60,325 nt of DNA from assembly GCA_035691305.1 (NCBI GenBank), contig DASSJF010000015.1, positions 1 to 60,325 of the forward strand, read 5' to 3'. The first letter of the stretch is position 1. Every line of letters starts with the position of its first letter. The position numbers were made by a program, and so were the translations under genes. Under the pieces are notes generated by a model that made no database searches, had not been told where the DNA came from, and was given only the letters and a program-made list of their open reading frames with translations. Positions 1 to 60,325 of this stretch are shown piece by piece. Source of the stretch: a bacterium. GTDB lineage: Bacteria; Sysuimicrobiota; Sysuimicrobiia; Sysuimicrobiales; Segetimicrobiaceae.

Positions 1-819
1 CGCGATTCGAACGGCGTGCTGCTGATCGAGGACGGCCATCACAGGTTTGCTGCGATGAAGGCGATCGGCCTCACCGAGGTCTGGGTCGTCATCCGACCGT
101 ACTCGGCGTCCGACGCCGCGATCGTACGCGAACTCACCTCCCAATTGGCGCGCCGGAGATCAGGCGCCGAACGAACGTCGCTGCTCCTCAGGGCGGTGAT
201 CGACCTTGTGAGCACGGGCCGGCTCGAGGGCGTCCTGCACAACAGCGATGCCGCGCTGAGTAGACGCGCAGCACTTGGCGGGGCGTTCGACGTGAACGAG
301 AATCTCGCGGGAAAGCTACTGACGATTGCGGAAGCCGGGCTCACAGAGCTCGTTGATCGATTCGTCTCGGCGCCACTCACAACTACCAGGCTCGAATGCC
401 TGTATCAATTTGCACAAACTTCACGAGACGCGCAGTCGGCGGCACTTGAAACGTTGGGCGAGGCAGTCTTGTACACTCTGCCCGACGACGTTCAGGTCTT
501 GCGCCGCGGGCTTGCGTCCGCCGCGGATCGTACCGCTCAGGTCCGCCAGTGGGGACAGCCGATCATCGAACGGCTGGAACGCGAGCACGCGGGCGCAGCC
601 GGCAGGATAGCCGCCAAGATGGCTGCCGACGTTCAGAAGGTCTCGGCACGTCTCCCCGGTCCCGCCCGCCGCCTCTTCCGGCAACATTTGGTAGACAAAC
701 TCACCTCAGAAGACAACACTGCGCCGGGAACCAGTTCCGCCGATCCCGCCGCCGTCGACCAGGAAACGGGTGCGGCGCGGATAACGCAAGCCGCCACTAT
801 CCAGACGTCTACACGATAA
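1..819 (+). CDS. ParB-like nuclease-fold protein (5' truncated by window)
   Basis: The frame is open to base 1, so the gene begins outside the window; the first in-window GTG (16) is not a credible start. The visible N-terminus reads LLIEDGHHRFAAMKAIGL, the DGHHR-type box of ParB/Srx-fold domains, followed by a long helical region with no recognised domain. ParB-like proteins bind DNA in plasmid or chromosome segregation, and stand-alone versions are common on integrative elements. It is followed 16 bp later by a replication-relaxation gene and then excisionase and integrase genes, which supports a role in element maintenance or transfer. It could instead be a transcriptional regulator using the same fold. 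The family is fairly sure; the specific role is not. Confidence 0.6.
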   Translation, partial: RDSNGVLLIEDGHHRFAAMKAIGLTEVWVVIRPYSASDAAIVRELTSQLARRRSGAERTSLLLRAVIDLVSTGRLEGVLHNSDAALSRRAALGGAFDVNENLAGKLLTIAEAGLTELVDRFVSAPLTTTRLECLYQFAQTSRDAQSAALETLGEAVLYTLPDDVQVLRRGLASAADRTAQVRQWGQPIIERLEREHAGAAGRIAAKMAADVQKVSARLPGPARRLFRQHLVDKLTSEDNTAPGTSSADPAAVDQETGAARITQAATIQTSTR

Positions 820-835
820 ATGGCAGGATGAAGTA

Positions 836-1936
836 ATGCGACACCGCACGGCCCGTCTGGAATCCCTTGCGCGCGCACTCACACCGCGGGATGTTCAGAT
901 CCTGCAGGAGCTGAATATCAGCCGGTATCTGGTGCTGTCTCAGATTCAGGATTTGTACTTCGCCGACGTCACTGCGGATCGATGCAGCCAGCGTTTGCGA
1001 GAACTGTGCGAGCGAGGCATCCTCGGCAGGGTGCGACACTGCGAGCCGGGCAGTACTGCCTCCAAGAACTACTACCACCTCACAACGGTCGGAGTGCAGG
1101 TGCTCGCCGCGGCTGTGCCTGGTACCGATGTCTTGTATGAAACCGAGGCCGACATCAGAATTTCGCCAGAGTTCCTGCCGCACGTAGCCGACGTGGCGTC
1201 GGTGCGGGTGGGATTACAACTTCGGCGGTGGGTCTCCGACTTGCCCGACTATGTCTACCAGGCCGGGAAGCGTGCGCGGATCGAGTGGAAGGAACCGCTC
1301 GGCCGTGTCGAGCGCATAACCCCGGATGTCATCGTTACTGTGCCAATGCCGTGGCCGGATGTGGTCTGGGGGTATTTCATCGAGATCGACGAGGGCACGA
1401 TGACCCTCGGAGCCCTCAAGTCGAAAGCAGAACGTTACGCCCGTCTGCTCCGTGCGTTCGACACGCGTCCCGACCCCGCGCGGCCGTGGCTGCGCAGTCG
1501 TTACGCCACGGCAATCATCGCCTGCCGGTCAGACGCTCGACGCCAGAGAATTCGGAAGATGTTTGAGGCCGCCGGGTTCACCGACCAGCCGGGACACTCC
1601 CGCATTTGGACGTATTCATCCCCATCCGACGTGCCGTACGGCATCGCAGGGAGTGTGCGCGAGGGCCAGCGGAAGTTCGACGAACAAGAACGCGAGCACG
1701 CGGAGAAGGCCGCCGCGGAGCGACAGAGGAAGGAACAGGCGCTCCGGCGCGCCCACGACGAGTCGCGTCTTGCGGCCGAACGGCAGCGGTGGACTGCAAC
1801 GCGGGACGCCTGGGCCCATCGAGAGTATCAGGCGCAAGGCCTTTTCAAGTTCAAGCCGGTGGGCCACTTCAAGACCGAGTTCGAACGCCGTTTTCCGCCG
1901 CCGCTTCGCCCGGCGCCGGTAGGTGAGCGAGTTTGA
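836..1936 (+). CDS. Replication-relaxation family protein
   Basis: A 366-residue protein. Residues ~14-95 form a winged-helix-like region (LTPRDVQILQELNISRYL, then a conserved RLRELCERGILGR stretch) typical of the replication-relaxation family, found on plasmids, phages and integrative elements. The middle (~120-245) carries a conserved acidic region (YFIEIDEGTMTL) resembling a nuclease-like core. The C-terminal ~90 residues are a charged Glu/Arg coiled-coil-like helix. It sits 16 bp after the ParB-like gene and ahead of the excisionase, so it belongs to the mobile element. The biochemical role of this family is poorly defined; involvement in replication or mobilisation is inferred from family name and context. 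Confidence 0.65.
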   Translation: MRHRTARLESLARALTPRDVQILQELNISRYLVLSQIQDLYFADVTADRCSQRLRELCERGILGRVRHCEPGSTASKNYYHLTTVGVQVLAAAVPGTDVLYETEADIRISPEFLPHVADVASVRVGLQLRRWVSDLPDYVYQAGKRARIEWKEPLGRVERITPDVIVTVPMPWPDVVWGYFIEIDEGTMTLGALKSKAERYARLLRAFDTRPDPARPWLRSRYATAIIACRSDARRQRIRKMFEAAGFTDQPGHSRIWTYSSPSDVPYGIAGSVREGQRKFDEQEREHAEKAAAERQRKEQALRRAHDESRLAAERQRWTATRDAWAHREYQAQGLFKFKPVGHFKTEFERRFPPPLRPAPVGERV

Positions 1937-2014
1937 CGCTCGGACTCAGATCCGCTGCAGGGCCGAGGCAGCCAGCGACCCGATGACGAAAACGCCAATG
2001 CGGGGAGAAGAAGG

Positions 2015-2266
2015 ATGAAACAGTACACAAGCAAACTCAGTCGCGCCCAGGAGACGCTCGACGACATCCGAAAGATGCTGCCGCCGCTGGTCACGGCCGA
2101 GGAAATCGCGGCGATCCTGAAAGTCTCTCCGAAGAGCATCTACCGGTGGGCGAGCGAGGGCCGCCTGCCGGCGTTCCGGGAGGGGCGGCTCGTCAGGTTC
2201 TTGGAGTCCGACGTGGAAGCCTTCATCAAGAGCCGCATAGGGGTGGGAGCCCGTGGCATGGATTGA
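2015..2266 (+). CDS. Excisionase-type helix-turn-helix protein (Xis)
   Basis: An 83-residue protein whose residues ~27-75 (LVTAEEIAAILKVSPKSIYRWASEGRLPAF and the following wing) are a MerR-like helix-turn-helix of the excisionase/HTH_17 type. The ATG is preceded by AGAAGGA at good spacing. It overlaps the start of the integrase gene by 14 bp, the usual Xis-Int arrangement. It probably directs excisive recombination by bending DNA at the attachment site, and may also repress the element's own promoter. It could be only a regulator; position argues for Xis. Confidence 0.75.
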   Translation: MKQYTSKLSRAQETLDDIRKMLPPLVTAEEIAAILKVSPKSIYRWASEGRLPAFREGRLVRFLESDVEAFIKSRIGVGARGMD

Positions 2267-3470
2267 GCGGCGGCGCGCCAGGGATGGCACGACCACGTGG
2301 TACGTATACTGGCGCGAGGCCGGCCGCGGGACCGCGAAGAAATCGCTGAAGGCCGGAGCCCGCCGGCGCGACGCGGAGCGGCTGGCAGTCGAAATTCAGG
2401 CGCGCGTGAACGCGGGGCTGGTCGGCGGGAGCGTCGTCGCAAAGCGCGCGACGCTGAACGAATTCGTCGACAAGTGGCTGCCGGCGCGGCTCGTTCGCGA
2501 CACCACACTCCGCCGGGACAGAAGCCTGATCAACGTCTACCTCCGCCCGGCGTTTGGCGGCACCCTGCTGAACGCCATCGGCGTCCAGGACATCAAAGAG
2601 CTCCTGGCCAGGGTCGCAAAGCAGCGGAGCCCGTCGACGGCGCGCCGGCTGCTCGCGGTGATCAGCAAGATGCTCGCCGATGCCGTGCGAAGCGACTATG
2701 CGCGGCAGAATCCCGTTCAGAGGCTCGATCGTCGCGACAAGCCGGAAGGCCGGCGGAAAGCGGCCCAAGCGATTGACCTGAGCGAGCTGCTCGAGATGCT
2801 CGCGGCGTTGCCCGGCAGGTGGTCCAGGTTCGCCCTCGTGAAAGTGCTCACGGGCTGCCGTTGGGAAGAGATCGTCGCGCTCAAGTGGTCCGACGTGGAC
2901 CTCGAGACCGGGAAGATCCACATCCGGCGCGCGACGCCCGCGGGAACGACGGGCGAGCAAGATCCGAAGAGTCTGACCTCACACCGCAGCATCGACATGC
3001 TGTGGCCGGTGCGGGAGGCACTGCTCGATCTGCCGCAGCGCAGCGAGTGGGTGTTCCCGGGGGCGCGGGGCGGGCCGCTGAGCCATGGGTGGTTCTACAC
3101 GCACATCTGGTGCGAGACCCGGCGCGAGGTGGGCAGCCGCCTCCAGATCAGGCAGCTGCGGCACGGTTTTGCGAGCCTCTTGCTGGCGTGGGGCGAGCCG
3201 ATCCTCTACGTCAGCCAGCAGCTGGGGCACAGCAGCGCCGGATTTACGCTCTCGACCTACGCCCACCTCATCCAGGAGGGCCGCAGACTCGACAAAGAGC
3301 ACACGCTAAAGAAGCTGGCGGAGGCGGCGCTGGGCGAGCGTGCCCCAAGGGTGCCCCAAGGAGATGTTTCGAAGTCTAGTCGGCCTTCGGAAAGCCCTGA
3401 TAAATATGGAGCCGGCGAAGGGATTCGAACCCATGACCTGCGCATTACGAATGCGCTGCTCTACCGCTGA
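2253..3470 (+). CDS. Tyrosine recombinase/integrase of the mobile element
   Basis: A 405-residue phage-type integrase: N-terminal arm-binding region (1-60), SAM-like core-binding domain (~68-160), catalytic domain (~175-340). Catalytic residues visible are R203 (TGCRWEE), K239, R303, H326 (LGHSS) and Y336 (STYAHL). The His of the usual HxLRH box is replaced by Arg (R300, RQLRHG). The GTG start overlaps xis. The last ~21 residues (385-405) are encoded by the antisense strand of the tRNA-Thr gene, so the reading frame ends inside the attachment site. This places the element's right end at the tRNA 3' end, with the element extending leftwards out of the window. Confidence 0.9.
   Translation: MAWIERRRARDGTTTWYVYWREAGRGTAKKSLKAGARRRDAERLAVEIQARVNAGLVGGSVVAKRATLNEFVDKWLPARLVRDTTLRRDRSLINVYLRPAFGGTLLNAIGVQDIKELLARVAKQRSPSTARRLLAVISKMLADAVRSDYARQNPVQRLDRRDKPEGRRKAAQAIDLSELLEMLAALPGRWSRFALVKVLTGCRWEEIVALKWSDVDLETGKIHIRRATPAGTTGEQDPKSLTSHRSIDMLWPVREALLDLPQRSEWVFPGARGGPLSHGWFYTHIWCETRREVGSRLQIRQLRHGFASLLLAWGEPILYVSQQLGHSSAGFTLSTYAHLIQEGRRLDKEHTLKKLAEAALGERAPRVPQGDVSKSSRPSESPDKYGAGEGIRTHDLRITNALLYR
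3407..3445. other. Probable attachment site (att) in the 3' half of tRNA-Thr
   Basis: The integrase gene runs directly into the 3' end of tRNA-Thr, and all recognisable element genes lie on the CCA side of that tRNA. Tyrosine integrases of this kind usually recombine within the anticodon-to-3'-end half of a tRNA. The tRNA remains intact, as expected when the element restores the 3' end. Exact core borders cannot be set here because the partner repeat would lie left of the window. Confidence 0.55.
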
Positions 3471-3481
3471 GCTACGCCGGC
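3407..3481 (-). tRNA. tRNA-Thr (anticodon CGT), CCA encoded
   Basis: On the minus strand the sequence folds into a full cloverleaf. Acceptor arms are GCCGGCG (3475-3481) and CGCCGGC (3411-3417); the D arm contains AGCTC...GAGC; the anticodon stem GCGCA/TGCGC has loop TTCGTAA giving anticodon CGT (reads ACG, threonine); the T arm is GGGTTCGAATCCC. The discriminator is T at 3410 and the CCA end is encoded at 3407-3409. The 3' half doubles as the integration site of the mobile element to its left. Confidence 0.93.
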
Positions 3482-3497
3482 TCGTCTAGCACCCCGA

Positions 3498-3526
3498 AGT
3501 ATACAAAAGGAAGGGCAACGGGACAA
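3498..3526 (-). promoter_or_regulatory. Promoter of tRNA-Thr
   Basis: Reading the minus strand, TTGTCC (3521-3526) and TATACT (3498-3503) are separated by 17 nt. Predicted transcription starts roughly 10 nt before the mature tRNA 5' end at 3481, typical of a tRNA promoter. It lies on the side of the tRNA away from the mobile element, so insertion would not disturb it. Confidence 0.55.
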
Positions 3527-3582
3527 TGAGCGAACTTGTCAGAACCGAGATCCTGAGGGCAGGCGTGACTGGGAAGGTACGC

Positions 3583-3780
3583 TTACTTCCGGCGCAAGCG
3601 CGCCTTGTTCTTCTTCCGGGCCCTGCTCTTGGCGAGCCGGGCCTGAACGCCCATCATCGCGATGCGTCGGCGTTCCTTTGCGCTGAGGCGGAGGGCTCTG
3701 GCGCGGCCACCCTTGCTCCCCAGCTCCGCCCAGATGCTGGACGTCTTCTTGCGCCGCCTCCGGCTTGAGGGTCGTGTCAT
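3583..3780 (-). CDS. Small basic KGG-motif protein, copy 1
   Basis: A 65-residue, very Arg/Lys-rich protein. The ATG at 3780 is chosen because GGGAG sits 8 nt before it; an upstream TTG (3807) has no comparable site. The core, read as IWAELGSKGGRARALRLS then an ER(R)RIAMMG run, is nearly identical in pattern to the protein at 4012-4215. The pattern (LGxKGGxARAxRLSxxERxRIAMMG) occurs in many short bacterial proteins of unknown role. Strong positive charge suggests nucleic-acid binding, but this is inference. It sits between tRNA-Thr and its paralog on the same strand. Confidence 0.6.
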   Translation of the reverse strand: MTRPSSRRRRKKTSSIWAELGSKGGRARALRLSAKERRRIAMMGVQARLAKSRARKKNKARLRRK

Positions 3781-4011
3781 CGAGCAGACTCCCGGCTTCC
3801 CCCGCAACTATTCTAACTTGGCGGTGGGAACACGGTCAACAGACGGCCGCGAATTCATCAACCGTCCGCGACGGGGCGACTTGTGAATCGGATCGTCAGC
3901 TGTGCGGCGACGTATCAGCGGGGGCAATCGGGAATATCGCGGCGGCCCTGCCTAAACTCATCGGCCCCCGCACTGCGAAACCTTTGAACTAAGAAATGGC
4001 CGTCCGGAGAC

Positions 4012-4215
4012 CTAAAGCCGGCCCAGCGACCCGGCACCGTCCTGCGGCGTCTTGCCGCTTTTCTTCGCGCGGCGCGCTTCGACGCCCATCATCGCGATCC
4101 GGTGGCGCTCGACGGCGGAGAGCCGCGCAGCCCTGGCTTTGCCGCCTTTCCGTCCGAGCTTCACCCAGATGCTGGTCTTCTTCGTGGGCTTTGATCGCTT
4201 CTTCTTCACCATCAC
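4012..4215 (-). CDS. Small basic KGG-motif protein, copy 2
   Basis: A 67-residue basic protein starting at GTG 4215 or the adjacent ATG 4212. Core IWVKLGRKGGKARAARLS with an ER(H)RIAMMG continuation matches copy 1 (3583-3780); the tails differ (RKKNKARLRRK in copy 1, a neutral DGAGSLGRL tail here). No ribosome-binding site precedes the start. Instead a promoter-like pair ends right at the start codon, so the mRNA may be leaderless. The ~230 bp between the copies holds no convincing gene. Function unknown; nucleic-acid binding is plausible from charge only. Confidence 0.6.
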   Translation of the reverse strand: MMVKKKRSKPTKKTSIWVKLGRKGGKARAARLSAVERHRIAMMGVEARRAKKSGKTPQDGAGSLGRL

Positions 4216-4220
4216 GAGAA

Positions 4221-4248
4221 ATATTACCCAATTTCACCTATGAGGCAA
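4221..4248 (-). promoter_or_regulatory. Candidate promoter, possibly leaderless start of the second basic protein
   Basis: On the minus strand TTGCCT (4243-4248) and TAATAT (4221-4226) are 16 nt apart. Transcription from this pair would start at about the GTG/ATG start codon (4215/4212), which also lacks a Shine-Dalgarno sequence. Confidence 0.35.
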
Positions 4249-4346
4249 GGCATAAGACCGATGACTTAGCCGCTAAGATATCTCTGCGCGCGGCGCGGAG
4301 CGCCGGACAACTCGAAGGAGTACTGAACTTCGAACACGCAGTGTAA

Positions 4347-4352
4347 TATAAT
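4347..4352 (+). promoter_or_regulatory. Consensus -10 box upstream of the STAS gene
   Basis: A perfect TATAAT lies ~45 bp before the STAS start codon, in an otherwise GC-rich background. The best -35 partner (CTGAAC, 4323-4328) is weak, so an activator or a different sigma factor may be involved. Confidence 0.45.
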
Positions 4353-4396
4353 GGCCGGGAGCCAGGGCTTCTTTCCTCGGGGGGAGAACACCGCGA

Positions 4397-4774
4397 ATGG
4401 CGGCGGCGACGCACTGGTCGAACCAACTACAGTGCCGGCGGGTTGATTACGACGGGGCCGTTTGTCTGGTCCTCTCCGGCGAACTGGATCTGGCGAGCAT
4501 CGCGACGCTGCAGGCGCAGTTCAAGGCGGTCGCGCAGCGCGAGGACGACGTCGTCGTCGACATGGGCGGGCTCCGGTACATCGACTCTTCCGGCGCGAAG
4601 GTGCTGCTGGACGCGCAGCGGCTGCTCGCGCGCAGCAGGCGCCGGATCGTCATGGCAAACGTTCAGCCGATGGCGCGGCGGATCATCGACGTGATGGGGA
4701 TCGAGAAGGCGATCCCGATCTTCTCCACAGTCGAGGCCGCCCTGGAAGACCTCCAGAAGAACAAAGAACCCTAG
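4397..4774 (+). CDS. STAS-domain anti-sigma factor antagonist
   Basis: A 125-residue single STAS domain of the SpoIIAA/RsbV type. The central LVLSGELDLAS strand-helix and the YIDSSGAKVLL loop carry the serine normally phosphorylated by a cognate anti-sigma kinase. In the family, the dephosphorylated antagonist frees a sigma factor from its anti-sigma kinase. No kinase or sigma gene is adjacent, so its partner must be elsewhere. GGGGGAG lies ~11 nt before the ATG, and a perfect TATAAT lies further upstream. Convergent with the small membrane protein that follows. Confidence 0.85.
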   Translation: MAAATHWSNQLQCRRVDYDGAVCLVLSGELDLASIATLQAQFKAVAQREDDVVVDMGGLRYIDSSGAKVLLDAQRLLARSRRRIVMANVQPMARRIIDVMGIEKAIPIFSTVEAALEDLQKNKEP

Positions 4775-4811
4775 GCCGGTCCGGCGGTCAAACCCGCGAC
4801 GCGGCGGGGGG

Positions 4812-4997
4812 TCATTTCCGCCAGTGCTCCATCAGCAGCAAGACGCCTGCGACCAGCGCGATGATTCCGGTGATCCGGCCGAACCCCAGAAACATGAAAA
4901 ACCCCGACGACTCGAGCCCGACCAGGATCAGATAGACCGCGAGCAGGAACATCCCCCAGTTGGAGATCCGCACCTCAGCCCCCCCGATTCGAGACAT
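4812..4997 (-). CDS. Small two-helix membrane protein
   Basis: A 61-residue protein starting at ATG 4997; the longer upstream frame overlaps the gamma-glutamyltransferase gene and is rejected. Two hydrophobic segments are visible: WGMFLLAVYLILVGL (~14-28) and ITGIIALVAGVLLLM (~42-56), joined by a short Gly/Phe loop. It resembles the many uncharacterised 2-TM small proteins of bacteria. It begins 23 bp after the end of the gamma-glutamyltransferase gene on the same strand, so it is probably co-transcribed. Function unknown. Confidence 0.6.
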   Translation of the reverse strand: MSRIGGAEVRISNWGMFLLAVYLILVGLESSGFFMFLGFGRITGIIALVAGVLLLMEHWRK

Positions 4998-5020
4998 GAC
5001 CGCCACCGCCGGCCCGACCG

Positions 5021-6763
5021 CTACCACCCCATCGCGTAGCCGTTCCGGCGCGGATCCGCGCCGCCCAGCATCCAGCCGTCCTCGCGCAGCACGATGCCCT
5101 GCCCGCCGCCGACGCGGACGGACCAGTCCTCGAGCACTTCGATCGAATAGCCGCGGGACGCCAGCGCCTTGCGCGCGGACGCCGGGAAGCGGCCCTCGAG
5201 CAGGATCGTCTTGGGCGGCATCGGGTCGCCGACGTCGTCCTTCCACCGGAACCGCGGGGCGGCGATGGCGTCCTGGATGCCGCGGCCGAAGTCAATCAGG
5301 CCGAGGATCATCTGCGCCGTCGTCTGCGGAATGCCGTACGAGCCGGGCGTACCGATCAGGAACGCGAGGCGGCCGCCCAGGGCGGCGTGCGCCGGCCCGA
5401 GCGGATCGATGCCGAACGACTGCGCCGGCGCCGTCGGGTTCTCCCTGACGCCGAAGCCGTGGGCCGGGCCCGAGGGCGACTCGCGGCGTTTGTCGGACGC
5501 GATGACGCGCGCATCGCCGGGGATGAGCGTGCACCAGTGGTGGCCGTTGTTGAGCACGATGCCCGTGTCGCCGACGACGACGCCGGAGCCGTAGCCGCTG
5601 CCGATCGTCTGCGTGATGTTGACCGCGAGCCCGCTCGCGTCCGCGGCCGAGAGATGCGTCGTCGACCGCTCGGGGGCCCGTCGCGCCTTCCGGATGCGCG
5701 CACGCACCGGCCGCCGGCCGCGCGCCGTGCGGCCGGCCTTGGACTTCGCGGCGCGAAGGCGACGGCGCACCTCGGCCTGCAGCTCTGCCACCCGTCCGTC
5801 GGAGAGCATCCACGCGATCGGCACGTCCTTGAACGCCGGATCGGCGACGTTCGCGTGCGCGTCCATGCGCGCGAGCCGGATCGCCTCGGCGGTGAGCGCG
5901 AGATAGTCCGCGCCGAGGGGATCGAGGCCGGCGAGATCCCACGCTTCGAGGATCCGCAGCGTCTGCAGCACCTGCACGGCGCTGCTCGGCGGCGGGGTCG
6001 TGCGGATTTCATAGCCGCGGTACCGCGCCACCACCGGCGGCTCCCAGCGCAGCACACCGGGATACGACCGCAGGTCTTCTTTCGTCATGATGCCGCCCTG
6101 CGCCGCGAGGTACCCGGCGATCGTGCCGGCGAGCCGGCCTTCGTAGAACGTCTGCCAGCCCTCGGTCGCGATCGCCCGGAGCGTGGCGGCGAGGCCGCCT
6201 TGTCGGAGCAGCTCGCCGGGCAGGTACGGCCGCCCGTGATTGAGATAAGTGCGGGCGGCGTCCGGAAACGGAAGCAGGCGCTGCAGCACCGCGGCGGTCC
6301 GCGCGTGATCGAACGCCGTCACCGGCGTCCCGCGGTCCGCGAGCTCGATCGCGGGCTCGAGCACCTGCGCGAGCGGCAGGCTCCCGTAGTCTGCGAGCAG
6401 GCGCGCCCAGCCGGCGACGTTGCCGGGCACCATGGAGGCGAGCGGGCCGAGGTCCTGCGTCTCGACGGTGAACAGATCCGGCCGGGCGCCCGCGGGACTC
6501 CGACCCATGAAGTTGAGCGTGCGCGTCTCGCCGCCCGGCAGCGACAGTACGGCCAGGCCGATGCCGCCGACGCTCGAGAAGTACGGTTCCACAACGGTGA
6601 CCGCGGCGGCCGTCGCGACCACGGCGTCGACGGCGTTGCCGCCGGCCGCGAGCATCCTGAGGCCGGCCTGGGTCGCGAGCGGGTTCGCCGAGGCGACCAT
6701 CCCGCGGCGTCCCGCCGCCTGGGGCCGCACTCCGAATTCGGACGCGCCGCACTCGTACGTCAC
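5021..6763 (-). CDS. ggt: Gamma-glutamyltransferase (Ntn hydrolase)
   Basis: A 580-residue protein; GTG 6763 is chosen because GGAGGT sits just before it (an upstream frame extends to 6877). The large-subunit part (SANPLATQAGLRMLAAGGNAVDAVVA, ~20-45) and the small-subunit start T-T-H-L-S-A-A-D with the nucleophilic Thr are clear. Later GSGYGSG and the GTPGSYGIPQ box complete the active site. It cleaves or transfers the gamma-glutamyl group of glutathione and similar amides after autoprocessing at the Thr. No signal peptide is visible, whereas many bacterial homologs are secreted, so it may act in the cytoplasm. An Arg-rich stretch of ~35 residues lies directly before the cleavage Thr. Confidence 0.9.
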   Translation of the reverse strand: MTYECGASEFGVRPQAAGRRGMVASANPLATQAGLRMLAAGGNAVDAVVATAAAVTVVEPYFSSVGGIGLAVLSLPGGETRTLNFMGRSPAGARPDLFTVETQDLGPLASMVPGNVAGWARLLADYGSLPLAQVLEPAIELADRGTPVTAFDHARTAAVLQRLLPFPDAARTYLNHGRPYLPGELLRQGGLAATLRAIATEGWQTFYEGRLAGTIAGYLAAQGGIMTKEDLRSYPGVLRWEPPVVARYRGYEIRTTPPPSSAVQVLQTLRILEAWDLAGLDPLGADYLALTAEAIRLARMDAHANVADPAFKDVPIAWMLSDGRVAELQAEVRRRLRAAKSKAGRTARGRRPVRARIRKARRAPERSTTHLSAADASGLAVNITQTIGSGYGSGVVVGDTGIVLNNGHHWCTLIPGDARVIASDKRRESPSGPAHGFGVRENPTAPAQSFGIDPLGPAHAALGGRLAFLIGTPGSYGIPQTTAQMILGLIDFGRGIQDAIAAPRFRWKDDVGDPMPPKTILLEGRFPASARKALASRGYSIEVLEDWSVRVGGGQGIVLREDGWMLGGADPRRNGYAMGW

Positions 6764-7131
6764 CGCGCACCTCCAGAACACGTCGAACCGGACGCACGTC
6801 GCGATCACCGGCGGACCGGCCGACGCCGGACCGCGCGCCGACTCCTCGGCGCGCAACCATAAAGCTCTAGCCGGCAACGATGACGGACAAGCCGGGACTC
6901 GAACGCGCTTCTACGCGACGGTAGGGATTCCTGGCCCGACGGGCCGGCCGGCGGCGCGGCCGTCTCGCCCGCCGAAAAGCGGTCTATTATAGGAAGGGAC
7001 GCGCGTGCCAGCGTACAAAGTAACCGGCAAGTTGCGCGTTTGACACGCCGGGGCGACTCCGTCCATAATGGAACGGTTGTGTACCGTGAGAACACCGCAT
7101 ATCGCCCGGCCGCGGCGGAGGAGTTGACGGA
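6764..7131. other. Divergent intergenic region (ggt / lipid kinase)
   Basis: No gene is supported. It contains the GGAGGT ribosome site of the gamma-glutamyltransferase gene, a palindromic-looking CTATTATAG (6984-6992) whose minus strand contains a perfect TATAAT, the plus-strand promoter at 7040-7069, and a tRNA T-arm-like fragment at ~6891-6905 that does not fold into a tRNA. Confidence 0.5.
7040..7069 (+). promoter_or_regulatory. Sigma70-type promoter of the envelope-lipid operon
   Basis: A perfect TTGACA (7040-7045) is followed after 18 nt by CATAAT (7064-7069). The inferred start near 7076 gives a ~55 nt leader to the ATG at 7132, which has GGAGGAG at 7117-7123. This is the clearest vegetative promoter in the window. 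Confidence 0.7.
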
Positions 7132-8097
7132 ATGGCTCTGACGCTGATTGTGGCCAACCTCAGGTCCGGCGGAGGCCGCGCGCGCGACGCGCTGCCGCTC
7201 GTTACGAACGCGCTTCGGCGCGCCGGCCGCGAGTACGACCTGATCGTGACCCCGAACGGCGATGCCACCGCGTCGCTGCTCACAGCCGCCCTCCGCTCCA
7301 ACGACACCGACGTGGAGCAGGTCGTGGCGCTCGGCGGCGACGGGACGATCAACGGCGTGCTCAACGGCCTCGTCTCGAACGGCGCGAACCTCCCGCTCGG
7401 AATCGTGCCGTGCGGCACGGGCAACGAAACGGTCCGCTCGCTCGGTCTGCCCAAGAACCCCCGCACGGCGATCCAGACGCTGCTCCGCGGGCGCGTGTGC
7501 CCGATCGACGTGGGCGTCGTGAACGGGAGATATTTCCTCAACACCTTCGGCCTCGGCGCGGACGTCGAAGTCGTCAAGATGACCAACACGCTGCGCGCGC
7601 GGTACCGCTTCGCCCGCAATCGCTCCGTCTACTACGTCGCGGCGCTCATGCTGCTGTCGTCGGGTTTCGAGCCGTTCGAGGTGGAGGTCGAAGCGGGCGC
7701 CCGCTCGTTCACCGGCCGCGCGCTTATGATCGCGGTCGCGAACGGACGCATCTACGGCGAGCGGCTGCTCGCGCTCCCGTCGCCGAGCCTGACGGACGGA
7801 CTGCTCGACGTGTACCTGTTACAGGAACTCGCGACGCGGCGGTTCCGGAAGACCGCCCGCCTGCTGCGGCGCCTGCCTGTGCCGGAGCTGAGCGTGCAGC
7901 GGTGCTCGAAGGTCACGATCCACCTCGACCAGCGCCGCGAGGCGCAGGTCGACGGAAGTCTGGCGGGCGCGGCGTCCACTTTCAACCTCTCGCTCCTGCC
8001 GGCGCGACTCTCCGTGATCCACCCCGCCCCGCCCGCGCTCGTCGCGACCCCAGTCCTCACCACCGTGCCGGCCGGCAGCCTGGCGGGACGCGCGTAA
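7132..8097 (+). CDS. Diacylglycerol/sphingosine-type lipid kinase (YegS/DgkB family)
   Basis: A 321-residue protein with the catalytic domain at the N-terminus: GGDGT at 68-72 and PCGTGN at 93-98, the nucleotide-binding and catalytic signatures of the DAG kinase/YegS family. The C-terminal beta-sandwich half includes the conserved DGLLDV and QVDGS segments. These enzymes phosphorylate diacylglycerol or related lipids with ATP at the inner membrane face. First gene of a five-gene plus-strand operon with a glycosyltransferase, so it may feed or balance a glycolipid pathway. The exact lipid substrate cannot be told from sequence. Confidence 0.88.
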   Translation: MALTLIVANLRSGGGRARDALPLVTNALRRAGREYDLIVTPNGDATASLLTAALRSNDTDVEQVVALGGDGTINGVLNGLVSNGANLPLGIVPCGTGNETVRSLGLPKNPRTAIQTLLRGRVCPIDVGVVNGRYFLNTFGLGADVEVVKMTNTLRARYRFARNRSVYYVAALMLLSSGFEPFEVEVEAGARSFTGRALMIAVANGRIYGERLLALPSPSLTDGLLDVYLLQELATRRFRKTARLLRRLPVPELSVQRCSKVTIHLDQRREAQVDGSLAGAASTFNLSLLPARLSVIHPAPPALVATPVLTTVPAGSLAGRA

Positions 8098-8105
8098 GGG
8101 ACCGG

Positions 8106-9272
8106 ATGCGGCTCGCAATCTTATCCTGCAACTATGGCGGGGGGCACAAACGCGTCGCGGAGACCGTTGCCGCGGAGTGGGAGAGCCAACCCGGCGGCCG
8201 CGCGGAGATCGTCGATTATTTCGCCCGCTTTGTCCACCCGATCTTCGATGCCCTGACGAAGTTCTCATACATCCAGAGCGTCCGGCGCGCGCCGGGCCTG
8301 TACGGCCTCTTCTACAAGCTCACCGGCGACATCAAATCCGATTCGACCATTCAGCGGTTCATCAACCGGATGGGCATGGACCGGCTCGAGCGCTACCTGA
8401 CGGAGACGCAGCCGGACGCCGTCTGCTGCGTGCACTGCACGCCGGCCGGCACGATGTCCGATCTGCGCCTCGCCGGCCGCACGACGGTCCCCTGTCTCAC
8501 CGTGATCACGGACTACGTGACCCACAGCCAGTGGATCCATCCCGCGGTCGACCGCTACTGCGTGCCGAACGACAACGTCCGCGACGGTCTGCTCGGGCGC
8601 GGCATCCCGGAATCGCGGATCGCCGTTTCCGGACTGCCGGTGGAGCGCAAATTCCGCCGTCCGCTCGACCGCGCCGCGCTGCGACAGCGGTACGGCCTCA
8701 AGCCGGACGTGCCCGTGGTGCTGGTCATGGCCGGGGCCTACGCGATGCTCGGCGGCGTGCCCGACGTGACGCAGGCGCTCGCGGAGTTCGCGCGGCCGAT
8801 CCAGGTGATCGTCGTCTGCGGCTACGACAAGCGCCTCGAAGAACAGGTGCGGGCGCGCGCGGCCCGATCCGCCCACCCGTTCCACGTCGTCGGCTACGTC
8901 GATACGGTCGAAGAGCTGATGACGGTCGGCGACATCCTCATCACCAAAGCGGGCGGGGTCACGGTCAGCGAGGCGCTCGTGAAGCGGCTGCCGATGCTGA
9001 TCTACCGGCCGATCCCCGGCCAGGAAGAGGGCAACACCCGCTTCCTGCTGCAGCACGGCGCGGCGCTCGCGCCGCGCACGCCGGCGCAGCTGGTCGAGCA
9101 CCTCGACGCGCTCTTCCGCGATCCGGGTCGCCTCGCCGCGATGACCGACGCCGCGGGCGCCCTCGGACGGCCCGACGCGGCCGACGTCGTGACCGCCGAA
9201 CTCGCGCGGCTCACCGCGCTCGAGAACGCCCCCGCCGCCACCTCCCTCACCCTCCCGCTGCCGGCACGGTGA
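8106..9272 (+). CDS. MGDG-synthase-like glycosyltransferase (GT28)
   Basis: A 388-residue protein starting at ATG 8106, 8 bp after the kinase. The N-terminus (LAILSCNYGGGHKRVAETV) is the hallmark of the monogalactosyldiacylglycerol-synthase/processive diglucosyldiacylglycerol synthase family. The C-terminal half has the GT-B nucleotide-sugar pocket (TKAGGVTVSEAL, PIPGQEEGNTRFL). Such enzymes transfer galactose or glucose from UDP-sugars to diacylglycerol. The next gene starts within its stop codon (GTGA), so translation is coupled. The sugar and lipid acceptor are inferred from family only. Confidence 0.85.
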   Translation: MRLAILSCNYGGGHKRVAETVAAEWESQPGGRAEIVDYFARFVHPIFDALTKFSYIQSVRRAPGLYGLFYKLTGDIKSDSTIQRFINRMGMDRLERYLTETQPDAVCCVHCTPAGTMSDLRLAGRTTVPCLTVITDYVTHSQWIHPAVDRYCVPNDNVRDGLLGRGIPESRIAVSGLPVERKFRRPLDRAALRQRYGLKPDVPVVLVMAGAYAMLGGVPDVTQALAEFARPIQVIVVCGYDKRLEEQVRARAARSAHPFHVVGYVDTVEELMTVGDILITKAGGVTVSEALVKRLPMLIYRPIPGQEEGNTRFLLQHGAALAPRTPAQLVEHLDALFRDPGRLAAMTDAAGALGRPDAADVVTAELARLTALENAPAATSLTLPLPAR

Positions 9273-10426
9273 CGCTCCGCGAAGAAACCGGTCTGCTCGC
9301 CCTTACCATTGCGCTGGTCGAGCTGGTCCACGGCGCGCTGCTCTTCGTTCTGCTCCCCACGATGCTCACCGTCCGGTTCGGCTGGGCGATGGGCACGACC
9401 GGCGCCGCGATCTCGACGTACTTTTTCACGGAAGTCGCGCTCAAGCTGCTGGCCGGCTGGATGGTCGACCGCGTCGGCACCCGCAAAATCCTCTTGTGGG
9501 GGTTCTGGATCTACGCGGCGTCGTTCACCTGGCTCGTTCTCGCCACGCACACCTGGGAGATCTTCGCCGCGCTCGCGATCATGGGCGCGGGCGCCTCGCC
9601 GCTCTGGCCGGCCGCGCTGACGCGGCTGACGCGCGGGTCGGCGCCGAGGGTCGGCGGGACGCTCGGGCGGGTGTTTTCGACGTGGTTCCTCGGCGGCGGT
9701 CTGGGCATCGGCATCGCAACGCTCGTGAGCCGCGCGCAGCACCCGCTGTCGCTGCGGCTCTTCGTCCTGCCGCTGATCGCCGCGGCCCTCCTCGCGCTGC
9801 GGCTCCCGCCCGACGCCCACGAAATCCGCTCGAAGGCCAAGCCCGCGCCCGGCCGCGCGCTGGCCGAGATGCTCCGCGCGCTGATCATGCTGGCCGGGAG
9901 CCTGGTGCCGCAGATCATCGCGGCCGGCATTCTGATTCCGATCGTCGTCCCGTACCTCGAGTTCTACCGGGGGTACGACGAGCGGCAGCTGCTGTTGCTG
10001 CTGCTGCTCGGCCCCGGGGTGGGACTCGCGCTGATGACCCACGCCGGCCATCTCGGCGATCGCTTCGGGTGGCGGCGGACCTACGCGGTCGCGCTCGGCA
10101 GCGTCGCGGTGCTGCTCTTGCTCATCCCGCTCTGCTCGACGCTGTGGATGCTGGCGCTCGACTTCGCGGCGATCGGGATCGCCTACGCCTTCGTCCTGCC
10201 CGCCTGGAACAGCATCCTCGTCCGCCTGCTGCCGCAAGACGTCCGCGGCGCGGGGCTCGGCTTTGCGATGACGATCGAGGGGATGGGCGGCGTGATCGGA
10301 CCGCTGCTCGGCGGCCTGCTGTGGCAGTGGACCAACCCATCCTCGCCGTTCTACCTGAGCGGCGGCCTGCTGCTGCTGGCCGCGGGCGCGTCCACCCGGT
10401 GGCGCGTCGAGCCGATCGAATCGTAG
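9269..10426 (+). CDS. MFS transporter
   Basis: A 385-residue protein starting at GTG 9269, which overlaps the previous stop by GTGA. It has roughly 11-12 hydrophobic segments. The loop-2/3 motif GWMVDRVGTRKILL is typical of the major facilitator superfamily, and a similar GHLGDRFGWRRTY occurs at the start of the second half. Its position between a lipid glycosyltransferase and a polysaccharide deacetylase suggests export or flipping of an envelope precursor, comparable to lysophospholipid-transporter-type MFS proteins. That assignment is inference; drug or metabolite export is equally possible. Confidence 0.8.
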   Translation: MTLREETGLLALTIALVELVHGALLFVLLPTMLTVRFGWAMGTTGAAISTYFFTEVALKLLAGWMVDRVGTRKILLWGFWIYAASFTWLVLATHTWEIFAALAIMGAGASPLWPAALTRLTRGSAPRVGGTLGRVFSTWFLGGGLGIGIATLVSRAQHPLSLRLFVLPLIAAALLALRLPPDAHEIRSKAKPAPGRALAEMLRALIMLAGSLVPQIIAAGILIPIVVPYLEFYRGYDERQLLLLLLLGPGVGLALMTHAGHLGDRFGWRRTYAVALGSVAVLLLLIPLCSTLWMLALDFAAIGIAYAFVLPAWNSILVRLLPQDVRGAGLGFAMTIEGMGGVIGPLLGGLLWQWTNPSSPFYLSGGLLLLAAGASTRWRVEPIES

Positions 10427-10445
10427 CGGGGCCGGGAGCGGCCGG

Positions 10446-11165
10446 GTGAAGAACGGCGTCGGCGCGCGGCTGCTCGCGGCGGCCGGCATCCTCGCCGCGC
10501 CGGTCGCCTACACGCTCGGCGCGCAGTTCGTCGCGGGGACACTCGCCCGAGGCGTGATCCGGCGCGGACCCGCCAGCCGGCGGGTCGCCCTTACGTTCGA
10601 CGACGGCCCCGATCCGTCGCACACCCCGCGCATTCTTGAGGCCCTGGCGGGCGCGGACGTGCGGGCGACGTTCTTCGTCGTCGGCCGCCGCGTCGAAGAG
10701 GCGCCGGAGATTGCCCGCGAGGTCGCGGCCGCCGGCCACGACCTCGGCAACCACACCTACAACCACCGCCACTTCTGGACGCTGCCGCCGCGCGCCTCGC
10801 GCGAGGAGGTCGACCGCGGGCACGCGGCGATCGCGGATGCGACGGGACGGCCGCCGCGATACTTCCGGCCGCCGTGGGGGACGTTCAACTGGGCGGCCTA
10901 CGCGCGGGCGGGCGAGATCGGCGAGTTACGGGTGCTGTGGTCCGTCCGCCCGGAGGGGTGGCTCGCACCCGCGCCGGCGGCGACGATGACCGCCTTCGTG
11001 GTCGAGCATGCGCACGCGGGGGCGATCGTCGATCTCCACGACCGCGGCGGGCATCCGTCCACGCCCGCCGAGACGTGCGCCGCGCTGCCGGGCATGATCG
11101 CGGGACTTCGCGACCTCGGATTCGAGGCGGTACCCCTCAGCGAGCTGCTCGAACCCGCGCTGTGA
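10446..11165 (+). CDS. Polysaccharide deacetylase (NodB domain)
   Basis: A 239-residue protein with an N-terminal hydrophobic anchor (~8-30) and a NodB domain. TFDDGPD (50-56) supplies the catalytic base and a metal-binding Asp; the HxxxH pair H103/H107 (GNHTYNHRHF) supplies the remaining zinc ligands; RPPWG is at 141-145 and a VDLHDR box is near 195. It likely removes acetyl groups from an N-acetylated sugar polymer or glycolipid at the outer face of the membrane. In operon with the lipid kinase and glycosyltransferase, so the substrate may be a glycolipid head group rather than peptidoglycan. Confidence 0.87.
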   Translation: MKNGVGARLLAAAGILAAPVAYTLGAQFVAGTLARGVIRRGPASRRVALTFDDGPDPSHTPRILEALAGADVRATFFVVGRRVEEAPEIAREVAAAGHDLGNHTYNHRHFWTLPPRASREEVDRGHAAIADATGRPPRYFRPPWGTFNWAAYARAGEIGELRVLWSVRPEGWLAPAPAATMTAFVVEHAHAGAIVDLHDRGGHPSTPAETCAALPGMIAGLRDLGFEAVPLSELLEPAL

Positions 11166-11192
11166 CGGCGCCCGCATGACGAAGGCACCCTC

Positions 11193-12065
11193 GTGACCGC
11201 GGCGGCGCTCGGACTCGTCCTCGCCGGCGCCTTCATTCACGCGCTCTGGAACCTGATCGCCAAACGGGTCCGGGCCGGCGCGGCCTTCGTCTGCCTGTTC
11301 TCCGTCGTCGCGGTGTGCGGGTACCTGCCGCTCGCCGTCGCGATCGTCCTGTGGCAGCATCCGCACGTCGGTCCCGTGCAGCTGATCTTCATCGGCGGCA
11401 CCGCCGTGCTGCACACGGGTTATTTCCTCGCGCTGCAGCAGGGCTACCGCCTCGGCGACCTGTCGCTCGTCTACCCGCTCGCCCGCGGCACGGGCCCGAT
11501 GCTGACCACCGCGGCCGCGATCGCGTTCTTCCGCGAGCGCCCGGGCCCGATCGCGCTCGCCGGAACCGCCCTGATCGGCGGCGGCATCATCCTGCTCACG
11601 ACGGGTCCGGACGCGTGGCGCCGCCCGAACGCCCGGGCGGCCGCGGCCTACGCGTTCCTCACGGGACTCTTCATCGCCGGCTACTCGCTGTGGGACAAGC
11701 AGGCGGTCACGACGTTTGCGATCCCGCCGATCGTGCTCGACTGGGGCGACAACCTCGGACGCGCGCTCATCCTCGCGCCCGTGGCGCTCGGGCGCGGCCC
11801 GGGGCTCGGCGGGGAGCTGCCGTCCGTGTGGCGCCGTTACCGCCGCGAGATCGTCCTCGTCGGGCTCCTGAGCCCGATGCCGTACATCCTCGTGCTGAGC
11901 GCGATGGTGTTCACGCCGGTGAGCTACGTCGCGCCGGCGCGGGAGATCAGCATCCTGGTCGGCGCCTTGATGGGAACGCGGCTTCTGGCCGAAGGGGACG
12001 CGCGGCGGCGCGTGGCCGCGGCGGGCGCGATGGTGCTGGGGCTTGGGGCACTCGCGATCGGGTAG
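11193..12065 (+). CDS. EamA/DMT-family transporter
   Basis: A 290-residue protein with ten hydrophobic segments in two repeated halves, the drug/metabolite transporter layout. The first half includes LVYPLARGTGPMLTT, and the second ends with a VGALMGTRLLAEGD segment typical of EamA repeats. The start is GTG 11193, 27 bp after the deacetylase stop. Last gene of the plus-strand operon. DMT proteins include amino-sugar/undecaprenyl-linked sugar flippases as well as metabolite exporters, so a role in envelope-sugar export is possible but unproven. Confidence 0.8.
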   Translation: MTAAALGLVLAGAFIHALWNLIAKRVRAGAAFVCLFSVVAVCGYLPLAVAIVLWQHPHVGPVQLIFIGGTAVLHTGYFLALQQGYRLGDLSLVYPLARGTGPMLTTAAAIAFFRERPGPIALAGTALIGGGIILLTTGPDAWRRPNARAAAAYAFLTGLFIAGYSLWDKQAVTTFAIPPIVLDWGDNLGRALILAPVALGRGPGLGGELPSVWRRYRREIVLVGLLSPMPYILVLSAMVFTPVSYVAPAREISILVGALMGTRLLAEGDARRRVAAAGAMVLGLGALAIG

Positions 12066-12118
12066 CTGCGGCCTGGGCCGCCGCGGGCACGCGAGCGGCG
12101 ATCGGGGTGGTGCGGCGT

Positions 12119-12703
12119 TTAGGACCGGCGGGGCGGCGCGCCGTCGGGCCCGGCGTCGTCGAGCACGCGCCGGTCGTGGCGCCTGACGGCGAGACGCTCG
12201 ATGGCCGGCCGGGACAGCCAGACCTGGCGGAGCTCGGTCCGGCGACCTTCCGTGAGCCGCTCTTTGCCCCCGGGGTGAAACCGGGCCAGCAGGAAGCGCT
12301 CCCACCACGTCAGCCACCACCTGGTGAACGCAGGCAGAGGCCGGTTCTCGAACCCCGCCCGCTCGGCCTCGGCCCAGAACAGGCTCGCGCCGCAGATCGC
12401 CTTGATCTCCCGATACTCCGGCCGCTCGTGCAGGTCGCGGGCGAGCGGCTCCATCAGGCGGAAGACCTCGCGGCGGAAGCGGAGCCCAGGACGCCCGCCG
12501 TCGTGCAGGGCGGCCGCCCGGTCGTTGTCCATGTGGAGCTCCACGACCGGGTCGCCCGGGTTCACGACGGTGCCGTCCCGCAACTCGAGCCGGGGACCGC
12601 GGTGGCGGGTGACCTGCAGCTTCAAGATATAGCCGCCGCCGCCGATCTCGCGGATGTCGAACCGCCGCTCGAACCAGCGGTTGACCCAGGCCACCCAGTT
12701 CAT
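12119..12703 (-). CDS. YkoP-like domain protein
   Basis: A 194-residue soluble protein. Sequence such as GGGGYILKLQVTRHRGP, DGTVVNPGDPVVELHMDN and the later ALARDL/EYREIKAICGASLFW-type helices match the YkoP-like family, which occurs alone or attached to polysaccharide deacetylases and near MGDG-synthase-like glycosyltransferases. The same neighbours are found here, facing it convergently. Its biochemical role is unknown. The start ATG overlaps the stop of a short upstream ORF (12700-12831) as ATGA, so translation is probably coupled to that leader ORF. Confidence 0.6.
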   Translation of the reverse strand: MNWVAWVNRWFERRFDIREIGGGGYILKLQVTRHRGPRLELRDGTVVNPGDPVVELHMDNDRAAALHDGGRPGLRFRREVFRLMEPLARDLHERPEYREIKAICGASLFWAEAERAGFENRPLPAFTRWWLTWWERFLLARFHPGGKERLTEGRRTELRQVWLSRPAIERLAVRRHDRRVLDDAGPDGAPPRRS

Positions 12704-12831
12704 ATCGTGGCGGGGACATCACGGCGGTCGTCGATCCTACGCTCGATCACCCGCAGCGCGTCCGCGACGAAGCCGCCCACACCGGTCGATCCCGTTCCGA
12801 TCGGAGACACGCTGATCGCCATGATTGTCAC
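12700..12831 (-). pseudogene. 3'-truncated thiamine-binding (MTH1187/YqgV, UPF0045) gene remnant
   Basis: From GTG 12831, with a perfect GGAGGT 6-7 nt upstream, a 43-codon frame begins VTIMAISVSPIGTGSTGVGG followed by FVADALRVIE. This is the first strand and helix of the MTH1187/YkoF-type thiamine-binding family (usual form ~100 residues). After ~30 residues homology stops and the frame ends in the ATGA overlap with the YkoP-like gene. The rest of the domain is missing, so it cannot fold as the normal ferredoxin-like subunit. The intact ribosome site suggests it is still translated, perhaps only as a leader peptide. Confidence 0.6.
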
Positions 12832-12899
12832 GCCGGGACCTCCGCGGGCGGCCGTTTCGGTCGCGGCGGCCGCACGCCGTCCAGGACAAGGGTTCGCCG

Positions 12900-12929
12900 C
12901 GCGACGGTCGTTTTCCGAAGACCGTCGCG
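12900..12929 (+). promoter_or_regulatory. Hairpin in the pyruvate kinase leader
   Basis: CGCGACGGTC (12900-12909) and GACCGTCGCG (12920-12929) form a perfect 10-bp stem with a 10-nt loop, ~56 nt before the pyruvate kinase ATG. No T-run follows. It may be a regulatory RNA structure or a protein-binding site. Confidence 0.4.
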
Positions 12930-12985
12930 GGCGGCGGCCCGGCCGACCGGGGTTCGTCGGGCGCCGCGGCGAACTCGTGAGAAGC

Positions 12986-14515
12986 ATGGCCGCAGCCCGC
13001 CCGCTTCCCGACCGCCTCAGACGGACCAAGATCGTGGCGACGCTCGGCCCCGCCAGCGAGGCCGAAGCCGTGCTGCGACGGGTGATCGCCGCCGGCATGG
13101 ACGTCGCCCGGCTCAACTTCTCCCACGGCACGCGCGCGGAGCACGGCCGTACGATCCGGCTGCTGCGCCGCCTCGCGCGCGAGGCCGGCGTGCCGCTCGC
13201 GATCCTCCAGGATCTGCAGGGCCCGAAGATCCGCGTCGGCCGACTCGTCTCACCGGTCGACCTCAAAGACGGAACGACGGTCGCCCTGACCACGGGCCGG
13301 AGCGCGGGGGCGGCCCGCGGCGGCGGGCCGGTACGGATCCCGGTGCCGTTCGCGGGGCTCGGCCGCGCCGTCGGGAGAGGGTCGCGGATCTTAATGAAGG
13401 ACGGCACAATCGAGCTCGTCGTGACGGGCCGCCGCGGGCCGGAGATCCTCTGCCGGGTCGTCCGGGGCGGCGTGCTCGGCGCGCACCAGGGCGTCAACCT
13501 GCCCGGCGTGCGGATCCGCGCGCGGGCGCTCACCGCGAAGGACGTGACGGACCTCCGGTTCGGCCTCAGGCACGGCGTCGACGCGGTCGCGCTGAGCTTC
13601 GTCCGCACCGCGGCCGACCTCCGGCACGCGCGGCGCGTGATGGCGCGGTTCGGGCGCGACGTGCCGCTGATCGCGAAGCTCGAAAAGGCGGAAGCGATCA
13701 CCAACCTGGACGAGATCGTCGCCGAGGCGGACGCGGTCATGGTCGCGCGTGGCGATCTCGGGGTCGAACTGCCGGCGGAGCGGGTGCCGCTCCTGCAGAA
13801 GCGCATCATCCACCGCGCCAACGCCCAAGGCATCCCAGTGATCACGGCCACCCAGATGCTCGAGTCCATGGTCAGCGCGGAGCGGCCGACGCGCGCGGAG
13901 ACCTCGGACGTCGCGAACGCCGTGCTGGACGGCACGGACGCGGTGATGCTCTCGGCCGAGACGGCCGTGGGAAAGTATCCCGTCCAGGCGGTCGAGACGA
14001 TGGCGGGGATCGCGCGGGCGGTGGAAGACGGCGTACCCGGGAGCGCGCAGGCGCGGCGTGTGTCCAGGCCGAGCATCCCCTACGCGATCGGCGGCGCGGC
14101 GCAGGCGCTCACCGAAGATCTGGACGTCGCGCTCGTGGTCGCGATCACGACGACCGGCCGGACCGCGCGCCTCCTGTCGCAGCGCCGGCTCGCCGCGCCG
14201 GTGCTGGCCTGCACGGAGGACGAGCGAGTCGCGCGGAGCCTGGCGTTCTGGTGGGGGGTGACGGCGTTCATCGTGCCGTTCCAGCCGACGACGGAAGCGA
14301 TGATCGGGTTCCTCGACCGCGAGATCTGCCGCCGGCGCCTCGGAATTCCCGGCCAGTCGATCGTGGTCGTCGGATCGGTCCCGCTGATCGCGCGGGGGCG
14401 CACGAACTTCGTGCAGGTGCACCACCTGGGCACGGCGGGCCGGCACGGCCGGCGGTCGTCCCGGCGGGGGAAGATTCAGATCGGCCCCGGCGTTCCTGGG
14501 GGGAGGAAGAGGTGA
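12986..14515 (+). CDS. pyk: Pyruvate kinase
   Basis: A 509-residue enzyme that converts phosphoenolpyruvate and ADP to pyruvate and ATP. ATG 12986 is chosen because the family homology starts directly after it (RRTKIVATLGPAS, ~12-24) and the longer upstream frame is a shadow of other genes. Motifs: RLNFSHG (42-48), LQDLQGPKIRVG, the catalytic Lys region LIAKLEKAEAITNLDEI, VARGDLGVELP and the TATQMLESM helix. The C-terminal allosteric domain is complete and is followed by an extra ~30-residue basic tail (GRHGRRSSRRGK). Only 7 bp separate it from thioredoxin reductase. Confidence 0.93.
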   Translation: MAAARPLPDRLRRTKIVATLGPASEAEAVLRRVIAAGMDVARLNFSHGTRAEHGRTIRLLRRLAREAGVPLAILQDLQGPKIRVGRLVSPVDLKDGTTVALTTGRSAGAARGGGPVRIPVPFAGLGRAVGRGSRILMKDGTIELVVTGRRGPEILCRVVRGGVLGAHQGVNLPGVRIRARALTAKDVTDLRFGLRHGVDAVALSFVRTAADLRHARRVMARFGRDVPLIAKLEKAEAITNLDEIVAEADAVMVARGDLGVELPAERVPLLQKRIIHRANAQGIPVITATQMLESMVSAERPTRAETSDVANAVLDGTDAVMLSAETAVGKYPVQAVETMAGIARAVEDGVPGSAQARRVSRPSIPYAIGGAAQALTEDLDVALVVAITTTGRTARLLSQRRLAAPVLACTEDERVARSLAFWWGVTAFIVPFQPTTEAMIGFLDREICRRRLGIPGQSIVVVGSVPLIARGRTNFVQVHHLGTAGRHGRRSSRRGKIQIGPGVPGGRKR

Positions 14516-14522
14516 CGCGCTG

Positions 14523-15458
14523 ATGGCCAACGAGCACACCACCCACAACCTTGTCATTCTGGGCTCCGGCGCCGCCGGCCTGACCGCGTCGATCTACGCG
14601 GCCCGGGCGGCCCTGCGGCCTGTCGTCGTGGCCGGCAGCCAGCACGGCGGCCAGCTCACCCTCACGTCGGACGTCGAGAACTTCCCCGGCTTCGAGAATC
14701 CGGTGCAGGGTCCGGAATTGATGGAATCCATGCGGAAGCAGGCGGAGCGCTTCCAGGTCGAGTTCATCAACGCCGACGCGACGACGGTGGACTTCCGGCG
14801 GCGGCCGCTCCAGATCGTGGCAGGGGACGAGACGCTGCTCGCGCACGCGGTGATCATCGCGACCGGCGCGGGGACGAACTGGCTCGGCCTGCCGAACGAG
14901 CAGCGCCTCATCGGGCACGGCGTCTCCTCGTGCGCCCCGTGCGACGCGTTCTTCTTTCGAGGCAAGGAGGTGGCCGTCGTCGGCGGCGGCGACTCCGCGA
15001 TGGAGGAGGCGACCTTCCTCTCGAAGTTCGCGACCAGGGTGACGATCATCCACCGCCGGGACAGCTTCCGGGCCAGCAAGATCATGGTCGACCGGGCGCT
15101 CCGCAACGAGAAGATCAGCGTCCGCTGGAACACCGTGGTCGAGGACGTGTTGGGCAACGGGCAGGTGGAAAGCCTCCTGCTCCACGACGTCGTGTCCGGC
15201 CGCACGGAGAAGTTCGGGGTCGACGGCCTGTTCGTCGCGATCGGCCACCATCCCAACACGGACGTCTTTAAGGGTCAGATCGAGCTCGACACGAACGGCT
15301 ACATCGTGCTGGACCACCACACGATGACGAGCGTCGACGGCGTCTTCGCCGCCGGCGACTGCCACGACCACCGGTACCGCCAGGCGATCACCGCGGCCGG
15401 GTACGGCTGCATGGCGGCGATGGACGCCGAGAAGTGGCTCGAAGCCCGCCGCGGATGA
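14523..15458 (+). CDS. trxB: Thioredoxin reductase
   Basis: A 311-residue FAD/NADPH enzyme that reduces thioredoxin. The FAD-binding LGSGAAGLTASIYAARA is at 13-29, the redox pair is C137-A-P-C140, the NADPH-binding GGGDSAMEEA is at 154-163, the HRRDSFRAS that contacts the NADP phosphate follows, and the C-terminal FAD site is GVFAAGDCHD. All catalytic elements are present. It is flanked by pyruvate kinase and a small Glu-rich protein whose ATG overlaps its stop (ATGA). HRR in place of GRN/GRE-type variants supports NADPH use. Confidence 0.93.
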   Translation: MANEHTTHNLVILGSGAAGLTASIYAARAALRPVVVAGSQHGGQLTLTSDVENFPGFENPVQGPELMESMRKQAERFQVEFINADATTVDFRRRPLQIVAGDETLLAHAVIIATGAGTNWLGLPNEQRLIGHGVSSCAPCDAFFFRGKEVAVVGGGDSAMEEATFLSKFATRVTIIHRRDSFRASKIMVDRALRNEKISVRWNTVVEDVLGNGQVESLLLHDVVSGRTEKFGVDGLFVAIGHHPNTDVFKGQIELDTNGYIVLDHHTMTSVDGVFAAGDCHDHRYRQAITAAGYGCMAAMDAEKWLEARRG

Positions 15459-15733
15459 ACGGGGCGCTCTGGGACCTCTACCAGCAGCAGTGCCAGGACG
15501 AGCTGGTCCCGCTCGAGGAGTTCGTCCGCCGCCTCGCCGCCGGCGAGTGGGGTGTGTACTCGAAGGCCGACGTGCTCGAGCTCCTCGAGGAGCTCGAGGG
15601 CATGATGCTCGCGAACATCCAGATGAAGGTGCACGAAGGCGCGCGGTTCGCGGAGATGGCCGACGAGGTCAGCGAGCAGACGCACGCCGAGTTCGAAAAG
15701 CTCACCACGTTCGTCGAAAGTTCGTTCAAGTAG
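15455..15733 (+). CDS. Small acidic helical protein, unknown
   Basis: A 92-residue protein whose ATG overlaps the trxB stop (ATGA). It is mostly alpha-helical and acidic: LEEFVRRLAAGEWGVYSKADVLELLEELEGMML, then an EMADEVSEQTHAEFEKL helix. No Cys and no known domain. Translational coupling with thioredoxin reductase suggests a linked role or a convenience operon. I do not recognise the family. Confidence 0.6.
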   Translation: MNGALWDLYQQQCQDELVPLEEFVRRLAAGEWGVYSKADVLELLEELEGMMLANIQMKVHEGARFAEMADEVSEQTHAEFEKLTTFVESSFK

Positions 15734-15777
15734 GGCACGGGCCGGCATCCCCGCCCAACGCGACACCCGGAGGATCC

Positions 15778-16521
15778 ATGGAACTCGAAGGCCTGGTCGC
15801 GGTCGTCACCGGCGCGGGCCGGGGCATCGGCGCGGCGATCGCGGCGCGGTTCTTCGCCGAGGGGGCCGCGGTGGCGCTCTGGGACGTCGACGGGGCGTCG
15901 GCGGACGCGGGCGCGCGCAGGCTGGACCCGGCGCAGACCCGAGCGGCCGGCGCGCGCGTGGACGTGACGGACGAGGCCGGGGTCGACCGCGCGATAGCCG
16001 AGACGGCGAAGCGGTTCGGCCGCGTCGACGTGCTGGTCAACAACGCCGGCATCCTGGGCCTCGGCACCACGGCCGAGATGACCGTGGACGCCTTCGAACG
16101 CGTGATGCGCGTCAACGTTACCGGGGTGTTCATCTGCTGCCGGGCGGTCGCGCCGGTGATGACCCGGCAGGGGCGCGGCAAGATCGTGAACATCTCCTCG
16201 CTGTCCGCGCGGACCGGGCGGCCGGTCCCGGTGAACTACGCGGCCTCGAAGGGCGCCGTCGTCTCGCTCACGCAGACGCTGGCGCGGGAGCTCGGCCCCG
16301 CCGGCATCTACGTCAACGCGATCGCGCCGGGCCCGATCGCGACCGAGATGACCGGCCAATTCACCCCGGAGTTCTACGCACGGCTCACGGCGGGGCGCGC
16401 GACGCGGCGCGACGGCACGCCCGAGGACGTCGCCCAGGCCGCGGTCTACCTCGCGTCGGCCCGGTCGGACTGGGTGACGGGCGTCGTGCTCGACGTGAAC
16501 GGCGGCATCCTGATGCGCTGA
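15778..16521 (+). CDS. Short-chain dehydrogenase/reductase (FabG-like)
   Basis: A 247-residue classical SDR with GGAGG ahead of the ATG. The cofactor motif is TGAGRGIG (~11-18) and the NNAG core is near 87-90. The catalytic Ser is in the NISSLSARTG segment and the Tyr-x-x-x-Lys is in NYAASKGA. The PGPIATEM loop and the C-terminal VTGVVLDVNGG match 3-oxoacyl-ACP reductase-like enzymes. An Asp after the second strand (LWDVDGAS) suggests NAD(H) preference. Actual substrate unknown; it is not in a fatty-acid gene cluster. Confidence 0.85.
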   Translation: MELEGLVAVVTGAGRGIGAAIAARFFAEGAAVALWDVDGASADAGARRLDPAQTRAAGARVDVTDEAGVDRAIAETAKRFGRVDVLVNNAGILGLGTTAEMTVDAFERVMRVNVTGVFICCRAVAPVMTRQGRGKIVNISSLSARTGRPVPVNYAASKGAVVSLTQTLARELGPAGIYVNAIAPGPIATEMTGQFTPEFYARLTAGRATRRDGTPEDVAQAAVYLASARSDWVTGVVLDVNGGILMR

Positions 16522-16546
16522 GGCCCGGCGGCGGCCGGGGCGGAGT

Positions 16547-17653
16547 CTACGTCAGGAAACGCCCGGCCCGGTAGACGGCTTCTCCGTCGGCGTACGCTTC
16601 GCAGCCTTTCCCGCGCAGGTCGAGGATCATGTCCCAGTGCAGGCCGGACTGGTTCTTGCCGCCGGTGTCCGGATACGCGGCCCCCAGCGCCATGTGCACC
16701 GTCCCGCCGATCTTCTCGTCGAAGAGAATGTTGCGCGTAAACTGCTGGATGTCGTAGTTGAGACCGAAGGCGAACTCGCCCAGGACGCGGGCGCCGGCGT
16801 CGATGTCGAGCATCGAGCGGAGAAAGTCTTCGCCCTTGTCGGCCTTGGCCTCGGTGACCCGGCCGTCCTCGAAGGTGAGCCGGATCCCGGTGACCTCGCG
16901 CCCTCCGTAGATGGCCGGGAACGTAAACGTGACGGTGCCGTTGGTGGCGTTTTCGACCGGGCCGGTGAAGACTTCGCCGTCGGGAAAGTTGTGCTCGCCG
17001 GCGGCGCTGATCCAGGTCCGGCCCCCGACCCCGACCGTCAGGTCGGTGCCGGGGGCCGCGATGCGAATCGCCTTGACCTTGCCGAGGCGCTCCGCGACCG
17101 CGGCCTGCTCCCGCTCGATCCGCTCCCACTCCGCGACCGGGTCGTCTTTGTCCACGTGCCCGGCCTTGTAGACGAAGTCCTCGTACTCGGTGAGCGACAT
17201 CTCCGCTTCCTGCGCGTCGGCCTGGCCCGGCGCCTGGGTGAGGCACCAGCGCAGCTCGCGCCTGGCCGCACGCTCCATGAAGCGCGACATGATCTCGCGC
17301 GTGGCCTCCCGGCGCACCCGCATCCGGTCGGGCGGGACGTGCGTGAGCGCGCGGGTGTTGTAGGCGCCGAGGTAGCGAAGCTCGCAGTTCAGGACCTCGA
17401 CTTCGCGGCGGTCCAGTTCCGAGATGAACCGCAGCTGCTCGTCGCTGGCCAGCTTGAAGAACGTCTCTTCGAGGCCGTCGATCGAGCAGCGGACGGTGGC
17501 GTGTCCGCCGGCCCGCAGCACCTCGCGATAGGCCGCGGCGATGTGGGGCGCGGCGATCGCGGGGCCGCCGATCCGGACAAGGTCGCCCTTGCGGACCTTC
17601 ATCGAATAGTGCACGAGAACGCGAGCGAGCTTCTCAACTCTGGGATCTGCCAT
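16547..17653 (-). CDS. M29 family metallo-aminopeptidase
   Basis: A 368-residue aminopeptidase of the AmpS/T thermophilic M29 family. The conserved C-terminal metal site is visible: Glu in FPDGEVFTGPVE, Glu in VLGEFAFGLN, His in GGTVHMALG, Tyr in AAYPDTGG, and His/Asp in GLHWDMILDL. The N-terminal regulatory half starts VEKLARVLVHYSMKVRKGD. It removes N-terminal amino acids from peptides in the cytoplasm with Co/Mn/Zn. Convergent with the SDR gene; monocistronic as far as visible. Confidence 0.92.
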   Translation of the reverse strand: MADPRVEKLARVLVHYSMKVRKGDLVRIGGPAIAAPHIAAAYREVLRAGGHATVRCSIDGLEETFFKLASDEQLRFISELDRREVEVLNCELRYLGAYNTRALTHVPPDRMRVRREATREIMSRFMERAARRELRWCLTQAPGQADAQEAEMSLTEYEDFVYKAGHVDKDDPVAEWERIEREQAAVAERLGKVKAIRIAAPGTDLTVGVGGRTWISAAGEHNFPDGEVFTGPVENATNGTVTFTFPAIYGGREVTGIRLTFEDGRVTEAKADKGEDFLRSMLDIDAGARVLGEFAFGLNYDIQQFTRNILFDEKIGGTVHMALGAAYPDTGGKNQSGLHWDMILDLRGKGCEAYADGEAVYRAGRFLT

Positions 17654-17830
17654 GAAGTCCCGCTTCCGCCCTGGGGGGCGGCCATCCTCCGGTTCGAAAC
17701 CACCGGCAGCCCGCCCGCGGGGAACGCGGACGCAGACGGCCGAAACGCGGCGGGGGAAACGACGGGTGGAGAGCCGAGCGCGGGCTTACGCTAGACGGCC
17801 GGAGGGCCCTGCCCTACCGGGCAGCGCCCT

Positions 17831-17845
17831 CCGGGTGAAACCCGG
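17831..17845 (-). terminator. Short GC hairpin after the micro-ORF
   Basis: CCGGGT and ACCCGG form a 6-bp stem with a GAA loop, 12 nt past the micro-ORF stop on the minus strand. There is no T-run, so termination is uncertain. Confidence 0.3.
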
Positions 17846-17857
17846 GTAAGACGCGAT

Positions 17858-17902
17858 TTAGCGCTTCTTGCCCTTTTTGGCTGCCTTCTTCTTGGTCGCC
17901 AC
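17858..17902 (-). CDS. 14-residue lysine-rich micropeptide
   Basis: GTG (17900-17902) opens a 14-codon frame reading MATKKKAAKKGKKR and ending in TAA (17858-17860). A full-strength ribosome site AAAGGAGGG (17912-17920) lies 9 nt upstream, better than that of most large genes in the window. Nine of 14 residues are Lys or Arg. The composition resembles histone-H1-like tails and the two basic proteins at 3.6-4.2 kb. It may bind nucleic acid or membranes, but nothing in the sequence settles this. Confidence 0.5.
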   Translation of the reverse strand: MATKKKAAKKGKKR

Positions 17903-18150
17903 GGAACTGGGCCCTCCTTTCGATTTTTGGTGTCCAGGGGGGCCTCTCATGCCCCTCAGTTAACGCTCATACGACAGTTTCCGCGATTTTCCTCCTGGGA
18001 AACCGAGGAAATTTTAGAGAATGGGAGAGAACGCGAGGCCTCGGGGTACCCTGCTCAGGATTCGGGGATATCCTGGGGATGGGGACCGTCCGCCAAGTTG
18101 CAAGTTGCGTTCCCAAACCCTTCCGAACGCGCGTCCGATACGGCTCCGCG

Positions 18151-18173
18151 ATCGTTCCGTACAGTGGAACGAT
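18151..18173. repeat. Perfect 8-bp inverted repeat, operator-like
   Basis: ATCGTTCC (18151-18158) and GGAACGAT (18166-18173) flank a 7-nt spacer ~100 bp before the secreted-protein start. Arm length and spacing fit a dimeric regulator site or a small hairpin. Confidence 0.4.
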
Positions 18174-18274
18174 AGCCGCGTCTCAGCCGGACGGGCCTCT
18201 CCGCCCCTGCCCGCTGAGAACAGTTATCGACAGGATCGGGGGTTTTCAGACGGATCGTAGCAAATACATTTGGC

Positions 18275-18631
18275 ATGAGACGCTCGGTACTGTTCCTGCT
18301 GACGCTGCTCGCGGCGGCACCGCCCACCCTCACGATCTCGCCCACCCTCGCGTCCGGAAGCCTCACCAGCGGACCGATCGAGCGCATTCGCGGCATCTAC
18401 CTGCAGCAGGGGGTGGAACTGGCGACGGTCGGCACACGCACCGTGCGGCTCACGCGGATGACGAGATTCCGGCGCTGCGGCCGGCTCGGCGCCATGGCCC
18501 AGGACTTCAACGAACATCTCGTCGAGGTGGCGGGGCGCGAGGTCGACGGGATCGGGTTCGTCGCCGGATTCGTGAACGCGATCGAGAGCTGCCCTTCGGC
18601 GGCCGCGCACAGCGCCGTGCGCGCCCAATAA
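18275..18631 (+). CDS. Small secreted hypothetical protein
   Basis: A 118-residue protein with a clear signal peptide: MRRS followed by the hydrophobic VLFLLTLLAAAPP and a small-residue cleavage area near residue 27. The mature part has two Cys (RRCGRLG and IESCPS) that could form a disulfide. A short basic beta-rich segment (RTVRLTRMTRFRR) is present. No recognised domain and no good ribosome site; the start codon follows an AT-rich AAATACATTT. The next gene starts shortly after on the same strand. Function unknown. Confidence 0.5.
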   Translation: MRRSVLFLLTLLAAAPPTLTISPTLASGSLTSGPIERIRGIYLQQGVELATVGTRTVRLTRMTRFRRCGRLGAMAQDFNEHLVEVAGREVDGIGFVAGFVNAIESCPSAAAHSAVRAQ

Positions 18632-18691
18632 ACGGTGGCGCATCAACGTCCGGGTCGCCGGAAGACACGGCGCGAACGCGGGCTCGGCGCG

Positions 18692-19237
18692 ATGTCCGAT
18701 CTCCGGCGCACCGTGTACGCCGTGCTGCGCCGCGTCCCGCACGGACGCGTCGTCACCTACGGGCAGCTGGCGCTGATCGCCGGACGGCCGCGCGCCGGCC
18801 GCGAAGTCGGCTGGATCGCGTCGGAGGGCGGCACGGGTCTTCCGTGGCAGCGGGTCGTGAACCGCTTCGGAGGGCTGGCGTCGGGCTACGGGCCCAGCGG
18901 CCGGACCGCCCACAAGCGAGACCTCAACGCGGAAGGGATCCGCGTGCGCCGGAATCTCACCGTGGATCTGCGGCGCTACCAGTGGTGGCCGGACGACGCG
19001 CTCTGCCGCCGGCTCGGGGTGAGCCTCGAGACGCGGGCCACGCTGTCGGTCGCGCGCCACCGCCCGCCGCCGAAGCCGCCCGTCGAGCGGCGGCCGTCGA
19101 AGCGCCGGGACGCGGCGATCCGCGAGGCGCGGTCGGTCGAACTCGGACGAGCCGGGGCCGGGCCGGCCCCCTCGCGGGGAGTACTACCCGGGCGGACGGC
19201 GAAGAGGCGGTTCCTCCCCGACTACCCGCCCGACTAG
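18692..19237 (+). CDS. Alkyltransferase-like (ATL) DNA-repair protein
   Basis: A 181-residue protein whose N-terminal ~85 residues are the MGMT DNA-binding domain (VYAVLRRVPHGRVVTYGQLA). The active-site PCHR of O6-alkylguanine transferases is replaced by PWQR (51-54), so it cannot accept alkyl groups. Trp in place of Cys is the hallmark of ATL proteins, which bind O6-alkylguanine and hand it to nucleotide-excision repair. The His-to-Gln change is an additional departure. ATG 18692 matches the family start; GTG 18635 gives a longer basic N-terminus. An unusual basic, Pro/Arg-rich tail follows residue ~110. Confidence 0.75.
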   Translation: MSDLRRTVYAVLRRVPHGRVVTYGQLALIAGRPRAGREVGWIASEGGTGLPWQRVVNRFGGLASGYGPSGRTAHKRDLNAEGIRVRRNLTVDLRRYQWWPDDALCRRLGVSLETRATLSVARHRPPPKPPVERRPSKRRDAAIREARSVELGRAGAGPAPSRGVLPGRTAKRRFLPDYPPD

Positions 19238-19243
19238 GTATAG

Positions 19244-20473
19244 CTAGTTGCGGACCCGGTCGTACAGGTTCAGCGGATGGCGCTGGAGCGCCGGACCGAT
19301 CACGCGCTGCAGCGCGTCGAACATCTCGATGTCGTATTGCCCCACGAAGGTGATCGCCGTGCCCGCGCGGCCGGCCCGCGCCGTGCGGCCGATGCGGTGA
19401 ACGTACGTCTCGACGTCCTCGGGAACATCGAAGTTGATCACGTGCGAGACCTCGGGCAGGTCCAGCCCGCGGGCCGCCACGTTGGTCGCGACCAGCACGC
19501 GGGACCGCCCCTCCTCGAAGGCGCGGAGGGCGCGCATGCGGGCGCCTTCCATCATGCCGCCGTGGAGCACCGCGGCGCCGGGGATCGCCCGCGCCAGCCG
19601 GTCGACGCGGTGGCGGGTCCGGCGGAATACGAGCGCCGAGGTAACGTCGTCGTCCTTCAGCAGCGCGCGCAGCGCGCGGACCTTGTCCTGCTCGGCGACC
19701 TCGAGATAGAACTGCTCGACGGTGTCGACCGTCGGCGCCGCCGACGCGATGCGCAGCCAGACCGGCTCGCGCATCTGCCGGTGGGCGATCTCGTGGATCG
19801 CCGGCGGCATCGTCGCGGAAAACAGCGCGGTCTGCCGGTCCTTCGGCGTGTGCCGGAGAATCTGCGTGACGTCGGGCAGGAAACCCATGTCGAGCATGCG
19901 GTCGGCCTCGTCCAGCACGGCAACGCGCACGCCGTCGAGTCTGATCGTGCCCCGCTCCATGTGGTCGAGCAGCCGGCCCGGGGTGGCCACGACGACCGGG
20001 GGACGCCGCCGGAGATCCTCGATCTGCCGGTTGATGGAATGGCCGCCGTAGACGGCCACCGCGCGCACGCCGCGCTCGCGGCCGAGCACGTTGAGATCGT
20101 CGGTGACTTGCACGGCGAGCTCGCGGGTGGGCGTCAGGACGAGCGCCTGGGGCATGCCGCCCGCATCGCTGCCGCTGGCGTCCCCGTTGCGGGGGTGCCC
20201 GCCGCGGCGCGCGACCTCGACCCCATCGACGATCGGGATGCCGAAGGCCCCCGTCTTCCCCGACCCCGTCTGCGCCTGCCCGACCAGGTCGGACCCCCGC
20301 CGCATGACCGGGATCACCTGCACCTGAATGGGCGTGGGCACCTGCCAGCCGATGCGCCGGATTGCGCGTAGCGTCTCGGGGCGGAGCGAAAAGGACTCGA
20401 ACGAAGCCTTGGGCTCTTGCGGGGCGTCTAGCGACCGCGGTATTTCGGGTGATTCATTGGGCCGTGCCAACAC
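19244..20473 (-). CDS. DEAD-box RNA helicase (RhlE/CshA type)
   Basis: About 409 residues from GTG 20473. Motifs: Q motif PTPIQVQVIP, AQTGSGKT (67-74), PTREL, TPGRLLD, DEAD (188-191), SAT, then VATNVAARGLDLPEVSHVIN and YVHRIGRTARAGRAG. It unwinds structured RNA using ATP. Residues ~88-107 are a Gly-rich insertion between motifs I and Ia. The start is uncertain: GGAGGG (20493-20498) sits 19 nt from GTG 20473 but exactly 7 nt from an in-frame ATT at 20485. The usual long C-terminal RNA-binding tail of CshA/RhlE is absent. A ~170-nt folded leader precedes it. Confidence 0.88.
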   Translation of the reverse strand: MLARPNESPEIPRSLDAPQEPKASFESFSLRPETLRAIRRIGWQVPTPIQVQVIPVMRRGSDLVGQAQTGSGKTGAFGIPIVDGVEVARRGGHPRNGDASGSDAGGMPQALVLTPTRELAVQVTDDLNVLGRERGVRAVAVYGGHSINRQIEDLRRRPPVVVATPGRLLDHMERGTIRLDGVRVAVLDEADRMLDMGFLPDVTQILRHTPKDRQTALFSATMPPAIHEIAHRQMREPVWLRIASAAPTVDTVEQFYLEVAEQDKVRALRALLKDDDVTSALVFRRTRHRVDRLARAIPGAAVLHGGMMEGARMRALRAFEEGRSRVLVATNVAARGLDLPEVSHVINFDVPEDVETYVHRIGRTARAGRAGTAITFVGQYDIEMFDALQRVIGPALQRHPLNLYDRVRN

Positions 20474-20658
20474 TGAACTGCTAATATCGATTCCCTCCTC
20501 GTGGTCCGGCCTGGGCCGGACTGGCGGCTGTGAGCCGCTCAACGTCGATGCCGGCAACCTGCGCGTGTCCCGCCGGCACCAACCGCCGCGAAGAAGGGTC
20601 CTGCGACACACTCGCGGCGGACCTCCCGGGTCCGCCGCCAACGCAATGTATGACGACA
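20474..20658 (-). promoter_or_regulatory. Highly structured 5' leader of the DEAD-box helicase
   Basis: Between the predicted start of transcription and the helicase, four perfect inverted repeats occur in series. They are a 10-bp stem (GCGGCGGACC, 20614-20638), 7-bp arms TGCCGGC/GCCGGCA (20549-20578), a 6-bp stem GCGGCT/AGCCGC (20524-20538), and an 8-bp stem GTCCGGCC/GGCCGGAC (20504-20521). The last ends 5 nt before the GGAGGG ribosome site. Helicases of this family are often autoregulated or cold-regulated through their leaders; that role here is inference. Confidence 0.5.
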
Positions 20659-20664
20659 GTGGGT

Positions 20665-20693
20665 ATTATATCGGAAAACGGCGACCGCGTCTA
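20665..20693 (-). promoter_or_regulatory. Promoter of the DEAD-box helicase
   Basis: On the minus strand TAGACG (20688-20693) and a perfect TATAAT (20665-20670) are 17 nt apart. Transcription would start near 20658 and produce the ~170-nt leader. Confidence 0.65.
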
Positions 20694-20888
20694 GGGAGGG
20701 GAAAGCCGGACGGTCAAAATCTTGCCCGGGACGGAACTTTCCGTGGAGACGCCACCGTTCTCTTTCCCAAAGATGCCGGCGGGGAGGTCTAAGGCCTTCG
20801 CAATTTTCGCATAATTTCTTCGCGGCTTTTTCAACGCCGGCCGGTACCGTGGCAGCAGCATAACCTAACCCGTCAAGGGGGGAGCTTC

Positions 20889-22223
20889 ATGCAACACCCG
20901 TCCCGCGCGGCATCGAAGAGTCGAGCCGCTCTCCTGATCGCCGTCGTTCTCGTTTCTACGCTCGCCGGCACGACCCTCACGGTTCACGCCGCGACCGGCT
21001 CGCTCGTGCTGTCCGCGATCGACGTGCTCGACCGCAACTACGTCGACCCGATCCACCAGACCGACCTGCTGAACGCCGCGATCGCGACGCTGCGCCAGCA
21101 GACGCATACCGGCGCGGCGGTCCTTCCGGATATCCCTCCGACCGCCGGCTCGATGGACGCGCGGCAACAGTTCCTCACGGAGTTCGACCGCGCCGCCCAG
21201 ACCGGCGTCGAGCCCAGGGACCAGTTGGCGTACGATGCGACGGCGGGCATGCTGGCGTCCCTCCACGACAGCCACGTCTACTACATGGATCCCAACCGGT
21301 TCCAGGAGAACCGGCAGTCCCTACAGGGCGCGCCGGGATTCTCCGGCATCGGCATCATGATCACGGGACAGCAGGATTCGGCCGGGACGCACTGGGTCTT
21401 CGTCGAGAACGTCTTCCCGGGGTCCCCCGCGGAGATGGCGGGCCTCAGGCGGTTCGATAAGATCGTCGCGGTCGGCGCCACCTCGCTGCGGGACGGGAAC
21501 GTCCAGCAGGCGAGCCAGCTGATCCGCGGCCCGGCCGGCACGCCGGTCGTGCTCACGATCGAGCGGGCGGGCATCCCGCAGCAGGTCACGGTGACCCGCG
21601 CGGCGATCCAGACGCATCCGGTGACGGCGCAGTTCGTCGAGCCGGGCGTCGCCTACGTGCGGCTGTTCGAGTTCAGCAAGGGCTCGGCGCGCGAGATGCG
21701 CAACCAGCTGCTGGACCTCGGGCAGCAGGGCCAGATCCGCTCGGTCATCCTCGACCTGCGCGGCAACCCGGGCGGCCTGATCAGCGAGGCCGACGGCGTG
21801 GCGAGCCTCTTCCTGCCGGGCGGCACAGCGATCGCCCGGGTGATCGACCGGCAGTCGAACAGCGTGCTGCGGACGATGGGCGGGTCGCCCTTCGCCGCCG
21901 TGCCGCTCGTCGTCCTAACGAACGGCGGCAGCGCCTCCGGCTCGGAGATCGTGACGGCCGCGTTCAAGGATCTCCGCCGGGCGCAGATCGTGGGTGAGAA
22001 GACCGCGGGCGCGCTCGGCGGCGCGATCGACGTCGCGCTGCCGGAAGGCGGCATGTCGGTGACGGTGGAGCGGATCACAAGCCCGCAGGGACACGTGGTG
22101 GAAGCGATCGGCATCGCGCCGGACGTGCAGGTGTCGCTCGGGGAGTCGGACATGGAGCAGGGCGTCGACCCGCAGCTGCAGGCGGCGCTGCGAGCGGCGG
22201 GAGCGGTCGGCTTGCAGAGATAG
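20889..22223 (+). CDS. S41 (C-terminal processing) serine protease with PDZ domain
   Basis: A 444-residue protein with GGGGGGAG before the ATG. A signal peptide or anchor (AALLIAVVLVSTLAGTTLTV, ~13-32) exports it. A PDZ domain (~150-240, SGIGIMITGQQ and NVFPGSPAEMAGL) precedes the protease core. The Ser region is NGGSASGSEIVTAAF and the Lys is in VGEKTAGALGG, giving the Ser/Lys dyad of CtpA/Tsp enzymes. The DLRGNPGG loop is intact. It probably degrades or trims exported proteins at the cell surface. A CATAAT (20810-20815) lies in its upstream region. It ends at a strong terminator. Confidence 0.92.
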   Translation: MQHPSRAASKSRAALLIAVVLVSTLAGTTLTVHAATGSLVLSAIDVLDRNYVDPIHQTDLLNAAIATLRQQTHTGAAVLPDIPPTAGSMDARQQFLTEFDRAAQTGVEPRDQLAYDATAGMLASLHDSHVYYMDPNRFQENRQSLQGAPGFSGIGIMITGQQDSAGTHWVFVENVFPGSPAEMAGLRRFDKIVAVGATSLRDGNVQQASQLIRGPAGTPVVLTIERAGIPQQVTVTRAAIQTHPVTAQFVEPGVAYVRLFEFSKGSAREMRNQLLDLGQQGQIRSVILDLRGNPGGLISEADGVASLFLPGGTAIARVIDRQSNSVLRTMGGSPFAAVPLVVLTNGGSASGSEIVTAAFKDLRRAQIVGEKTAGALGGAIDVALPEGGMSVTVERITSPQGHVVEAIGIAPDVQVSLGESDMEQGVDPQLQAALRAAGAVGLQR

Positions 22224-22250
22224 TGCAGCCGCGGAACTGCATCGGCGTCG

Positions 22251-22287
22251 AGCGGGCCCGGCCGTGCGGCCGGGCCCGCTTCAATTT
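22251..22287. terminator. Strong intrinsic terminator between convergent genes
   Basis: AGCGGGCCCGGCC (22251-22263) and GGCCGGGCCCGCT (22268-22280) form a perfect 13-bp stem with a 4-nt loop, followed by TCAATTT on the plus strand. It lies between the S41 protease and the convergent racemase-like gene and could serve both strands. Confidence 0.8.
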
Positions 22288-22327
22288 GGTGGTGCTGACT
22301 CGTCGCGGGAGCTTAGCGCCGGACCGC

Positions 22328-22999
22328 CTACGGGCCGAGCGCGGCCGCCGCTTCCTGGGCGGCGTACAGCGAGATCGGCATCGGGTCGAGGACCGGGATA
22401 CCGAACTCCGCGCGGAGGTCGCCGGTGACGCCGAGGCTCCCCTGCGTCATCGAGCCGAGGTAGAGCGCGTCGGCGCGGTGCTCGCGGACGGCGGCGGCCG
22501 CCTCGTCGCGCATGAAGCGCCGTCCGGCGTCGAGGTCGGCCAGGATCTTCCGCACGGTCGTCGCAAGCCGGTGAACGATCACCGTCTCGGGCCGCGCCGG
22601 CACGCGCGCGATCATCTCAAACGCCGCGGGGACCGCCGGCTCGACGGTCAGGATGACGAGACGCTTCGCGACGAGGCGCGCGAGGAACATCGACGCTTCG
22701 CCCGGGCCGATCACCGGGACGGCGGAGGCGGCACGCAACTCTTCCAGTCCCGGATCGACGGCGCCGGCTGAGATGACGGCGCGGCATCGGGCAGGACGGA
22801 GTTCGGAGACGGCCGCGAGCGCGGCGCGCCCCGCCTGCTCGAAGTCTCGCGGACGCTCGAGAATGGCCGGGCCGCCGGGCGCCTTCAGCAGCTCGATCGT
22901 GAATCCGGGGCGGAGGTGTGACCTGAGGAGATCGAGGCGCCGACCGTTCTCGGCGTCGCTATAGCCGGTAACGGACTCGAGGTAGACGATGTGCGGCAT
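22328..22999 (-). CDS. Asp/Glu/hydantoin racemase-fold protein lacking both catalytic cysteines
   Basis: A 223-residue protein matching the Asp/Glu/hydantoin racemase superfamily: VDPGLEELRAASAVPVIGPGEAS (81-103) and the final LDPMPISLYAAQEA are the usual landmarks. In active racemases one Cys lies just before the DPGL box and a second in an LGCxGM loop. Here the first is ISAGAVDPG (76-84) and the second is LGSMTQG (181-187). The only Cys is C72, off-site. It is therefore unlikely to racemise by the two-cysteine mechanism; a different lyase, isomerase or binding role is possible. Confidence 0.65.
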   Translation of the reverse strand: MPHIVYLESVTGYSDAENGRRLDLLRSHLRPGFTIELLKAPGGPAILERPRDFEQAGRAALAAVSELRPARCRAVISAGAVDPGLEELRAASAVPVIGPGEASMFLARLVAKRLVILTVEPAVPAAFEMIARVPARPETVIVHRLATTVRKILADLDAGRRFMRDEAAAAVREHRADALYLGSMTQGSLGVTGDLRAEFGIPVLDPMPISLYAAQEAAAALGP

Positions 23000-23044
23000 G
23001 CCCTCGCGCTTCGATCCGCGCGCGGGGTCGCTCCTGCGCGGCCC

Positions 23045-26000
23045 TTATCCGGCGGCCCCCAGCGCCGGCTTCCGGGCGGCCGGAGGCGCGGCGGAAGAAC
23101 GGCCTCCGGCTTCCGTGATCCCGCCCTGATCCAGCAGTTCGAGGAACTTGGCGACAATTTGCGGATCGAAATGCCCGCCGGCCTGCTCCCGGATGTAGGC
23201 CCGGGCCTTCTCGATGCTCCACGCCGGCCGGTACGGCCGATCGGAGCGCAGCGCATCCCAGACGTCGGCGACGGCAAACACCCGCGCCGCGAGCGGAATC
23301 TGGTGCCCTGAGAGACCCTGCGGATACCCGGTCCCGTCCCACTTCTCGTGATGGCTGTAGGGAATGTCGAGCGCCGGGTGGAGATAGCCGATCGCCGACA
23401 GCAGGTCGCGCGCGTACACCGGATGACGCCGCATAAGTTCCCGCTCCCGGTCGGTGAGCGGACCGGACTTCAAGAGAATCGCGTCGGGGACGCCCATCTT
23501 GCCGATGTCGTGCAGGAGCGCCCCGCGCCGGAAATGTACCAAGTCGCTCTCCGAGACCCCCATCGCGCGAGCCAGCGCGAGGGTCAGATGCGTCACTCGC
23601 TGCGAGTGGCCCTCGGTCTCGCGGTCGCGGAGGTCGAGCGCGCGGGACCAGCCCTCGATCGTCTGGTCGTACGACATGCGCAGACTGGAGTTGGCTTTGC
23701 GCAGATCGTCGAACAGAGTCACGTTGTCGATCGCCGTCGCGGCCTGTCCCGCCAGGGCCTCGAAAAACGCGCGCCATTCCGGCGTCGGCCGCAGCGCCGA
23801 TCGGTGCAGGACCGCGAGCACCCCCTTGACCACACCCTTCGCGATGAGCGGCATCGCGTGATAGGAAACAAATCCCTCTCCCTGGACGTGCGTGCCGAGA
23901 TGCGTTTCGGCGGCGCCGTTCAGGTACTCCACGCTGACGGGCCGCCCGGTCAGCGCCACCTGGCCGGCGTATCCGTCGCCGAGCCTTAACCGCAGGTGCC
24001 GGACGGCGTCGCTTCGGAAGCCGCGCGACGCGGCCCAGGTCAGCATCTGCGTGTCCGGATCGAGCAGCAGGACGGCGACGGCGTCGGCGTTGAGCTGCTG
24101 AGTGGCCTTGTCGAGCAGGACGTGCAGGATGACGCGCAGGTCGAGGCTGCCGCGCACGGCGCGGTCGATGTCGTTGAGGGCCTCGAGTTCGCGCGTGCGT
24201 CGTTCGGCGGCGTCGAAGAGCCGGGCGTTCTGAAGCGCCGCGGCGGCCTGGTGCGCGTAGGCGGTGAGGGAGTCCAGCCGCTCCGCCGTGAACCAGCCGG
24301 CCTGATCGCTGAAGATGGCCAGAAACCCGAACGGCTTCGACCGGCTGATCAGCGGGAGAAACGCCGCGCCGCGCATCCCGGCCGCGAGGGCCGCGGTCTC
24401 CCATGCCGCGTGTTCGGCGCGTCCGTCGAGGTCTTGCAGGACGATCGGGGAGTCGGCTTCGCGGAGCCGGCCGCACGTGACAGGGTCCGCCTGCCCGAAG
24501 TCGACCCGCCGCCCATCGACGGTGCGCAGAGCGTCCGCCTCGAAAGGATAGTGCGCCGCCATGGTCGCGCCACCATCGTCCTCCAGGTAGCCGAGCGCGA
24601 CCATGCGGAGTCCGAACGACTCCGTACATGTCCGAACGATCTCACCGGCCAGCTGATCCTGGTCGAGCGTTCCGGCGAGGCGCTGCGCGCTGCCGTACAA
24701 CGCAGTGAGCGTCGCCACGCGCTGGGCCAGGCTCTCCGCCAGTTCGGCGCGCCGGATCGCGATGCCGCCGATCTCGGCGATGCCTTCGAGGAGGCGCACG
24801 TCGTTCTCCGTGAAGTCCTGTCCGGCCGGTTCGCGGAGACGTACGGCCATCAGCGTTCCGATCGGCTCCTCTTGAGTCCGCAGCGGGACGATGGTCCGCG
24901 GCCCAAACGCCGCAAACTGCGGCCGGTCCATGTCTTCGCCGAGACGATCGGTCAGCATGTCGGCCGAGACGTGACTCTTGCCCGACCGGATGACGTGTTC
25001 CGAGTATGATCCCGCGGCCTCGAACTCCGGCGCGAGGTTGCCGAACGGCATGCCGGTCCAATGGACCCTCATGAATTTCCCGCGCTCGGCGTCGAGCAGG
25101 TTGAGCGTTACGTGCGCGGCCCCGAGGAGTTTCATCCCCTGCTCGACGATGATCGGATACATGTCCCGGGAGGTCTCGGCGGCGCGGAGGCGGACGCTGA
25201 GGTCGTGGATCCCGTCCCGCTCGGTCTGGCGCTGCTCCTGCTCCTCGATGGCCCGCTTCTGCGCGGTGATGTTTTCCATCGAACCTTCGAAGTACTGTAC
25301 CGCGCCGCGGCCGTCACGCACGGCCCGGGCGCGGTCCCGGACCCAGACCACCGCGCCGTCCGCGCGGCGCAGACGGTACTCGATGCTCTCGACCCCGCCG
25401 TCCCGCTCCAGCGTCGACCTGAACCGGCGGCGGTCTTCCGGATCAGCGTAGAGATCCGCCCCGTCCACGCGAAGCGCCGTCTCGAGATCGGGGAAGCCCA
25501 TGATGTCGAGCCCTGCCGGGTTGACCTGCAGGAAGCGGCCGTCGGCCGCGGCCCGGTACAATCCGACGGGAACGCGATCGACGAGGTTGCGGTAGCTCTG
25601 CTCGCTCGCCCGGAGCGCCGACTCGAACCGGACCCGGTCCGAGATGTCGACGACGGTGTTCATGACGGCGGGGCGGCGGTGATACTCGATGTTCCGGCCG
25701 TACACTTCCACCTCAACAACCGACCCGTCTTTGCGCAGAGCCCGGAACGAGTAGTGAACGGCGTCCTCTCCCTCCCGCAGCCGCTTGACGTTTTCGGAGA
25801 CGAGGGCGCGATCGTCGGGATGCACGATGGGCAGGTCGGGACGGTCGAGCATTTCCTCGGGGTCGTAGCCGGCGATCTTCGCGAGCGCGTCGTTCACGTA
25901 CACGAAGGCGCCCGACGCGACCACGCCGACACCGACGAGGGATTGCTCGACGAGCGCGCGGTACTGCGCCTGCGCGTCGTGGAGGGCGGTGGTGCGGCGT

Positions 26001-27139
26001 TCAAGCGCGGACGCCATCTCGTCGAACGTCGCGATCACGGGGCGAAGCTCGCCTCCCACGAAGGCGGAGCCCGCGCGGGCGGAGAGGTCGCCCGCGGCGA
26101 GGCGTTTGGCCGCCCTACTGAGCGAATCGAGGGGCTGCTGGACGTAGAGCGCGGCGCCCGCGAGCGCGAGCAGGACGGCGAACAATGTCACCAGGCCGAC
26201 CCCGCCGACGCTTCTCAGAAACGCGTGCCGGACGTTGGCCACCATCGGCGCGATCGGAATGCCGACGCCGACGTAGCCGTCCGCGTACGCGGGCGCCGTG
26301 GACAGGCGCGTGATCCCGTACATCCGGCGTACGCCGTCCCATCCGACGCGTTCCGTCGTCACGGCGCCGTGCCGCAGCACCGCGCCGATCGCATCGCTGT
26401 ACGAGATTTTCTCGCCGGGTCCACGCTGAAGATCCGGGTACCCGGCGAACAGAACGCCGTGCGCGTCGAACACGTCCAGCGTCGCGCCGGGCGGCAGCTG
26501 CAGCTTGGCGGCCAGATCGGTGAACCAGTTTAGATCAAGCGCGGCAAAGACGACATACTGCACGTCGCCGGCCGAGTCGAAGACCGGCACCGCGAAGTTC
26601 ACCGACGGGACGCCCGTCAGGCGGCCGACCTGATACTCGCCGATCGCGAACGACCGGGCCGCCCTCGCGCGCTTGAAGTAGAGGCGGTCCGCGACATTCA
26701 CGGGGCGGCGCACCGGCAGCGCGCTGCACACGACGTTGCCGTTCCGGTCGCTCACGCCGAGGTTGGTATACAGCGCACGCGCGCGCAGCTCGGCGCCCAG
26801 GGCCGCGCCGCACGCCTTCCAGTCACCGTTCCGAACCGCCGGCATCGAACCCAGCGCAAACAAGGTATCGCGCGTCTGCTGCACCACGTCGTCCTGGAAG
26901 AGCTCCGCCGCGCGGGACAGCCGCAGGGTCTCGCTGCTGATTTGTGCGAGCGCGGCCCGCTGGTCCATGAGGGCGGTATAGAAGGAAAGTCCGGAGGTCA
27001 GGACGACCGCGAGCACGACCACCAGTACGAGACGGAAAGACACCCGATGCCACAGGGGAAGCCGCTCGCGCGCGTCCGTAGACGGCGGGCGTCTTGCGCT
27101 GCGCGCTTCCTTTGAGCGCGAAGAAACCGTGCTCGACAC
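23045..27139 (-). CDS. Large Cache-HAMP-PAS-PAS-GAF-GAF-GAF-HD-GYP receptor phosphodiesterase
   Basis: About 1364 residues from GTG 27139 (GGGGGAGG 6 nt upstream; a longer TTG-started frame is less likely). Order: TM1 (~33-58), extracytoplasmic Cache-type sensor (~60-305), TM2 (~307-333), HAMP (~334-387), two PAS domains (~390-505 and ~515-630), three GAF domains (~655-810, ~815-975, ~990-1140), then HD-GYP (~1150-1325). The HD-GYP residues HDIGK and HHEKWDGTGYP are intact, so it should hydrolyse cyclic di-GMP in response to external and internal signals. No GGDEF domain is present. An unknown gene is divergently transcribed from its upstream region. Confidence 0.92.
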   Translation of the reverse strand: MSSTVSSRSKEARSARRPPSTDARERLPLWHRVSFRLVLVVVLAVVLTSGLSFYTALMDQRAALAQISSETLRLSRAAELFQDDVVQQTRDTLFALGSMPAVRNGDWKACGAALGAELRARALYTNLGVSDRNGNVVCSALPVRRPVNVADRLYFKRARAARSFAIGEYQVGRLTGVPSVNFAVPVFDSAGDVQYVVFAALDLNWFTDLAAKLQLPPGATLDVFDAHGVLFAGYPDLQRGPGEKISYSDAIGAVLRHGAVTTERVGWDGVRRMYGITRLSTAPAYADGYVGVGIPIAPMVANVRHAFLRSVGGVGLVTLFAVLLALAGAALYVQQPLDSLSRAAKRLAAGDLSARAGSAFVGGELRPVIATFDEMASALERRTTALHDAQAQYRALVEQSLVGVGVVASGAFVYVNDALAKIAGYDPEEMLDRPDLPIVHPDDRALVSENVKRLREGEDAVHYSFRALRKDGSVVEVEVYGRNIEYHRRPAVMNTVVDISDRVRFESALRASEQSYRNLVDRVPVGLYRAAADGRFLQVNPAGLDIMGFPDLETALRVDGADLYADPEDRRRFRSTLERDGGVESIEYRLRRADGAVVWVRDRARAVRDGRGAVQYFEGSMENITAQKRAIEEQEQRQTERDGIHDLSVRLRAAETSRDMYPIIVEQGMKLLGAAHVTLNLLDAERGKFMRVHWTGMPFGNLAPEFEAAGSYSEHVIRSGKSHVSADMLTDRLGEDMDRPQFAAFGPRTIVPLRTQEEPIGTLMAVRLREPAGQDFTENDVRLLEGIAEIGGIAIRRAELAESLAQRVATLTALYGSAQRLAGTLDQDQLAGEIVRTCTESFGLRMVALGYLEDDGGATMAAHYPFEADALRTVDGRRVDFGQADPVTCGRLREADSPIVLQDLDGRAEHAAWETAALAAGMRGAAFLPLISRSKPFGFLAIFSDQAGWFTAERLDSLTAYAHQAAAALQNARLFDAAERRTRELEALNDIDRAVRGSLDLRVILHVLLDKATQQLNADAVAVLLLDPDTQMLTWAASRGFRSDAVRHLRLRLGDGYAGQVALTGRPVSVEYLNGAAETHLGTHVQGEGFVSYHAMPLIAKGVVKGVLAVLHRSALRPTPEWRAFFEALAGQAATAIDNVTLFDDLRKANSSLRMSYDQTIEGWSRALDLRDRETEGHSQRVTHLTLALARAMGVSESDLVHFRRGALLHDIGKMGVPDAILLKSGPLTDRERELMRRHPVYARDLLSAIGYLHPALDIPYSHHEKWDGTGYPQGLSGHQIPLAARVFAVADVWDALRSDRPYRPAWSIEKARAYIREQAGGHFDPQIVAKFLELLDQGGITEAGGRSSAAPPAARKPALGAAG

Positions 27140-27218
27140 CGATTGCCTCCCCCGCGGGCCGATCGTGAGCGACGTGCGCCGGCGCGCAGTACAGTTACAC
27201 TGACACTTACGCAATCAT

Positions 27219-27252
27219 TTGACGATACGCTTTCTATTCTATTTGTCGATAC
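27219..27252. repeat. Two near-identical 10-bp direct repeats in a divergent promoter region
   Basis: TTGACGATAC (27219-27228) and TTGTCGATAC (27243-27252) differ by one base and are spaced 24 bp start to start, in a T-rich island between the HD-GYP receptor and the divergent gene at 27394. They could be regulator sites. Confidence 0.35.
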
Positions 27253-27393
27253 TCGTTCTACCCTAAGGGAACGGCACTAGACGGAGTCTACGGAGGCACC
27301 GGGAGGACCCAAGAGTCTGTAAGATCGTGTCACGCCAGGAAGCGTACAGGGGTTCGACGAAATCGGGGCAGAAGTTTCGCGAGAACGCCTACC

Positions 27394-28290
27394 ATGATGG
27401 AGTTGAATAGGTTTACCGACGAAGACCTGCGATTCGTGGCCGAGACGGCGGGCGGCGGACGCGCCACCGCCGGTCCTCGTCCCGGGGGCGACGACGTGCT
27501 CCGGCGGCTTCGCGAGCGGCCCGATCTCCTCGACGTCATGCTCGAGGACGACCGCCTCGTCGATCGGCTTCGGGGAGACGAGCAGGCGTTGCTGCGGGTA
27601 TCGCCGCCGCTGGTGTTCAGCGTGCTGCTGCGGCGCGTGGCGCGCGACCTCCACCACACGCCCTACACGGTCGAGCGGAACGCGGACGAGACCGTCGCGG
27701 TCTTCGACGCCGGCCGGGTGCGCCGGTTCATCGCCGAGCCGGCGATCTGGCGGTACCTCGTCTCGATGCTGACGTCGTTCGTCCGGAACGAGTCGGTCAC
27801 CGTCCTCGTCCGGCGGCGCGGCCACTATGTGCGGCGGAGGTTCAATACCTCGAGCCTCGAGGACATGATCGCCCTCTCGGGGCTTGCCGATCAGCTGTCG
27901 TCACCGCTGGCGGACGACGCGGTGCCGTGGATCTTCCGGCGGATCGGCGACATCGCGCTCTTCCAGAGCGGGATCTTCCCGCGGTCGCTCGGATGGACGG
28001 TGCGGCCGGCGCGCGAACGCGCGGTCCCGCGAACGCTGGCGTCCTACGAGGAGCACGGCCGGCGGTTCTACCGCCTCGCGGCCACCCGGACGAGAGAGCT
28101 GGCCGGCCAGCGGGACGGCTCGGCGGCCCCGTCGTCCGCCGTGCCGCGGTCTCCATCCTCGGACGACGATCCGGGGCGCGTGCTGGAGGCGCTTTCCGAA
28201 GAATTTCACGCGGCACGGAAATCGCTGGAACTGCTCGCCGACCGCTACCTGCGCTGGAGCACGATCCGGCTGTTTCCCGGCTTCGAGTAG
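27394..28290 (+). CDS. Conserved hypothetical protein, possibly partner of the HD-GYP receptor
   Basis: A 298-residue soluble, Arg-rich protein with no signal peptide or membrane segment. The N-terminal ~70 residues are charged helices (DDVLRRLRERPDLLDVMLEDDRL). The middle contains WRYLVSMLTSFVRNESVTVLVRRRG and a SGLADQLSSPLADDAVPWIFRRIGDIALF helix bundle. The C-terminus is another helical segment (LEALSEEFHAARKSLELLADRYL). I do not recognise the family. It is divergent from the c-di-GMP phosphodiesterase, sharing a 250-bp control region, which is the only clue to role. Confidence 0.65.
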   Translation: MMELNRFTDEDLRFVAETAGGGRATAGPRPGGDDVLRRLRERPDLLDVMLEDDRLVDRLRGDEQALLRVSPPLVFSVLLRRVARDLHHTPYTVERNADETVAVFDAGRVRRFIAEPAIWRYLVSMLTSFVRNESVTVLVRRRGHYVRRRFNTSSLEDMIALSGLADQLSSPLADDAVPWIFRRIGDIALFQSGIFPRSLGWTVRPARERAVPRTLASYEEHGRRFYRLAATRTRELAGQRDGSAAPSSAVPRSPSSDDDPGRVLEALSEEFHAARKSLELLADRYLRWSTIRLFPGFE

Positions 28291-28327
28291 GCCAAACCGG
28301 CCGCGCGACCGGCACGGGTGACGCCGG

Positions 28328-29380
28328 CTATCCCGTCGGGACGTATCCCCGCGCTTTGTCCACCACGTTGAGCAGCGGCCTGCCCTCGTGCCACCGCCTG
28401 AAATTTTCGACGAAGAGTCCGGAGATGACGGCGGCCCATCCCTGAAAGTCGCCCGACATGTGCGGGGAGACGATGACGCCCGGTAGCTCCCAGAGGGGAT
28501 GATCGGGCGGCAGAGGTTCGGTCGCAAAGACGTCCGGGGCCGCGCCGGCGATCCGCCGAGACCGGAGCGCCTCCACCAGCGCGGCCTCGTCCACCACCGC
28601 CCCCCGCCCGACGTTGATGACGCGCGCCGCGGGCTTCATCCGCGCGAGCGCGGCCGCGCCGAAGAGGCCGCGGGTCTCGGAGGTGAGCGGAAGGGAGAGC
28701 ACGACGTAATCGGCTCCGGGCAGGATCGCGTGAAGCTCGTCGATCGCCCCGACGCGCTCGAAGGCGGCGTCGGGACCGCCGGCCGAGGATTCCCGCGCCG
28801 CGGCCGGCCGGGCGCGGCGGGCGACGCCGATCACGCGCATCCCGGCGGCGCGGAGGAGTCTTCCGATCTCGCGGCCGATGCTGCCGGCCCCGACGACGAT
28901 CGCGGTTTTGCCGTCGATGCGCTCGGTCTCCCGGTGCAGCCACTCGTGCCTGCGCTGCAGGTCGAACGTGCGCGGCATATCCTTCGCGAACGCCAGCACG
29001 AGCCCGAGTACGTACTCGGCGATGGCGCGGTCGAAGACGCCGCCGGAGTTCGTGAGGACGACGTCGCTGTGGACGAGCTCGGGAAAGAGCAGCGGATCGA
29101 CGCCGGCGCCGCCGTGGTGGATCCAGCGGAGGCTGCGTGCGTGCGACCAGGCGTCGCGCAGCATTCCGGAACGGAAGTCGGCCACGAACAGGACCTGCGC
29201 GCCATCGAGCGCCGCGCGCAGCTCTTCGGTCGAGACGGCGTACCGGAGATCGGCACGCTCCGCCACCGGTTCGAGGCCGGCGGGCCGGTTCGTACCGTAG
29301 AGGACGACCGCGACCGGGCGCGAGCGGCCGTCGGACCCGGCGGTGCGGTCGCCGGGTCCGGACGTCACCTGCGCGCTCAC
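28328..29380 (-). CDS. D-isomer-specific 2-hydroxyacid dehydrogenase
   Basis: A 350-residue NAD(P)-dependent dehydrogenase. Rossmann motif GAGSIG (164-169) and the catalytic triad R259 (NVGRGAVV), E288 (FATEPLP) and H307 (SPHMSG) are present. An Arg cluster (VARRARPAA) after the second strand suggests NADP may be accepted. It interconverts a D-2-hydroxy acid and a 2-keto acid. The GTG start is one base after the stop of the peptide-binding protein gene. It is the last gene of the 12-gene operon, so it probably reduces or oxidises the keto/hydroxy-acid end product. Confidence 0.87.
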   Translation of the reverse strand: MSAQVTSGPGDRTAGSDGRSRPVAVVLYGTNRPAGLEPVAERADLRYAVSTEELRAALDGAQVLFVADFRSGMLRDAWSHARSLRWIHHGGAGVDPLLFPELVHSDVVLTNSGGVFDRAIAEYVLGLVLAFAKDMPRTFDLQRRHEWLHRETERIDGKTAIVVGAGSIGREIGRLLRAAGMRVIGVARRARPAAARESSAGGPDAAFERVGAIDELHAILPGADYVVLSLPLTSETRGLFGAAALARMKPAARVINVGRGAVVDEAALVEALRSRRIAGAAPDVFATEPLPPDHPLWELPGVIVSPHMSGDFQGWAAVISGLFVENFRRWHEGRPLLNVVDKARGYVPTG

Positions 29381-29381
29381 G

Positions 29382-31085
29382 TTAGGGTTTGCCGTTCCCT
29401 ATATAAATGAAGGGCGGCATGTCCGCCTTTGAGGGGCGTGACCACGAAACGAAACCGTACTTGTTGGTCTTGTCGATGCTCCCCTTGACCCACGGCTTCC
29501 ACAGCTGCGTGACCGTCGGATGCCACAGGAACACCGCGGCGGGGTCGCGCACCAGAACGTCCTCGGCGCGCCGGTACATCGCGCAGCGCTGCGCGTCGCC
29601 CATGGTCGAGTTGCCCTGCATGACGGCCTTGTCGTAGTCCGCGTTCGACCACGGGTGCCGCCCGCCGCTCTTGTAGATGTTCATGAAGTTACTGGCGTCG
29701 GCGTAGTCGTACTCCCACGGAATCAGCACGAGCGGCAGGTCGTACTTGTTGAGCCGGTCCATGAACAGCTTCCGCTCCACATTCTGCACTCCGATGTCGA
29801 CGCCGAGGTTCTGCTTCAGCATTGCCTGGATGGCTTCGCCCGCCGCCTGGATCGTCGGCGACGCGGCGCGGAGGTCAAGGTCGTATTTCGGGAAGCCGCG
29901 GCCGTCCGGGAACCCGGCCTCCGCGAGCAACCGTTTGGCCGCCGCCGGATCATACGGCTGCGCGTCCTTCAGCCTCGCGGGCTGCGCGCAGTGAAAGCCC
30001 GGCGGCAACATGCCGTAGGCCGGCACCGCCATGCCGCGGAGCACCGATTTGATGATGGCGTCACGGTCGATCGCCATTGCAAACGCCTTCCGCACCCGCG
30101 GATCCTTGAATGCCGTCTGGCCGCCGCCGAAGGCGACCCACCAGGTCTGGAAGTAGGGCCAGACGTGCGCCTCGCGCTTGAGGCGCGGATCGCTCTGGAT
30201 GCGCGCGAGGTCCGACGGGCCGAGCGGACCCTCGTAGATCCAGGGGATCGCGTCGACCTCGTTCGCGAGGTACGCGGGGAAGAACGACTGGTCCTGGCCG
30301 ATCTTGTAAACGATCCGCTCGAGATATGGCTTGCGAACGCCGGCGTATTGAGGATTTGCCACGAACACGAGCTGCTTATCCCGCTCCCACGACGCCAGCT
30401 TGAATGGGCCCGAAGACACCGCGGTGTCGGGCGCCTGCGACCAGGGGTCGCCGGCCTTGGAGACCACGTGCTCGGGCACGACGTACAAATCGCTCAAGAG
30501 CATGAGCAGGTACGGCGTCGGCTCGGCGGTCGTGAGCTGGAGCGTGGTCGCGTTGACCGCGACCGCGCCGATGTCTTCGAGCTTGGCCTTGCCCTCGTTG
30601 GCTTCCTTGAAGTTCTTGAGCGCCGAGAAATACCACGCCACGTCGAAGCCGGTCTCCGGGTTGGCCATGCGACGGATCGTGTAGACGAAGTCGGACGCGG
30701 TCAGCGGCACGCCGTCCGACCAGCGCAGCCCCGGCCGCAGCGTGAACGTCCACGTCCGGCCGTCCTGCGAAACGGTCCAGCGGGACGCCGAGAGCGGCTT
30801 GATGTCCGAGTTATAGTCCTGCATCACCAGCGGATCGCTCATCAGGCCCGGCATCCACTGGCCTTTCTGGACGGTCTTGCTCCAGTCGAGGTACGTCCCC
30901 TCGCGGCCGATCAGCGTGAGCACCTGTTTGGACGGCGGGGCGGCGTCGGCCGGAAGCGCCACGCCCACCGAGTTCACGGTGGCGGCGCCGACGGCCGGAC
31001 CGTACCCCGGGCCGAAGACCGCGAGGACGATGAGAACGCCGGCTGCCACCCACCGGCTCAAGGGACGATCACCTATGTGACGCAT
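29382..31085 (-). CDS. Dpp/Opp-type ABC transporter substrate-binding protein
   Basis: A 567-residue family-5 extracellular solute-binding protein. The N-terminal hydrophobic segment (WVAAGVLIVLAVFGPGYG, ~12-29) is a signal peptide with no lipobox Cys. Landmarks are LRPGLRWSDGVPLTASDFVYTI, the SSGPFKLASWERD segment and VRKAFAMAIDRDAI. ATG 31085 is chosen because GGGGGAGG lies upstream. Such proteins capture peptides, nickel chelates, opines or other amphiphilic nitrogen compounds. It is co-transcribed with two permeases but no ATPase gene. Confidence 0.88.
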   Translation of the reverse strand: MRHIGDRPLSRWVAAGVLIVLAVFGPGYGPAVGAATVNSVGVALPADAAPPSKQVLTLIGREGTYLDWSKTVQKGQWMPGLMSDPLVMQDYNSDIKPLSASRWTVSQDGRTWTFTLRPGLRWSDGVPLTASDFVYTIRRMANPETGFDVAWYFSALKNFKEANEGKAKLEDIGAVAVNATTLQLTTAEPTPYLLMLLSDLYVVPEHVVSKAGDPWSQAPDTAVSSGPFKLASWERDKQLVFVANPQYAGVRKPYLERIVYKIGQDQSFFPAYLANEVDAIPWIYEGPLGPSDLARIQSDPRLKREAHVWPYFQTWWVAFGGGQTAFKDPRVRKAFAMAIDRDAIIKSVLRGMAVPAYGMLPPGFHCAQPARLKDAQPYDPAAAKRLLAEAGFPDGRGFPKYDLDLRAASPTIQAAGEAIQAMLKQNLGVDIGVQNVERKLFMDRLNKYDLPLVLIPWEYDYADASNFMNIYKSGGRHPWSNADYDKAVMQGNSTMGDAQRCAMYRRAEDVLVRDPAAVFLWHPTVTQLWKPWVKGSIDKTNKYGFVSWSRPSKADMPPFIYIGNGKP

Positions 31086-31140
31086 CACGGTTCGCCTCCC
31101 CCCCAATGTCGATCCGCGTCGGGCGTCCGGGCCCGGCGGG

Positions 31141-32055
31141 CTACTGCTTCAACGCGCGGGGGTCCAACACATCGCGGACCCCGTCGCCGAGCAGCGTGAA
31201 CCCCGCCATCGTGACCGCGATCGTCAGCGACGGAAACAGCGCAAGATGCCAATAGTAGCGGATGTTGGTGACGCCTTCGCCGACCATTTGCCCCCACGAC
31301 GGCGTCGGGGCGCGCACGCCGAGGCCGAGAAACGAGAGCGCGGCCTCGGTGAAGATCGCCTGCGGGATGCCGAGCGTCACCGCGACGACGATCGGCGCGA
31401 GGATGTTCGGCAGCACGTGGCGCGTGACGACCGACACTTCGCCCGCGCCCCCGGCCCGCGCCGCCTCGACGTACTCGCGCTCGCGCTCCCGCAGGCACTG
31501 CGCGCGCGTGAGGCGGCAGATTGGGATCCACGCGTGGAAGCTGATCGCCAGCAAAATGTTGCCGAGGCCCGGGCCCAGCACGACCATGATGAGGAGCGCG
31601 AACAGCAGTTGCGGAAACGCGGTCAGCGTATCGACGAGGCGCATGATGAGAAAGTCGGTCCGGCCGCCGAGCACGCCGGCCGCGAGCCCGAGCGGGAGGC
31701 CGACCGCGAGCGCGATGGCCTGGGCCGTGAACCCCACGGCCAGCGACACGCGAGCACCGTAGACGATCCGGGTGTAGAAGTCGCGGCCGATGGCGTCTGT
31801 TCCGAGCCAGTGGGCGTTGGACGGGAATTGGTACGCTTCCCCGAAATTGGCGCGGTCGTACGGGCCGGGCGTGATCCAGGGCGCCGCGAGCGCGAGGGAG
31901 ATCAGGAAGGCGACGACGACGGCGCCGCCCATTGCCATCCGATTGCGACGCAGCCGGCGCAGCCGGCCGCGGCGACCGGCGGGCGCCGGTGCGCCCGGGC
32001 GGCCGCCGCGTGCGATCACCGGGGAAGTGCCGAGGCCCGGGACGGACGCGCTCAT
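31141..32055 (-). CDS. Dpp-type ABC permease (DppC/OppC-like)
   Basis: A 304-residue inner-membrane permease. It has an Arg-rich cytoplasmic N-terminus (RRGRLRRLRRNRMAM), one TM (~40-60), then the five-TM core with the EAA loop (EYVEAARAGGAGEVSVVTRHVLPNI). WLGTDAIGRDFYTRIVYGARVSL is the usual DppC signature. It forms a heterodimer with the DppB-like protein encoded just upstream on the same strand. Confidence 0.9.
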   Translation of the reverse strand: MSASVPGLGTSPVIARGGRPGAPAPAGRRGRLRRLRRNRMAMGGAVVVAFLISLALAAPWITPGPYDRANFGEAYQFPSNAHWLGTDAIGRDFYTRIVYGARVSLAVGFTAQAIALAVGLPLGLAAGVLGGRTDFLIMRLVDTLTAFPQLLFALLIMVVLGPGLGNILLAISFHAWIPICRLTRAQCLREREREYVEAARAGGAGEVSVVTRHVLPNILAPIVVAVTLGIPQAIFTEAALSFLGLGVRAPTPSWGQMVGEGVTNIRYYWHLALFPSLTIAVTMAGFTLLGDGVRDVLDPRALKQ

Positions 32056-32082
32056 CGGGGGGCGCTCACAGATCCGGACGCA

Positions 32083-33003
32083 TCACGCATATCGGATGCG
32101 CGGGTCGGCGAAGAGATACAACAGGTCACTGACGAGATACATGAGGCTGACCAGCAACGCGGCGAGCAGCGCGAGGCCCATGATCATCGGATAGTCGCGG
32201 TCGTAGACGCTCGTGACGAAGTAGCGACCGAGCCCCGGCACGCGGTAGATTCCCTCGACGAAGATCGATCCGGTGAGGAGATCCGGAAACAGCGGTCCGA
32301 TAACGGTGAGGAGCGGGACGAGGGCGTTGCGCAGCACGTGCCTGAGGACGACGCGCCGCGTCGCGAGGCCCTTCGCGCGGGCGGTGCGGACGTGGTCCGC
32401 GCCCAGGACCTCGAGGACGCTGACGCGAGTATAGCGTGCGACGAGCCCGAGAGGTGCGAGGCAGTAGGTCAGGGTCGGGAGGATCCACTGGCGCGGGGCC
32501 TCCCACCCGCCGGCCGGCAGCCATCCCAGCATCGTACTGAAGAGCAGAATCAACAGGCTGCCCAGCACGAAGTGCGGCACGACGAGGCCGAACACCGCAA
32601 CACCCGTCGTGAGGTAGTCCACAACGGTGTTCTGGCGGAGCGCGGCCGCGACCCCCAGCGACAGCCCGCCCGCAAGCGCGATCGCGAGCGCCATCCCGCC
32701 GAGGTGCATCGTCACCGGCCAGACGCGGCTCAGCAGGTGCACCACGGACTCGCCCGGGCTTTGATACGAAACGCCGAAGTCGAGATGGGCGACGTTCCAC
32801 ACGAACCGGACATATTGTTCCGAGAGCGGCCGGTCGAGCCCGTAGCTGCGCAGGATATTGGCCTTGCTCGCGGGCGGAAGCGGCATCTTGTCCTCATCGA
32901 ACGGCCCGCCCGGGATCGTGTGCATGACGATGAAGACGAAAAGCGAGATGATGAGCAACGTGCCGAGGATGGCGACAGTGCGGACGGCGAGATAGCGGCC
33001 CAT
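32083..33003 (-). CDS. Dpp-type ABC permease (DppB/OppB-like)
   Basis: A 306-residue permease with the MGRYLAVRTVAILGTLLIISLFVF first TM and six TMs in all. The LGLDRPLSEQYVRFVWN-type periplasmic loop is represented by SYGLDRPLSEQYVRF. The EAA loop is DHVRTARAKGLATRRVVLRHVLRNA. Pairs with the DppC-like permease. ATPase subunits (DppD/F) are missing from the operon and must be supplied from elsewhere. Confidence 0.9.
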   Translation of the reverse strand: MGRYLAVRTVAILGTLLIISLFVFIVMHTIPGGPFDEDKMPLPPASKANILRSYGLDRPLSEQYVRFVWNVAHLDFGVSYQSPGESVVHLLSRVWPVTMHLGGMALAIALAGGLSLGVAAALRQNTVVDYLTTGVAVFGLVVPHFVLGSLLILLFSTMLGWLPAGGWEAPRQWILPTLTYCLAPLGLVARYTRVSVLEVLGADHVRTARAKGLATRRVVLRHVLRNALVPLLTVIGPLFPDLLTGSIFVEGIYRVPGLGRYFVTSVYDRDYPMIMGLALLAALLVSLMYLVSDLLYLFADPRIRYA

Positions 33004-33006
33004 GGC

Positions 33007-34485
33007 CTACTCTGGAAGGTGGATGCGGCGGGTCAGGCCGGCCGCGAGTTCGCTCAAAGCTGTGAGCGGGGCCCGCAGTGCCGAGGCCACGGACTGGCCG
33101 TCGCGGGTGGTGCGTTCGATCCGTGCGTAGGCGGCCGCGGCTTCATCGGCCAGCTTGGCTTCATCTAAATGCAGCGGCCGCCCGTGCTCGGCGAGGAGCC
33201 GGCCGCCGACGTAGACCCGCTCCAGGCTGCCGGCAAAGCCCGCGCCCGAGTAGGCGAGCTGATCAAGCCAGTCCGGCCCGGCGTAGCAGCCCGCGGCGGC
33301 GGGATTGACCACGAGGAAGTCCGCCCCCAGGCCGGCTTCGAGCCGGCCCGCGACGCCGCCGAACCCCAGGGCGGACGCCGCGTGTTCGGTCGCGGTCCAC
33401 CAGGCCTCCGCCGGGGTGACCCACCGCGTGGACGGCTCGTCGGGCCGGCGCAGCGTCACGCCGACGCGCAGCGACGCAAGCCAGTCCTGAGACCCGCCGC
33501 AGTTGAACGCGTCCGTGCCGAAGGCGACGCGGACCTTTGCGTCGAGCGCCGCGCGCAGGTCGAAGTACCCGGCCCCGGTGGCGAGGTTGCTGCACGGATT
33601 GTGCACGACCGTCGCCCCCGCCCCGGCGATGCGCGCGCGGTCGGCGGCGTCGAGATGCACACAGTGCGCGAGCGTGGTGCGGGGCCCGAGCAGGCCCGCC
33701 GATTCGAGAACCCCAAGCGGATCTCCGCCGCGCCGCTGCACCCGGGACTCGAGAAGATGGGTGTGGATCGCCAGCCCGTGCTCCTTGGCCAGCGTCGAGA
33801 GGCCGGCGAGCAGCTCGGGTGTGCAACGCTCGGCGGTCGACGGCCCCACGAGCGTCCGCACGAATCCGCCGCCCCGCGTCCGGCGAACGAGCGACCGCAT
33901 CGTCTCGAGCAGGTCCGCGGCGGCACGCGGCGCCCAGCGATCGGCGGCGGCGATCATCGCGTGAAGCGCCGGGTCGAGAATCGGAAGCGAGTCCGCGATC
34001 GTCCGGTCGCCGATCTGCGGGGCAAGCGCCACGCGCAGCCCTGTCTGCTCGTACGCCTCGACCGCGGCCTCGACGTGGTCCGCCGCAAGGCGGGCGTGGT
34101 CGAGGATCACCGTGACCCCGTTCCGCAGCGCGTCCGCCGCATGCAGGCGGGCCGCGAGCGCGCCGTCGGCCGGGGTCATGCCGCCCGCGTACGCGATCGC
34201 GCGGGGAAGCCACGGCTCCAGCGTGTCGTCGTTCATCGCGTGGCGGCAGACCTGCCCGTACGAGTGCGAGTGGGCGTTCACGAGTCCGGGCAGCACGAGA
34301 CGGCCGGAGGCGTCGAGCACCTGCCGGGCGGCCGCGAAGGCGTCTACGGGGAGGCGGCCTCGAGGCTCGAGCGCGGTGATGCGTCCGCCCTCCACGAGCA
34401 CGTCCAGCGCCTTGAACGACGGACGCGCGTCGCCGGGGGCGCGGGTGAAGACGGATCCGCCGGCGATCAGCAGGTCCGCGGTCAT
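33007..34485 (-). CDS. ATZ/TRZ-type amidohydrolase, operon copy 1
   Basis: A 492-residue amidohydrolase-superfamily enzyme of the cytosine-deaminase/atrazine-chlorohydrolase branch. Metal ligands: H72/H74 (NAHSHSYG), His in AIHTHLLES, His in TLAHCVHLD, Asp in FGTDAFNCGG. Family members deaminate or dechlorinate purines, pyrimidines and s-triazines. The extra C-terminal ~90 residues include helices (KLADEAAAAYARIERTTRDGQ) not needed for the core. It is 3 bp from the DppB-like gene and in operon with a second amidohydrolase and a flavin monooxygenase, so a heterocyclic nitrogen substrate is likely; identity unknown. Confidence 0.87.
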   Translation of the reverse strand: MTADLLIAGGSVFTRAPGDARPSFKALDVLVEGGRITALEPRGRLPVDAFAAARQVLDASGRLVLPGLVNAHSHSYGQVCRHAMNDDTLEPWLPRAIAYAGGMTPADGALAARLHAADALRNGVTVILDHARLAADHVEAAVEAYEQTGLRVALAPQIGDRTIADSLPILDPALHAMIAAADRWAPRAAADLLETMRSLVRRTRGGGFVRTLVGPSTAERCTPELLAGLSTLAKEHGLAIHTHLLESRVQRRGGDPLGVLESAGLLGPRTTLAHCVHLDAADRARIAGAGATVVHNPCSNLATGAGYFDLRAALDAKVRVAFGTDAFNCGGSQDWLASLRVGVTLRRPDEPSTRWVTPAEAWWTATEHAASALGFGGVAGRLEAGLGADFLVVNPAAAGCYAGPDWLDQLAYSGAGFAGSLERVYVGGRLLAEHGRPLHLDEAKLADEAAAAYARIERTTRDGQSVASALRAPLTALSELAAGLTRRIHLPE

Positions 34486-34522
34486 CGCCGCGGCGCTCGA
34501 CGCCCTCGGTGGCGCGGCGGCG

Positions 34523-35521
34523 TCAAGAGACCGCGACCGCGCCTTTGAGTTTCGGCATGACGTCGGTGACGCAGCGCTCGAGTTGTCCGCGCTGGTCCGG
34601 CGAGGTGAACCGCATCACGACGGTGTTGCAGCCGGCCTCGACGAACGCCATCACCTTGTCGACAACCGCCGCGGGAGAGCCGAAGGCCAACCAGGAGTCC
34701 AGCTTCTGCGGGCTGATCCTTCCGGTCCCGTAATAGTGGTCCAGGAACTCGACCGCTTCGCGCTTCGCCTTGGCCTCATCGTCGTTGATGTTGACCATCA
34801 GGTGCAGGCTGTTGTGCGTGACCTCGTGCGCGCGCCCGTATTCCGCCGCGTAGTCCTGGACCTGGCGCCAGCGCGCGCGGAAGTCCGCGGGCGGCGTGCC
34901 GTCCGTCTGCCACCCGTCGGACAGCCGCGCGACGCGCCGCATCGCGCGCTCCGTCACGGCGGGATCGGGGCTCGTGGGGTTGACCGCCAGCACGATCGGA
35001 ATCCGGCGTTCGGGCCGCGGCAGCAGATCGACGCGGTCGAAGCGATAGTACTTCCCGTGGTGGGTCACCGGGCCCGACCAAAACGCGCGCAGCAGCGCGA
35101 TGCCCTCCTCGAGGCGGCCGATCCGCTCCTTGGACGCAACGCCCATCGCCGCCAGTTCCGCGGCGAACTGCGGCCCCATCTTATCGCTCCCCCCGGCGCA
35201 GACCGCGAGGATCGTTCGGCCGCCCGACGCGAGATCGAGGCTGGCCCACTGCAGCGCGAACACGAGCGGATGCCGCAGCGGAAAACTCGCGAGGCAGATC
35301 GTACCGAGCTTCAGGCGGCGCGTGCGTCCCGCGATCGCCGACAGCGTGACGATCGCCTCGAGGCGCGGCTTCGAGGTGAAGTTGTCCCCGACCCACACGG
35401 AGTCGAAGACGCCGGAGGCTTCGGCCTGATCCGCGGTTTCGAAGAGCACCCGCGGGTCGAGGCCGAAGAGGACGGCCCGGTTGGGCAGGCTGATTCCGAA
35501 CTCAACTTGCCGGCGCGCCAT
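34523..35521 (-). CDS. LLM-class flavin-dependent oxidoreductase
   Basis: A 332-residue TIM-barrel luciferase-like monooxygenase or F420-dependent reductase. The N-terminal strand EFGISLPNRAVLFGLDPRVLFETADQAEASG and the RRLKLGTICLASFPLRHPLVFA segment are characteristic. The enzyme uses reduced FMN or F420 to oxygenate or reduce small molecules. Its ATG directly follows the stop of the upstream amidohydrolase. In this catabolic operon a ring-opening oxygenation (as RutA does for pyrimidines) would make sense, but this is inference. Confidence 0.85.
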   Translation of the reverse strand: MARRQVEFGISLPNRAVLFGLDPRVLFETADQAEASGVFDSVWVGDNFTSKPRLEAIVTLSAIAGRTRRLKLGTICLASFPLRHPLVFALQWASLDLASGGRTILAVCAGGSDKMGPQFAAELAAMGVASKERIGRLEEGIALLRAFWSGPVTHHGKYYRFDRVDLLPRPERRIPIVLAVNPTSPDPAVTERAMRRVARLSDGWQTDGTPPADFRARWRQVQDYAAEYGRAHEVTHNSLHLMVNINDDEAKAKREAVEFLDHYYGTGRISPQKLDSWLAFGSPAAVVDKVMAFVEAGCNTVVMRFTSPDQRGQLERCVTDVMPKLKGAVAVS

Positions 35522-36979
35522 TCATCGGCTCCTCGGTTCGACTTGGCCGAGCGGAGGAAACGCGGGCGGGCACATCTCCTCCGCGGCCCGGCCGCTGCCC
35601 TCCCACTCCGGCACGTCCGCCCAGAGACGCTCGCCCATGCGCTGCACGTCCGCCGACAGCCGCTCCCCGTCGACGCCGGCGACGGCGCCGGACGCCACGA
35701 CGTGCCGGCCGTCCACCCAGACGTGTTCCGCGGGCCCGCCCGCGGCATAGTGAATGAGGCTGCGCACCGGATCGAGCACCGGCCCGACGCGCACCCGGTC
35801 CAGACGGTAGGCCGCGATGTCGGCCCGCGCGCCCGGAGCGAGGCGGCCGAGGTCGTCCCGCCCGAGCGCCGCGGCGGCGCCCAAGGTCGCCGCGTTGATC
35901 ACGTCGGCGGGCTGCCCCGCCGTGAAGTCGCCCTCCACGAGCTTGCACACGTACGAGGCCCACCGCATCTCGTCGACGATGTCGCGCGGGCACGTGTCCG
36001 TGCCGATCGCGACGTTGACGCCGGCGCGCCGGTAGCGGTCGAACGAGTGAAGCGACCAGCCGCGCCGGGCCAGCGCGAGCGGGCAGTGCGCGACGTGGGC
36101 GCCGGACCCCGCGAGCAGATCCAGGTCGATCCGGCCCGGCGCCGGGGCGAGCGGGTGGTGGTCGAGAAAAATGGCGTGGCCCAGAATCGTCCGCGGCGTC
36201 AGCGCGCCGTTGGCGTGGAGCCACCGGATGGGCGTCAGCTGCGTCCGCCGGACCATCTCCGTGAACTCGAACAACCCCTGGGCGGCGTGGATCTGCACGC
36301 GGACCCCGAGATCCTCCGCCGCGCGCATGGTCGCGGCGAGGAGCGCGCCGCTGCAGGTGTCGGCGGCGTGCGGGCAGAGCATCCCGGTGACGAGCCCGCC
36401 TCCGTCGCGCGAGGCCTCCTCGACGAACCCGCACGCCTCCCGCAGGCCGGCCTCGCCTCGAGCCTCGTCCCAGCGGTACTCGATCCGGCCGGGCGTCGCT
36501 TCGACGTACACCGCGCTCGCGTAGCGCGGGCCCGCGTACAGACGCACGCCGATCTCGCGCGCGGCGGCGATCAACTCGCGCCCGCCCTGCCCGACGTTGA
36601 CGACCGTGGTCGAGCCGTGCAGCACGCACTCGGCCAGGTACTGCCGGGCGCCGAGCGCCGGATCTTCCCGCTGCGCGATGTGGCGCCGTCCCGGCCGCGC
36701 CGTCTGCACGTTCATGTATCCGGTGTTGAAGGCGTCCGCCCGTCCGCAGTCCAGGATCAGCCGGCCGCCCGGCTCCGCCCCGCCGTGCGTGTGGACGTTC
36801 ACGAACCCCGGCAGCACGAGACAGCGTCCGGTGTCCACGACCGTGTCGACCCGGCCGGAGTACTCGCGGCCGGCGTATGTGATCGTGCCGCCGTCGAAGA
36901 CGACGACGCCGTTAGGGACCAGCCGGTGGCGCCGTCCGTCGAAGGCCAGGACCGCCTCGCCTTTGACCGCGGTCGTCAT
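35522..36979 (-). CDS. ATZ/TRZ-type amidohydrolase, operon copy 2
   Basis: A 485-residue amidohydrolase of the same broad branch as the protein at 33007-34485, clearly diverged from it. Ligands: H63/H65 (NVHTHGG), His in RVQIHAAQG, His in ILGHAIFLDHH, Asp in IGTDTCPRD. It probably hydrolyses an amino or amide substituent on a ring. Having two such deaminases plus a monooxygenase in one operon suggests sequential deaminations of one substrate. Start ATG 36979 lies 4 bp after the permease stop. Confidence 0.86.
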   Translation of the reverse strand: MTTAVKGEAVLAFDGRRHRLVPNGVVVFDGGTITYAGREYSGRVDTVVDTGRCLVLPGFVNVHTHGGAEPGGRLILDCGRADAFNTGYMNVQTARPGRRHIAQREDPALGARQYLAECVLHGSTTVVNVGQGGRELIAAAREIGVRLYAGPRYASAVYVEATPGRIEYRWDEARGEAGLREACGFVEEASRDGGGLVTGMLCPHAADTCSGALLAATMRAAEDLGVRVQIHAAQGLFEFTEMVRRTQLTPIRWLHANGALTPRTILGHAIFLDHHPLAPAPGRIDLDLLAGSGAHVAHCPLALARRGWSLHSFDRYRRAGVNVAIGTDTCPRDIVDEMRWASYVCKLVEGDFTAGQPADVINAATLGAAAALGRDDLGRLAPGARADIAAYRLDRVRVGPVLDPVRSLIHYAAGGPAEHVWVDGRHVVASGAVAGVDGERLSADVQRMGERLWADVPEWEGSGRAAEEMCPPAFPPLGQVEPRSR

Positions 36980-36983
36980 CGGC

Positions 36984-37820
36984 TCACAGCCCGCCGACGG
37001 GTCTGTCCGACGCGCGCCACGAGAAGAGCCGCTCGAGCAGTACGACGGCGAGGTAGAGGACCACGCCGAGCACCGAGATCAAGAACAGCGCCGAGAACAG
37101 GAAGTCCGTCCGCAGCGTCTGGGTCGAGTACAGGATGACGTAGCCGAGTCCGGAGTTCGCGCCGACCCATTCGCCGATGATCGCGCCGATCACCGCGAGC
37201 GCGATCGAGATCTTGAGCCCGGCGAAGAAGTACGGCAGCGCGTTCGGGAACTGCAGCTTGGTAAAGACCTGGACGCGCGACGCCGCGACCAGCCGCAGCA
37301 GATCGATCGCGTTCTCGTCCGTGGCCTTGAGGCCCTGCACCGTGTTCACCACGGTCGGGAAGAAACAGATCACCGCGGTGATGACCACCTTCGGCGTGAT
37401 CCCGGACCCGAACCAGATGATGAACAGCGGCGCGATCGCCACCTTGGGAATGGTCTGCGACGCGATCAACAGCGGATAGAACGCCTTCTCGACGAGGCGC
37501 GAATTCACGATCAGGAGGGCCGCGGCCACCGCGATCGCGTTGCCGATGACGAAGCCGAGGGTGATCTCGTACGTCGTCGTCCACGTGTGGCGCATCATCA
37601 GCGGGAAGTACCGCAGCGTCGTCCTCAGAATGACGAGCGGGCTCGGCAGGATGAAGTCGCTGACGTGGCGCGTATCGACGACGACCTGCCACGCGACCAG
37701 CAGCAGCAGGAAGAAGATCGCCGCGGGGATGTTGCCGGCGACCGCCGCGGCCCCCTCCCGCAGCGCGCCGGCCGGCGCGCGCCGTCCGCCCTCACGTGCC
37801 TCGCGCGCCGGAGCGCTCAC
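36984..37820 (-). CDS. ABC permease (SsuC/TauC/ThiX type)
   Basis: A 278-residue, six-TM binding-protein-dependent permease. The EAA loop reads ENAIDLLRLVAASRVQVFTKLQFPNALPYF. The LPSPLVILRTTLRYFPLMMRHTWTT segment is typical of Ssu/Tau/Thi-type permeases. It overlaps the ATPase stop by 4 bp. Together with its ATPase and Tat-exported binding protein it forms a complete importer for a sulfonate-, taurine- or pyrimidine-like solute. Confidence 0.9.
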   Translation of the reverse strand: MSAPAREAREGGRRAPAGALREGAAAVAGNIPAAIFFLLLLVAWQVVVDTRHVSDFILPSPLVILRTTLRYFPLMMRHTWTTTYEITLGFVIGNAIAVAAALLIVNSRLVEKAFYPLLIASQTIPKVAIAPLFIIWFGSGITPKVVITAVICFFPTVVNTVQGLKATDENAIDLLRLVAASRVQVFTKLQFPNALPYFFAGLKISIALAVIGAIIGEWVGANSGLGYVILYSTQTLRTDFLFSALFLISVLGVVLYLAVVLLERLFSWRASDRPVGGL

Positions 37821-38611
37821 CTCGCGTCGTCCCCGGACGGATCGCCCTCGAGCTCTTTCAGGAGGATCCGGGAGTATTCAATGAACCCGGGCGACAGGCG
37901 CGTCTCCTGGGTCCGCGGCCGCGGCAGGTCGATCTGGTGGATCGAGCGCACGCGGCCCGGGCGCGGCGTAAACGTCACGACCGTGTCGGAGAGCAGGACC
38001 GCCTCCGGGATGCTGTGCGTGACGAAGAGCACCGTCTTGCGGGTCCGCTGCCAGATGCGGAGGAGTTCGACGCCCATCCGGTCGCGCGTGATCGCGTCGA
38101 GGGCTCCGAACGGCTCGTCCATCAGGAGAATACGCGGGTCGAACGATAGGGCGCGCGCGATCGCCACCCGCTGCTGCATCCCGCCCGACAGCTCGCCGGG
38201 ACGGTGGGCCTCGAAGCCGGAGAGGCCGACCAGGTCGAGAAATTGACGCGCCCGCCGGCGGCGCTCGTCGCGGCCGAGCCCCTGAATCTCGAGCATCAGC
38301 GCCACGTTGTCGAGCGAGGTGCGCCACGGGAACAGGAGCGGCGTCTGAAACACGAAACCGAAGCTCCGGCGCGCCCGGGCGGTGTGGGCGTCGCCGCCGA
38401 ACACGGTAACGCGTCCGGAGGACGGCGGGAGCAGGTCGGCGACGATCTTGAGCAGCGTCGACTTGCCGCACCCGGACGGCCCGATAATCGAGACGAACTG
38501 GCCTTCGCCGACGCCGAAGCCGACGTCGCGCAGCGCCTCGACGCGGCGCGCGCTGCCCTCCGCGCCGTACGTCAGGCCGACGCGGTCGAGCTCGATCGCG
38601 TTCGCCATCAC
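37817..38611 (-). CDS. ABC transporter ATPase (SsuB/TauB/ThiZ type)
   Basis: A 264-residue ATPase: Walker A GPSGCGKST, signature LSGGMQQRVAIARAL, Walker B ILLMDEPFGALD, and switch His in VLFVTHSIPEA. It energises the permease encoded 3' to it. The start ATG is 3 bp after the binding-protein stop. Sequence resembles nitrate/sulfonate/thiamine-precursor importers. Confidence 0.93.
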   Translation of the reverse strand: MMANAIELDRVGLTYGAEGSARRVEALRDVGFGVGEGQFVSIIGPSGCGKSTLLKIVADLLPPSSGRVTVFGGDAHTARARRSFGFVFQTPLLFPWRTSLDNVALMLEIQGLGRDERRRRARQFLDLVGLSGFEAHRPGELSGGMQQRVAIARALSFDPRILLMDEPFGALDAITRDRMGVELLRIWQRTRKTVLFVTHSIPEAVLLSDTVVTFTPRPGRVRSIHQIDLPRPRTQETRLSPGFIEYSRILLKELEGDPSGDDAR

Positions 38612-38614
38612 CCC

Positions 38615-39664
38615 TTACTTCTGCGGCGCGATGTCGGTGAAGATGGTCTTCGGATCGAAGTCGTTCTGGATCATCCCGCCGGCGCGGAACGTGTTGTAGG
38701 TCTGCGTCCAGCCGGCGAGCGTCTGGTAGCCAAAGCCGTGCGCCCGCGCGTCCGGGCTCCAGACCAGGCTCTTGATGGCCGGCCACTTCGCGGCCTCGAG
38801 CTTCCGGTCGGTCTCCGGCACCGCCTCCGCGAGCGCCGCGATCGCCTCGTCCACGTGGTCGAGCGTATAGGTCCAGGACTTGAACGTCGCCAGCGCCATG
38901 CGCCTGGCGAGATCCCGGTTGCCGTTCAGCAAGCCCTCGCTGGTGAAGATCGTCTGCCCGTAGCTCTTCACACGGTAGTCGGCGTAGTTGAGGATGTTGA
39001 GCGGGAGGCCGCGGCTCTGGATCACCACGACCTCGTTCGTCAGCAGCAGACCCGCGGCGTCGATGCTGCCGGCGATCAGCGGGCCCACCGACGCGGTCAC
39101 GTTCACGACGGTGATACGGGCCGGGTCGAGGTTGTTGATCTTGAGGAACGCGTTCCAGAACGCGTGGACCGTGCTCGCCGGATTGTCGCCCACCTTCTTC
39201 CCGTACAGGTCCGCGGGCTTCATGATGTTCTTGCTCTTAAGGGACACGAGCACCGTCGGGCTGTTCTGCAGCAGCACGCCGAGCGAGACGACGGGAATCT
39301 TCTGCGCCCGTCCTACCGTGACCGCGTCCGCGACGGCGACGCCGAACATGCTGTCTCCCGCCCCGACGAGCTGCACGGCCGCGGCCGAGCCGGTGCCGGG
39401 CAGGATGCTCAGGTCGATGCCTTGATCCGCGTAGTAGCCCTTCTTCTTCCCGAGGTAGTAGGGCGCGTGCTCGGCGTTGGGATTGAAGTTGAGGCGCAGC
39501 GTCGCCCTCGCCAGCCCGGCCGCGCGGGCCTCCGTGCGGCTGCCGAGGAGCCGCGCCCCGACGGCCCCGGATGCGGCGGCAAGCGCTCCGGCGCGGAGCA
39601 GCGTCCGGCGGGTCACGCGTCCGCCTTCGCTCGTGGCGCCGCGCCTCGAAAACGTCTCATCCAT
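38615..39664 (-). CDS. NMT1/THI5-like ABC substrate-binding protein, Tat-exported
   Basis: A 349-residue binding protein. The N-terminus carries a twin-arginine signal (TRRTLLRAGALAAASGAVGA, ~18-37), so it is exported folded. The mature N-terminus (LRLNFNPNAEHAPYYLGKKKGYYADQGIDL) is the classic NMT1/THI5-like/SsuA fold start. Known ligands in the family include hydroxymethylpyrimidine precursors, sulfonates, nitrate and riboflavin. With a pyrimidine- or triazine-type deaminase set in the operon, a small nitrogen heterocycle is a reasonable guess. Confidence 0.9.
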   Translation of the reverse strand: MDETFSRRGATSEGGRVTRRTLLRAGALAAASGAVGARLLGSRTEARAAGLARATLRLNFNPNAEHAPYYLGKKKGYYADQGIDLSILPGTGSAAAVQLVGAGDSMFGVAVADAVTVGRAQKIPVVSLGVLLQNSPTVLVSLKSKNIMKPADLYGKKVGDNPASTVHAFWNAFLKINNLDPARITVVNVTASVGPLIAGSIDAAGLLLTNEVVVIQSRGLPLNILNYADYRVKSYGQTIFTSEGLLNGNRDLARRMALATFKSWTYTLDHVDEAIAALAEAVPETDRKLEAAKWPAIKSLVWSPDARAHGFGYQTLAGWTQTYNTFRAGGMIQNDFDPKTIFTDIAPQK

Positions 39665-39685
39665 GCGTCGTCCCCCCTTGGAGTG

Positions 39686-40873
39686 TTATTGAAGTTGGGA
39701 GCGGATCAGCTCGGCGAGGACCCGGGCCTCCGCGACCACCTGCGAGACCGGTACGAAGTCGGCGCCGGTCGGCCACACGCCGCCGGTTGCGCCGTACATC
39801 ACGGTCGGCACACCCAGCCGGCAGGGCCCGCCGGCGTCGAAGGTGCCACGCCCGTACACGATCTCCGGATCCGCGCCGGCGACCGCGCGGTGCGCGGCGT
39901 GGAACGCGGTCACCCAGTCGAGATGCGGATCGACAAGCGCCGGCCACATCAAGACGCCGGTCTCCACGGAGACCTCGTAGGGCGCCATGTCGCCGATCGC
40001 TCGGCGCACCTCGTCGGTGGCCACTTCGGGGTCGTCGCCGGGCAGGAGGCGCCGGTCGACGGTGAGGAACGCCTCCGCCGGCAGCGTGTGCGGGGCGACC
40101 GGCTCGAAGCGCATCTTGTAGACGATCGCGTGCCGGCCGCCGAGGATCGGATGCCGGTCGGCCCACTTGAGCCGCCGCAGCCGGGCGGTGATTTCGACGG
40201 CCGCGTCGATCGCGCCGAGGCCCTCTTCCGGCGTGCTCGAGTGCGCGGCCCGCCCCCGGACGTGCACGTTGACGTCGACACGGCCGCGGTTGCCGAGCGA
40301 AAGTTTCAGCCCCGTCCCGATCTGAATCACGCCGAACGACGGCTTGGGATCGAGCGCGGCGATGATCGCCTCCGAGCAGGCGTGGCTGCTGCGGCCCTCG
40401 TTGTTGACGGCCCAGTAGAGCGTACCCCGGAGCTCTCCGCCCGCCTCGGCCAGCATCTTGAGAACGGCAAGCATGACGGCCTGATGCGCTTTGTTCTGGC
40501 TGACGCCCTGGCCGAAGACGGCGGGCTCGGGGCAGCCGTACGCCGCGGCGTTGCCGATCTTGCCGGAGAACGGTGCGTCCATCAGATTGTGGTGCTGCGC
40601 CGGCGTGTAGTTCTGAATCAACAGCGTCCGGCCCGAGCGGCCGGCGCCGAGCCGCGCGACGAGATTGTTGCGCGGAACGTCGAGAAGATCGTAAACGCCG
40701 ATCGCCGCCAGTTCCGGGCGCACCACGTTCTGGACGTAGTGGACGAGCTTCGGGTCGTCCGGCTCCATCAGCGTGTCGAAGCCGAGCGGCACGTCGGTCG
40801 GGACGCGGGCGAGCCGCGACAGAACATCGACGAGGTAGCGCTCGTCCAGAGGCGCGCGGGCGGTGTTCGGCAT
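39686..40873 (-). CDS. M20-fold protein lacking the metal ligands
   Basis: A 395-residue homolog of ArgE/DapE/carboxypeptidase-G2 (M20). The dimerisation domain is intact (GNRGRVDVNVHVRGRAAHSS with H211, PEEGLGAID). All the metal-binding motifs are altered. The GHxD box is QNYTPAQ (87-93), the SDxKG box is SQNKAH (125-130), the EEE box is NNEGR (157-161), the EPT-type Glu is IQIGTG, and the final His loop is GGVWPTGAD. It keeps the fold and length, so it is not a decaying gene. It may be metal-independent, use other residues, or serve as a binding subunit. Confidence 0.75.
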   Translation of the reverse strand: MPNTARAPLDERYLVDVLSRLARVPTDVPLGFDTLMEPDDPKLVHYVQNVVRPELAAIGVYDLLDVPRNNLVARLGAGRSGRTLLIQNYTPAQHHNLMDAPFSGKIGNAAAYGCPEPAVFGQGVSQNKAHQAVMLAVLKMLAEAGGELRGTLYWAVNNEGRSSHACSEAIIAALDPKPSFGVIQIGTGLKLSLGNRGRVDVNVHVRGRAAHSSTPEEGLGAIDAAVEITARLRRLKWADRHPILGGRHAIVYKMRFEPVAPHTLPAEAFLTVDRRLLPGDDPEVATDEVRRAIGDMAPYEVSVETGVLMWPALVDPHLDWVTAFHAAHRAVAGADPEIVYGRGTFDAGGPCRLGVPTVMYGATGGVWPTGADFVPVSQVVAEARVLAELIRSQLQ

Positions 40874-40887
40874 CGTGACCCCCTACT

Positions 40888-41850
40888 TCATCGCGGCCGT
40901 CCGCCGATCCGGCCGGCGTGGGCCATCGCGCCGATCAAATTGAGCATGAGGCGGACGCTGACGCGGCAGGTCAGGTCGCCGCCGGCGAGGTCCGGCATGA
41001 TCTCCACCACGTCGAACCCCGCGACGCGGCCGCGCGCCGCGACCCCGCGCAGCACGCCGCTCGCTTCATCGTAGGTGAGTCCGCCGAACGCCGGGCTGGC
41101 GACCGCCGGGGCGGCCGACGGGTCGAGACCGTCCACGTCGAGCGTAATGAAGTAACGGTCCGCGGCGGGCACTTTCGCCAGCGCGGCTTCGACGCCGGTA
41201 CGATGGATCTCGGCGGCGCCGATCAGCACCGAGCCGTACGCGCGCGCGTCGTCGAACTCCACCCGCCGCCCGCTGCCGAACCCGCGGAGACCGATCTGCG
41301 CCATGCCCCGGACCCACCGCATCTCGGACGCCCGCCGCATCGGGCTGCTGAGTCCGTCCCGGATCCCCTCCCGCTCGTCGCGCCAGTCGATGTGCGCGTC
41401 GATCTGCACGACGCAGATCGGCGGCTGCTCGGCGTAGGCGCGCAGTACGGGAATCGGCACGGAGTCGTCGCCGCCCAACACGAACGGCACCGCGCCCCGC
41501 GCCAGGATCGCCTTGACCGCCGCCTCCGCCGCGGGCGGCGCTTCGTCCCAGTGTCCCGCGACCATCGCCACGTCACCGCAGTCGACGATCCGGATGTTGC
41601 GGCCGGCGAACAGGTCGTCGCCGAAGTCGAAATCGTAGTTGGTCGCGTACCACGGGACGTACCGCATCGACTGCTCGCGCAGCGCCGCGGGCGCCCGGCT
41701 CTGGGACGCCGCCGTCTGCAGATCGTACGGGACGCAGAACGGCACGCCGAGCACGGCGATGTCGGCGTCCAGCGCGCCTAGGTCCGGGCAGCGGGGCACG
41801 TCGAGAAAGGTCGGACGGCCGGCGGGGACCGGCGACAGACGGAAAGCCAT
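40888..41850 (-). CDS. Ureohydrolase (agmatinase/arginase family)
   Basis: A 320-residue binuclear-Mn hydrolase fold; ATG 41850 follows AAGGA at good spacing. Ligands: GGDDS (126-130, Asp129 where most members have His), DAHID (151-155), LDVDGLDP (237-244). The family hydrolyses guanidino groups to urea or removes formimino groups. The His-to-Asp change occurs in some divergent members and may alter metal affinity. It is first in the 12-gene operon, so it may act on a guanidino or amidino side group of the imported compound. Confidence 0.85.
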   Translation of the reverse strand: MAFRLSPVPAGRPTFLDVPRCPDLGALDADIAVLGVPFCVPYDLQTAASQSRAPAALREQSMRYVPWYATNYDFDFGDDLFAGRNIRIVDCGDVAMVAGHWDEAPPAAEAAVKAILARGAVPFVLGGDDSVPIPVLRAYAEQPPICVVQIDAHIDWRDEREGIRDGLSSPMRRASEMRWVRGMAQIGLRGFGSGRRVEFDDARAYGSVLIGAAEIHRTGVEAALAKVPAADRYFITLDVDGLDPSAAPAVASPAFGGLTYDEASGVLRGVAARGRVAGFDVVEIMPDLAGGDLTCRVSVRLMLNLIGAMAHAGRIGGRPR

Positions 41851-41988
41851 GCGCTGTTCCTTCTCCCCGGGTCGAATCCGCCCCTGGACTCCTGGGGAGG
41901 ACCGGCCGGCCGCCAGGCCGGCTTGGCCGCGGGCGATGCTCGCGGCGCGTCTACAGGCCGAAGATGTAGGGAACTCTGACGATTGACT

Positions 41989-43569
41989 ATGGAGCGGATG
42001 CGCAGGGGTTGGCCGGGCGGCTTTCCAGCCGGCGTCGTGGCCGGAGCCGGCGCGACGCTTGCCCTGTTCGTCTGCAGGCTCGCAACCGGCGTCCCGATGC
42101 CGCAGGAAGCCCTCACCGAACGGATCGCCCTGCTGCTGCCGAATCCGGTGTTTGCCTTCCTGCTCGCCGAACTCCAGCACCTGGCCAAACCGCTGGCGTT
42201 CGCGGCCGCGACCTGCGCCATGCTGATCGGGTATGGCCTCGGCGGCGCCGCGTACGCGCACATCGTGCCCGCGGGCCGTCGATCCCGGATGCACTTCGGG
42301 CTTGTCGTCGCCGCGGTCGCGTGGGCCTTCATCGAGGGGGAAGTGCTGGGCGAGCCGCTGACCACCGCCGTGTCGGCCCCAATACTCCCGGTGGCGATCG
42401 GCAGCCTCGTCTATGGAACACTGCTGCCCGGTCTCTTCAGCCGCAACGAAGCCGCGAATCGGGCCGGCGCCGCGGCCGCGGCGCCGGCAGGGCGGGACTT
42501 GCCTGCAGGCATCCGGCCGGTCGGCCGGCGGCCCCTGTTGCGACGGGCCGCGCTCATGGGGCTGGTCGCGGGCGCCGTCTCCCGCGTCGGGATCTGGGAC
42601 GGGGATGCGGGCCCGCGCTCGACCGCCACGGCATCGGGAGCCGCCGGCGCGGGCCCGAAGGCTTTCCGCCTCATCAGGGGGATGCCGGCGGAGGTCACCG
42701 CGAACCGCGAGTTCTATCGCGTCTCCAAGAATTTTCCGTTCGATCCCGCCGTCCGGATCGCCGATTGGTCGTTCGCGGTCACGGGTCTGGTCGCCAGGCC
42801 GCTCAAAATGTCCTATGCCGAGTTCGTCAAAGCCGCGCCTTCCGTCGAACGCTGCCACACGCTGGAGTGCATCACCAACGAAACCGGAGGCGATCTGATC
42901 GGCAATGCCAACTGGAAGGGATTGCGGGTTCGAGACATCCTCGGCCTTGCCGAGGTGCGGCCGGCGGCGACCGCGGTGATCTGGCGCTGCGCGGACGGCT
43001 ACGTCGAGGCCGTCCCGCTCGCCGTGGCGATGGACGCCAGGGCTCTGCTCGCATACGAGATGAACGGACGGCCCCTCCCCGCGGCGCACGGCGCGCCGGT
43101 GCGGGTCCTCCTCCCCAACCGGTACGGCATGAAGCAGCCCAAGTGGCTGACCGGCATCCACGTGGCCGACTCCAATGCCGCCGGCCGTTGGGAGCGCCGG
43201 CGATTAGCCAACCCGGCGACCGTCAAGATTCACAGCGCCTTCCGCGTGGACGCGCGGGACGGCGCCGCGGTAGAACTCGGAGGCTGGGCGTTTGCCGGCA
43301 GCCGCGGCGTTGCGCGCGTGGAGATCAGCGCGGACGGCGGGACGACGTGGTTCCCGGCCGCCCTCAAGGAAGCGTTGGGCGACAACTGCTGGCAATTCTG
43401 GTCGGCGGAGTGGAAGCCTCCGGCGCCGGGCGACTACGCGCTGTGGGTCCGCGCCGTCGACGGCGCGGGAACGATACAGCCGGGCCGGCGGCGCAGGACG
43501 CCGGACGGCGCGGAAGGCTACCACGAGATCCGGGTTCGGGTCGCCGGCCGGTCGGCCCGCCGCCTATAG
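41989..43569 (+). CDS. Membrane-anchored sulfite-oxidase-like molybdopterin enzyme
   Basis: A 526-residue protein. The N-terminal ~200 residues hold four hydrophobic helices (near 12-32, 68-90, 102-120, 130-150) and a fifth after the basic GRRPLLRR. The rest is a sulfite-oxidase Moco domain with C294 (LECITN) as the likely molybdenum ligand, followed by the Ig-like Mo-co dimer domain (VARVEISADGGTTWFPA). It probably oxidises sulfite or reduces a sulfoxide or similar group at the outer face of the membrane. ATG 41989 is used; a TTG at 41983 is possible. Divergent from the big catabolic operon, with a GCCGGCC/GGCCGGC hairpin (41905-41922) between. Confidence 0.85.
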   Translation: MERMRRGWPGGFPAGVVAGAGATLALFVCRLATGVPMPQEALTERIALLLPNPVFAFLLAELQHLAKPLAFAAATCAMLIGYGLGGAAYAHIVPAGRRSRMHFGLVVAAVAWAFIEGEVLGEPLTTAVSAPILPVAIGSLVYGTLLPGLFSRNEAANRAGAAAAAPAGRDLPAGIRPVGRRPLLRRAALMGLVAGAVSRVGIWDGDAGPRSTATASGAAGAGPKAFRLIRGMPAEVTANREFYRVSKNFPFDPAVRIADWSFAVTGLVARPLKMSYAEFVKAAPSVERCHTLECITNETGGDLIGNANWKGLRVRDILGLAEVRPAATAVIWRCADGYVEAVPLAVAMDARALLAYEMNGRPLPAAHGAPVRVLLPNRYGMKQPKWLTGIHVADSNAAGRWERRRLANPATVKIHSAFRVDARDGAAVELGGWAFAGSRGVARVEISADGGTTWFPAALKEALGDNCWQFWSAEWKPPAPGDYALWVRAVDGAGTIQPGRRRRTPDGAEGYHEIRVRVAGRSARRL

Positions 43570-43799
43570 GTGGCGGGCGGTGGAAGTTCAGGCCGCGTTC
43601 GTGACGCCGCGCCCCCGGCGCGCCCGTCCCCGCGGGCATCGGGCGGCGAACCCACCGCACAATCGTCTGGCCGCCCGATGCGTCGCGGGGAGCCCGCCCA
43701 GCATACTCGGAGGCAGAGGCGCCGTACCTTCCACGCGGGCGGTCTTTTCTGATTTTCGCGGCCCGTCCGGCGAATCGCGCCTGGCCCGGAGGGATGATC

Positions 43800-46100
43800 A
43801 TGCCGGTTTTGCGTGAGGACGCGCTCGAGTATCACCGCAAGGGCCGCGCCGGGAAAATCGCGATCGCGATCACCAAGCCCTGCGCGACGCAGCTCGATCT
43901 GTCGCTTGCGTACACGCCGGGGGTCGCCGAACCCGTCCGCGACATCCACGCCGATCCGCCCGCCGCGTACGACTATACGAACAAGGGCAACCTGGTCGCG
44001 GTGATCAGCAACGGCACCGCGGTGCTCGGGCTCGGCAACATGGGGCCGGCCGGGGCGAAGCCGGTGATGGAAGGCAAAGCGCTCTTGTTCAAGCGATTCG
44101 CCGATGTCGACGCCTTCGACCTCGAGGTCGACGCGACCGATCCGGACGAGATCGTCCGCGTCGCGCGGGCGGTCGCGCCCACGTTCGGCGGCATCAACCT
44201 CGAGGATATCAAGGCGCCGGAGTGCTTCGCCGTCGAGGAGCGGCTCAGGGCGCTCGTCGACATTCCCGTGTTTCACGACGACCAGCACGGCACGGCCATC
44301 ATCACGGCGGCAGGCCTGCTCAACGCGCTTGAACTCACGGGGAAGCGCATCGAAGACGTCCGCACCGTGATCAGCGGCGCGGGCGCGGCGTCGATCGCGT
44401 CGGCGGAACTGTTCGTCAAGCTCGGAATGCGCCGCGAGCGCATCCGGCTGGTCGACACCAAAGGCGTCGTCTACGCCGGGCGCGCCGAGGGGATGAACCC
44501 CTACAAGCAGCGGTTCGCGGCCGAGACGTCCGCGCGCACGCTCGCCGACGCGCTCAGAGGCGCGGACGTGTTCATGGGGCTGTCGGTCGCCGGGATCGTC
44601 TCCCAGGACATGGTCCGGTCGATGGCGGAGCGGCCGATCATCTTCGCCCTCGCCAACCCCGACCCCGAAATCACCGTCGCCGACGCGCGGGCGGCCCGGC
44701 CCGACGCGATCGTGGCGAGCGGCCGCTCCGACGACCCGAACCAGGTCAACAACGTGCTGGGGTTCCCGTTCATTTTCCGCGGGGCTCTCGACGTGCGGGC
44801 GCGCGCGATCAACGACGAGATGAAGATCGCGGCGGCGCGGGCGCTGGCGGCGCTCGCCAAGGAAGAAGTCCCCGACGTGGTGCTGCGGGCCTACGGGCTC
44901 GAGCAGCTGCGCTTCGGGCCGGACTACATCCTCCCCAAGCCGGTCGACCCGCGGGTGCCCCTCTGGGTGGCGCCCGCCGTGGCGGAGGCCGCGATGACGT
45001 CCGGGGTCGCGCGCCGAACGGTGGATCTCGCCGCCTACCGTGACGAGCTGAGCCGGCGCCTCACCCGGGGCTGGGAAGTCATGGGCGTCGTCGTGCACAA
45101 GGCCCAGGCGTCGCCCCGGCGCGTCGTGTTTTCGGAGGGAGAGGAAGCGAAGGTCATCCGCGCGGCCGCGAATATCGCCCGCGACGGGATCGCGCAGCCG
45201 ATTCTCCTCGGCCGCGAGGACGTGATCCGCGCCCGGATGAAGGACCTCGGCGTCGCCGCCTCCTTGGAGATCGTCGTGCCCCAGGCCTCCGCGAAGCGCG
45301 CGGCGTATGCGGCCGCCTTCTACGAGGCGCGGCGACGCAAGGGGATCACCCTGCGCGAGGCTCTGACCCTCGCCGGGCAACCCAACTACTTCGGCGCGAT
45401 GATGGTCCAGGCGGGTGACGCGGACGCGTTCGTCGCCGGGCTCACTTATCACTATCCGGACGTAATCCGGCCCGCGCTGCAGGTCATCGGCCCGGCGCGC
45501 GGGACCTCGCGGGTCGCCGGTCTGTACCTGCTCGCGCTGAACGGCCGTCCGTATCTCCTGGCAGACCCCACGGTCAACGTCGACCCGACGGCGGAGGACC
45601 TGGCCGCCATCGCGATCATGGCCGCGGAGAAGGCGGGCGAGTTCAACATCACGCCGCGCGTGGCGATGCTGTCGTTCTCGAACTTCGGCTCGACGCGCCA
45701 CCCGCGGTCGGCCAAGGTCGCCGAGGCCACCGCGCTCGTCAGGGCACGGCGGCCCGACCTCATGGTCGACGGGGAGATCATGGCGGACGTCGCCGTCGTG
45801 CCCGACCTGCGGCAGGCGGACTATCCGTTCTCGAGCCTCGCCGGCGAGGCGAACGTGCTGATCTTCCCGAGCCTCGAAGCGGCCAACACCGCGTACAAGC
45901 TCCTGCAGCACCTCGGCGGCGCGACCGCGGTCGGCCCGATCCTGATGGGCATGGCCAAGCCCGTGCACGTGCTGAGCCGGGGGGCGGAAGTGACCGACAT
46001 CGTCGACATCGCGGCGGTCGCGGTGGTCGATGCGCAGAACCTCTCACAGCTCTCCGAGTTGACGCGCGCGATGGCGGCCGCCCGCAAAGTTCCGGCGTAG
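43800..46100 (+). CDS. maeB: NADP-dependent malic enzyme with C-terminal phosphotransacetylase-like domain
   Basis: A 766-residue MaeB-type enzyme. ATG 43800 is preferred over the ATG two codons earlier because GGAGGG then has 6-nt spacing. The malic domain spans ~1-410 ([38 protein letters not shown] nucleotide site, LANPDPEI). The PTA-like regulatory domain spans ~430-766 ([30 protein letters not shown]). It makes pyruvate and CO2 from malate; the PTA part binds acetyl-CoA as an allosteric signal in characterised relatives. Directly ahead of citrate synthase. Confidence 0.93.
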
Positions 46101-46141
46101 CGCCGGCGCGCGGTTGACGGTGTGACGGAGGAGGAAGGTCG

Positions 46142-47464
<1,323 letters not shown>

Positions 47465-47569
47465 TCTGATCGGAGGCGGGCAAACTCATCGCGCCGTGTC
47501 GAGGACATTCGACGCAGGGGCGCGACGAGACCGTGCCCGGGCTGACTCCGGACGGCGCGGCGGCGCGCC

Positions 47570-48607
47570 CTACACGAGTGCGCTCGTGATCACCACCCGC
47601 TTCAGCGTCCCCATCGCGCCGAGAATCTTCCCGGTGCCCAGCGCCACGCTGCTGAGCGGGTCGGCCACGTAGGTCACGGGAAGTCCGGTCTCCTCCCTGA
47701 GCAGCACGTCGAACCCGCGGAGCAGCGACGCGCCCCCGGTGAGATGGATGCCTTCCCGCATGATATCGGCCGCCAGTTCCGGCGGCGTGACCTCGAGGGT
47801 CATTTTCACCGTGTTGACGATTTCCGCGACCGATTCCGCCATCGCGGCACGAATCTCGGCGCCCGACACGCGCAGCGTTCGCGGCAGGCCGGACACGAGA
47901 TCGCGGCCGCGCACGTTGATCGAGTCGTCCTCCTTCTGCGGGTACGCGGATCCCACGCGAATCTTGACGTCTTCCGCCATCCGCTCGCCGATGAGCAGAT
48001 TGTGCGCCTTGCGCATGTACTGCATGATGTCTTCGTCCATTTCATCGCCCGCGACGCGGAGACTGCGGACGGTCACGATGTTGCCGAGGGCGATGACGGC
48101 CACCTCGGTCGTGCCCCCGCCGACGTCCACGATCATGCGCCCGAACGGCTCCGAGATCTCGAGCCCGGCCCCAACCGCGGCCGCCAGCGGCTGCTCGATC
48201 AGGTACGTCCGCCGTCCCCCCGCCTGAAGACCGGCGCCGATCACGGCGCGCTTCTCCACCGTGGTCGCGCCGCTCGGAATGCCTACCATCACCTGCGGGC
48301 GCGCGATTCTCCTCGTCTGGATCCCCTGGCGGATGAAGTACGACAGCATCGTGGCGGTGATATCGAAATCCGCGATCACGCCGTTCCGCAGCGGCCGCGT
48401 GGCGATGATCTCGGCGGGCGTCCGGCCGATCATCTTCTTCGCCGCATTGCCCACGGCGAGGATTTCCTTGTGGCCCGCCCGGCGGGCGATCACGGACGGT
48501 TCGCGCACCACGATGCCGTCACCCTCGACGTAGACAAGGGTGTTTGCGGTCCCGAGATCGACTCCCACGTCCCGCGTGAAGCGGCCCAACAATCCCGTCA
48601 ATGACAT
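47570..48607 (-). CDS. mreB: Rod shape-determining protein MreB/Mbl
   Basis: A 345-residue bacterial actin. Phosphate-1 loop GVDLGTANTLVYV (~15-27), phosphate-2 MIVDVGGGTTEVAVI and the adenosine region HLTGGASLLRGFD are intact. It forms membrane-bound filaments that guide wall synthesis, so the cell is probably a rod. No mreC or mreD follows; the neighbours are unrelated, so this may be an mbl-type second copy. Confidence 0.93.
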   Translation of the reverse strand: MSLTGLLGRFTRDVGVDLGTANTLVYVEGDGIVVREPSVIARRAGHKEILAVGNAAKKMIGRTPAEIIATRPLRNGVIADFDITATMLSYFIRQGIQTRRIARPQVMVGIPSGATTVEKRAVIGAGLQAGGRRTYLIEQPLAAAVGAGLEISEPFGRMIVDVGGGTTEVAVIALGNIVTVRSLRVAGDEMDEDIMQYMRKAHNLLIGERMAEDVKIRVGSAYPQKEDDSINVRGRDLVSGLPRTLRVSGAEIRAAMAESVAEIVNTVKMTLEVTPPELAADIMREGIHLTGGASLLRGFDVLLREETGLPVTYVADPLSSVALGTGKILGAMGTLKRVVITSALV

Positions 48608-48655
48608 CCCGGCCGTCTCCCCTTTATGGCGCCGAGCAAGGGCGCACCCGCGGCG

Positions 48656-49705
48656 TCACCGGTGGTCCTGCGGAACGAGAACAACCTTGCCAAAATTGGC
48701 CCGATCGGCGAGCCGCTGGTGGGCGCCCTTGACCTCCGTCATCGGGAAGCGGCTGTCGATGACCGGCTGCAGCCGCCCGCTGGCCGCGAGCCGGATCAGA
48801 TGGCGCAGATCGTGCGACGCTCCGCCCTCGTAGAACGACAGCGTATTGCGGTTCCGGTGCAGGTTCCCGAGGGGCACCCGAACCGACTGCCCGCCGAACG
48901 CCCCGCAGCTCACGAGACGGCCGCCGCGGTTCAGGACGCCCAGGCTCTCCGGTCCCGCGAACTTTCCCGTCGTGTCAAACACAACGTCGACGCCCTTCCC
49001 CTCGGTCAGCGACAGGACCTGGTTCGCCCAGCCGTCCTGGGAGTAATTGACGCCGGCCTCCGCCCCAAGCGCGCGGGCGCGTTCGAGCTTCCAGTCGCTG
49101 CCCGCGGCCGCGATCACGCGCGCGCCCTGAAGCCGAGCAATCTGGCACGCCGCCGCCCCGACGCCGCCGCCGGCCGCCATCACCAGGATCGAGTCTGTGG
49201 CGGCGACGGGCGCCTTGGTGACGAGCCCGTGCCACGCCGTAGTGTACGACAGTGACAGCGCCGCGGCGGTCTCCGCGGAAACGGACATGGGGATCGGGAT
49301 GACATTCTGTGCGGGGACCTTGACGTATTCGGCGTAGCCGCCCCACAGGTGGACCCCGACGACGCGGTACCGGCGGCAGTAGTTTTCCCCGCTCCCGCGA
49401 CGGCAGAAGTCGCATTCCCCGCACCGCAGCAGCGGATACGTGACGACCCGCTGCCCCAACGGGATACCGATGACGCCCGGCCCGACGGCGACGACCTCGC
49501 CGGCCGGATCGGCGCCCAGGACGTGGGGAAAGGTCGGCGTGCCCATCGCCCGGCGGCTCGCGCGCACCAGGAGATCGGGCACCCGGTTCACGGAACACGC
49601 GAGCACCTTTACCAGTATCTCATCGGGGCCGGGGACCGGCGTGGGTACTTCTTCGAGACGCAAGACGTCGACACCGCCGTGCCGGCGGACGGTCACCGCG
49701 CGCAT
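48656..49705 (-). CDS. Zinc-containing medium-chain alcohol dehydrogenase
   Basis: A 349-residue MDR protein starting at ATG 49705; a 19-residue upstream extension is poor. The structural zinc site has four Cys in CGECDFCRRGSGENYC. The Rossmann motif AAGGGVGAAACQIA and HVLGADPAGEV are present. The first-shell catalytic Cys of classic ADHs is replaced (LACSVNRVPDLL), typical of the quinone-oxidoreductase/crotonyl-reductase-like branch. NAD(P)-dependent oxidation or enoyl reduction is likely; substrate unknown. It is 48 bp before mreB on the same strand. Confidence 0.85.
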   Translation of the reverse strand: MRAVTVRRHGGVDVLRLEEVPTPVPGPDEILVKVLACSVNRVPDLLVRASRRAMGTPTFPHVLGADPAGEVVAVGPGVIGIPLGQRVVTYPLLRCGECDFCRRGSGENYCRRYRVVGVHLWGGYAEYVKVPAQNVIPIPMSVSAETAAALSLSYTTAWHGLVTKAPVAATDSILVMAAGGGVGAAACQIARLQGARVIAAAGSDWKLERARALGAEAGVNYSQDGWANQVLSLTEGKGVDVVFDTTGKFAGPESLGVLNRGGRLVSCGAFGGQSVRVPLGNLHRNRNTLSFYEGGASHDLRHLIRLAASGRLQPVIDSRFPMTEVKGAHQRLADRANFGKVVLVPQDHR

Positions 49706-50106
49706 CCGAGAATCTCGCAACGCGGTGCTTGGCGACTGCGAACGAACGGAACTCAGCAACCCGAACGCGACCCGAAGCTACGATGACCCGCGTTCGCGAC
49801 TGTTCAGGGTCCGGCGACGCACCTCAACCCACAGTGGGCCCATGTCTCCCACGCTCCCGATCCCCCGTGGGTTACATGGTTTGACACGAACAGCGCAAAC
49901 CTTTCTTTCAAGTACCGTTCACCGCCCGAGTCGGACGGAGGTGGGAGGAACGACACGTTACACGTTTCCCATCCGTATGATTGACGGCGACAACGCAGAG
50001 AGAGGAACGGCGCAGGTGTCGCTTCCCTTGTTGAGTAATTCTAGCCCCATACCGCAGCGTCTAGACGGCCGTTGATCATCGGACCTTCCCTGTGGAGGTG
50101 CTCACG
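49706..50106. other. 400-bp intergenic region with repeats and a -35-like box
   Basis: No gene is convincing. Visible items: CCCAC-A-GTGGG palindrome (49828-49838), arms AACCCAC (49826-49832) and GTGGGTT (49867-49873), a perfect TTGACA (49881-49886) with no clear -10 partner, a tandem ACACGTT repeat near 49953-49966, and GGAGG (50094-50098) for the binding-protein gene. Confidence 0.45.
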
Positions 50107-51351
50107 TTGGTGCCAGTCGGACGTCGCCTGAGGGCCTCGCTGTTCCTTGCCGCGGTCATGACGCTCCCGCTCGCGCTCGGTGGTGTCGCCAGATCCGCGG
50201 ACACCGGTCCGATCAAGTTGGGGCTCCTGGTGCCGAAGACCGGCAACTTCGCGCCGAACGGCAATGATGAACTGCTCGGGTGGAATTTCGCGCTCAAAGA
50301 CCTGGGCGACACCGTCCACGGCCGGAAGATTCAGACCATCGCCATCGACGACGCCGGCGATCCGACCCAAGGGTTGAACGCGGTACGGCAGCTGGTCGAG
50401 AACGACCGGGTGGTCGGGCTGTTCGGCCCGACGACGTCCAACGAAGCGCTGGCCATCCGCGGGTACGTCGCGGCCTCCGGCATCCCGATGATCATGGTCG
50501 CCTCCGCCGACACGTTGGCGACGTCCGCACGCGCGAAGAACATCCTGCTCGGGTCCTACGCCTCCGACACGCCGGCGATGATGCTCGGCAAGTGGGCCGC
50601 CGACCACCTCCACCTCAAGCGGGTGACCACGCTCGCGCTGGACTTCTCGTACGGCTGGGACACCGTGGGCGGATTTGTGGTGGCCTTGAAGAAGGGCGGC
50701 GGCGGGATCGAAAAGCAGATCTGGGCGCCGATAACGACCGCGGACTGGAGCCCCTACATCACGCAGATTCCGTCGGACAGCGACGGCCTCTTCGTCCTCA
50801 CCGCCGGCGCGGCGTCGGTGAAGGTCGCCGCGGCGTTTCGCCAATTCGGCCTCCTCGGCAAGATCGCCCTGTTGAGCACTTCGACGTTCAACGACTACAC
50901 CGTGCTGCAGCAGGAAGACCAAGACGTCGCCAAGGCCGCGATGGTCGCAGGCGCGTACATGGATGGACTCGACAATCCCGAGAACCGCCGCATGGCCGCG
51001 GCGTACAAGGCGGCCACAGGCAAATACCCGGGGGCGTACGCCGAGATCGGGTACACGGCTGCGAAGAGCTATATCCTTGCGCTCCGCAAAATCGACGGTG
51101 ACACGACGGACCGCCGGGCGTGGCTCGACGCCGTCGTCGGCGCGCAGTTCCAGGCGCCGCGCGGGCCGGTGAGGTGGGACCCCGGCACGAACGCGCCGAT
51201 CGAGAATTTCTACGTCGGCAAGCTCCAAACCGTAAACGGCGAGCTGCGCCAGGTGCCGACCGTGACGTACCGGAACGTGATGCCGTGGGGGATTTTGTCC
51301 AAGGACGTCTGGGAGAAGATCGCCTGCTGCTACACGAGGCAGAGCCCGTAG
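50107..51351 (+). CDS. Branched-chain-amino-acid-type ABC substrate-binding protein (LivK-like)
   Basis: A 414-residue periplasmic-binding-protein type 1 fold. TTG 50107 is chosen (GGAGG 8 nt upstream; GTG 50110 also possible). A signal peptide LRASLFLAAVMTLPLALGGV precedes the mature start IKLGLLVPKTGNFAPNG. The VVGLFGPTTSNEALAIRGYVAASGIP segment is typical of LivK-like proteins, many of which bind aromatic acids, amides or urea rather than Leu/Ile/Val. It is convergent with the Liv ATPases and permease instead of being in their operon. Confidence 0.87.
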   Translation: MVPVGRRLRASLFLAAVMTLPLALGGVARSADTGPIKLGLLVPKTGNFAPNGNDELLGWNFALKDLGDTVHGRKIQTIAIDDAGDPTQGLNAVRQLVENDRVVGLFGPTTSNEALAIRGYVAASGIPMIMVASADTLATSARAKNILLGSYASDTPAMMLGKWAADHLHLKRVTTLALDFSYGWDTVGGFVVALKKGGGGIEKQIWAPITTADWSPYITQIPSDSDGLFVLTAGAASVKVAAAFRQFGLLGKIALLSTSTFNDYTVLQQEDQDVAKAAMVAGAYMDGLDNPENRRMAAAYKAATGKYPGAYAEIGYTAAKSYILALRKIDGDTTDRRAWLDAVVGAQFQAPRGPVRWDPGTNAPIENFYVGKLQTVNGELRQVPTVTYRNVMPWGILSKDVWEKIACCYTRQSP

Positions 51352-51358
51352 GCGGGGG

Positions 51359-52060
51359 CTAAACTCCGAGAAACTGCTGGCGCACCTGCGGGGCGGCTTC
51401 GAGCGCGCCGGCCGTCCCGTTCCAAACGATCAGTCCGTTCGCGAGCACATACACGTGGTCGGCGAGGCTGACGCCGAGCCCGTAGTTCTGCTCGACGAGC
51501 AGGATCGAGAGGCCGCGGTCCCGGAGATCCCGGATCAATTCTTCCATCCGGTCCACGATGACCGGCGCCAGGCCTTCGCTGGGCTCGTCCATCAGCAGCA
51601 GGCGGGGATTGGTCATCAGCGCCCGTCCGATTGCCAGCATCTGCTGCTCCCCTCCCGATAGGTGGCCGCCCCGGTTGTGCCGGCGCTCTTTCAGGTGGGG
51701 AAAGATCTCATACAGCTCGTCGATCGTCCAGCCGCGGCCGCCCCTCCGCGCCGGCTGGGTGCCCAACGACAGGTTCTCCTCGACGGTCAGCGACGGGAAG
51801 ATCCAGCGGCCCTGCGGCACGAGCGCGAGGCCGCGCCGGGCGATGGCATAGGGAGGCAGTCCGGTCAGGTTCCCGACGTCCCAGGCGATGCGGCCGGAGC
51901 GCGGCGGCGTGAGGCCCATGATGCTCCGGATGAGCGTGGTTTTCCCCATCCCGTTGCGGCCCAGCAGCGTCACGCACGCCGCGGCGGGAACGCGCAGGCT
52001 GACGCCCTGCAGCACGTGGCTGTCGCCGCGGTACGTGTGAATGTCGTCGACCTCAAGCAT
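51359..52060 (-). CDS. livF: Liv-type ABC ATPase (LivF-like)
   Basis: A 233-residue ATPase: Walker A GRNGMGKTT, signature LSGGEQQMLAIGRAL, Walker B LLLMDEPSEGLAP, and the LivF-type tail LADHVYVLANGLIVWNG. It overlaps LivG by 8 bp. Last gene of the Rieske operon. Confidence 0.92.
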   Translation of the reverse strand: MLEVDDIHTYRGDSHVLQGVSLRVPAAACVTLLGRNGMGKTTLIRSIMGLTPPRSGRIAWDVGNLTGLPPYAIARRGLALVPQGRWIFPSLTVEENLSLGTQPARRGGRGWTIDELYEIFPHLKERRHNRGGHLSGGEQQMLAIGRALMTNPRLLLMDEPSEGLAPVIVDRMEELIRDLRDRGLSILLVEQNYGLGVSLADHVYVLANGLIVWNGTAGALEAAPQVRQQFLGV

Positions 52061-52829
52061 CGGTGACCCGCCTGCCGAGGTACAGCGCGCGCACGCGCTC
52101 GTCCTGGCGGATCCGACTCGTCGGCCCGTCCGCCACGACCCTGCCCAGGTGCAGGACCGTGACGCGCGAGACGACGTCCCGGACCATGTCCATATCGTGT
52201 TCGATCATCACCACGGTGAGGTCCGCGGGCAGCTCTTGAATCAGGCGCGTCATCGTGAGCCGCTCCCCGGGCGATAGGCCCGCGCCCGGCTCGTCGAGGA
52301 GCAGCACCCGCGGCCTCAGCGTGACGGCGAGGGCCACATCGAGCTGGCGCTGCTCCCCGTGGGAGAGGTCCGCCGCACGCCGCTGCAGGCGGTGCGACAG
52401 CTGGAACCGCTCCGCCACCTGTTCCAGCATCTCGCGGTTCCCCCGGTAGCCGGTCCACCGGCGAAACAGGGCAAACTTGTGCGGACTCAATCCGAGCGTG
52501 GCCAGCGTCAGATTTTCCAGCACCGTCAGCGCCCCGAAGGTGCGCGTGATCTGGTAGGTCCGGCCCAGCCCCAGGGCCACCCGACGCGGCTGCGGGGTGT
52601 GCGTGACGTCCGTCCCAAACAGCGTGATGCTCCCCGATGTCGGGCGCAGCTCGCCCGTCAGGAGATTGAACAGCGTCGTCTTGCCGGCCCCGTTGGGGCC
52701 GATGATTCCGTGGCGCGCCCCTTCGGCGACGCTGAGGTCGACGTCGCGCACCGCCCCCACGGCGCCGAAATAATACGAGAGCCCCGATAACCAAAGAGCC
52801 ACGGGCTCTCCGCGATGCGCCCCGTTCAT
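52053..52829 (-). CDS. livG: Liv-type ABC ATPase (LivG-like)
   Basis: A 258-residue ATPase starting at ATG 52829, which overlaps the permease stop (ATGA). Walker A GPNGAGKTT, signature LSHGEQRQLDVALAV (the LSHGEQ form is normal for LivG), Walker B VLLLDEPGAGLSP. Pairs with LivF to drive the fused permease. Confidence 0.92.
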   Translation of the reverse strand: MNGAHRGEPVALWLSGLSYYFGAVGAVRDVDLSVAEGARHGIIGPNGAGKTTLFNLLTGELRPTSGSITLFGTDVTHTPQPRRVALGLGRTYQITRTFGALTVLENLTLATLGLSPHKFALFRRWTGYRGNREMLEQVAERFQLSHRLQRRAADLSHGEQRQLDVALAVTLRPRVLLLDEPGAGLSPGERLTMTRLIQELPADLTVVMIEHDMDMVRDVVSRVTVLHLGRVVADGPTSRIRQDERVRALYLGRRVTDA

Positions 52830-54796
52830 CCGTTCCCCGTCCAGGGCCGGCCGGCCGGCGATGCGACCAACCCGCCCGGTTCCGCGGGCTGCGGGGGGGC
52901 GCCGACGAATCGCGACAGCAGGAGGCGAACCGCGTCGTAGACGCCGCGGCGCGCGAAAAGTACCGTCAGCACGAAGATGATCCCCAGCAGGGTCACCCAG
53001 CGGGTGATGAAGATGCTCACGTACTGCTGGGTCAATACGACGATCACAGCCCCGATCAGCGGCCCCCATAAAGTCCCCAGACCTCCGACCACGGACATCA
53101 ACACGGCGATGCCGTTGTGCTGGAAGTCGATCGTGGTCGGGCTGACGTAGAGATTGAAGAACGCGAAGAGGACGCCCGCGACCCCGGCAAACAGCGACGC
53201 GATGAGAAACGCGAGGTACTTGTGAAGGCCGACGGCGAAGCCGAGCGCGCTCATCCGCTCCTCGTTCTCGCGGATCCCCTTCAAGACCAGACCGAACGGC
53301 GAGTTGACGATCAGCCAGAGCAGGACTGCGCAGACGATGAACGCGGCCACGGCGAAATAGTAGTACGAGCCGGCGTCGGTCAGGTTGAGCGGCCCGATGG
53401 CCGGACGGCCCGCGACGGGGAGCCCGTTGTCTCCTCCCAACACCGAGGTCCACCGGTACGCCAGCCCCCACACGACCTGTCCGAGCGCCAGCGTGAGCAT
53501 GACAAACGTGAGCTGCCGCACCCGTACCACGAGAAAGCCGAACACGGCCGCGACCGCCAACGTGATCCCCAGCGCAAACGGAATCGCCGGCGCCGCCGCC
53601 ATCCCGTGCCCGGTGCCGTAGGCGATCGAATAGGCGGCGATGCCGAGGAACGAGGCGTGGCCGAGGGAGACGAGGCCGGTGTAGCCCGCGAGGAGATCGA
53701 GGCTCATCGCGAGCAGGCCGAAGATCAGAATGGACAGCACGATCGAAATGTAAAAGGTCGAACCGGCGTGAGGGATGAGCAGCGCGGCGCCGACGCACGC
53801 CCCGGCGAGTGCGATCTGCCAGACCGGCCCGGGCGGCGGGATCCGGCGGGGAGCGCGCCGCCGCCGGGGAACCGCGTGGGCGGCGCGCTTCCGCGCGACG
53901 CCGTCACCGCCGGCGCCGGCGCGCGCGGTGCCGCCGCCGGCCATCGCCAACCCGAACAGGCCCTGCGGCCGCCACAAGAGGACGACGATCATGGGGAGGA
54001 ACAACGAGAAGTACGCCATCTCGGGGAAATAGGCGTTGCCGTAGGTCGTCAGCAGCCCCACGATGAGACTGCCGGCCGCGGCCCCCCAAAACGTGCCGAT
54101 GCCGCCGACGATGATGACCACGACGGCAAGTGTCAAAATGTCGGAGTCGCCGCCGGGATACAGCGTGAGCAGGTTCCCGCCCAAGACGCCCGCCAGACCC
54201 GCGAGCAGCGCGCCCAGCGTGAACACCAGCGTGAAGACGGCGTTGATGTTGATCCCCAGCGCCGCGGTCATCTCACGGTTGTCGACGCCGGCGCGAATCA
54301 TAGCGCCGACCCGCGTCCGGTTCAGCAGATAGTAGAGCAGCGCGGCGACGACGATCGCGACGCCGAGGAGGAGCAGCCGGTTCGCCGGGTACGTCAGAGT
54401 CGCCACGTGCACCGGGTTTCGGAACGCCGCCGGCAGATGAATCACCAGCGGGTTCCCTCCCCAGACGGCAAGCGACAGGTCCCCGACGATGAACGCCACG
54501 CCCATCGTCAGGAGCAGCTCGGACATCACCAGACCGCGGATGCGGATCAACAGGCCGCGCTCGAGGACGACCCCGAACATGGCCATGGCCAGGCTTCCGA
54601 CGACGAGCGCCGCGACGAAGCTGTGGGTGACCGCGAGCACGGAGTACCCGACGTAGCCGCCGGCCAGGTACGTACTGCCGTGCGCCATGTTGACGATGCG
54701 CATCAGGCCGAAGACGAGCGTAAAGCCGCTGGCCAGCAGGAAGAGCAACCCGGCGAACGTGACGCCGTTGAGCGTCTGGATCAGCAGGCCGTGCAT
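52826..54796 (-). CDS. Fused LivH-LivM ABC permease
   Basis: A 656-residue protein containing two complete Liv permeases in one chain. Residues 1-~283 are LivH (LNGVTFAGLLFLLASGFTLVF, GVDNREMTAALGININ). Residues ~284-325 are an Arg/Ala/Pro-rich linker (RKRAAHAVPRRRRAPRRIPP). Residues ~326-630 are LivM (LLAGYTGLVSLGHASFLGI, KGIRENEERMSALGF). ATG 54796 follows the amidohydrolase stop by 4 bp. LivH and LivM are separate proteins in most bacteria. The fusion would fix the stoichiometry of the heterodimer. Confidence 0.9.
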   Translation of the reverse strand: MHGLLIQTLNGVTFAGLLFLLASGFTLVFGLMRIVNMAHGSTYLAGGYVGYSVLAVTHSFVAALVVGSLAMAMFGVVLERGLLIRIRGLVMSELLLTMGVAFIVGDLSLAVWGGNPLVIHLPAAFRNPVHVATLTYPANRLLLLGVAIVVAALLYYLLNRTRVGAMIRAGVDNREMTAALGININAVFTLVFTLGALLAGLAGVLGGNLLTLYPGGDSDILTLAVVVIIVGGIGTFWGAAAGSLIVGLLTTYGNAYFPEMAYFSLFLPMIVVLLWRPQGLFGLAMAGGGTARAGAGGDGVARKRAAHAVPRRRRAPRRIPPPGPVWQIALAGACVGAALLIPHAGSTFYISIVLSILIFGLLAMSLDLLAGYTGLVSLGHASFLGIAAYSIAYGTGHGMAAAPAIPFALGITLAVAAVFGFLVVRVRQLTFVMLTLALGQVVWGLAYRWTSVLGGDNGLPVAGRPAIGPLNLTDAGSYYYFAVAAFIVCAVLLWLIVNSPFGLVLKGIRENEERMSALGFAVGLHKYLAFLIASLFAGVAGVLFAFFNLYVSPTTIDFQHNGIAVLMSVVGGLGTLWGPLIGAVIVVLTQQYVSIFITRWVTLLGIIFVLTVLFARRGVYDAVRLLLSRFVGAPPQPAEPGGLVASPAGRPWTGNG

Positions 54797-54800
54797 CGGA

Positions 54801-56195
54801 TCAGGCCCGCGTCGCGATCGTCTCCGTGCGTACGTATCCGACTCCCGCGGCCTTGACCGCGGCCGCGCCCTCCGGCCGGCAGAACACGCGCCCGCCGTCG
54901 CGCGCGGGGAAGCGCCCGTGGTCGTACACAACCCGGCCCCCGGCGATGGTGACGGCCGCGTCCCCGTCCCCGCCCACGACGGTCATGTCCGCGTCGGCGC
55001 CGGCGTGAATCCGGCCCTTCGCCGCGAGGCCCAGCATGCGGGCGCCCGCCAGCGATCCTTTGAGAACCAGGTCTTCGAGCGTCAGAAGTCCGGCCGCGAC
55101 CAGCCCCATCGCCTGCCGCAGCGTGGTGTTGCGCGGGATCGACCCGCCGTCGGTCGAGAACGCATCGACCGCAAATCGCCGGCCGTCGCCGCCCCTGGCC
55201 AGCGCGAGCGCGAGCGCCGCGGCCGGTTGGTTCACGGGAAAGCTCACGCCCACCTTGGTCTCTCGCGAGCGGAAGAGTTCGAGGCCCTCGGACGGCCCGA
55301 CCAGGACCACCATTCCGTCCTTCTCCGCCTGGATGCGGGCCCACCCCGCGGTGATCGCGTCGATCATGCCTTGTTCGGTGACCGGATAGCCGCCCTTGCG
55401 AAGGCACGTCTTGACGACGTTGCTCAGGGGAACGCCGTCGACGCAGGCGGCCTCGGCACCGTTGATGATCGCGAGGTACGACTCGGACGGCGAGGCGGGT
55501 ATCTTTCGCAACGCGGCGATCGCTCGGCCGGCTTCCTCGACCGGGTCCGTCACCTGCCCGCGGCAGTACGCGTTAATGTGCGCCGCCTGGAACCGCCGCC
55601 CGGCGGAGAGGCCCACCAGTTCTTCCAGGCCCTCGATGTTGCTGCCGGTGGCCGTCGTCCCGGCATGGATGCCGCAGTGCACCCCGAACTCGGCGCAGAC
55701 TTCGATCGTCCGCGCGGTGGCCTCCGGCGTGAGCGGATAATGCCCGCCGAGGACCTTGAGCCCGAACGCGCCGGCCGCCGCCTGCCGCTCCAGCTGCTCG
55801 TGGATCTCGCTTCGCGATGGATCCCGGCCGGCCACCGTGTCGCCGGGGACGAGCGGGTAGAGCACCCCCACGGTCATGCCGCACCCGTCGGTACGGAGCG
55901 AGCTGAGGAGCGACGCCGGCTCGCCGGCCATGTCCAGGCAGGTCGTCACGCCCGCCCGGACCATCATGCGAAAGCCGGCGGCGGTCCCAAACCGTCCCGA
56001 GACGTGAACGTGCGGGTCGACCAGGCCCGGCAGGACATACGCGCCCTTGGCGTCGACGACCGTCTTTCCCGCCCGAGGGAGGCTCGGGCCGATCCGGCCG
56101 ATCGCCCCGCCGTCGACCTCGATGTCGACCAACCCCGGCGGGCGGCCGTCCGCGTTGACTACGACCGCGTCGCAGACGAGCAGCCCGTCAGGCAT
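54801..56195 (-). CDS. Cyclic-amidohydrolase family enzyme (dihydroorotase/hydantoinase-like)
   Basis: A 464-residue amidohydrolase; ATG 56195 overlaps the upstream gene's end by 8 bp. N-terminal ligands H62/H64 (DPHVHVSG), a Lys in GAFGLKVLGGHYPLTP that could be the bridging carbamate, His in VHCGIHAGT and Asp in AVDAFSTDGG. Closest in style to dihydroorotase/D-aminoacylase-type enzymes, which open cyclic amides or deacylate amino acids. Together with an M20 hydrolase and a Rieske oxygenase this suggests ring cleavage of an imported amide. Substrate unknown. Confidence 0.83.
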   Translation of the reverse strand: MPDGLLVCDAVVVNADGRPPGLVDIEVDGGAIGRIGPSLPRAGKTVVDAKGAYVLPGLVDPHVHVSGRFGTAAGFRMMVRAGVTTCLDMAGEPASLLSSLRTDGCGMTVGVLYPLVPGDTVAGRDPSRSEIHEQLERQAAAGAFGLKVLGGHYPLTPEATARTIEVCAEFGVHCGIHAGTTATGSNIEGLEELVGLSAGRRFQAAHINAYCRGQVTDPVEEAGRAIAALRKIPASPSESYLAIINGAEAACVDGVPLSNVVKTCLRKGGYPVTEQGMIDAITAGWARIQAEKDGMVVLVGPSEGLELFRSRETKVGVSFPVNQPAAALALALARGGDGRRFAVDAFSTDGGSIPRNTTLRQAMGLVAAGLLTLEDLVLKGSLAGARMLGLAAKGRIHAGADADMTVVGGDGDAAVTIAGGRVVYDHGRFPARDGGRVFCRPEGAAAVKAAGVGYVRTETIATRA

Positions 56196-57225
56196 CCGGG
56201 GCCACCACGCCGACCCGACCCGCAGCCTCCACCACCGCCCGCCAGACAACCGCGGGAACGCGAATGCCGTCGCGCTCGGCCGCGCGCTTGCGCCGGGCGC
56301 TTCCGGCTCCGGGCAGCAAGATCTCGTCGAACCCCGGCCGGAGCGGGCTGGATTGCATGCGCCGGTCGACTTCGCCGGCGGCGTAGGCATAGTCGTCCGG
56401 GTTGGTCACGGCGGCGACGTTGATCGCGGCCACGAACACGCCGGCGCTCTTCGGCGGATACTCGCCGGCGAGGCCGCCGCACAACAGCTCGACTGCCACC
56501 GCGATCGCGTAGCCCTTGTGGCCGCCCAAGGGGGCCAGCGACCCGGCCGGCGGGAGACCTCGCTTCGGGTCGGTGGTGGGGTAGCCGTCGCCGTCAAAAG
56601 CCCACGAGTCGGGGATCGGCTCGCCCCTCGCCGCGGCGAGCAGGATCTTGCCGCGTGCCGCCTGCGTCGATGAGATGTCCACCACGATGGGATCACCTCC
56701 GGGACGCGGGAACCCCAAGGCCAGCGGATTTGTCGACAGCCGTGGCTCCCGCCCTCCCCACGGCGCCATCGTCGCGCTGCCCGGATTGCCGCATAAGGCG
56801 AAGATGCCGATCAGATTCTCGCGCGCCGCCGCTTCCACGTAATGGCCGAGCCGGCCCACGTGGCCGAGGTGGACGATCGAGGCCACGCACACACCGGTCT
56901 GCCGGGCGCGCTCGACGCACATCTGCATCACGCGCAGCCCCACGACGGGCCCCCAGCCGTCGTGGGCGTCGACGCTGAACGCCGCGGGCGCCTCGCGCCG
57001 GACGTCGAGCCGCGCGGGCGACCGGAGACCGCCGCCGCGGGCCAAGTCGAGGTAGCTCGGCAGCCGCATCACGCCCTGTGAGTCGTACCCGCGCTCTTCG
57101 GCCTCGATCAGCACGTCGGCCACGATCGCCGCCTCCTCGGGCACGAGGCCGGCGGCGTCGAGCGCGGACGCGAAGAACGTGCGTAGGGACGCGGGCGAGA
57201 ACGGCCCCGCCGGACGGTCAGTCAT
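56188..57225 (-). CDS. LDH2/malate-lactate dehydrogenase family oxidoreductase
   Basis: A 345-residue NAD(P)-dependent dehydrogenase of the YlbC/ComC/ureidoglycolate-dehydrogenase family, a fold unrelated to classic LDH. Landmarks: EERGYDSQGVMRLPSYLDL, HLGHVGRLGHYVEAAA, STNPLALGFPRPGG and GGHKGYAIAVAVELLCG. Members oxidise malate, L-lactate, sulfolactate, ureidoglycolate or reduce delta-piperideine-2-carboxylate. It lies between an amidohydrolase and an M20 hydrolase, which fits the ureidoglycolate-like branch, but the sequence does not decide. Confidence 0.88.
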   Translation of the reverse strand: MTDRPAGPFSPASLRTFFASALDAAGLVPEEAAIVADVLIEAEERGYDSQGVMRLPSYLDLARGGGLRSPARLDVRREAPAAFSVDAHDGWGPVVGLRVMQMCVERARQTGVCVASIVHLGHVGRLGHYVEAAARENLIGIFALCGNPGSATMAPWGGREPRLSTNPLALGFPRPGGDPIVVDISSTQAARGKILLAAARGEPIPDSWAFDGDGYPTTDPKRGLPPAGSLAPLGGHKGYAIAVAVELLCGGLAGEYPPKSAGVFVAAINVAAVTNPDDYAYAAGEVDRRMQSSPLRPGFDEILLPGAGSARRKRAAERDGIRVPAVVWRAVVEAAGRVGVVAPDA

Positions 57226-57249
57226 CGGATGTCGGGCGGCGCGGCGAAA

Positions 57250-58443
57250 CTATCGCCGCCGGCCGGTGATGTCCGCGCACACCGCGGCCATGACCCGCGC
57301 GCCCGCCACGAGGTCGGCCACCGCGACCGACTCGTCCGCCACCTGCAGAAATTCGCCCGGCCCGTAGATCGCGGCGGGGATGCCGTGGCGCATGATGTCC
57401 GCGGCGTCGGTCACGCCCGCCGCCAGCGGCATGCCCTCGAGCAGCCGCGGCGCGCGGCCGAGCAGCCGCGTCTGGACGTCCGTGATCGTCCGCACGATCT
57501 CCGCGTCGTGGCCGATGCGGTACGGCCACTGCTGCGTCGCCGCCTGCACCTTGGCGCTGAGCCCCGGCATCTCCGCGCACACCTCGGCCAGAAGCCGCTC
57601 GAAGTCGCGCCTGATGCCGTCGAACGACATCGACGGCAGAAACCGGACGTCGCCCTGCAGCGTGCACGTCTCCGCGGTGAGCTTGTGGCGTTCCGGCGCG
57701 CCCCCGTTGATGTATCCCCACACCATGCGCGGCAGGAACGGGTGCTCCGGGTCCCGCTCGTAGGTCAGGATCTGCGGCCCGAGCCGCTGGACGATGCGCA
57801 TCATCCCGTCGATCGCGTTGACGTAGCCCTCCTCGAGCCGCGTCAGGTGCTTCTGGATCCCCCTGGTCGTGATCAGAAACCCCCACGCGCCGCAGTGGTA
57901 AGTCTGCAGGTTCAGATCGGTCGGCTCCGCGACGATGGCGGCGTCGATGCGCCACGGACACGATTCGAGAAAGTACTTCGTGCCGACGCCGGTGGTGTCG
58001 TGGTGCATCACCGCGGTGACGATCAGGTCGCCGCGCGGCCGCGCGGCCGCCTGCAGGACCGCCGCGGCGGCGGCGATCATCGACCCGAGGCCGCCCTTCA
58101 TGTCGGTGACCATGCCGCCGTACAGCCGGCCGCCCTCGACCCACGGGTCGTACGGGCTGCGCCGCCACTTGCCGAAGGGACGGTTCATGTCGAGGTGCCC
58201 GTTGAGCATGATGCTCTTGTAGGCCGGGTCCCCGCGGGCAATGCCGATCACATTCGCACGGCCGTTCGTGACTTCCTGAAGCTCCACCGCGAACCCGAAC
58301 CGCTCCAGCTCCGCCGCGACGAATTCGCCGAGCGGGCGCTCCTCGCCGAGCGGGCTCGGGATGCGCAGGATACCTTTGGTGAGTTCGACCAGCTGCCCCT
58401 CGTCGACCAGCGCGGCGGGGTCGGTGCGTGCTCCGGTTTCCAC
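57250..58443 (-). CDS. M20 family amidohydrolase (ArgE/DapE-like), atypical site
   Basis: A 397-residue M20 protein; GTG 58443 follows AAGGGAG. The first two metal motifs are normal: NGHLD (near 81-85) and GMVTDMKGG. The usual EE pair is HHDTTG and the last His loop is GPGEFLQVADES, so the catalytic Glu and one ligand differ. The EPTD Glu is present. It probably still binds one metal and cleaves an N-acyl or N-carbamoyl group. It is second in the Rieske operon, contrasting with the ligand-free M20 protein of the other operon. Confidence 0.82.
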   Translation of the reverse strand: METGARTDPAALVDEGQLVELTKGILRIPSPLGEERPLGEFVAAELERFGFAVELQEVTNGRANVIGIARGDPAYKSIMLNGHLDMNRPFGKWRRSPYDPWVEGGRLYGGMVTDMKGGLGSMIAAAAAVLQAAARPRGDLIVTAVMHHDTTGVGTKYFLESCPWRIDAAIVAEPTDLNLQTYHCGAWGFLITTRGIQKHLTRLEEGYVNAIDGMMRIVQRLGPQILTYERDPEHPFLPRMVWGYINGGAPERHKLTAETCTLQGDVRFLPSMSFDGIRRDFERLLAEVCAEMPGLSAKVQAATQQWPYRIGHDAEIVRTITDVQTRLLGRAPRLLEGMPLAAGVTDAADIMRHGIPAAIYGPGEFLQVADESVAVADLVAGARVMAAVCADITGRRR

Positions 58444-58472
58444 GGTCGGCTCCCTTCCGGACGGAACGGTGT

Positions 58473-59801
58473 TCAGACGGCGGCGGCCTGCTTGGCGCGC
58501 TCAAACCCCTCGCGGTAACGTCTCACGAGCCAGCGGTTGAAGCTCGCGAGCGGTTCTTCTTGCCAGGAGTAGCGGCCGCGGGCCGCGTAGCGGGACCGGA
58601 GTCCCTTCTGCACCGCGGCGTCCGCCGGGAAGTCCTGGCTCGTCATCACTAGCAGGCCGCCCGTGGCCATCTTCTTGATCTCGTCGAACCGGCGGCCGAT
58701 GTACTTGCCACTCGGAAACAGGTTACCGAAGCGCACGTCGAAGGTACCGGGCCCCGTCGGCAGCACGATACGGAAGAGCGCGGAGTCGGTGTTCATCCCG
58801 AGCAGCAGCGTGGGCGGGATGAGACCGAAGATGCTGTTGTTCCGCTCGAAGTCGGTCAGCGTGTCGATCACCGGGAGCAGCGCCTTGTACGTGGGATTCA
58901 GCGCGTAGTCCTTGTGCGTCGCCTTGGCCCGCGAGACGACGACGGCCTCTTCGTCGTGGTGGTCGGTGTGGATGAGCGCGCCGCCCGGAACGACCTCGTG
59001 CAGTCCGCGGTGGAGGCGGTCGCAGTGGTAACACTCGATGCTGTTCTCGTGCATAACTTTCCAGTTCCAGTTGAGCCCGTTCTGGCTCTTGATCTCCCCG
59101 GGCTCCATGTTCTCGAGATGCCAGTTCGCGATCCAGTCGCTGAACCGCCGGAGCCGCGGGGCGAGAGGCGCGGCGTCCGGGTCGAAGTTGGCGAAGATGA
59201 ACCCGTTCCAGATCTCCACCTTGAGGCCGGGCAGCCGGATCGCGTCCTTCTCGAACCCGGGCGTGCGCGACATCTCGGGGGCCGCGGTGAGCCGGCCCGT
59301 GAGGTCGTAGGTCCAGAAGTGGTACGGGCACTGGAAGAACTTGAGGTTGCCGCTCGTTTCCGGCGGCTGCTTGCCCCATTCGGACGGCGGCGCCTCGCCG
59401 GGCGCGGTGACCACCATGCACCGGTGCCGGCACACGCCGGACATGACCCGGATCTCATCACTCGCGCTGCGCACGACGATCAGCGGCTCATCCACGATCG
59501 TGATCGAATAGTAGTCGCCGACGGTGGGCACCTGTTCGACGCGGCCGAGGCAGAGCCATTCGTGCGAGAAGAGCACTTCCTTCTCGAATTCGTAGAAGTC
59601 GTGATCGGTATAGCACTGAGGAGGGAGCGTGACCGCCTCGGCGATAGATCCGGCCGAAGGCTCGAGTTGTTCCACAATCCCCCGGACGACCGGCGAAAAG
59701 GCCGCCCGCCGCAGCGCGATCTTGCCTGGATCCAAAGATCCGTTCGTCTCAGGGTGGGAGTCGAGTTGCCGGGTGCGGCGTGTCGGTGCCTCTTTCGCCA
59801 T
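58473..59801 (-). CDS. Rieske ring-hydroxylating oxygenase, alpha subunit
   Basis: A 442-residue protein; ATG 59801 is chosen for its AAAGGAG ribosome site. The [2Fe-2S] Rieske centre uses C124/H126 (CRHRC) and C158/H161 (CPYH). The mononuclear iron site is NSIECYHCDRLHRGLHE with H259 and H264. Such enzymes hydroxylate aromatic rings or demethylate quaternary amines and N-methyl groups using O2. No dedicated reductase or ferredoxin gene is adjacent, so electrons must come from elsewhere. First gene of the second catabolic operon. Confidence 0.9.
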   Translation of the reverse strand: MAKEAPTRRTRQLDSHPETNGSLDPGKIALRRAAFSPVVRGIVEQLEPSAGSIAEAVTLPPQCYTDHDFYEFEKEVLFSHEWLCLGRVEQVPTVGDYYSITIVDEPLIVVRSASDEIRVMSGVCRHRCMVVTAPGEAPPSEWGKQPPETSGNLKFFQCPYHFWTYDLTGRLTAAPEMSRTPGFEKDAIRLPGLKVEIWNGFIFANFDPDAAPLAPRLRRFSDWIANWHLENMEPGEIKSQNGLNWNWKVMHENSIECYHCDRLHRGLHEVVPGGALIHTDHHDEEAVVVSRAKATHKDYALNPTYKALLPVIDTLTDFERNNSIFGLIPPTLLLGMNTDSALFRIVLPTGPGTFDVRFGNLFPSGKYIGRRFDEIKKMATGGLLVMTSQDFPADAAVQKGLRSRYAARGRYSWQEEPLASFNRWLVRRYREGFERAKQAAAV

Positions 59802-60020
59802 GTGCGCAGCTCCTTTGCGTGACTGTGCCACCGTCGAGCCGAAATGAGCGTTCGGCGTCGACCCATTACACCCTCCGTTCCTCGGGTGCGCTTGGCTGCA
59901 CGATAAGTATGCCGGTGGAAAACTAAGCCGGCGCGGCTGCCGAACGTGCGCAGCCAGCGCCGGCCCCGATACTGCCTCGCCCTAGGCGCCGATCGATCGG
60001 GTCGCGGATAAACAGATCAC

Positions 60021-60047
60021 GCGGCGGATGGCCCAGCGGGCCGCCGC
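60021..60047 (-). terminator. Possible terminator of the right-edge gene
   Basis: On the minus strand GCGGCGGCCC and GGGCC(ATCC)GCCGC pair with a small bulge, followed by GTGATCTGTTT. It lies 39 bp past the stop of the partial gene at 60086-60325. Confidence 0.4.
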
Positions 60048-60085
60048 AAATTGGGTGGCGGGACCACCGGACGTAGCCCCAGCGA

Positions 60086-60325
60086 TCACGGCCGTCCATC
60101 CGTCGAAGACGTGCTGCCAGCCGTCGCCGCCGCCTGTGACCGGGTATCCTGCGAGGAGATGGGCGGCAGGTACTGGTAGCGAGCGCGCAGGTATCGCGTT
60201 ACGTTGGGCAACCACGCTTGATTCAAATGCGCCGGGTCGTTCTCCGCCAGCAATGGCGCGTAGCGGTCTCGGACGAACACCAAGAAGTCCTCGGGGCGGC
60301 CCCGGCGCACCCACTCCACATACCA
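60086..60325 (-). CDS. C-terminal fragment of an unknown gene (cut by window)
   Basis: The minus-strand frame is open to the last base (WYVEWVRRGRPEDFLVFVRD...) and stops at 60086. The visible ~79 residues are charged and helical with an aromatic-rich start and a Ser/Thr-rich tail. No domain is recognised. The ~280 bp between its stop and the Rieske gene contain no supported gene. Confidence 0.4.
   Translation of the reverse strand, partial: WYVEWVRRGRPEDFLVFVRDRYAPLLAENDPAHLNQAWLPNVTRYLRARYQYLPPISSQDTRSQAAATAGSTSSTDGRP

Follow-up and report, generated by a model that had tools for sequence, protein, structure and literature searches.

The window (the whole stretch of DNA analyzed here, 60,325 nucleotides) encodes a protein of the M20 metallopeptidase fold in which other residues stand in for the catalytic Glu and for each of the five metal ligands. 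A sequence-only reading had presented it as one odd protein. The ligand loss is real, but the protein is not unique: it belongs to a clade sharing the loss, this clade has a half-stripped sister group, and its genes have a conserved neighbor encoding an oxidoreductase of the LLM (luciferase-like) class. We favor, at about even confidence, the explanation that the protein is a repurposed, metal-free enzyme acting next to the LLM-catalyzed step.

Family assignment and the former metal site

The gene runs uninterrupted from an ATG to a stop codon at positions 39686 to 40873 of the minus strand, encoding 395 amino acids with zero internal stops. Pfam models M20_dimer (PF07687, 2.8e-12) and Peptidase_M20 (PF01546, 2.8e-7) both match the protein above their cutoffs. 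Homology spans the catalytic and dimerization domains in an hhalign comparison (100%, E = 1.6e-51) between a profile of 11 sequences from the two clades described below (A and B), including the window protein, and six canonical M20 enzymes from its own and another genome. The sequence-only reading had described a full-length, in-frame protein of the M20 fold, and these results bear it out. When the PDB was searched with the clade profile, DapE (7uoi, 4e-23) and carboxypeptidase G2 (CPG2; 1cg2, 5e-17) were retrieved. The best NCBIfam match is YgeY (NF009555, 2.8e-24), a family of selenium-metabolism-linked hydrolases, yet at 85.7 bits it lies below the curated cutoff of 321, and a YgeY-like sequence from Escherichia coli (L091) has the full ligand set and falls outside the clade in the tree. 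AlphaFold models from alignments of four and three sequences reached pLDDT values of only 53.5 and 50.2; in a Foldseek search with the former, a weak model, M20 proteins head the list at a TM score of about 0.35. The top Foldseek match, 5-nitroanthranilate aminohydrolase (PDB entries 5k8m to 5k8p), is also a profile match (2.7e-8) and combines the M20 fold with unusual chemistry; it differs in that its structures are titled with bound Mn or Zn, and its sequence is not closely related.

In M20 enzymes, the site 1 zinc is bound by a His, an Asp, and a Glu, and the other zinc shares this Asp and is further held by a second Glu and the last His; in DapE, the residues are H68, D101, and E164 for one zinc and D101, E136, and a later His for the other (PMC4012986). 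The general base is the Glu preceding the second-site Glu, and published work holds ligand and catalytic residues to be conserved across the family (PMC11511702). The window protein resembles carboxypeptidase G2, DapE, ArgE, and the aminoacylases over most of its length, including the dimerization domain and its His, but differs from them at every one of these positions. In the hhalign alignment, whose motifs are internally gap free, the first His is replaced by Y89, the Asp of the HxD motif by P91, the bridging Asp by Q126, the base Glu by G160, the site 2 Glu by R161, the site 1 Glu by I185, and the final His by P368. A MAFFT alignment of 41 sequences places the same replacements in the same columns. 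The codons of interest are as follows, with the basis of each assignment in parentheses.

40607..40609, minus strand: Y89, replacing the first His ligand; Tyr in 15/15 clade A and B sequences (alignments)
40592..40594, minus strand: H94, a new invariant His in clade A (conservation count)
40496..40498, minus strand: Q126 of the motif SQNK, replacing the bridging Asp ligand (alignments)
40397..40399, minus strand: E159 of the motif NNEG, invariant in clade A and opposite the Asp preceding the Glu-Glu pair (alignment, conservation count)
40394..40396, minus strand: G160, replacing the catalytic-base Glu (alignments)
40391..40393, minus strand: R161, replacing the second-site Glu ligand (alignments)
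40382..40384, minus strand: H164, invariant across both clades (conservation count)
40319..40321, minus strand: I185, replacing the first-site Glu ligand (alignments)
40241..40243, minus strand: H211, the dimerization-domain His, kept (alignment, conservation count)
40088..40090, minus strand: H262 of the motif PHTLP, invariant across both clades, where canonical M20 enzymes mostly have Asn or Ser (conservation count)
39770..39772, minus strand: P368, replacing the final His ligand (alignments)

The earlier claim that all M20 metal ligands are substituted is thus correct at every position. Profile-profile alignment does not restore the ligands: E159 aligns with the Asp before the Glu-Glu pair and not with a ligand. 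A by-eye alignment in which E159 was a surviving ligand was rejected, as hhalign sets this residue one position before the base. The dimerization His was said to survive, and H211 is indeed present in all 15 sequences of clades A and B, as well as in the 25 canonical sequences counted.

Relatives, selection, and new invariant residues

Clade A consists of 11 sequences lacking all five ligands, namely, the window protein and ten relatives 40 to 88% identical to it, from the window's own phylum and from Chloroflexota. Its members combine the ligand loss with the motifs SQNK, NxEGxSSH, and PHTLP, as the window protein does, with the variants SQAK (L067), SQCK (L068), TQHK (L023), and NAES (L011). 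Its sister, clade B, comprises four sequences (L024, L069, L012, and L075) in which the first His has become Tyr, the site 1 Glu has become Ile or Leu, and the base Glu has become Gly. Three positions are kept in clade B: the bridging position, now a Glu, the intact site 2 Glu, and the intact last His. In the 41-row tree, support is 100/99 for A plus B, 100/99 for A, and a less firm 94/70 for B; a quick tree calculated without the motif columns gives 93 for A plus B and 99 for A. Because clade B retains three ligands, the loss of site 1 apparently preceded that of site 2. On the simplest reading of these sequences, site 1 and the base would have been lost in the common ancestor and site 2 subsequently in clade A, although the direction of change is one that we infer.

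Two further proteins, L007 (G000:C26:67637-68512) and L089 (Chloroflexota genome G119), show the opposite pattern of loss: they keep the first His and the site 1 Glu but have replaced the last His, the bridging Asp, and the Glu-Glu pair, of which one Glu remains in L007. Since both fall outside the clade in the tree, M20 proteins seem to have lost part of their ligand set on more than one occasion.

Relatives are patchily distributed. In the window's phylum, they occur in 4/43 genomes, the window's own included, and in Chloroflexota in 5 of 400 sampled genomes (E ≤ 1e-28); by profile, 5/158 genomes of one Chloroflexota class and 4/29 of another carry them. Two of the Chloroflexota relatives were found through a genome scan. 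More distant relatives lie on Roseivivax and Roseovarius plasmids. Even within the window's genus, one genome (G023) carries the gene and another (G024) is without it, and this patchy distribution fits gain and loss. Viral contigs scanned for additional relatives or canonical M20 sequences yielded almost nothing. In the literature searched, which mostly excluded subscription journals, no report was found of M20 proteins lacking metal ligands or of M20-LLM pairs.

Measured against its 88%-identical counterpart from the same genus, the window copy has a dN/dS of 0.137, which indicates purifying selection; six operon neighbors range from 0.036 to 0.207. This value and the recurrence of the same losses in ten further sequences are hard to put down to chance or decay. 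At the old active site, Y89, Q93, H94, Q126, N157, E159, S162, S163, H164, and C166 are invariant in clade A, as are H262, R198, and D200 elsewhere. Mean entropy in clade A is 0.91 for the former His region, 0.81 for the Asp region, and 0.41 for the Glu-Glu region, against 1.15 overall, and these regions are more conserved than the remainder of the protein (Mann-Whitney P = 7e-4). The loop of the former last ligand is conserved no more than the clade A average. A site no longer in use would be expected to drift, and the new invariant set at the old active site speaks for repurposing over decay. The sequence-only reading had spoken of a repurposed metal-free enzyme or regulatory subunit; monophyly, purifying selection, and the new invariant residues support the first word well, and the interpretation as a whole is supported in part.

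Operon context and the LLM oxidoreductase

The M20-like gene is the second of an operon described earlier as tight, and the gaps from the arginase-family gene through the LLM gene are 14, 21, 3, -4, 4, and 0 bases. The genes are listed in operon order.

40888..41850, minus strand: arginase/agmatinase-family protein, the operon's first gene, predicted start (profile matches)
39686..40873, minus strand: M20-fold protein of 395 amino acids, lacking the five metal ligands (ORF, Pfam, alignments)
38615..39664, minus strand: NMT1/THI5-type solute-binding protein (profile match)
37817..38611, minus strand: ABC transporter ATPase (profile match)
36984..37820, minus strand: ABC transporter permease (profile match)
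35522..36979, minus strand: amidohydrolase, NCBIfam PRK06151 chlorohydrolase family, above cutoff (profile match)
34523..35521, minus strand: LLM-class oxidoreductase, whose relatives directly adjoin the M20-like gene elsewhere (profile searches, neighborhood)
33007..34485, minus strand: second amidohydrolase, TRZ/ATZ-deaminase type (profile match)
28328..33003, minus strand: further genes downstream, namely two Dpp/Opp-type permeases, an SBP_bac_5 protein, and a 2-hydroxyacid dehydrogenase (profile matches)

Neighbors at other loci include NMT1/SsuBC-type transporters, M24 peptidases, isochorismatase, xanthine-dehydrogenase-type genes, and UbiD. Neighbors of these kinds serve the uptake and dismantling of nitrogen-containing small molecules, often heterocycles, and LLM enzymes such as RutA open N-heterocycle rings. 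A heterodimer with a canonical M20 partner was considered and rejected, as no M20 gene was present among the other scanned operon genes in the window.

Two observations concern the arginase family. Arginases and agmatinases usually read GGDHS at a motif whose His is a Mn ligand; in both genus members (window positions 40888 to 41850, minus strand, and L025:8327-9289), the motif reads GGDDS, and the other ligand motifs appear intact. A cluster on Pararhizobium qamdonense plasmid p4 holds a canonical, ligand-complete M20 gene (L074, 31% identical to clade B member L024) with an agmatinase and a 5-guanidino-2-oxopentanoate decarboxylase, and so has an arginase-family neighbor, as in the window.

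Of 11 other genomes, 8 have an LLM gene immediately beside the M20-like gene (G043, G044, G109, G117, G213, G269, G531, and G028), where LLM density predicts 0.14 (P = 5e-14, treating loci as independent, which is true only in part). Four loci (L030, L031, L032, and L033) show a 4-base overlap between the LLM and M20-like frames, and the order of the genes varies; the M20-like start in L033 is the choice of the gene caller. Among 400 Chloroflexota genomes, the two closest LLM profile matches (G213 and G117) adjoin the M20-like gene, both having been rows of the profile. In the window and its genus, the M20-like and LLM genes share one operon, with four other genes between them. An LLM neighbor was not seen in G500 and G012 (contigs of <6 kb), in G530, or on the Roseobacter plasmids. 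In a Chloroflexaceae metagenome-assembled genome (L033:5500-6676, about 4x coverage), the LLM gene is split over two frames, probably through an assembly error.

The F420 ligase CofE was found in 11/13 carrier genomes, so the LLM partner could use flavin or F420. That the partners depend on F420 in all carriers is unsupported: no CofE was found for G213 or G269, and the scores of the LLM proteins fall short of the NCBIfam cutoffs.

Proposed role and its alternatives

In the favored explanation, a metal-free enzyme would have kept the M20 framework and, in the lid and dimerization domain, the segments that bind substrate (HSS, DRR, and DAG), with both zinc sites and the general base exchanged for Y89, Q93, H94, Q126, N157, E159, S162, S163, H164, C166, and H262. 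A small carboxylate- or amide-bearing ligand would most likely be bound at the dimer interface and undergo metal-less His/Tyr/Glu acid-base chemistry. This step would come one before or one after that of the LLM-class flavin/F420 oxidoreductase with which the gene travels, in a cluster that appears to import and degrade a compound containing nitrogen, which the gene neighborhood suggests is probably an N-heterocycle. The analysis shows the fold family, the ligand loss, the clade, the selection, and the linkage to LLM genes. Absence of metal is the likeliest reading of the substituted site; we likewise infer catalysis, the acid-base mechanism, and the class of substrate. The fuller account, in which a two-step loss of the metal site (a clade B stage, then clade A) led to an LLM-coupled, metal-free acid-base enzyme of an undescribed degradation pathway, is more tentative and falls somewhat short of even confidence.

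Counted against a metal-free enzyme is that strong conservation would equally fit a non-catalytic binding role. The protein might instead be a ligand-binding, substrate-delivery, or stabilizing subunit of the LLM oxidoreductase, an alternative we rate at about half the weight of the enzyme. Loss of every ligand and of the base, retention of the lid and dimer residues, and the conserved LLM pairing with its 4-base overlaps, an arrangement common among interacting proteins, would all suit such a partner; the pairing is also the one positive sign of a regulatory subunit, which is possible. However, four genes separate the pair in the window and its genus, the LLM proteins of G109 and G269 are of a different subtype (about 28 to 31% identical to the window's), and neither G530 nor the plasmid members have an LLM gene alongside. 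Moreover, pure binding would not require ten polar residues to stay invariant where catalysis once took place.

Slightly less probable is that the protein remains a metalloenzyme whose site, probably mononuclear, has been rebuilt from residues such as H94, H164, C166, E159, or H262. In clade A, the old site and its vicinity have acquired several invariant His, Cys, and Glu residues, and H94, H164, H262, and C166 could form another metal site. A one-metal ancestor is also plausible, because clade B keeps the Glu at the bridging position, the site 2 Glu, and the last His. Against this, clade B shares only H164 and H262, being without H94, E159, and C166, and the old last-His loop is of only average conservation in clade A. 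Least probable by far is a decaying gene or an annotation or assembly artifact, which losing every ligand could resemble: frames are full length in all 11 clade A sequences, dN/dS is low, and independent assemblies from different phyla show the same losses.

M20 enzymes are textbook two-metal hydrolases, and their ligands are regarded as fixed. Proteins of another family, M28, offer a likeness: nicastrin and the transferrin receptor have a peptidase fold, but their metal ligands are gone and their role is a different one. Because a small lineage of relatives shares the ligand loss, usually beside an LLM gene, what we see looks like a whole lineage rebuilt for new chemistry and not a dead gene. 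The half-stripped sister group and the fully stripped crown form a natural series on how metal can be lost without loss of use. Automatic "M20 metallo-hydrolase" labels, which the Roseobacter plasmid genes also bear, may be misleading about the chemistry of these genes' products, and the LLM pairing offers a concrete handle on their function.
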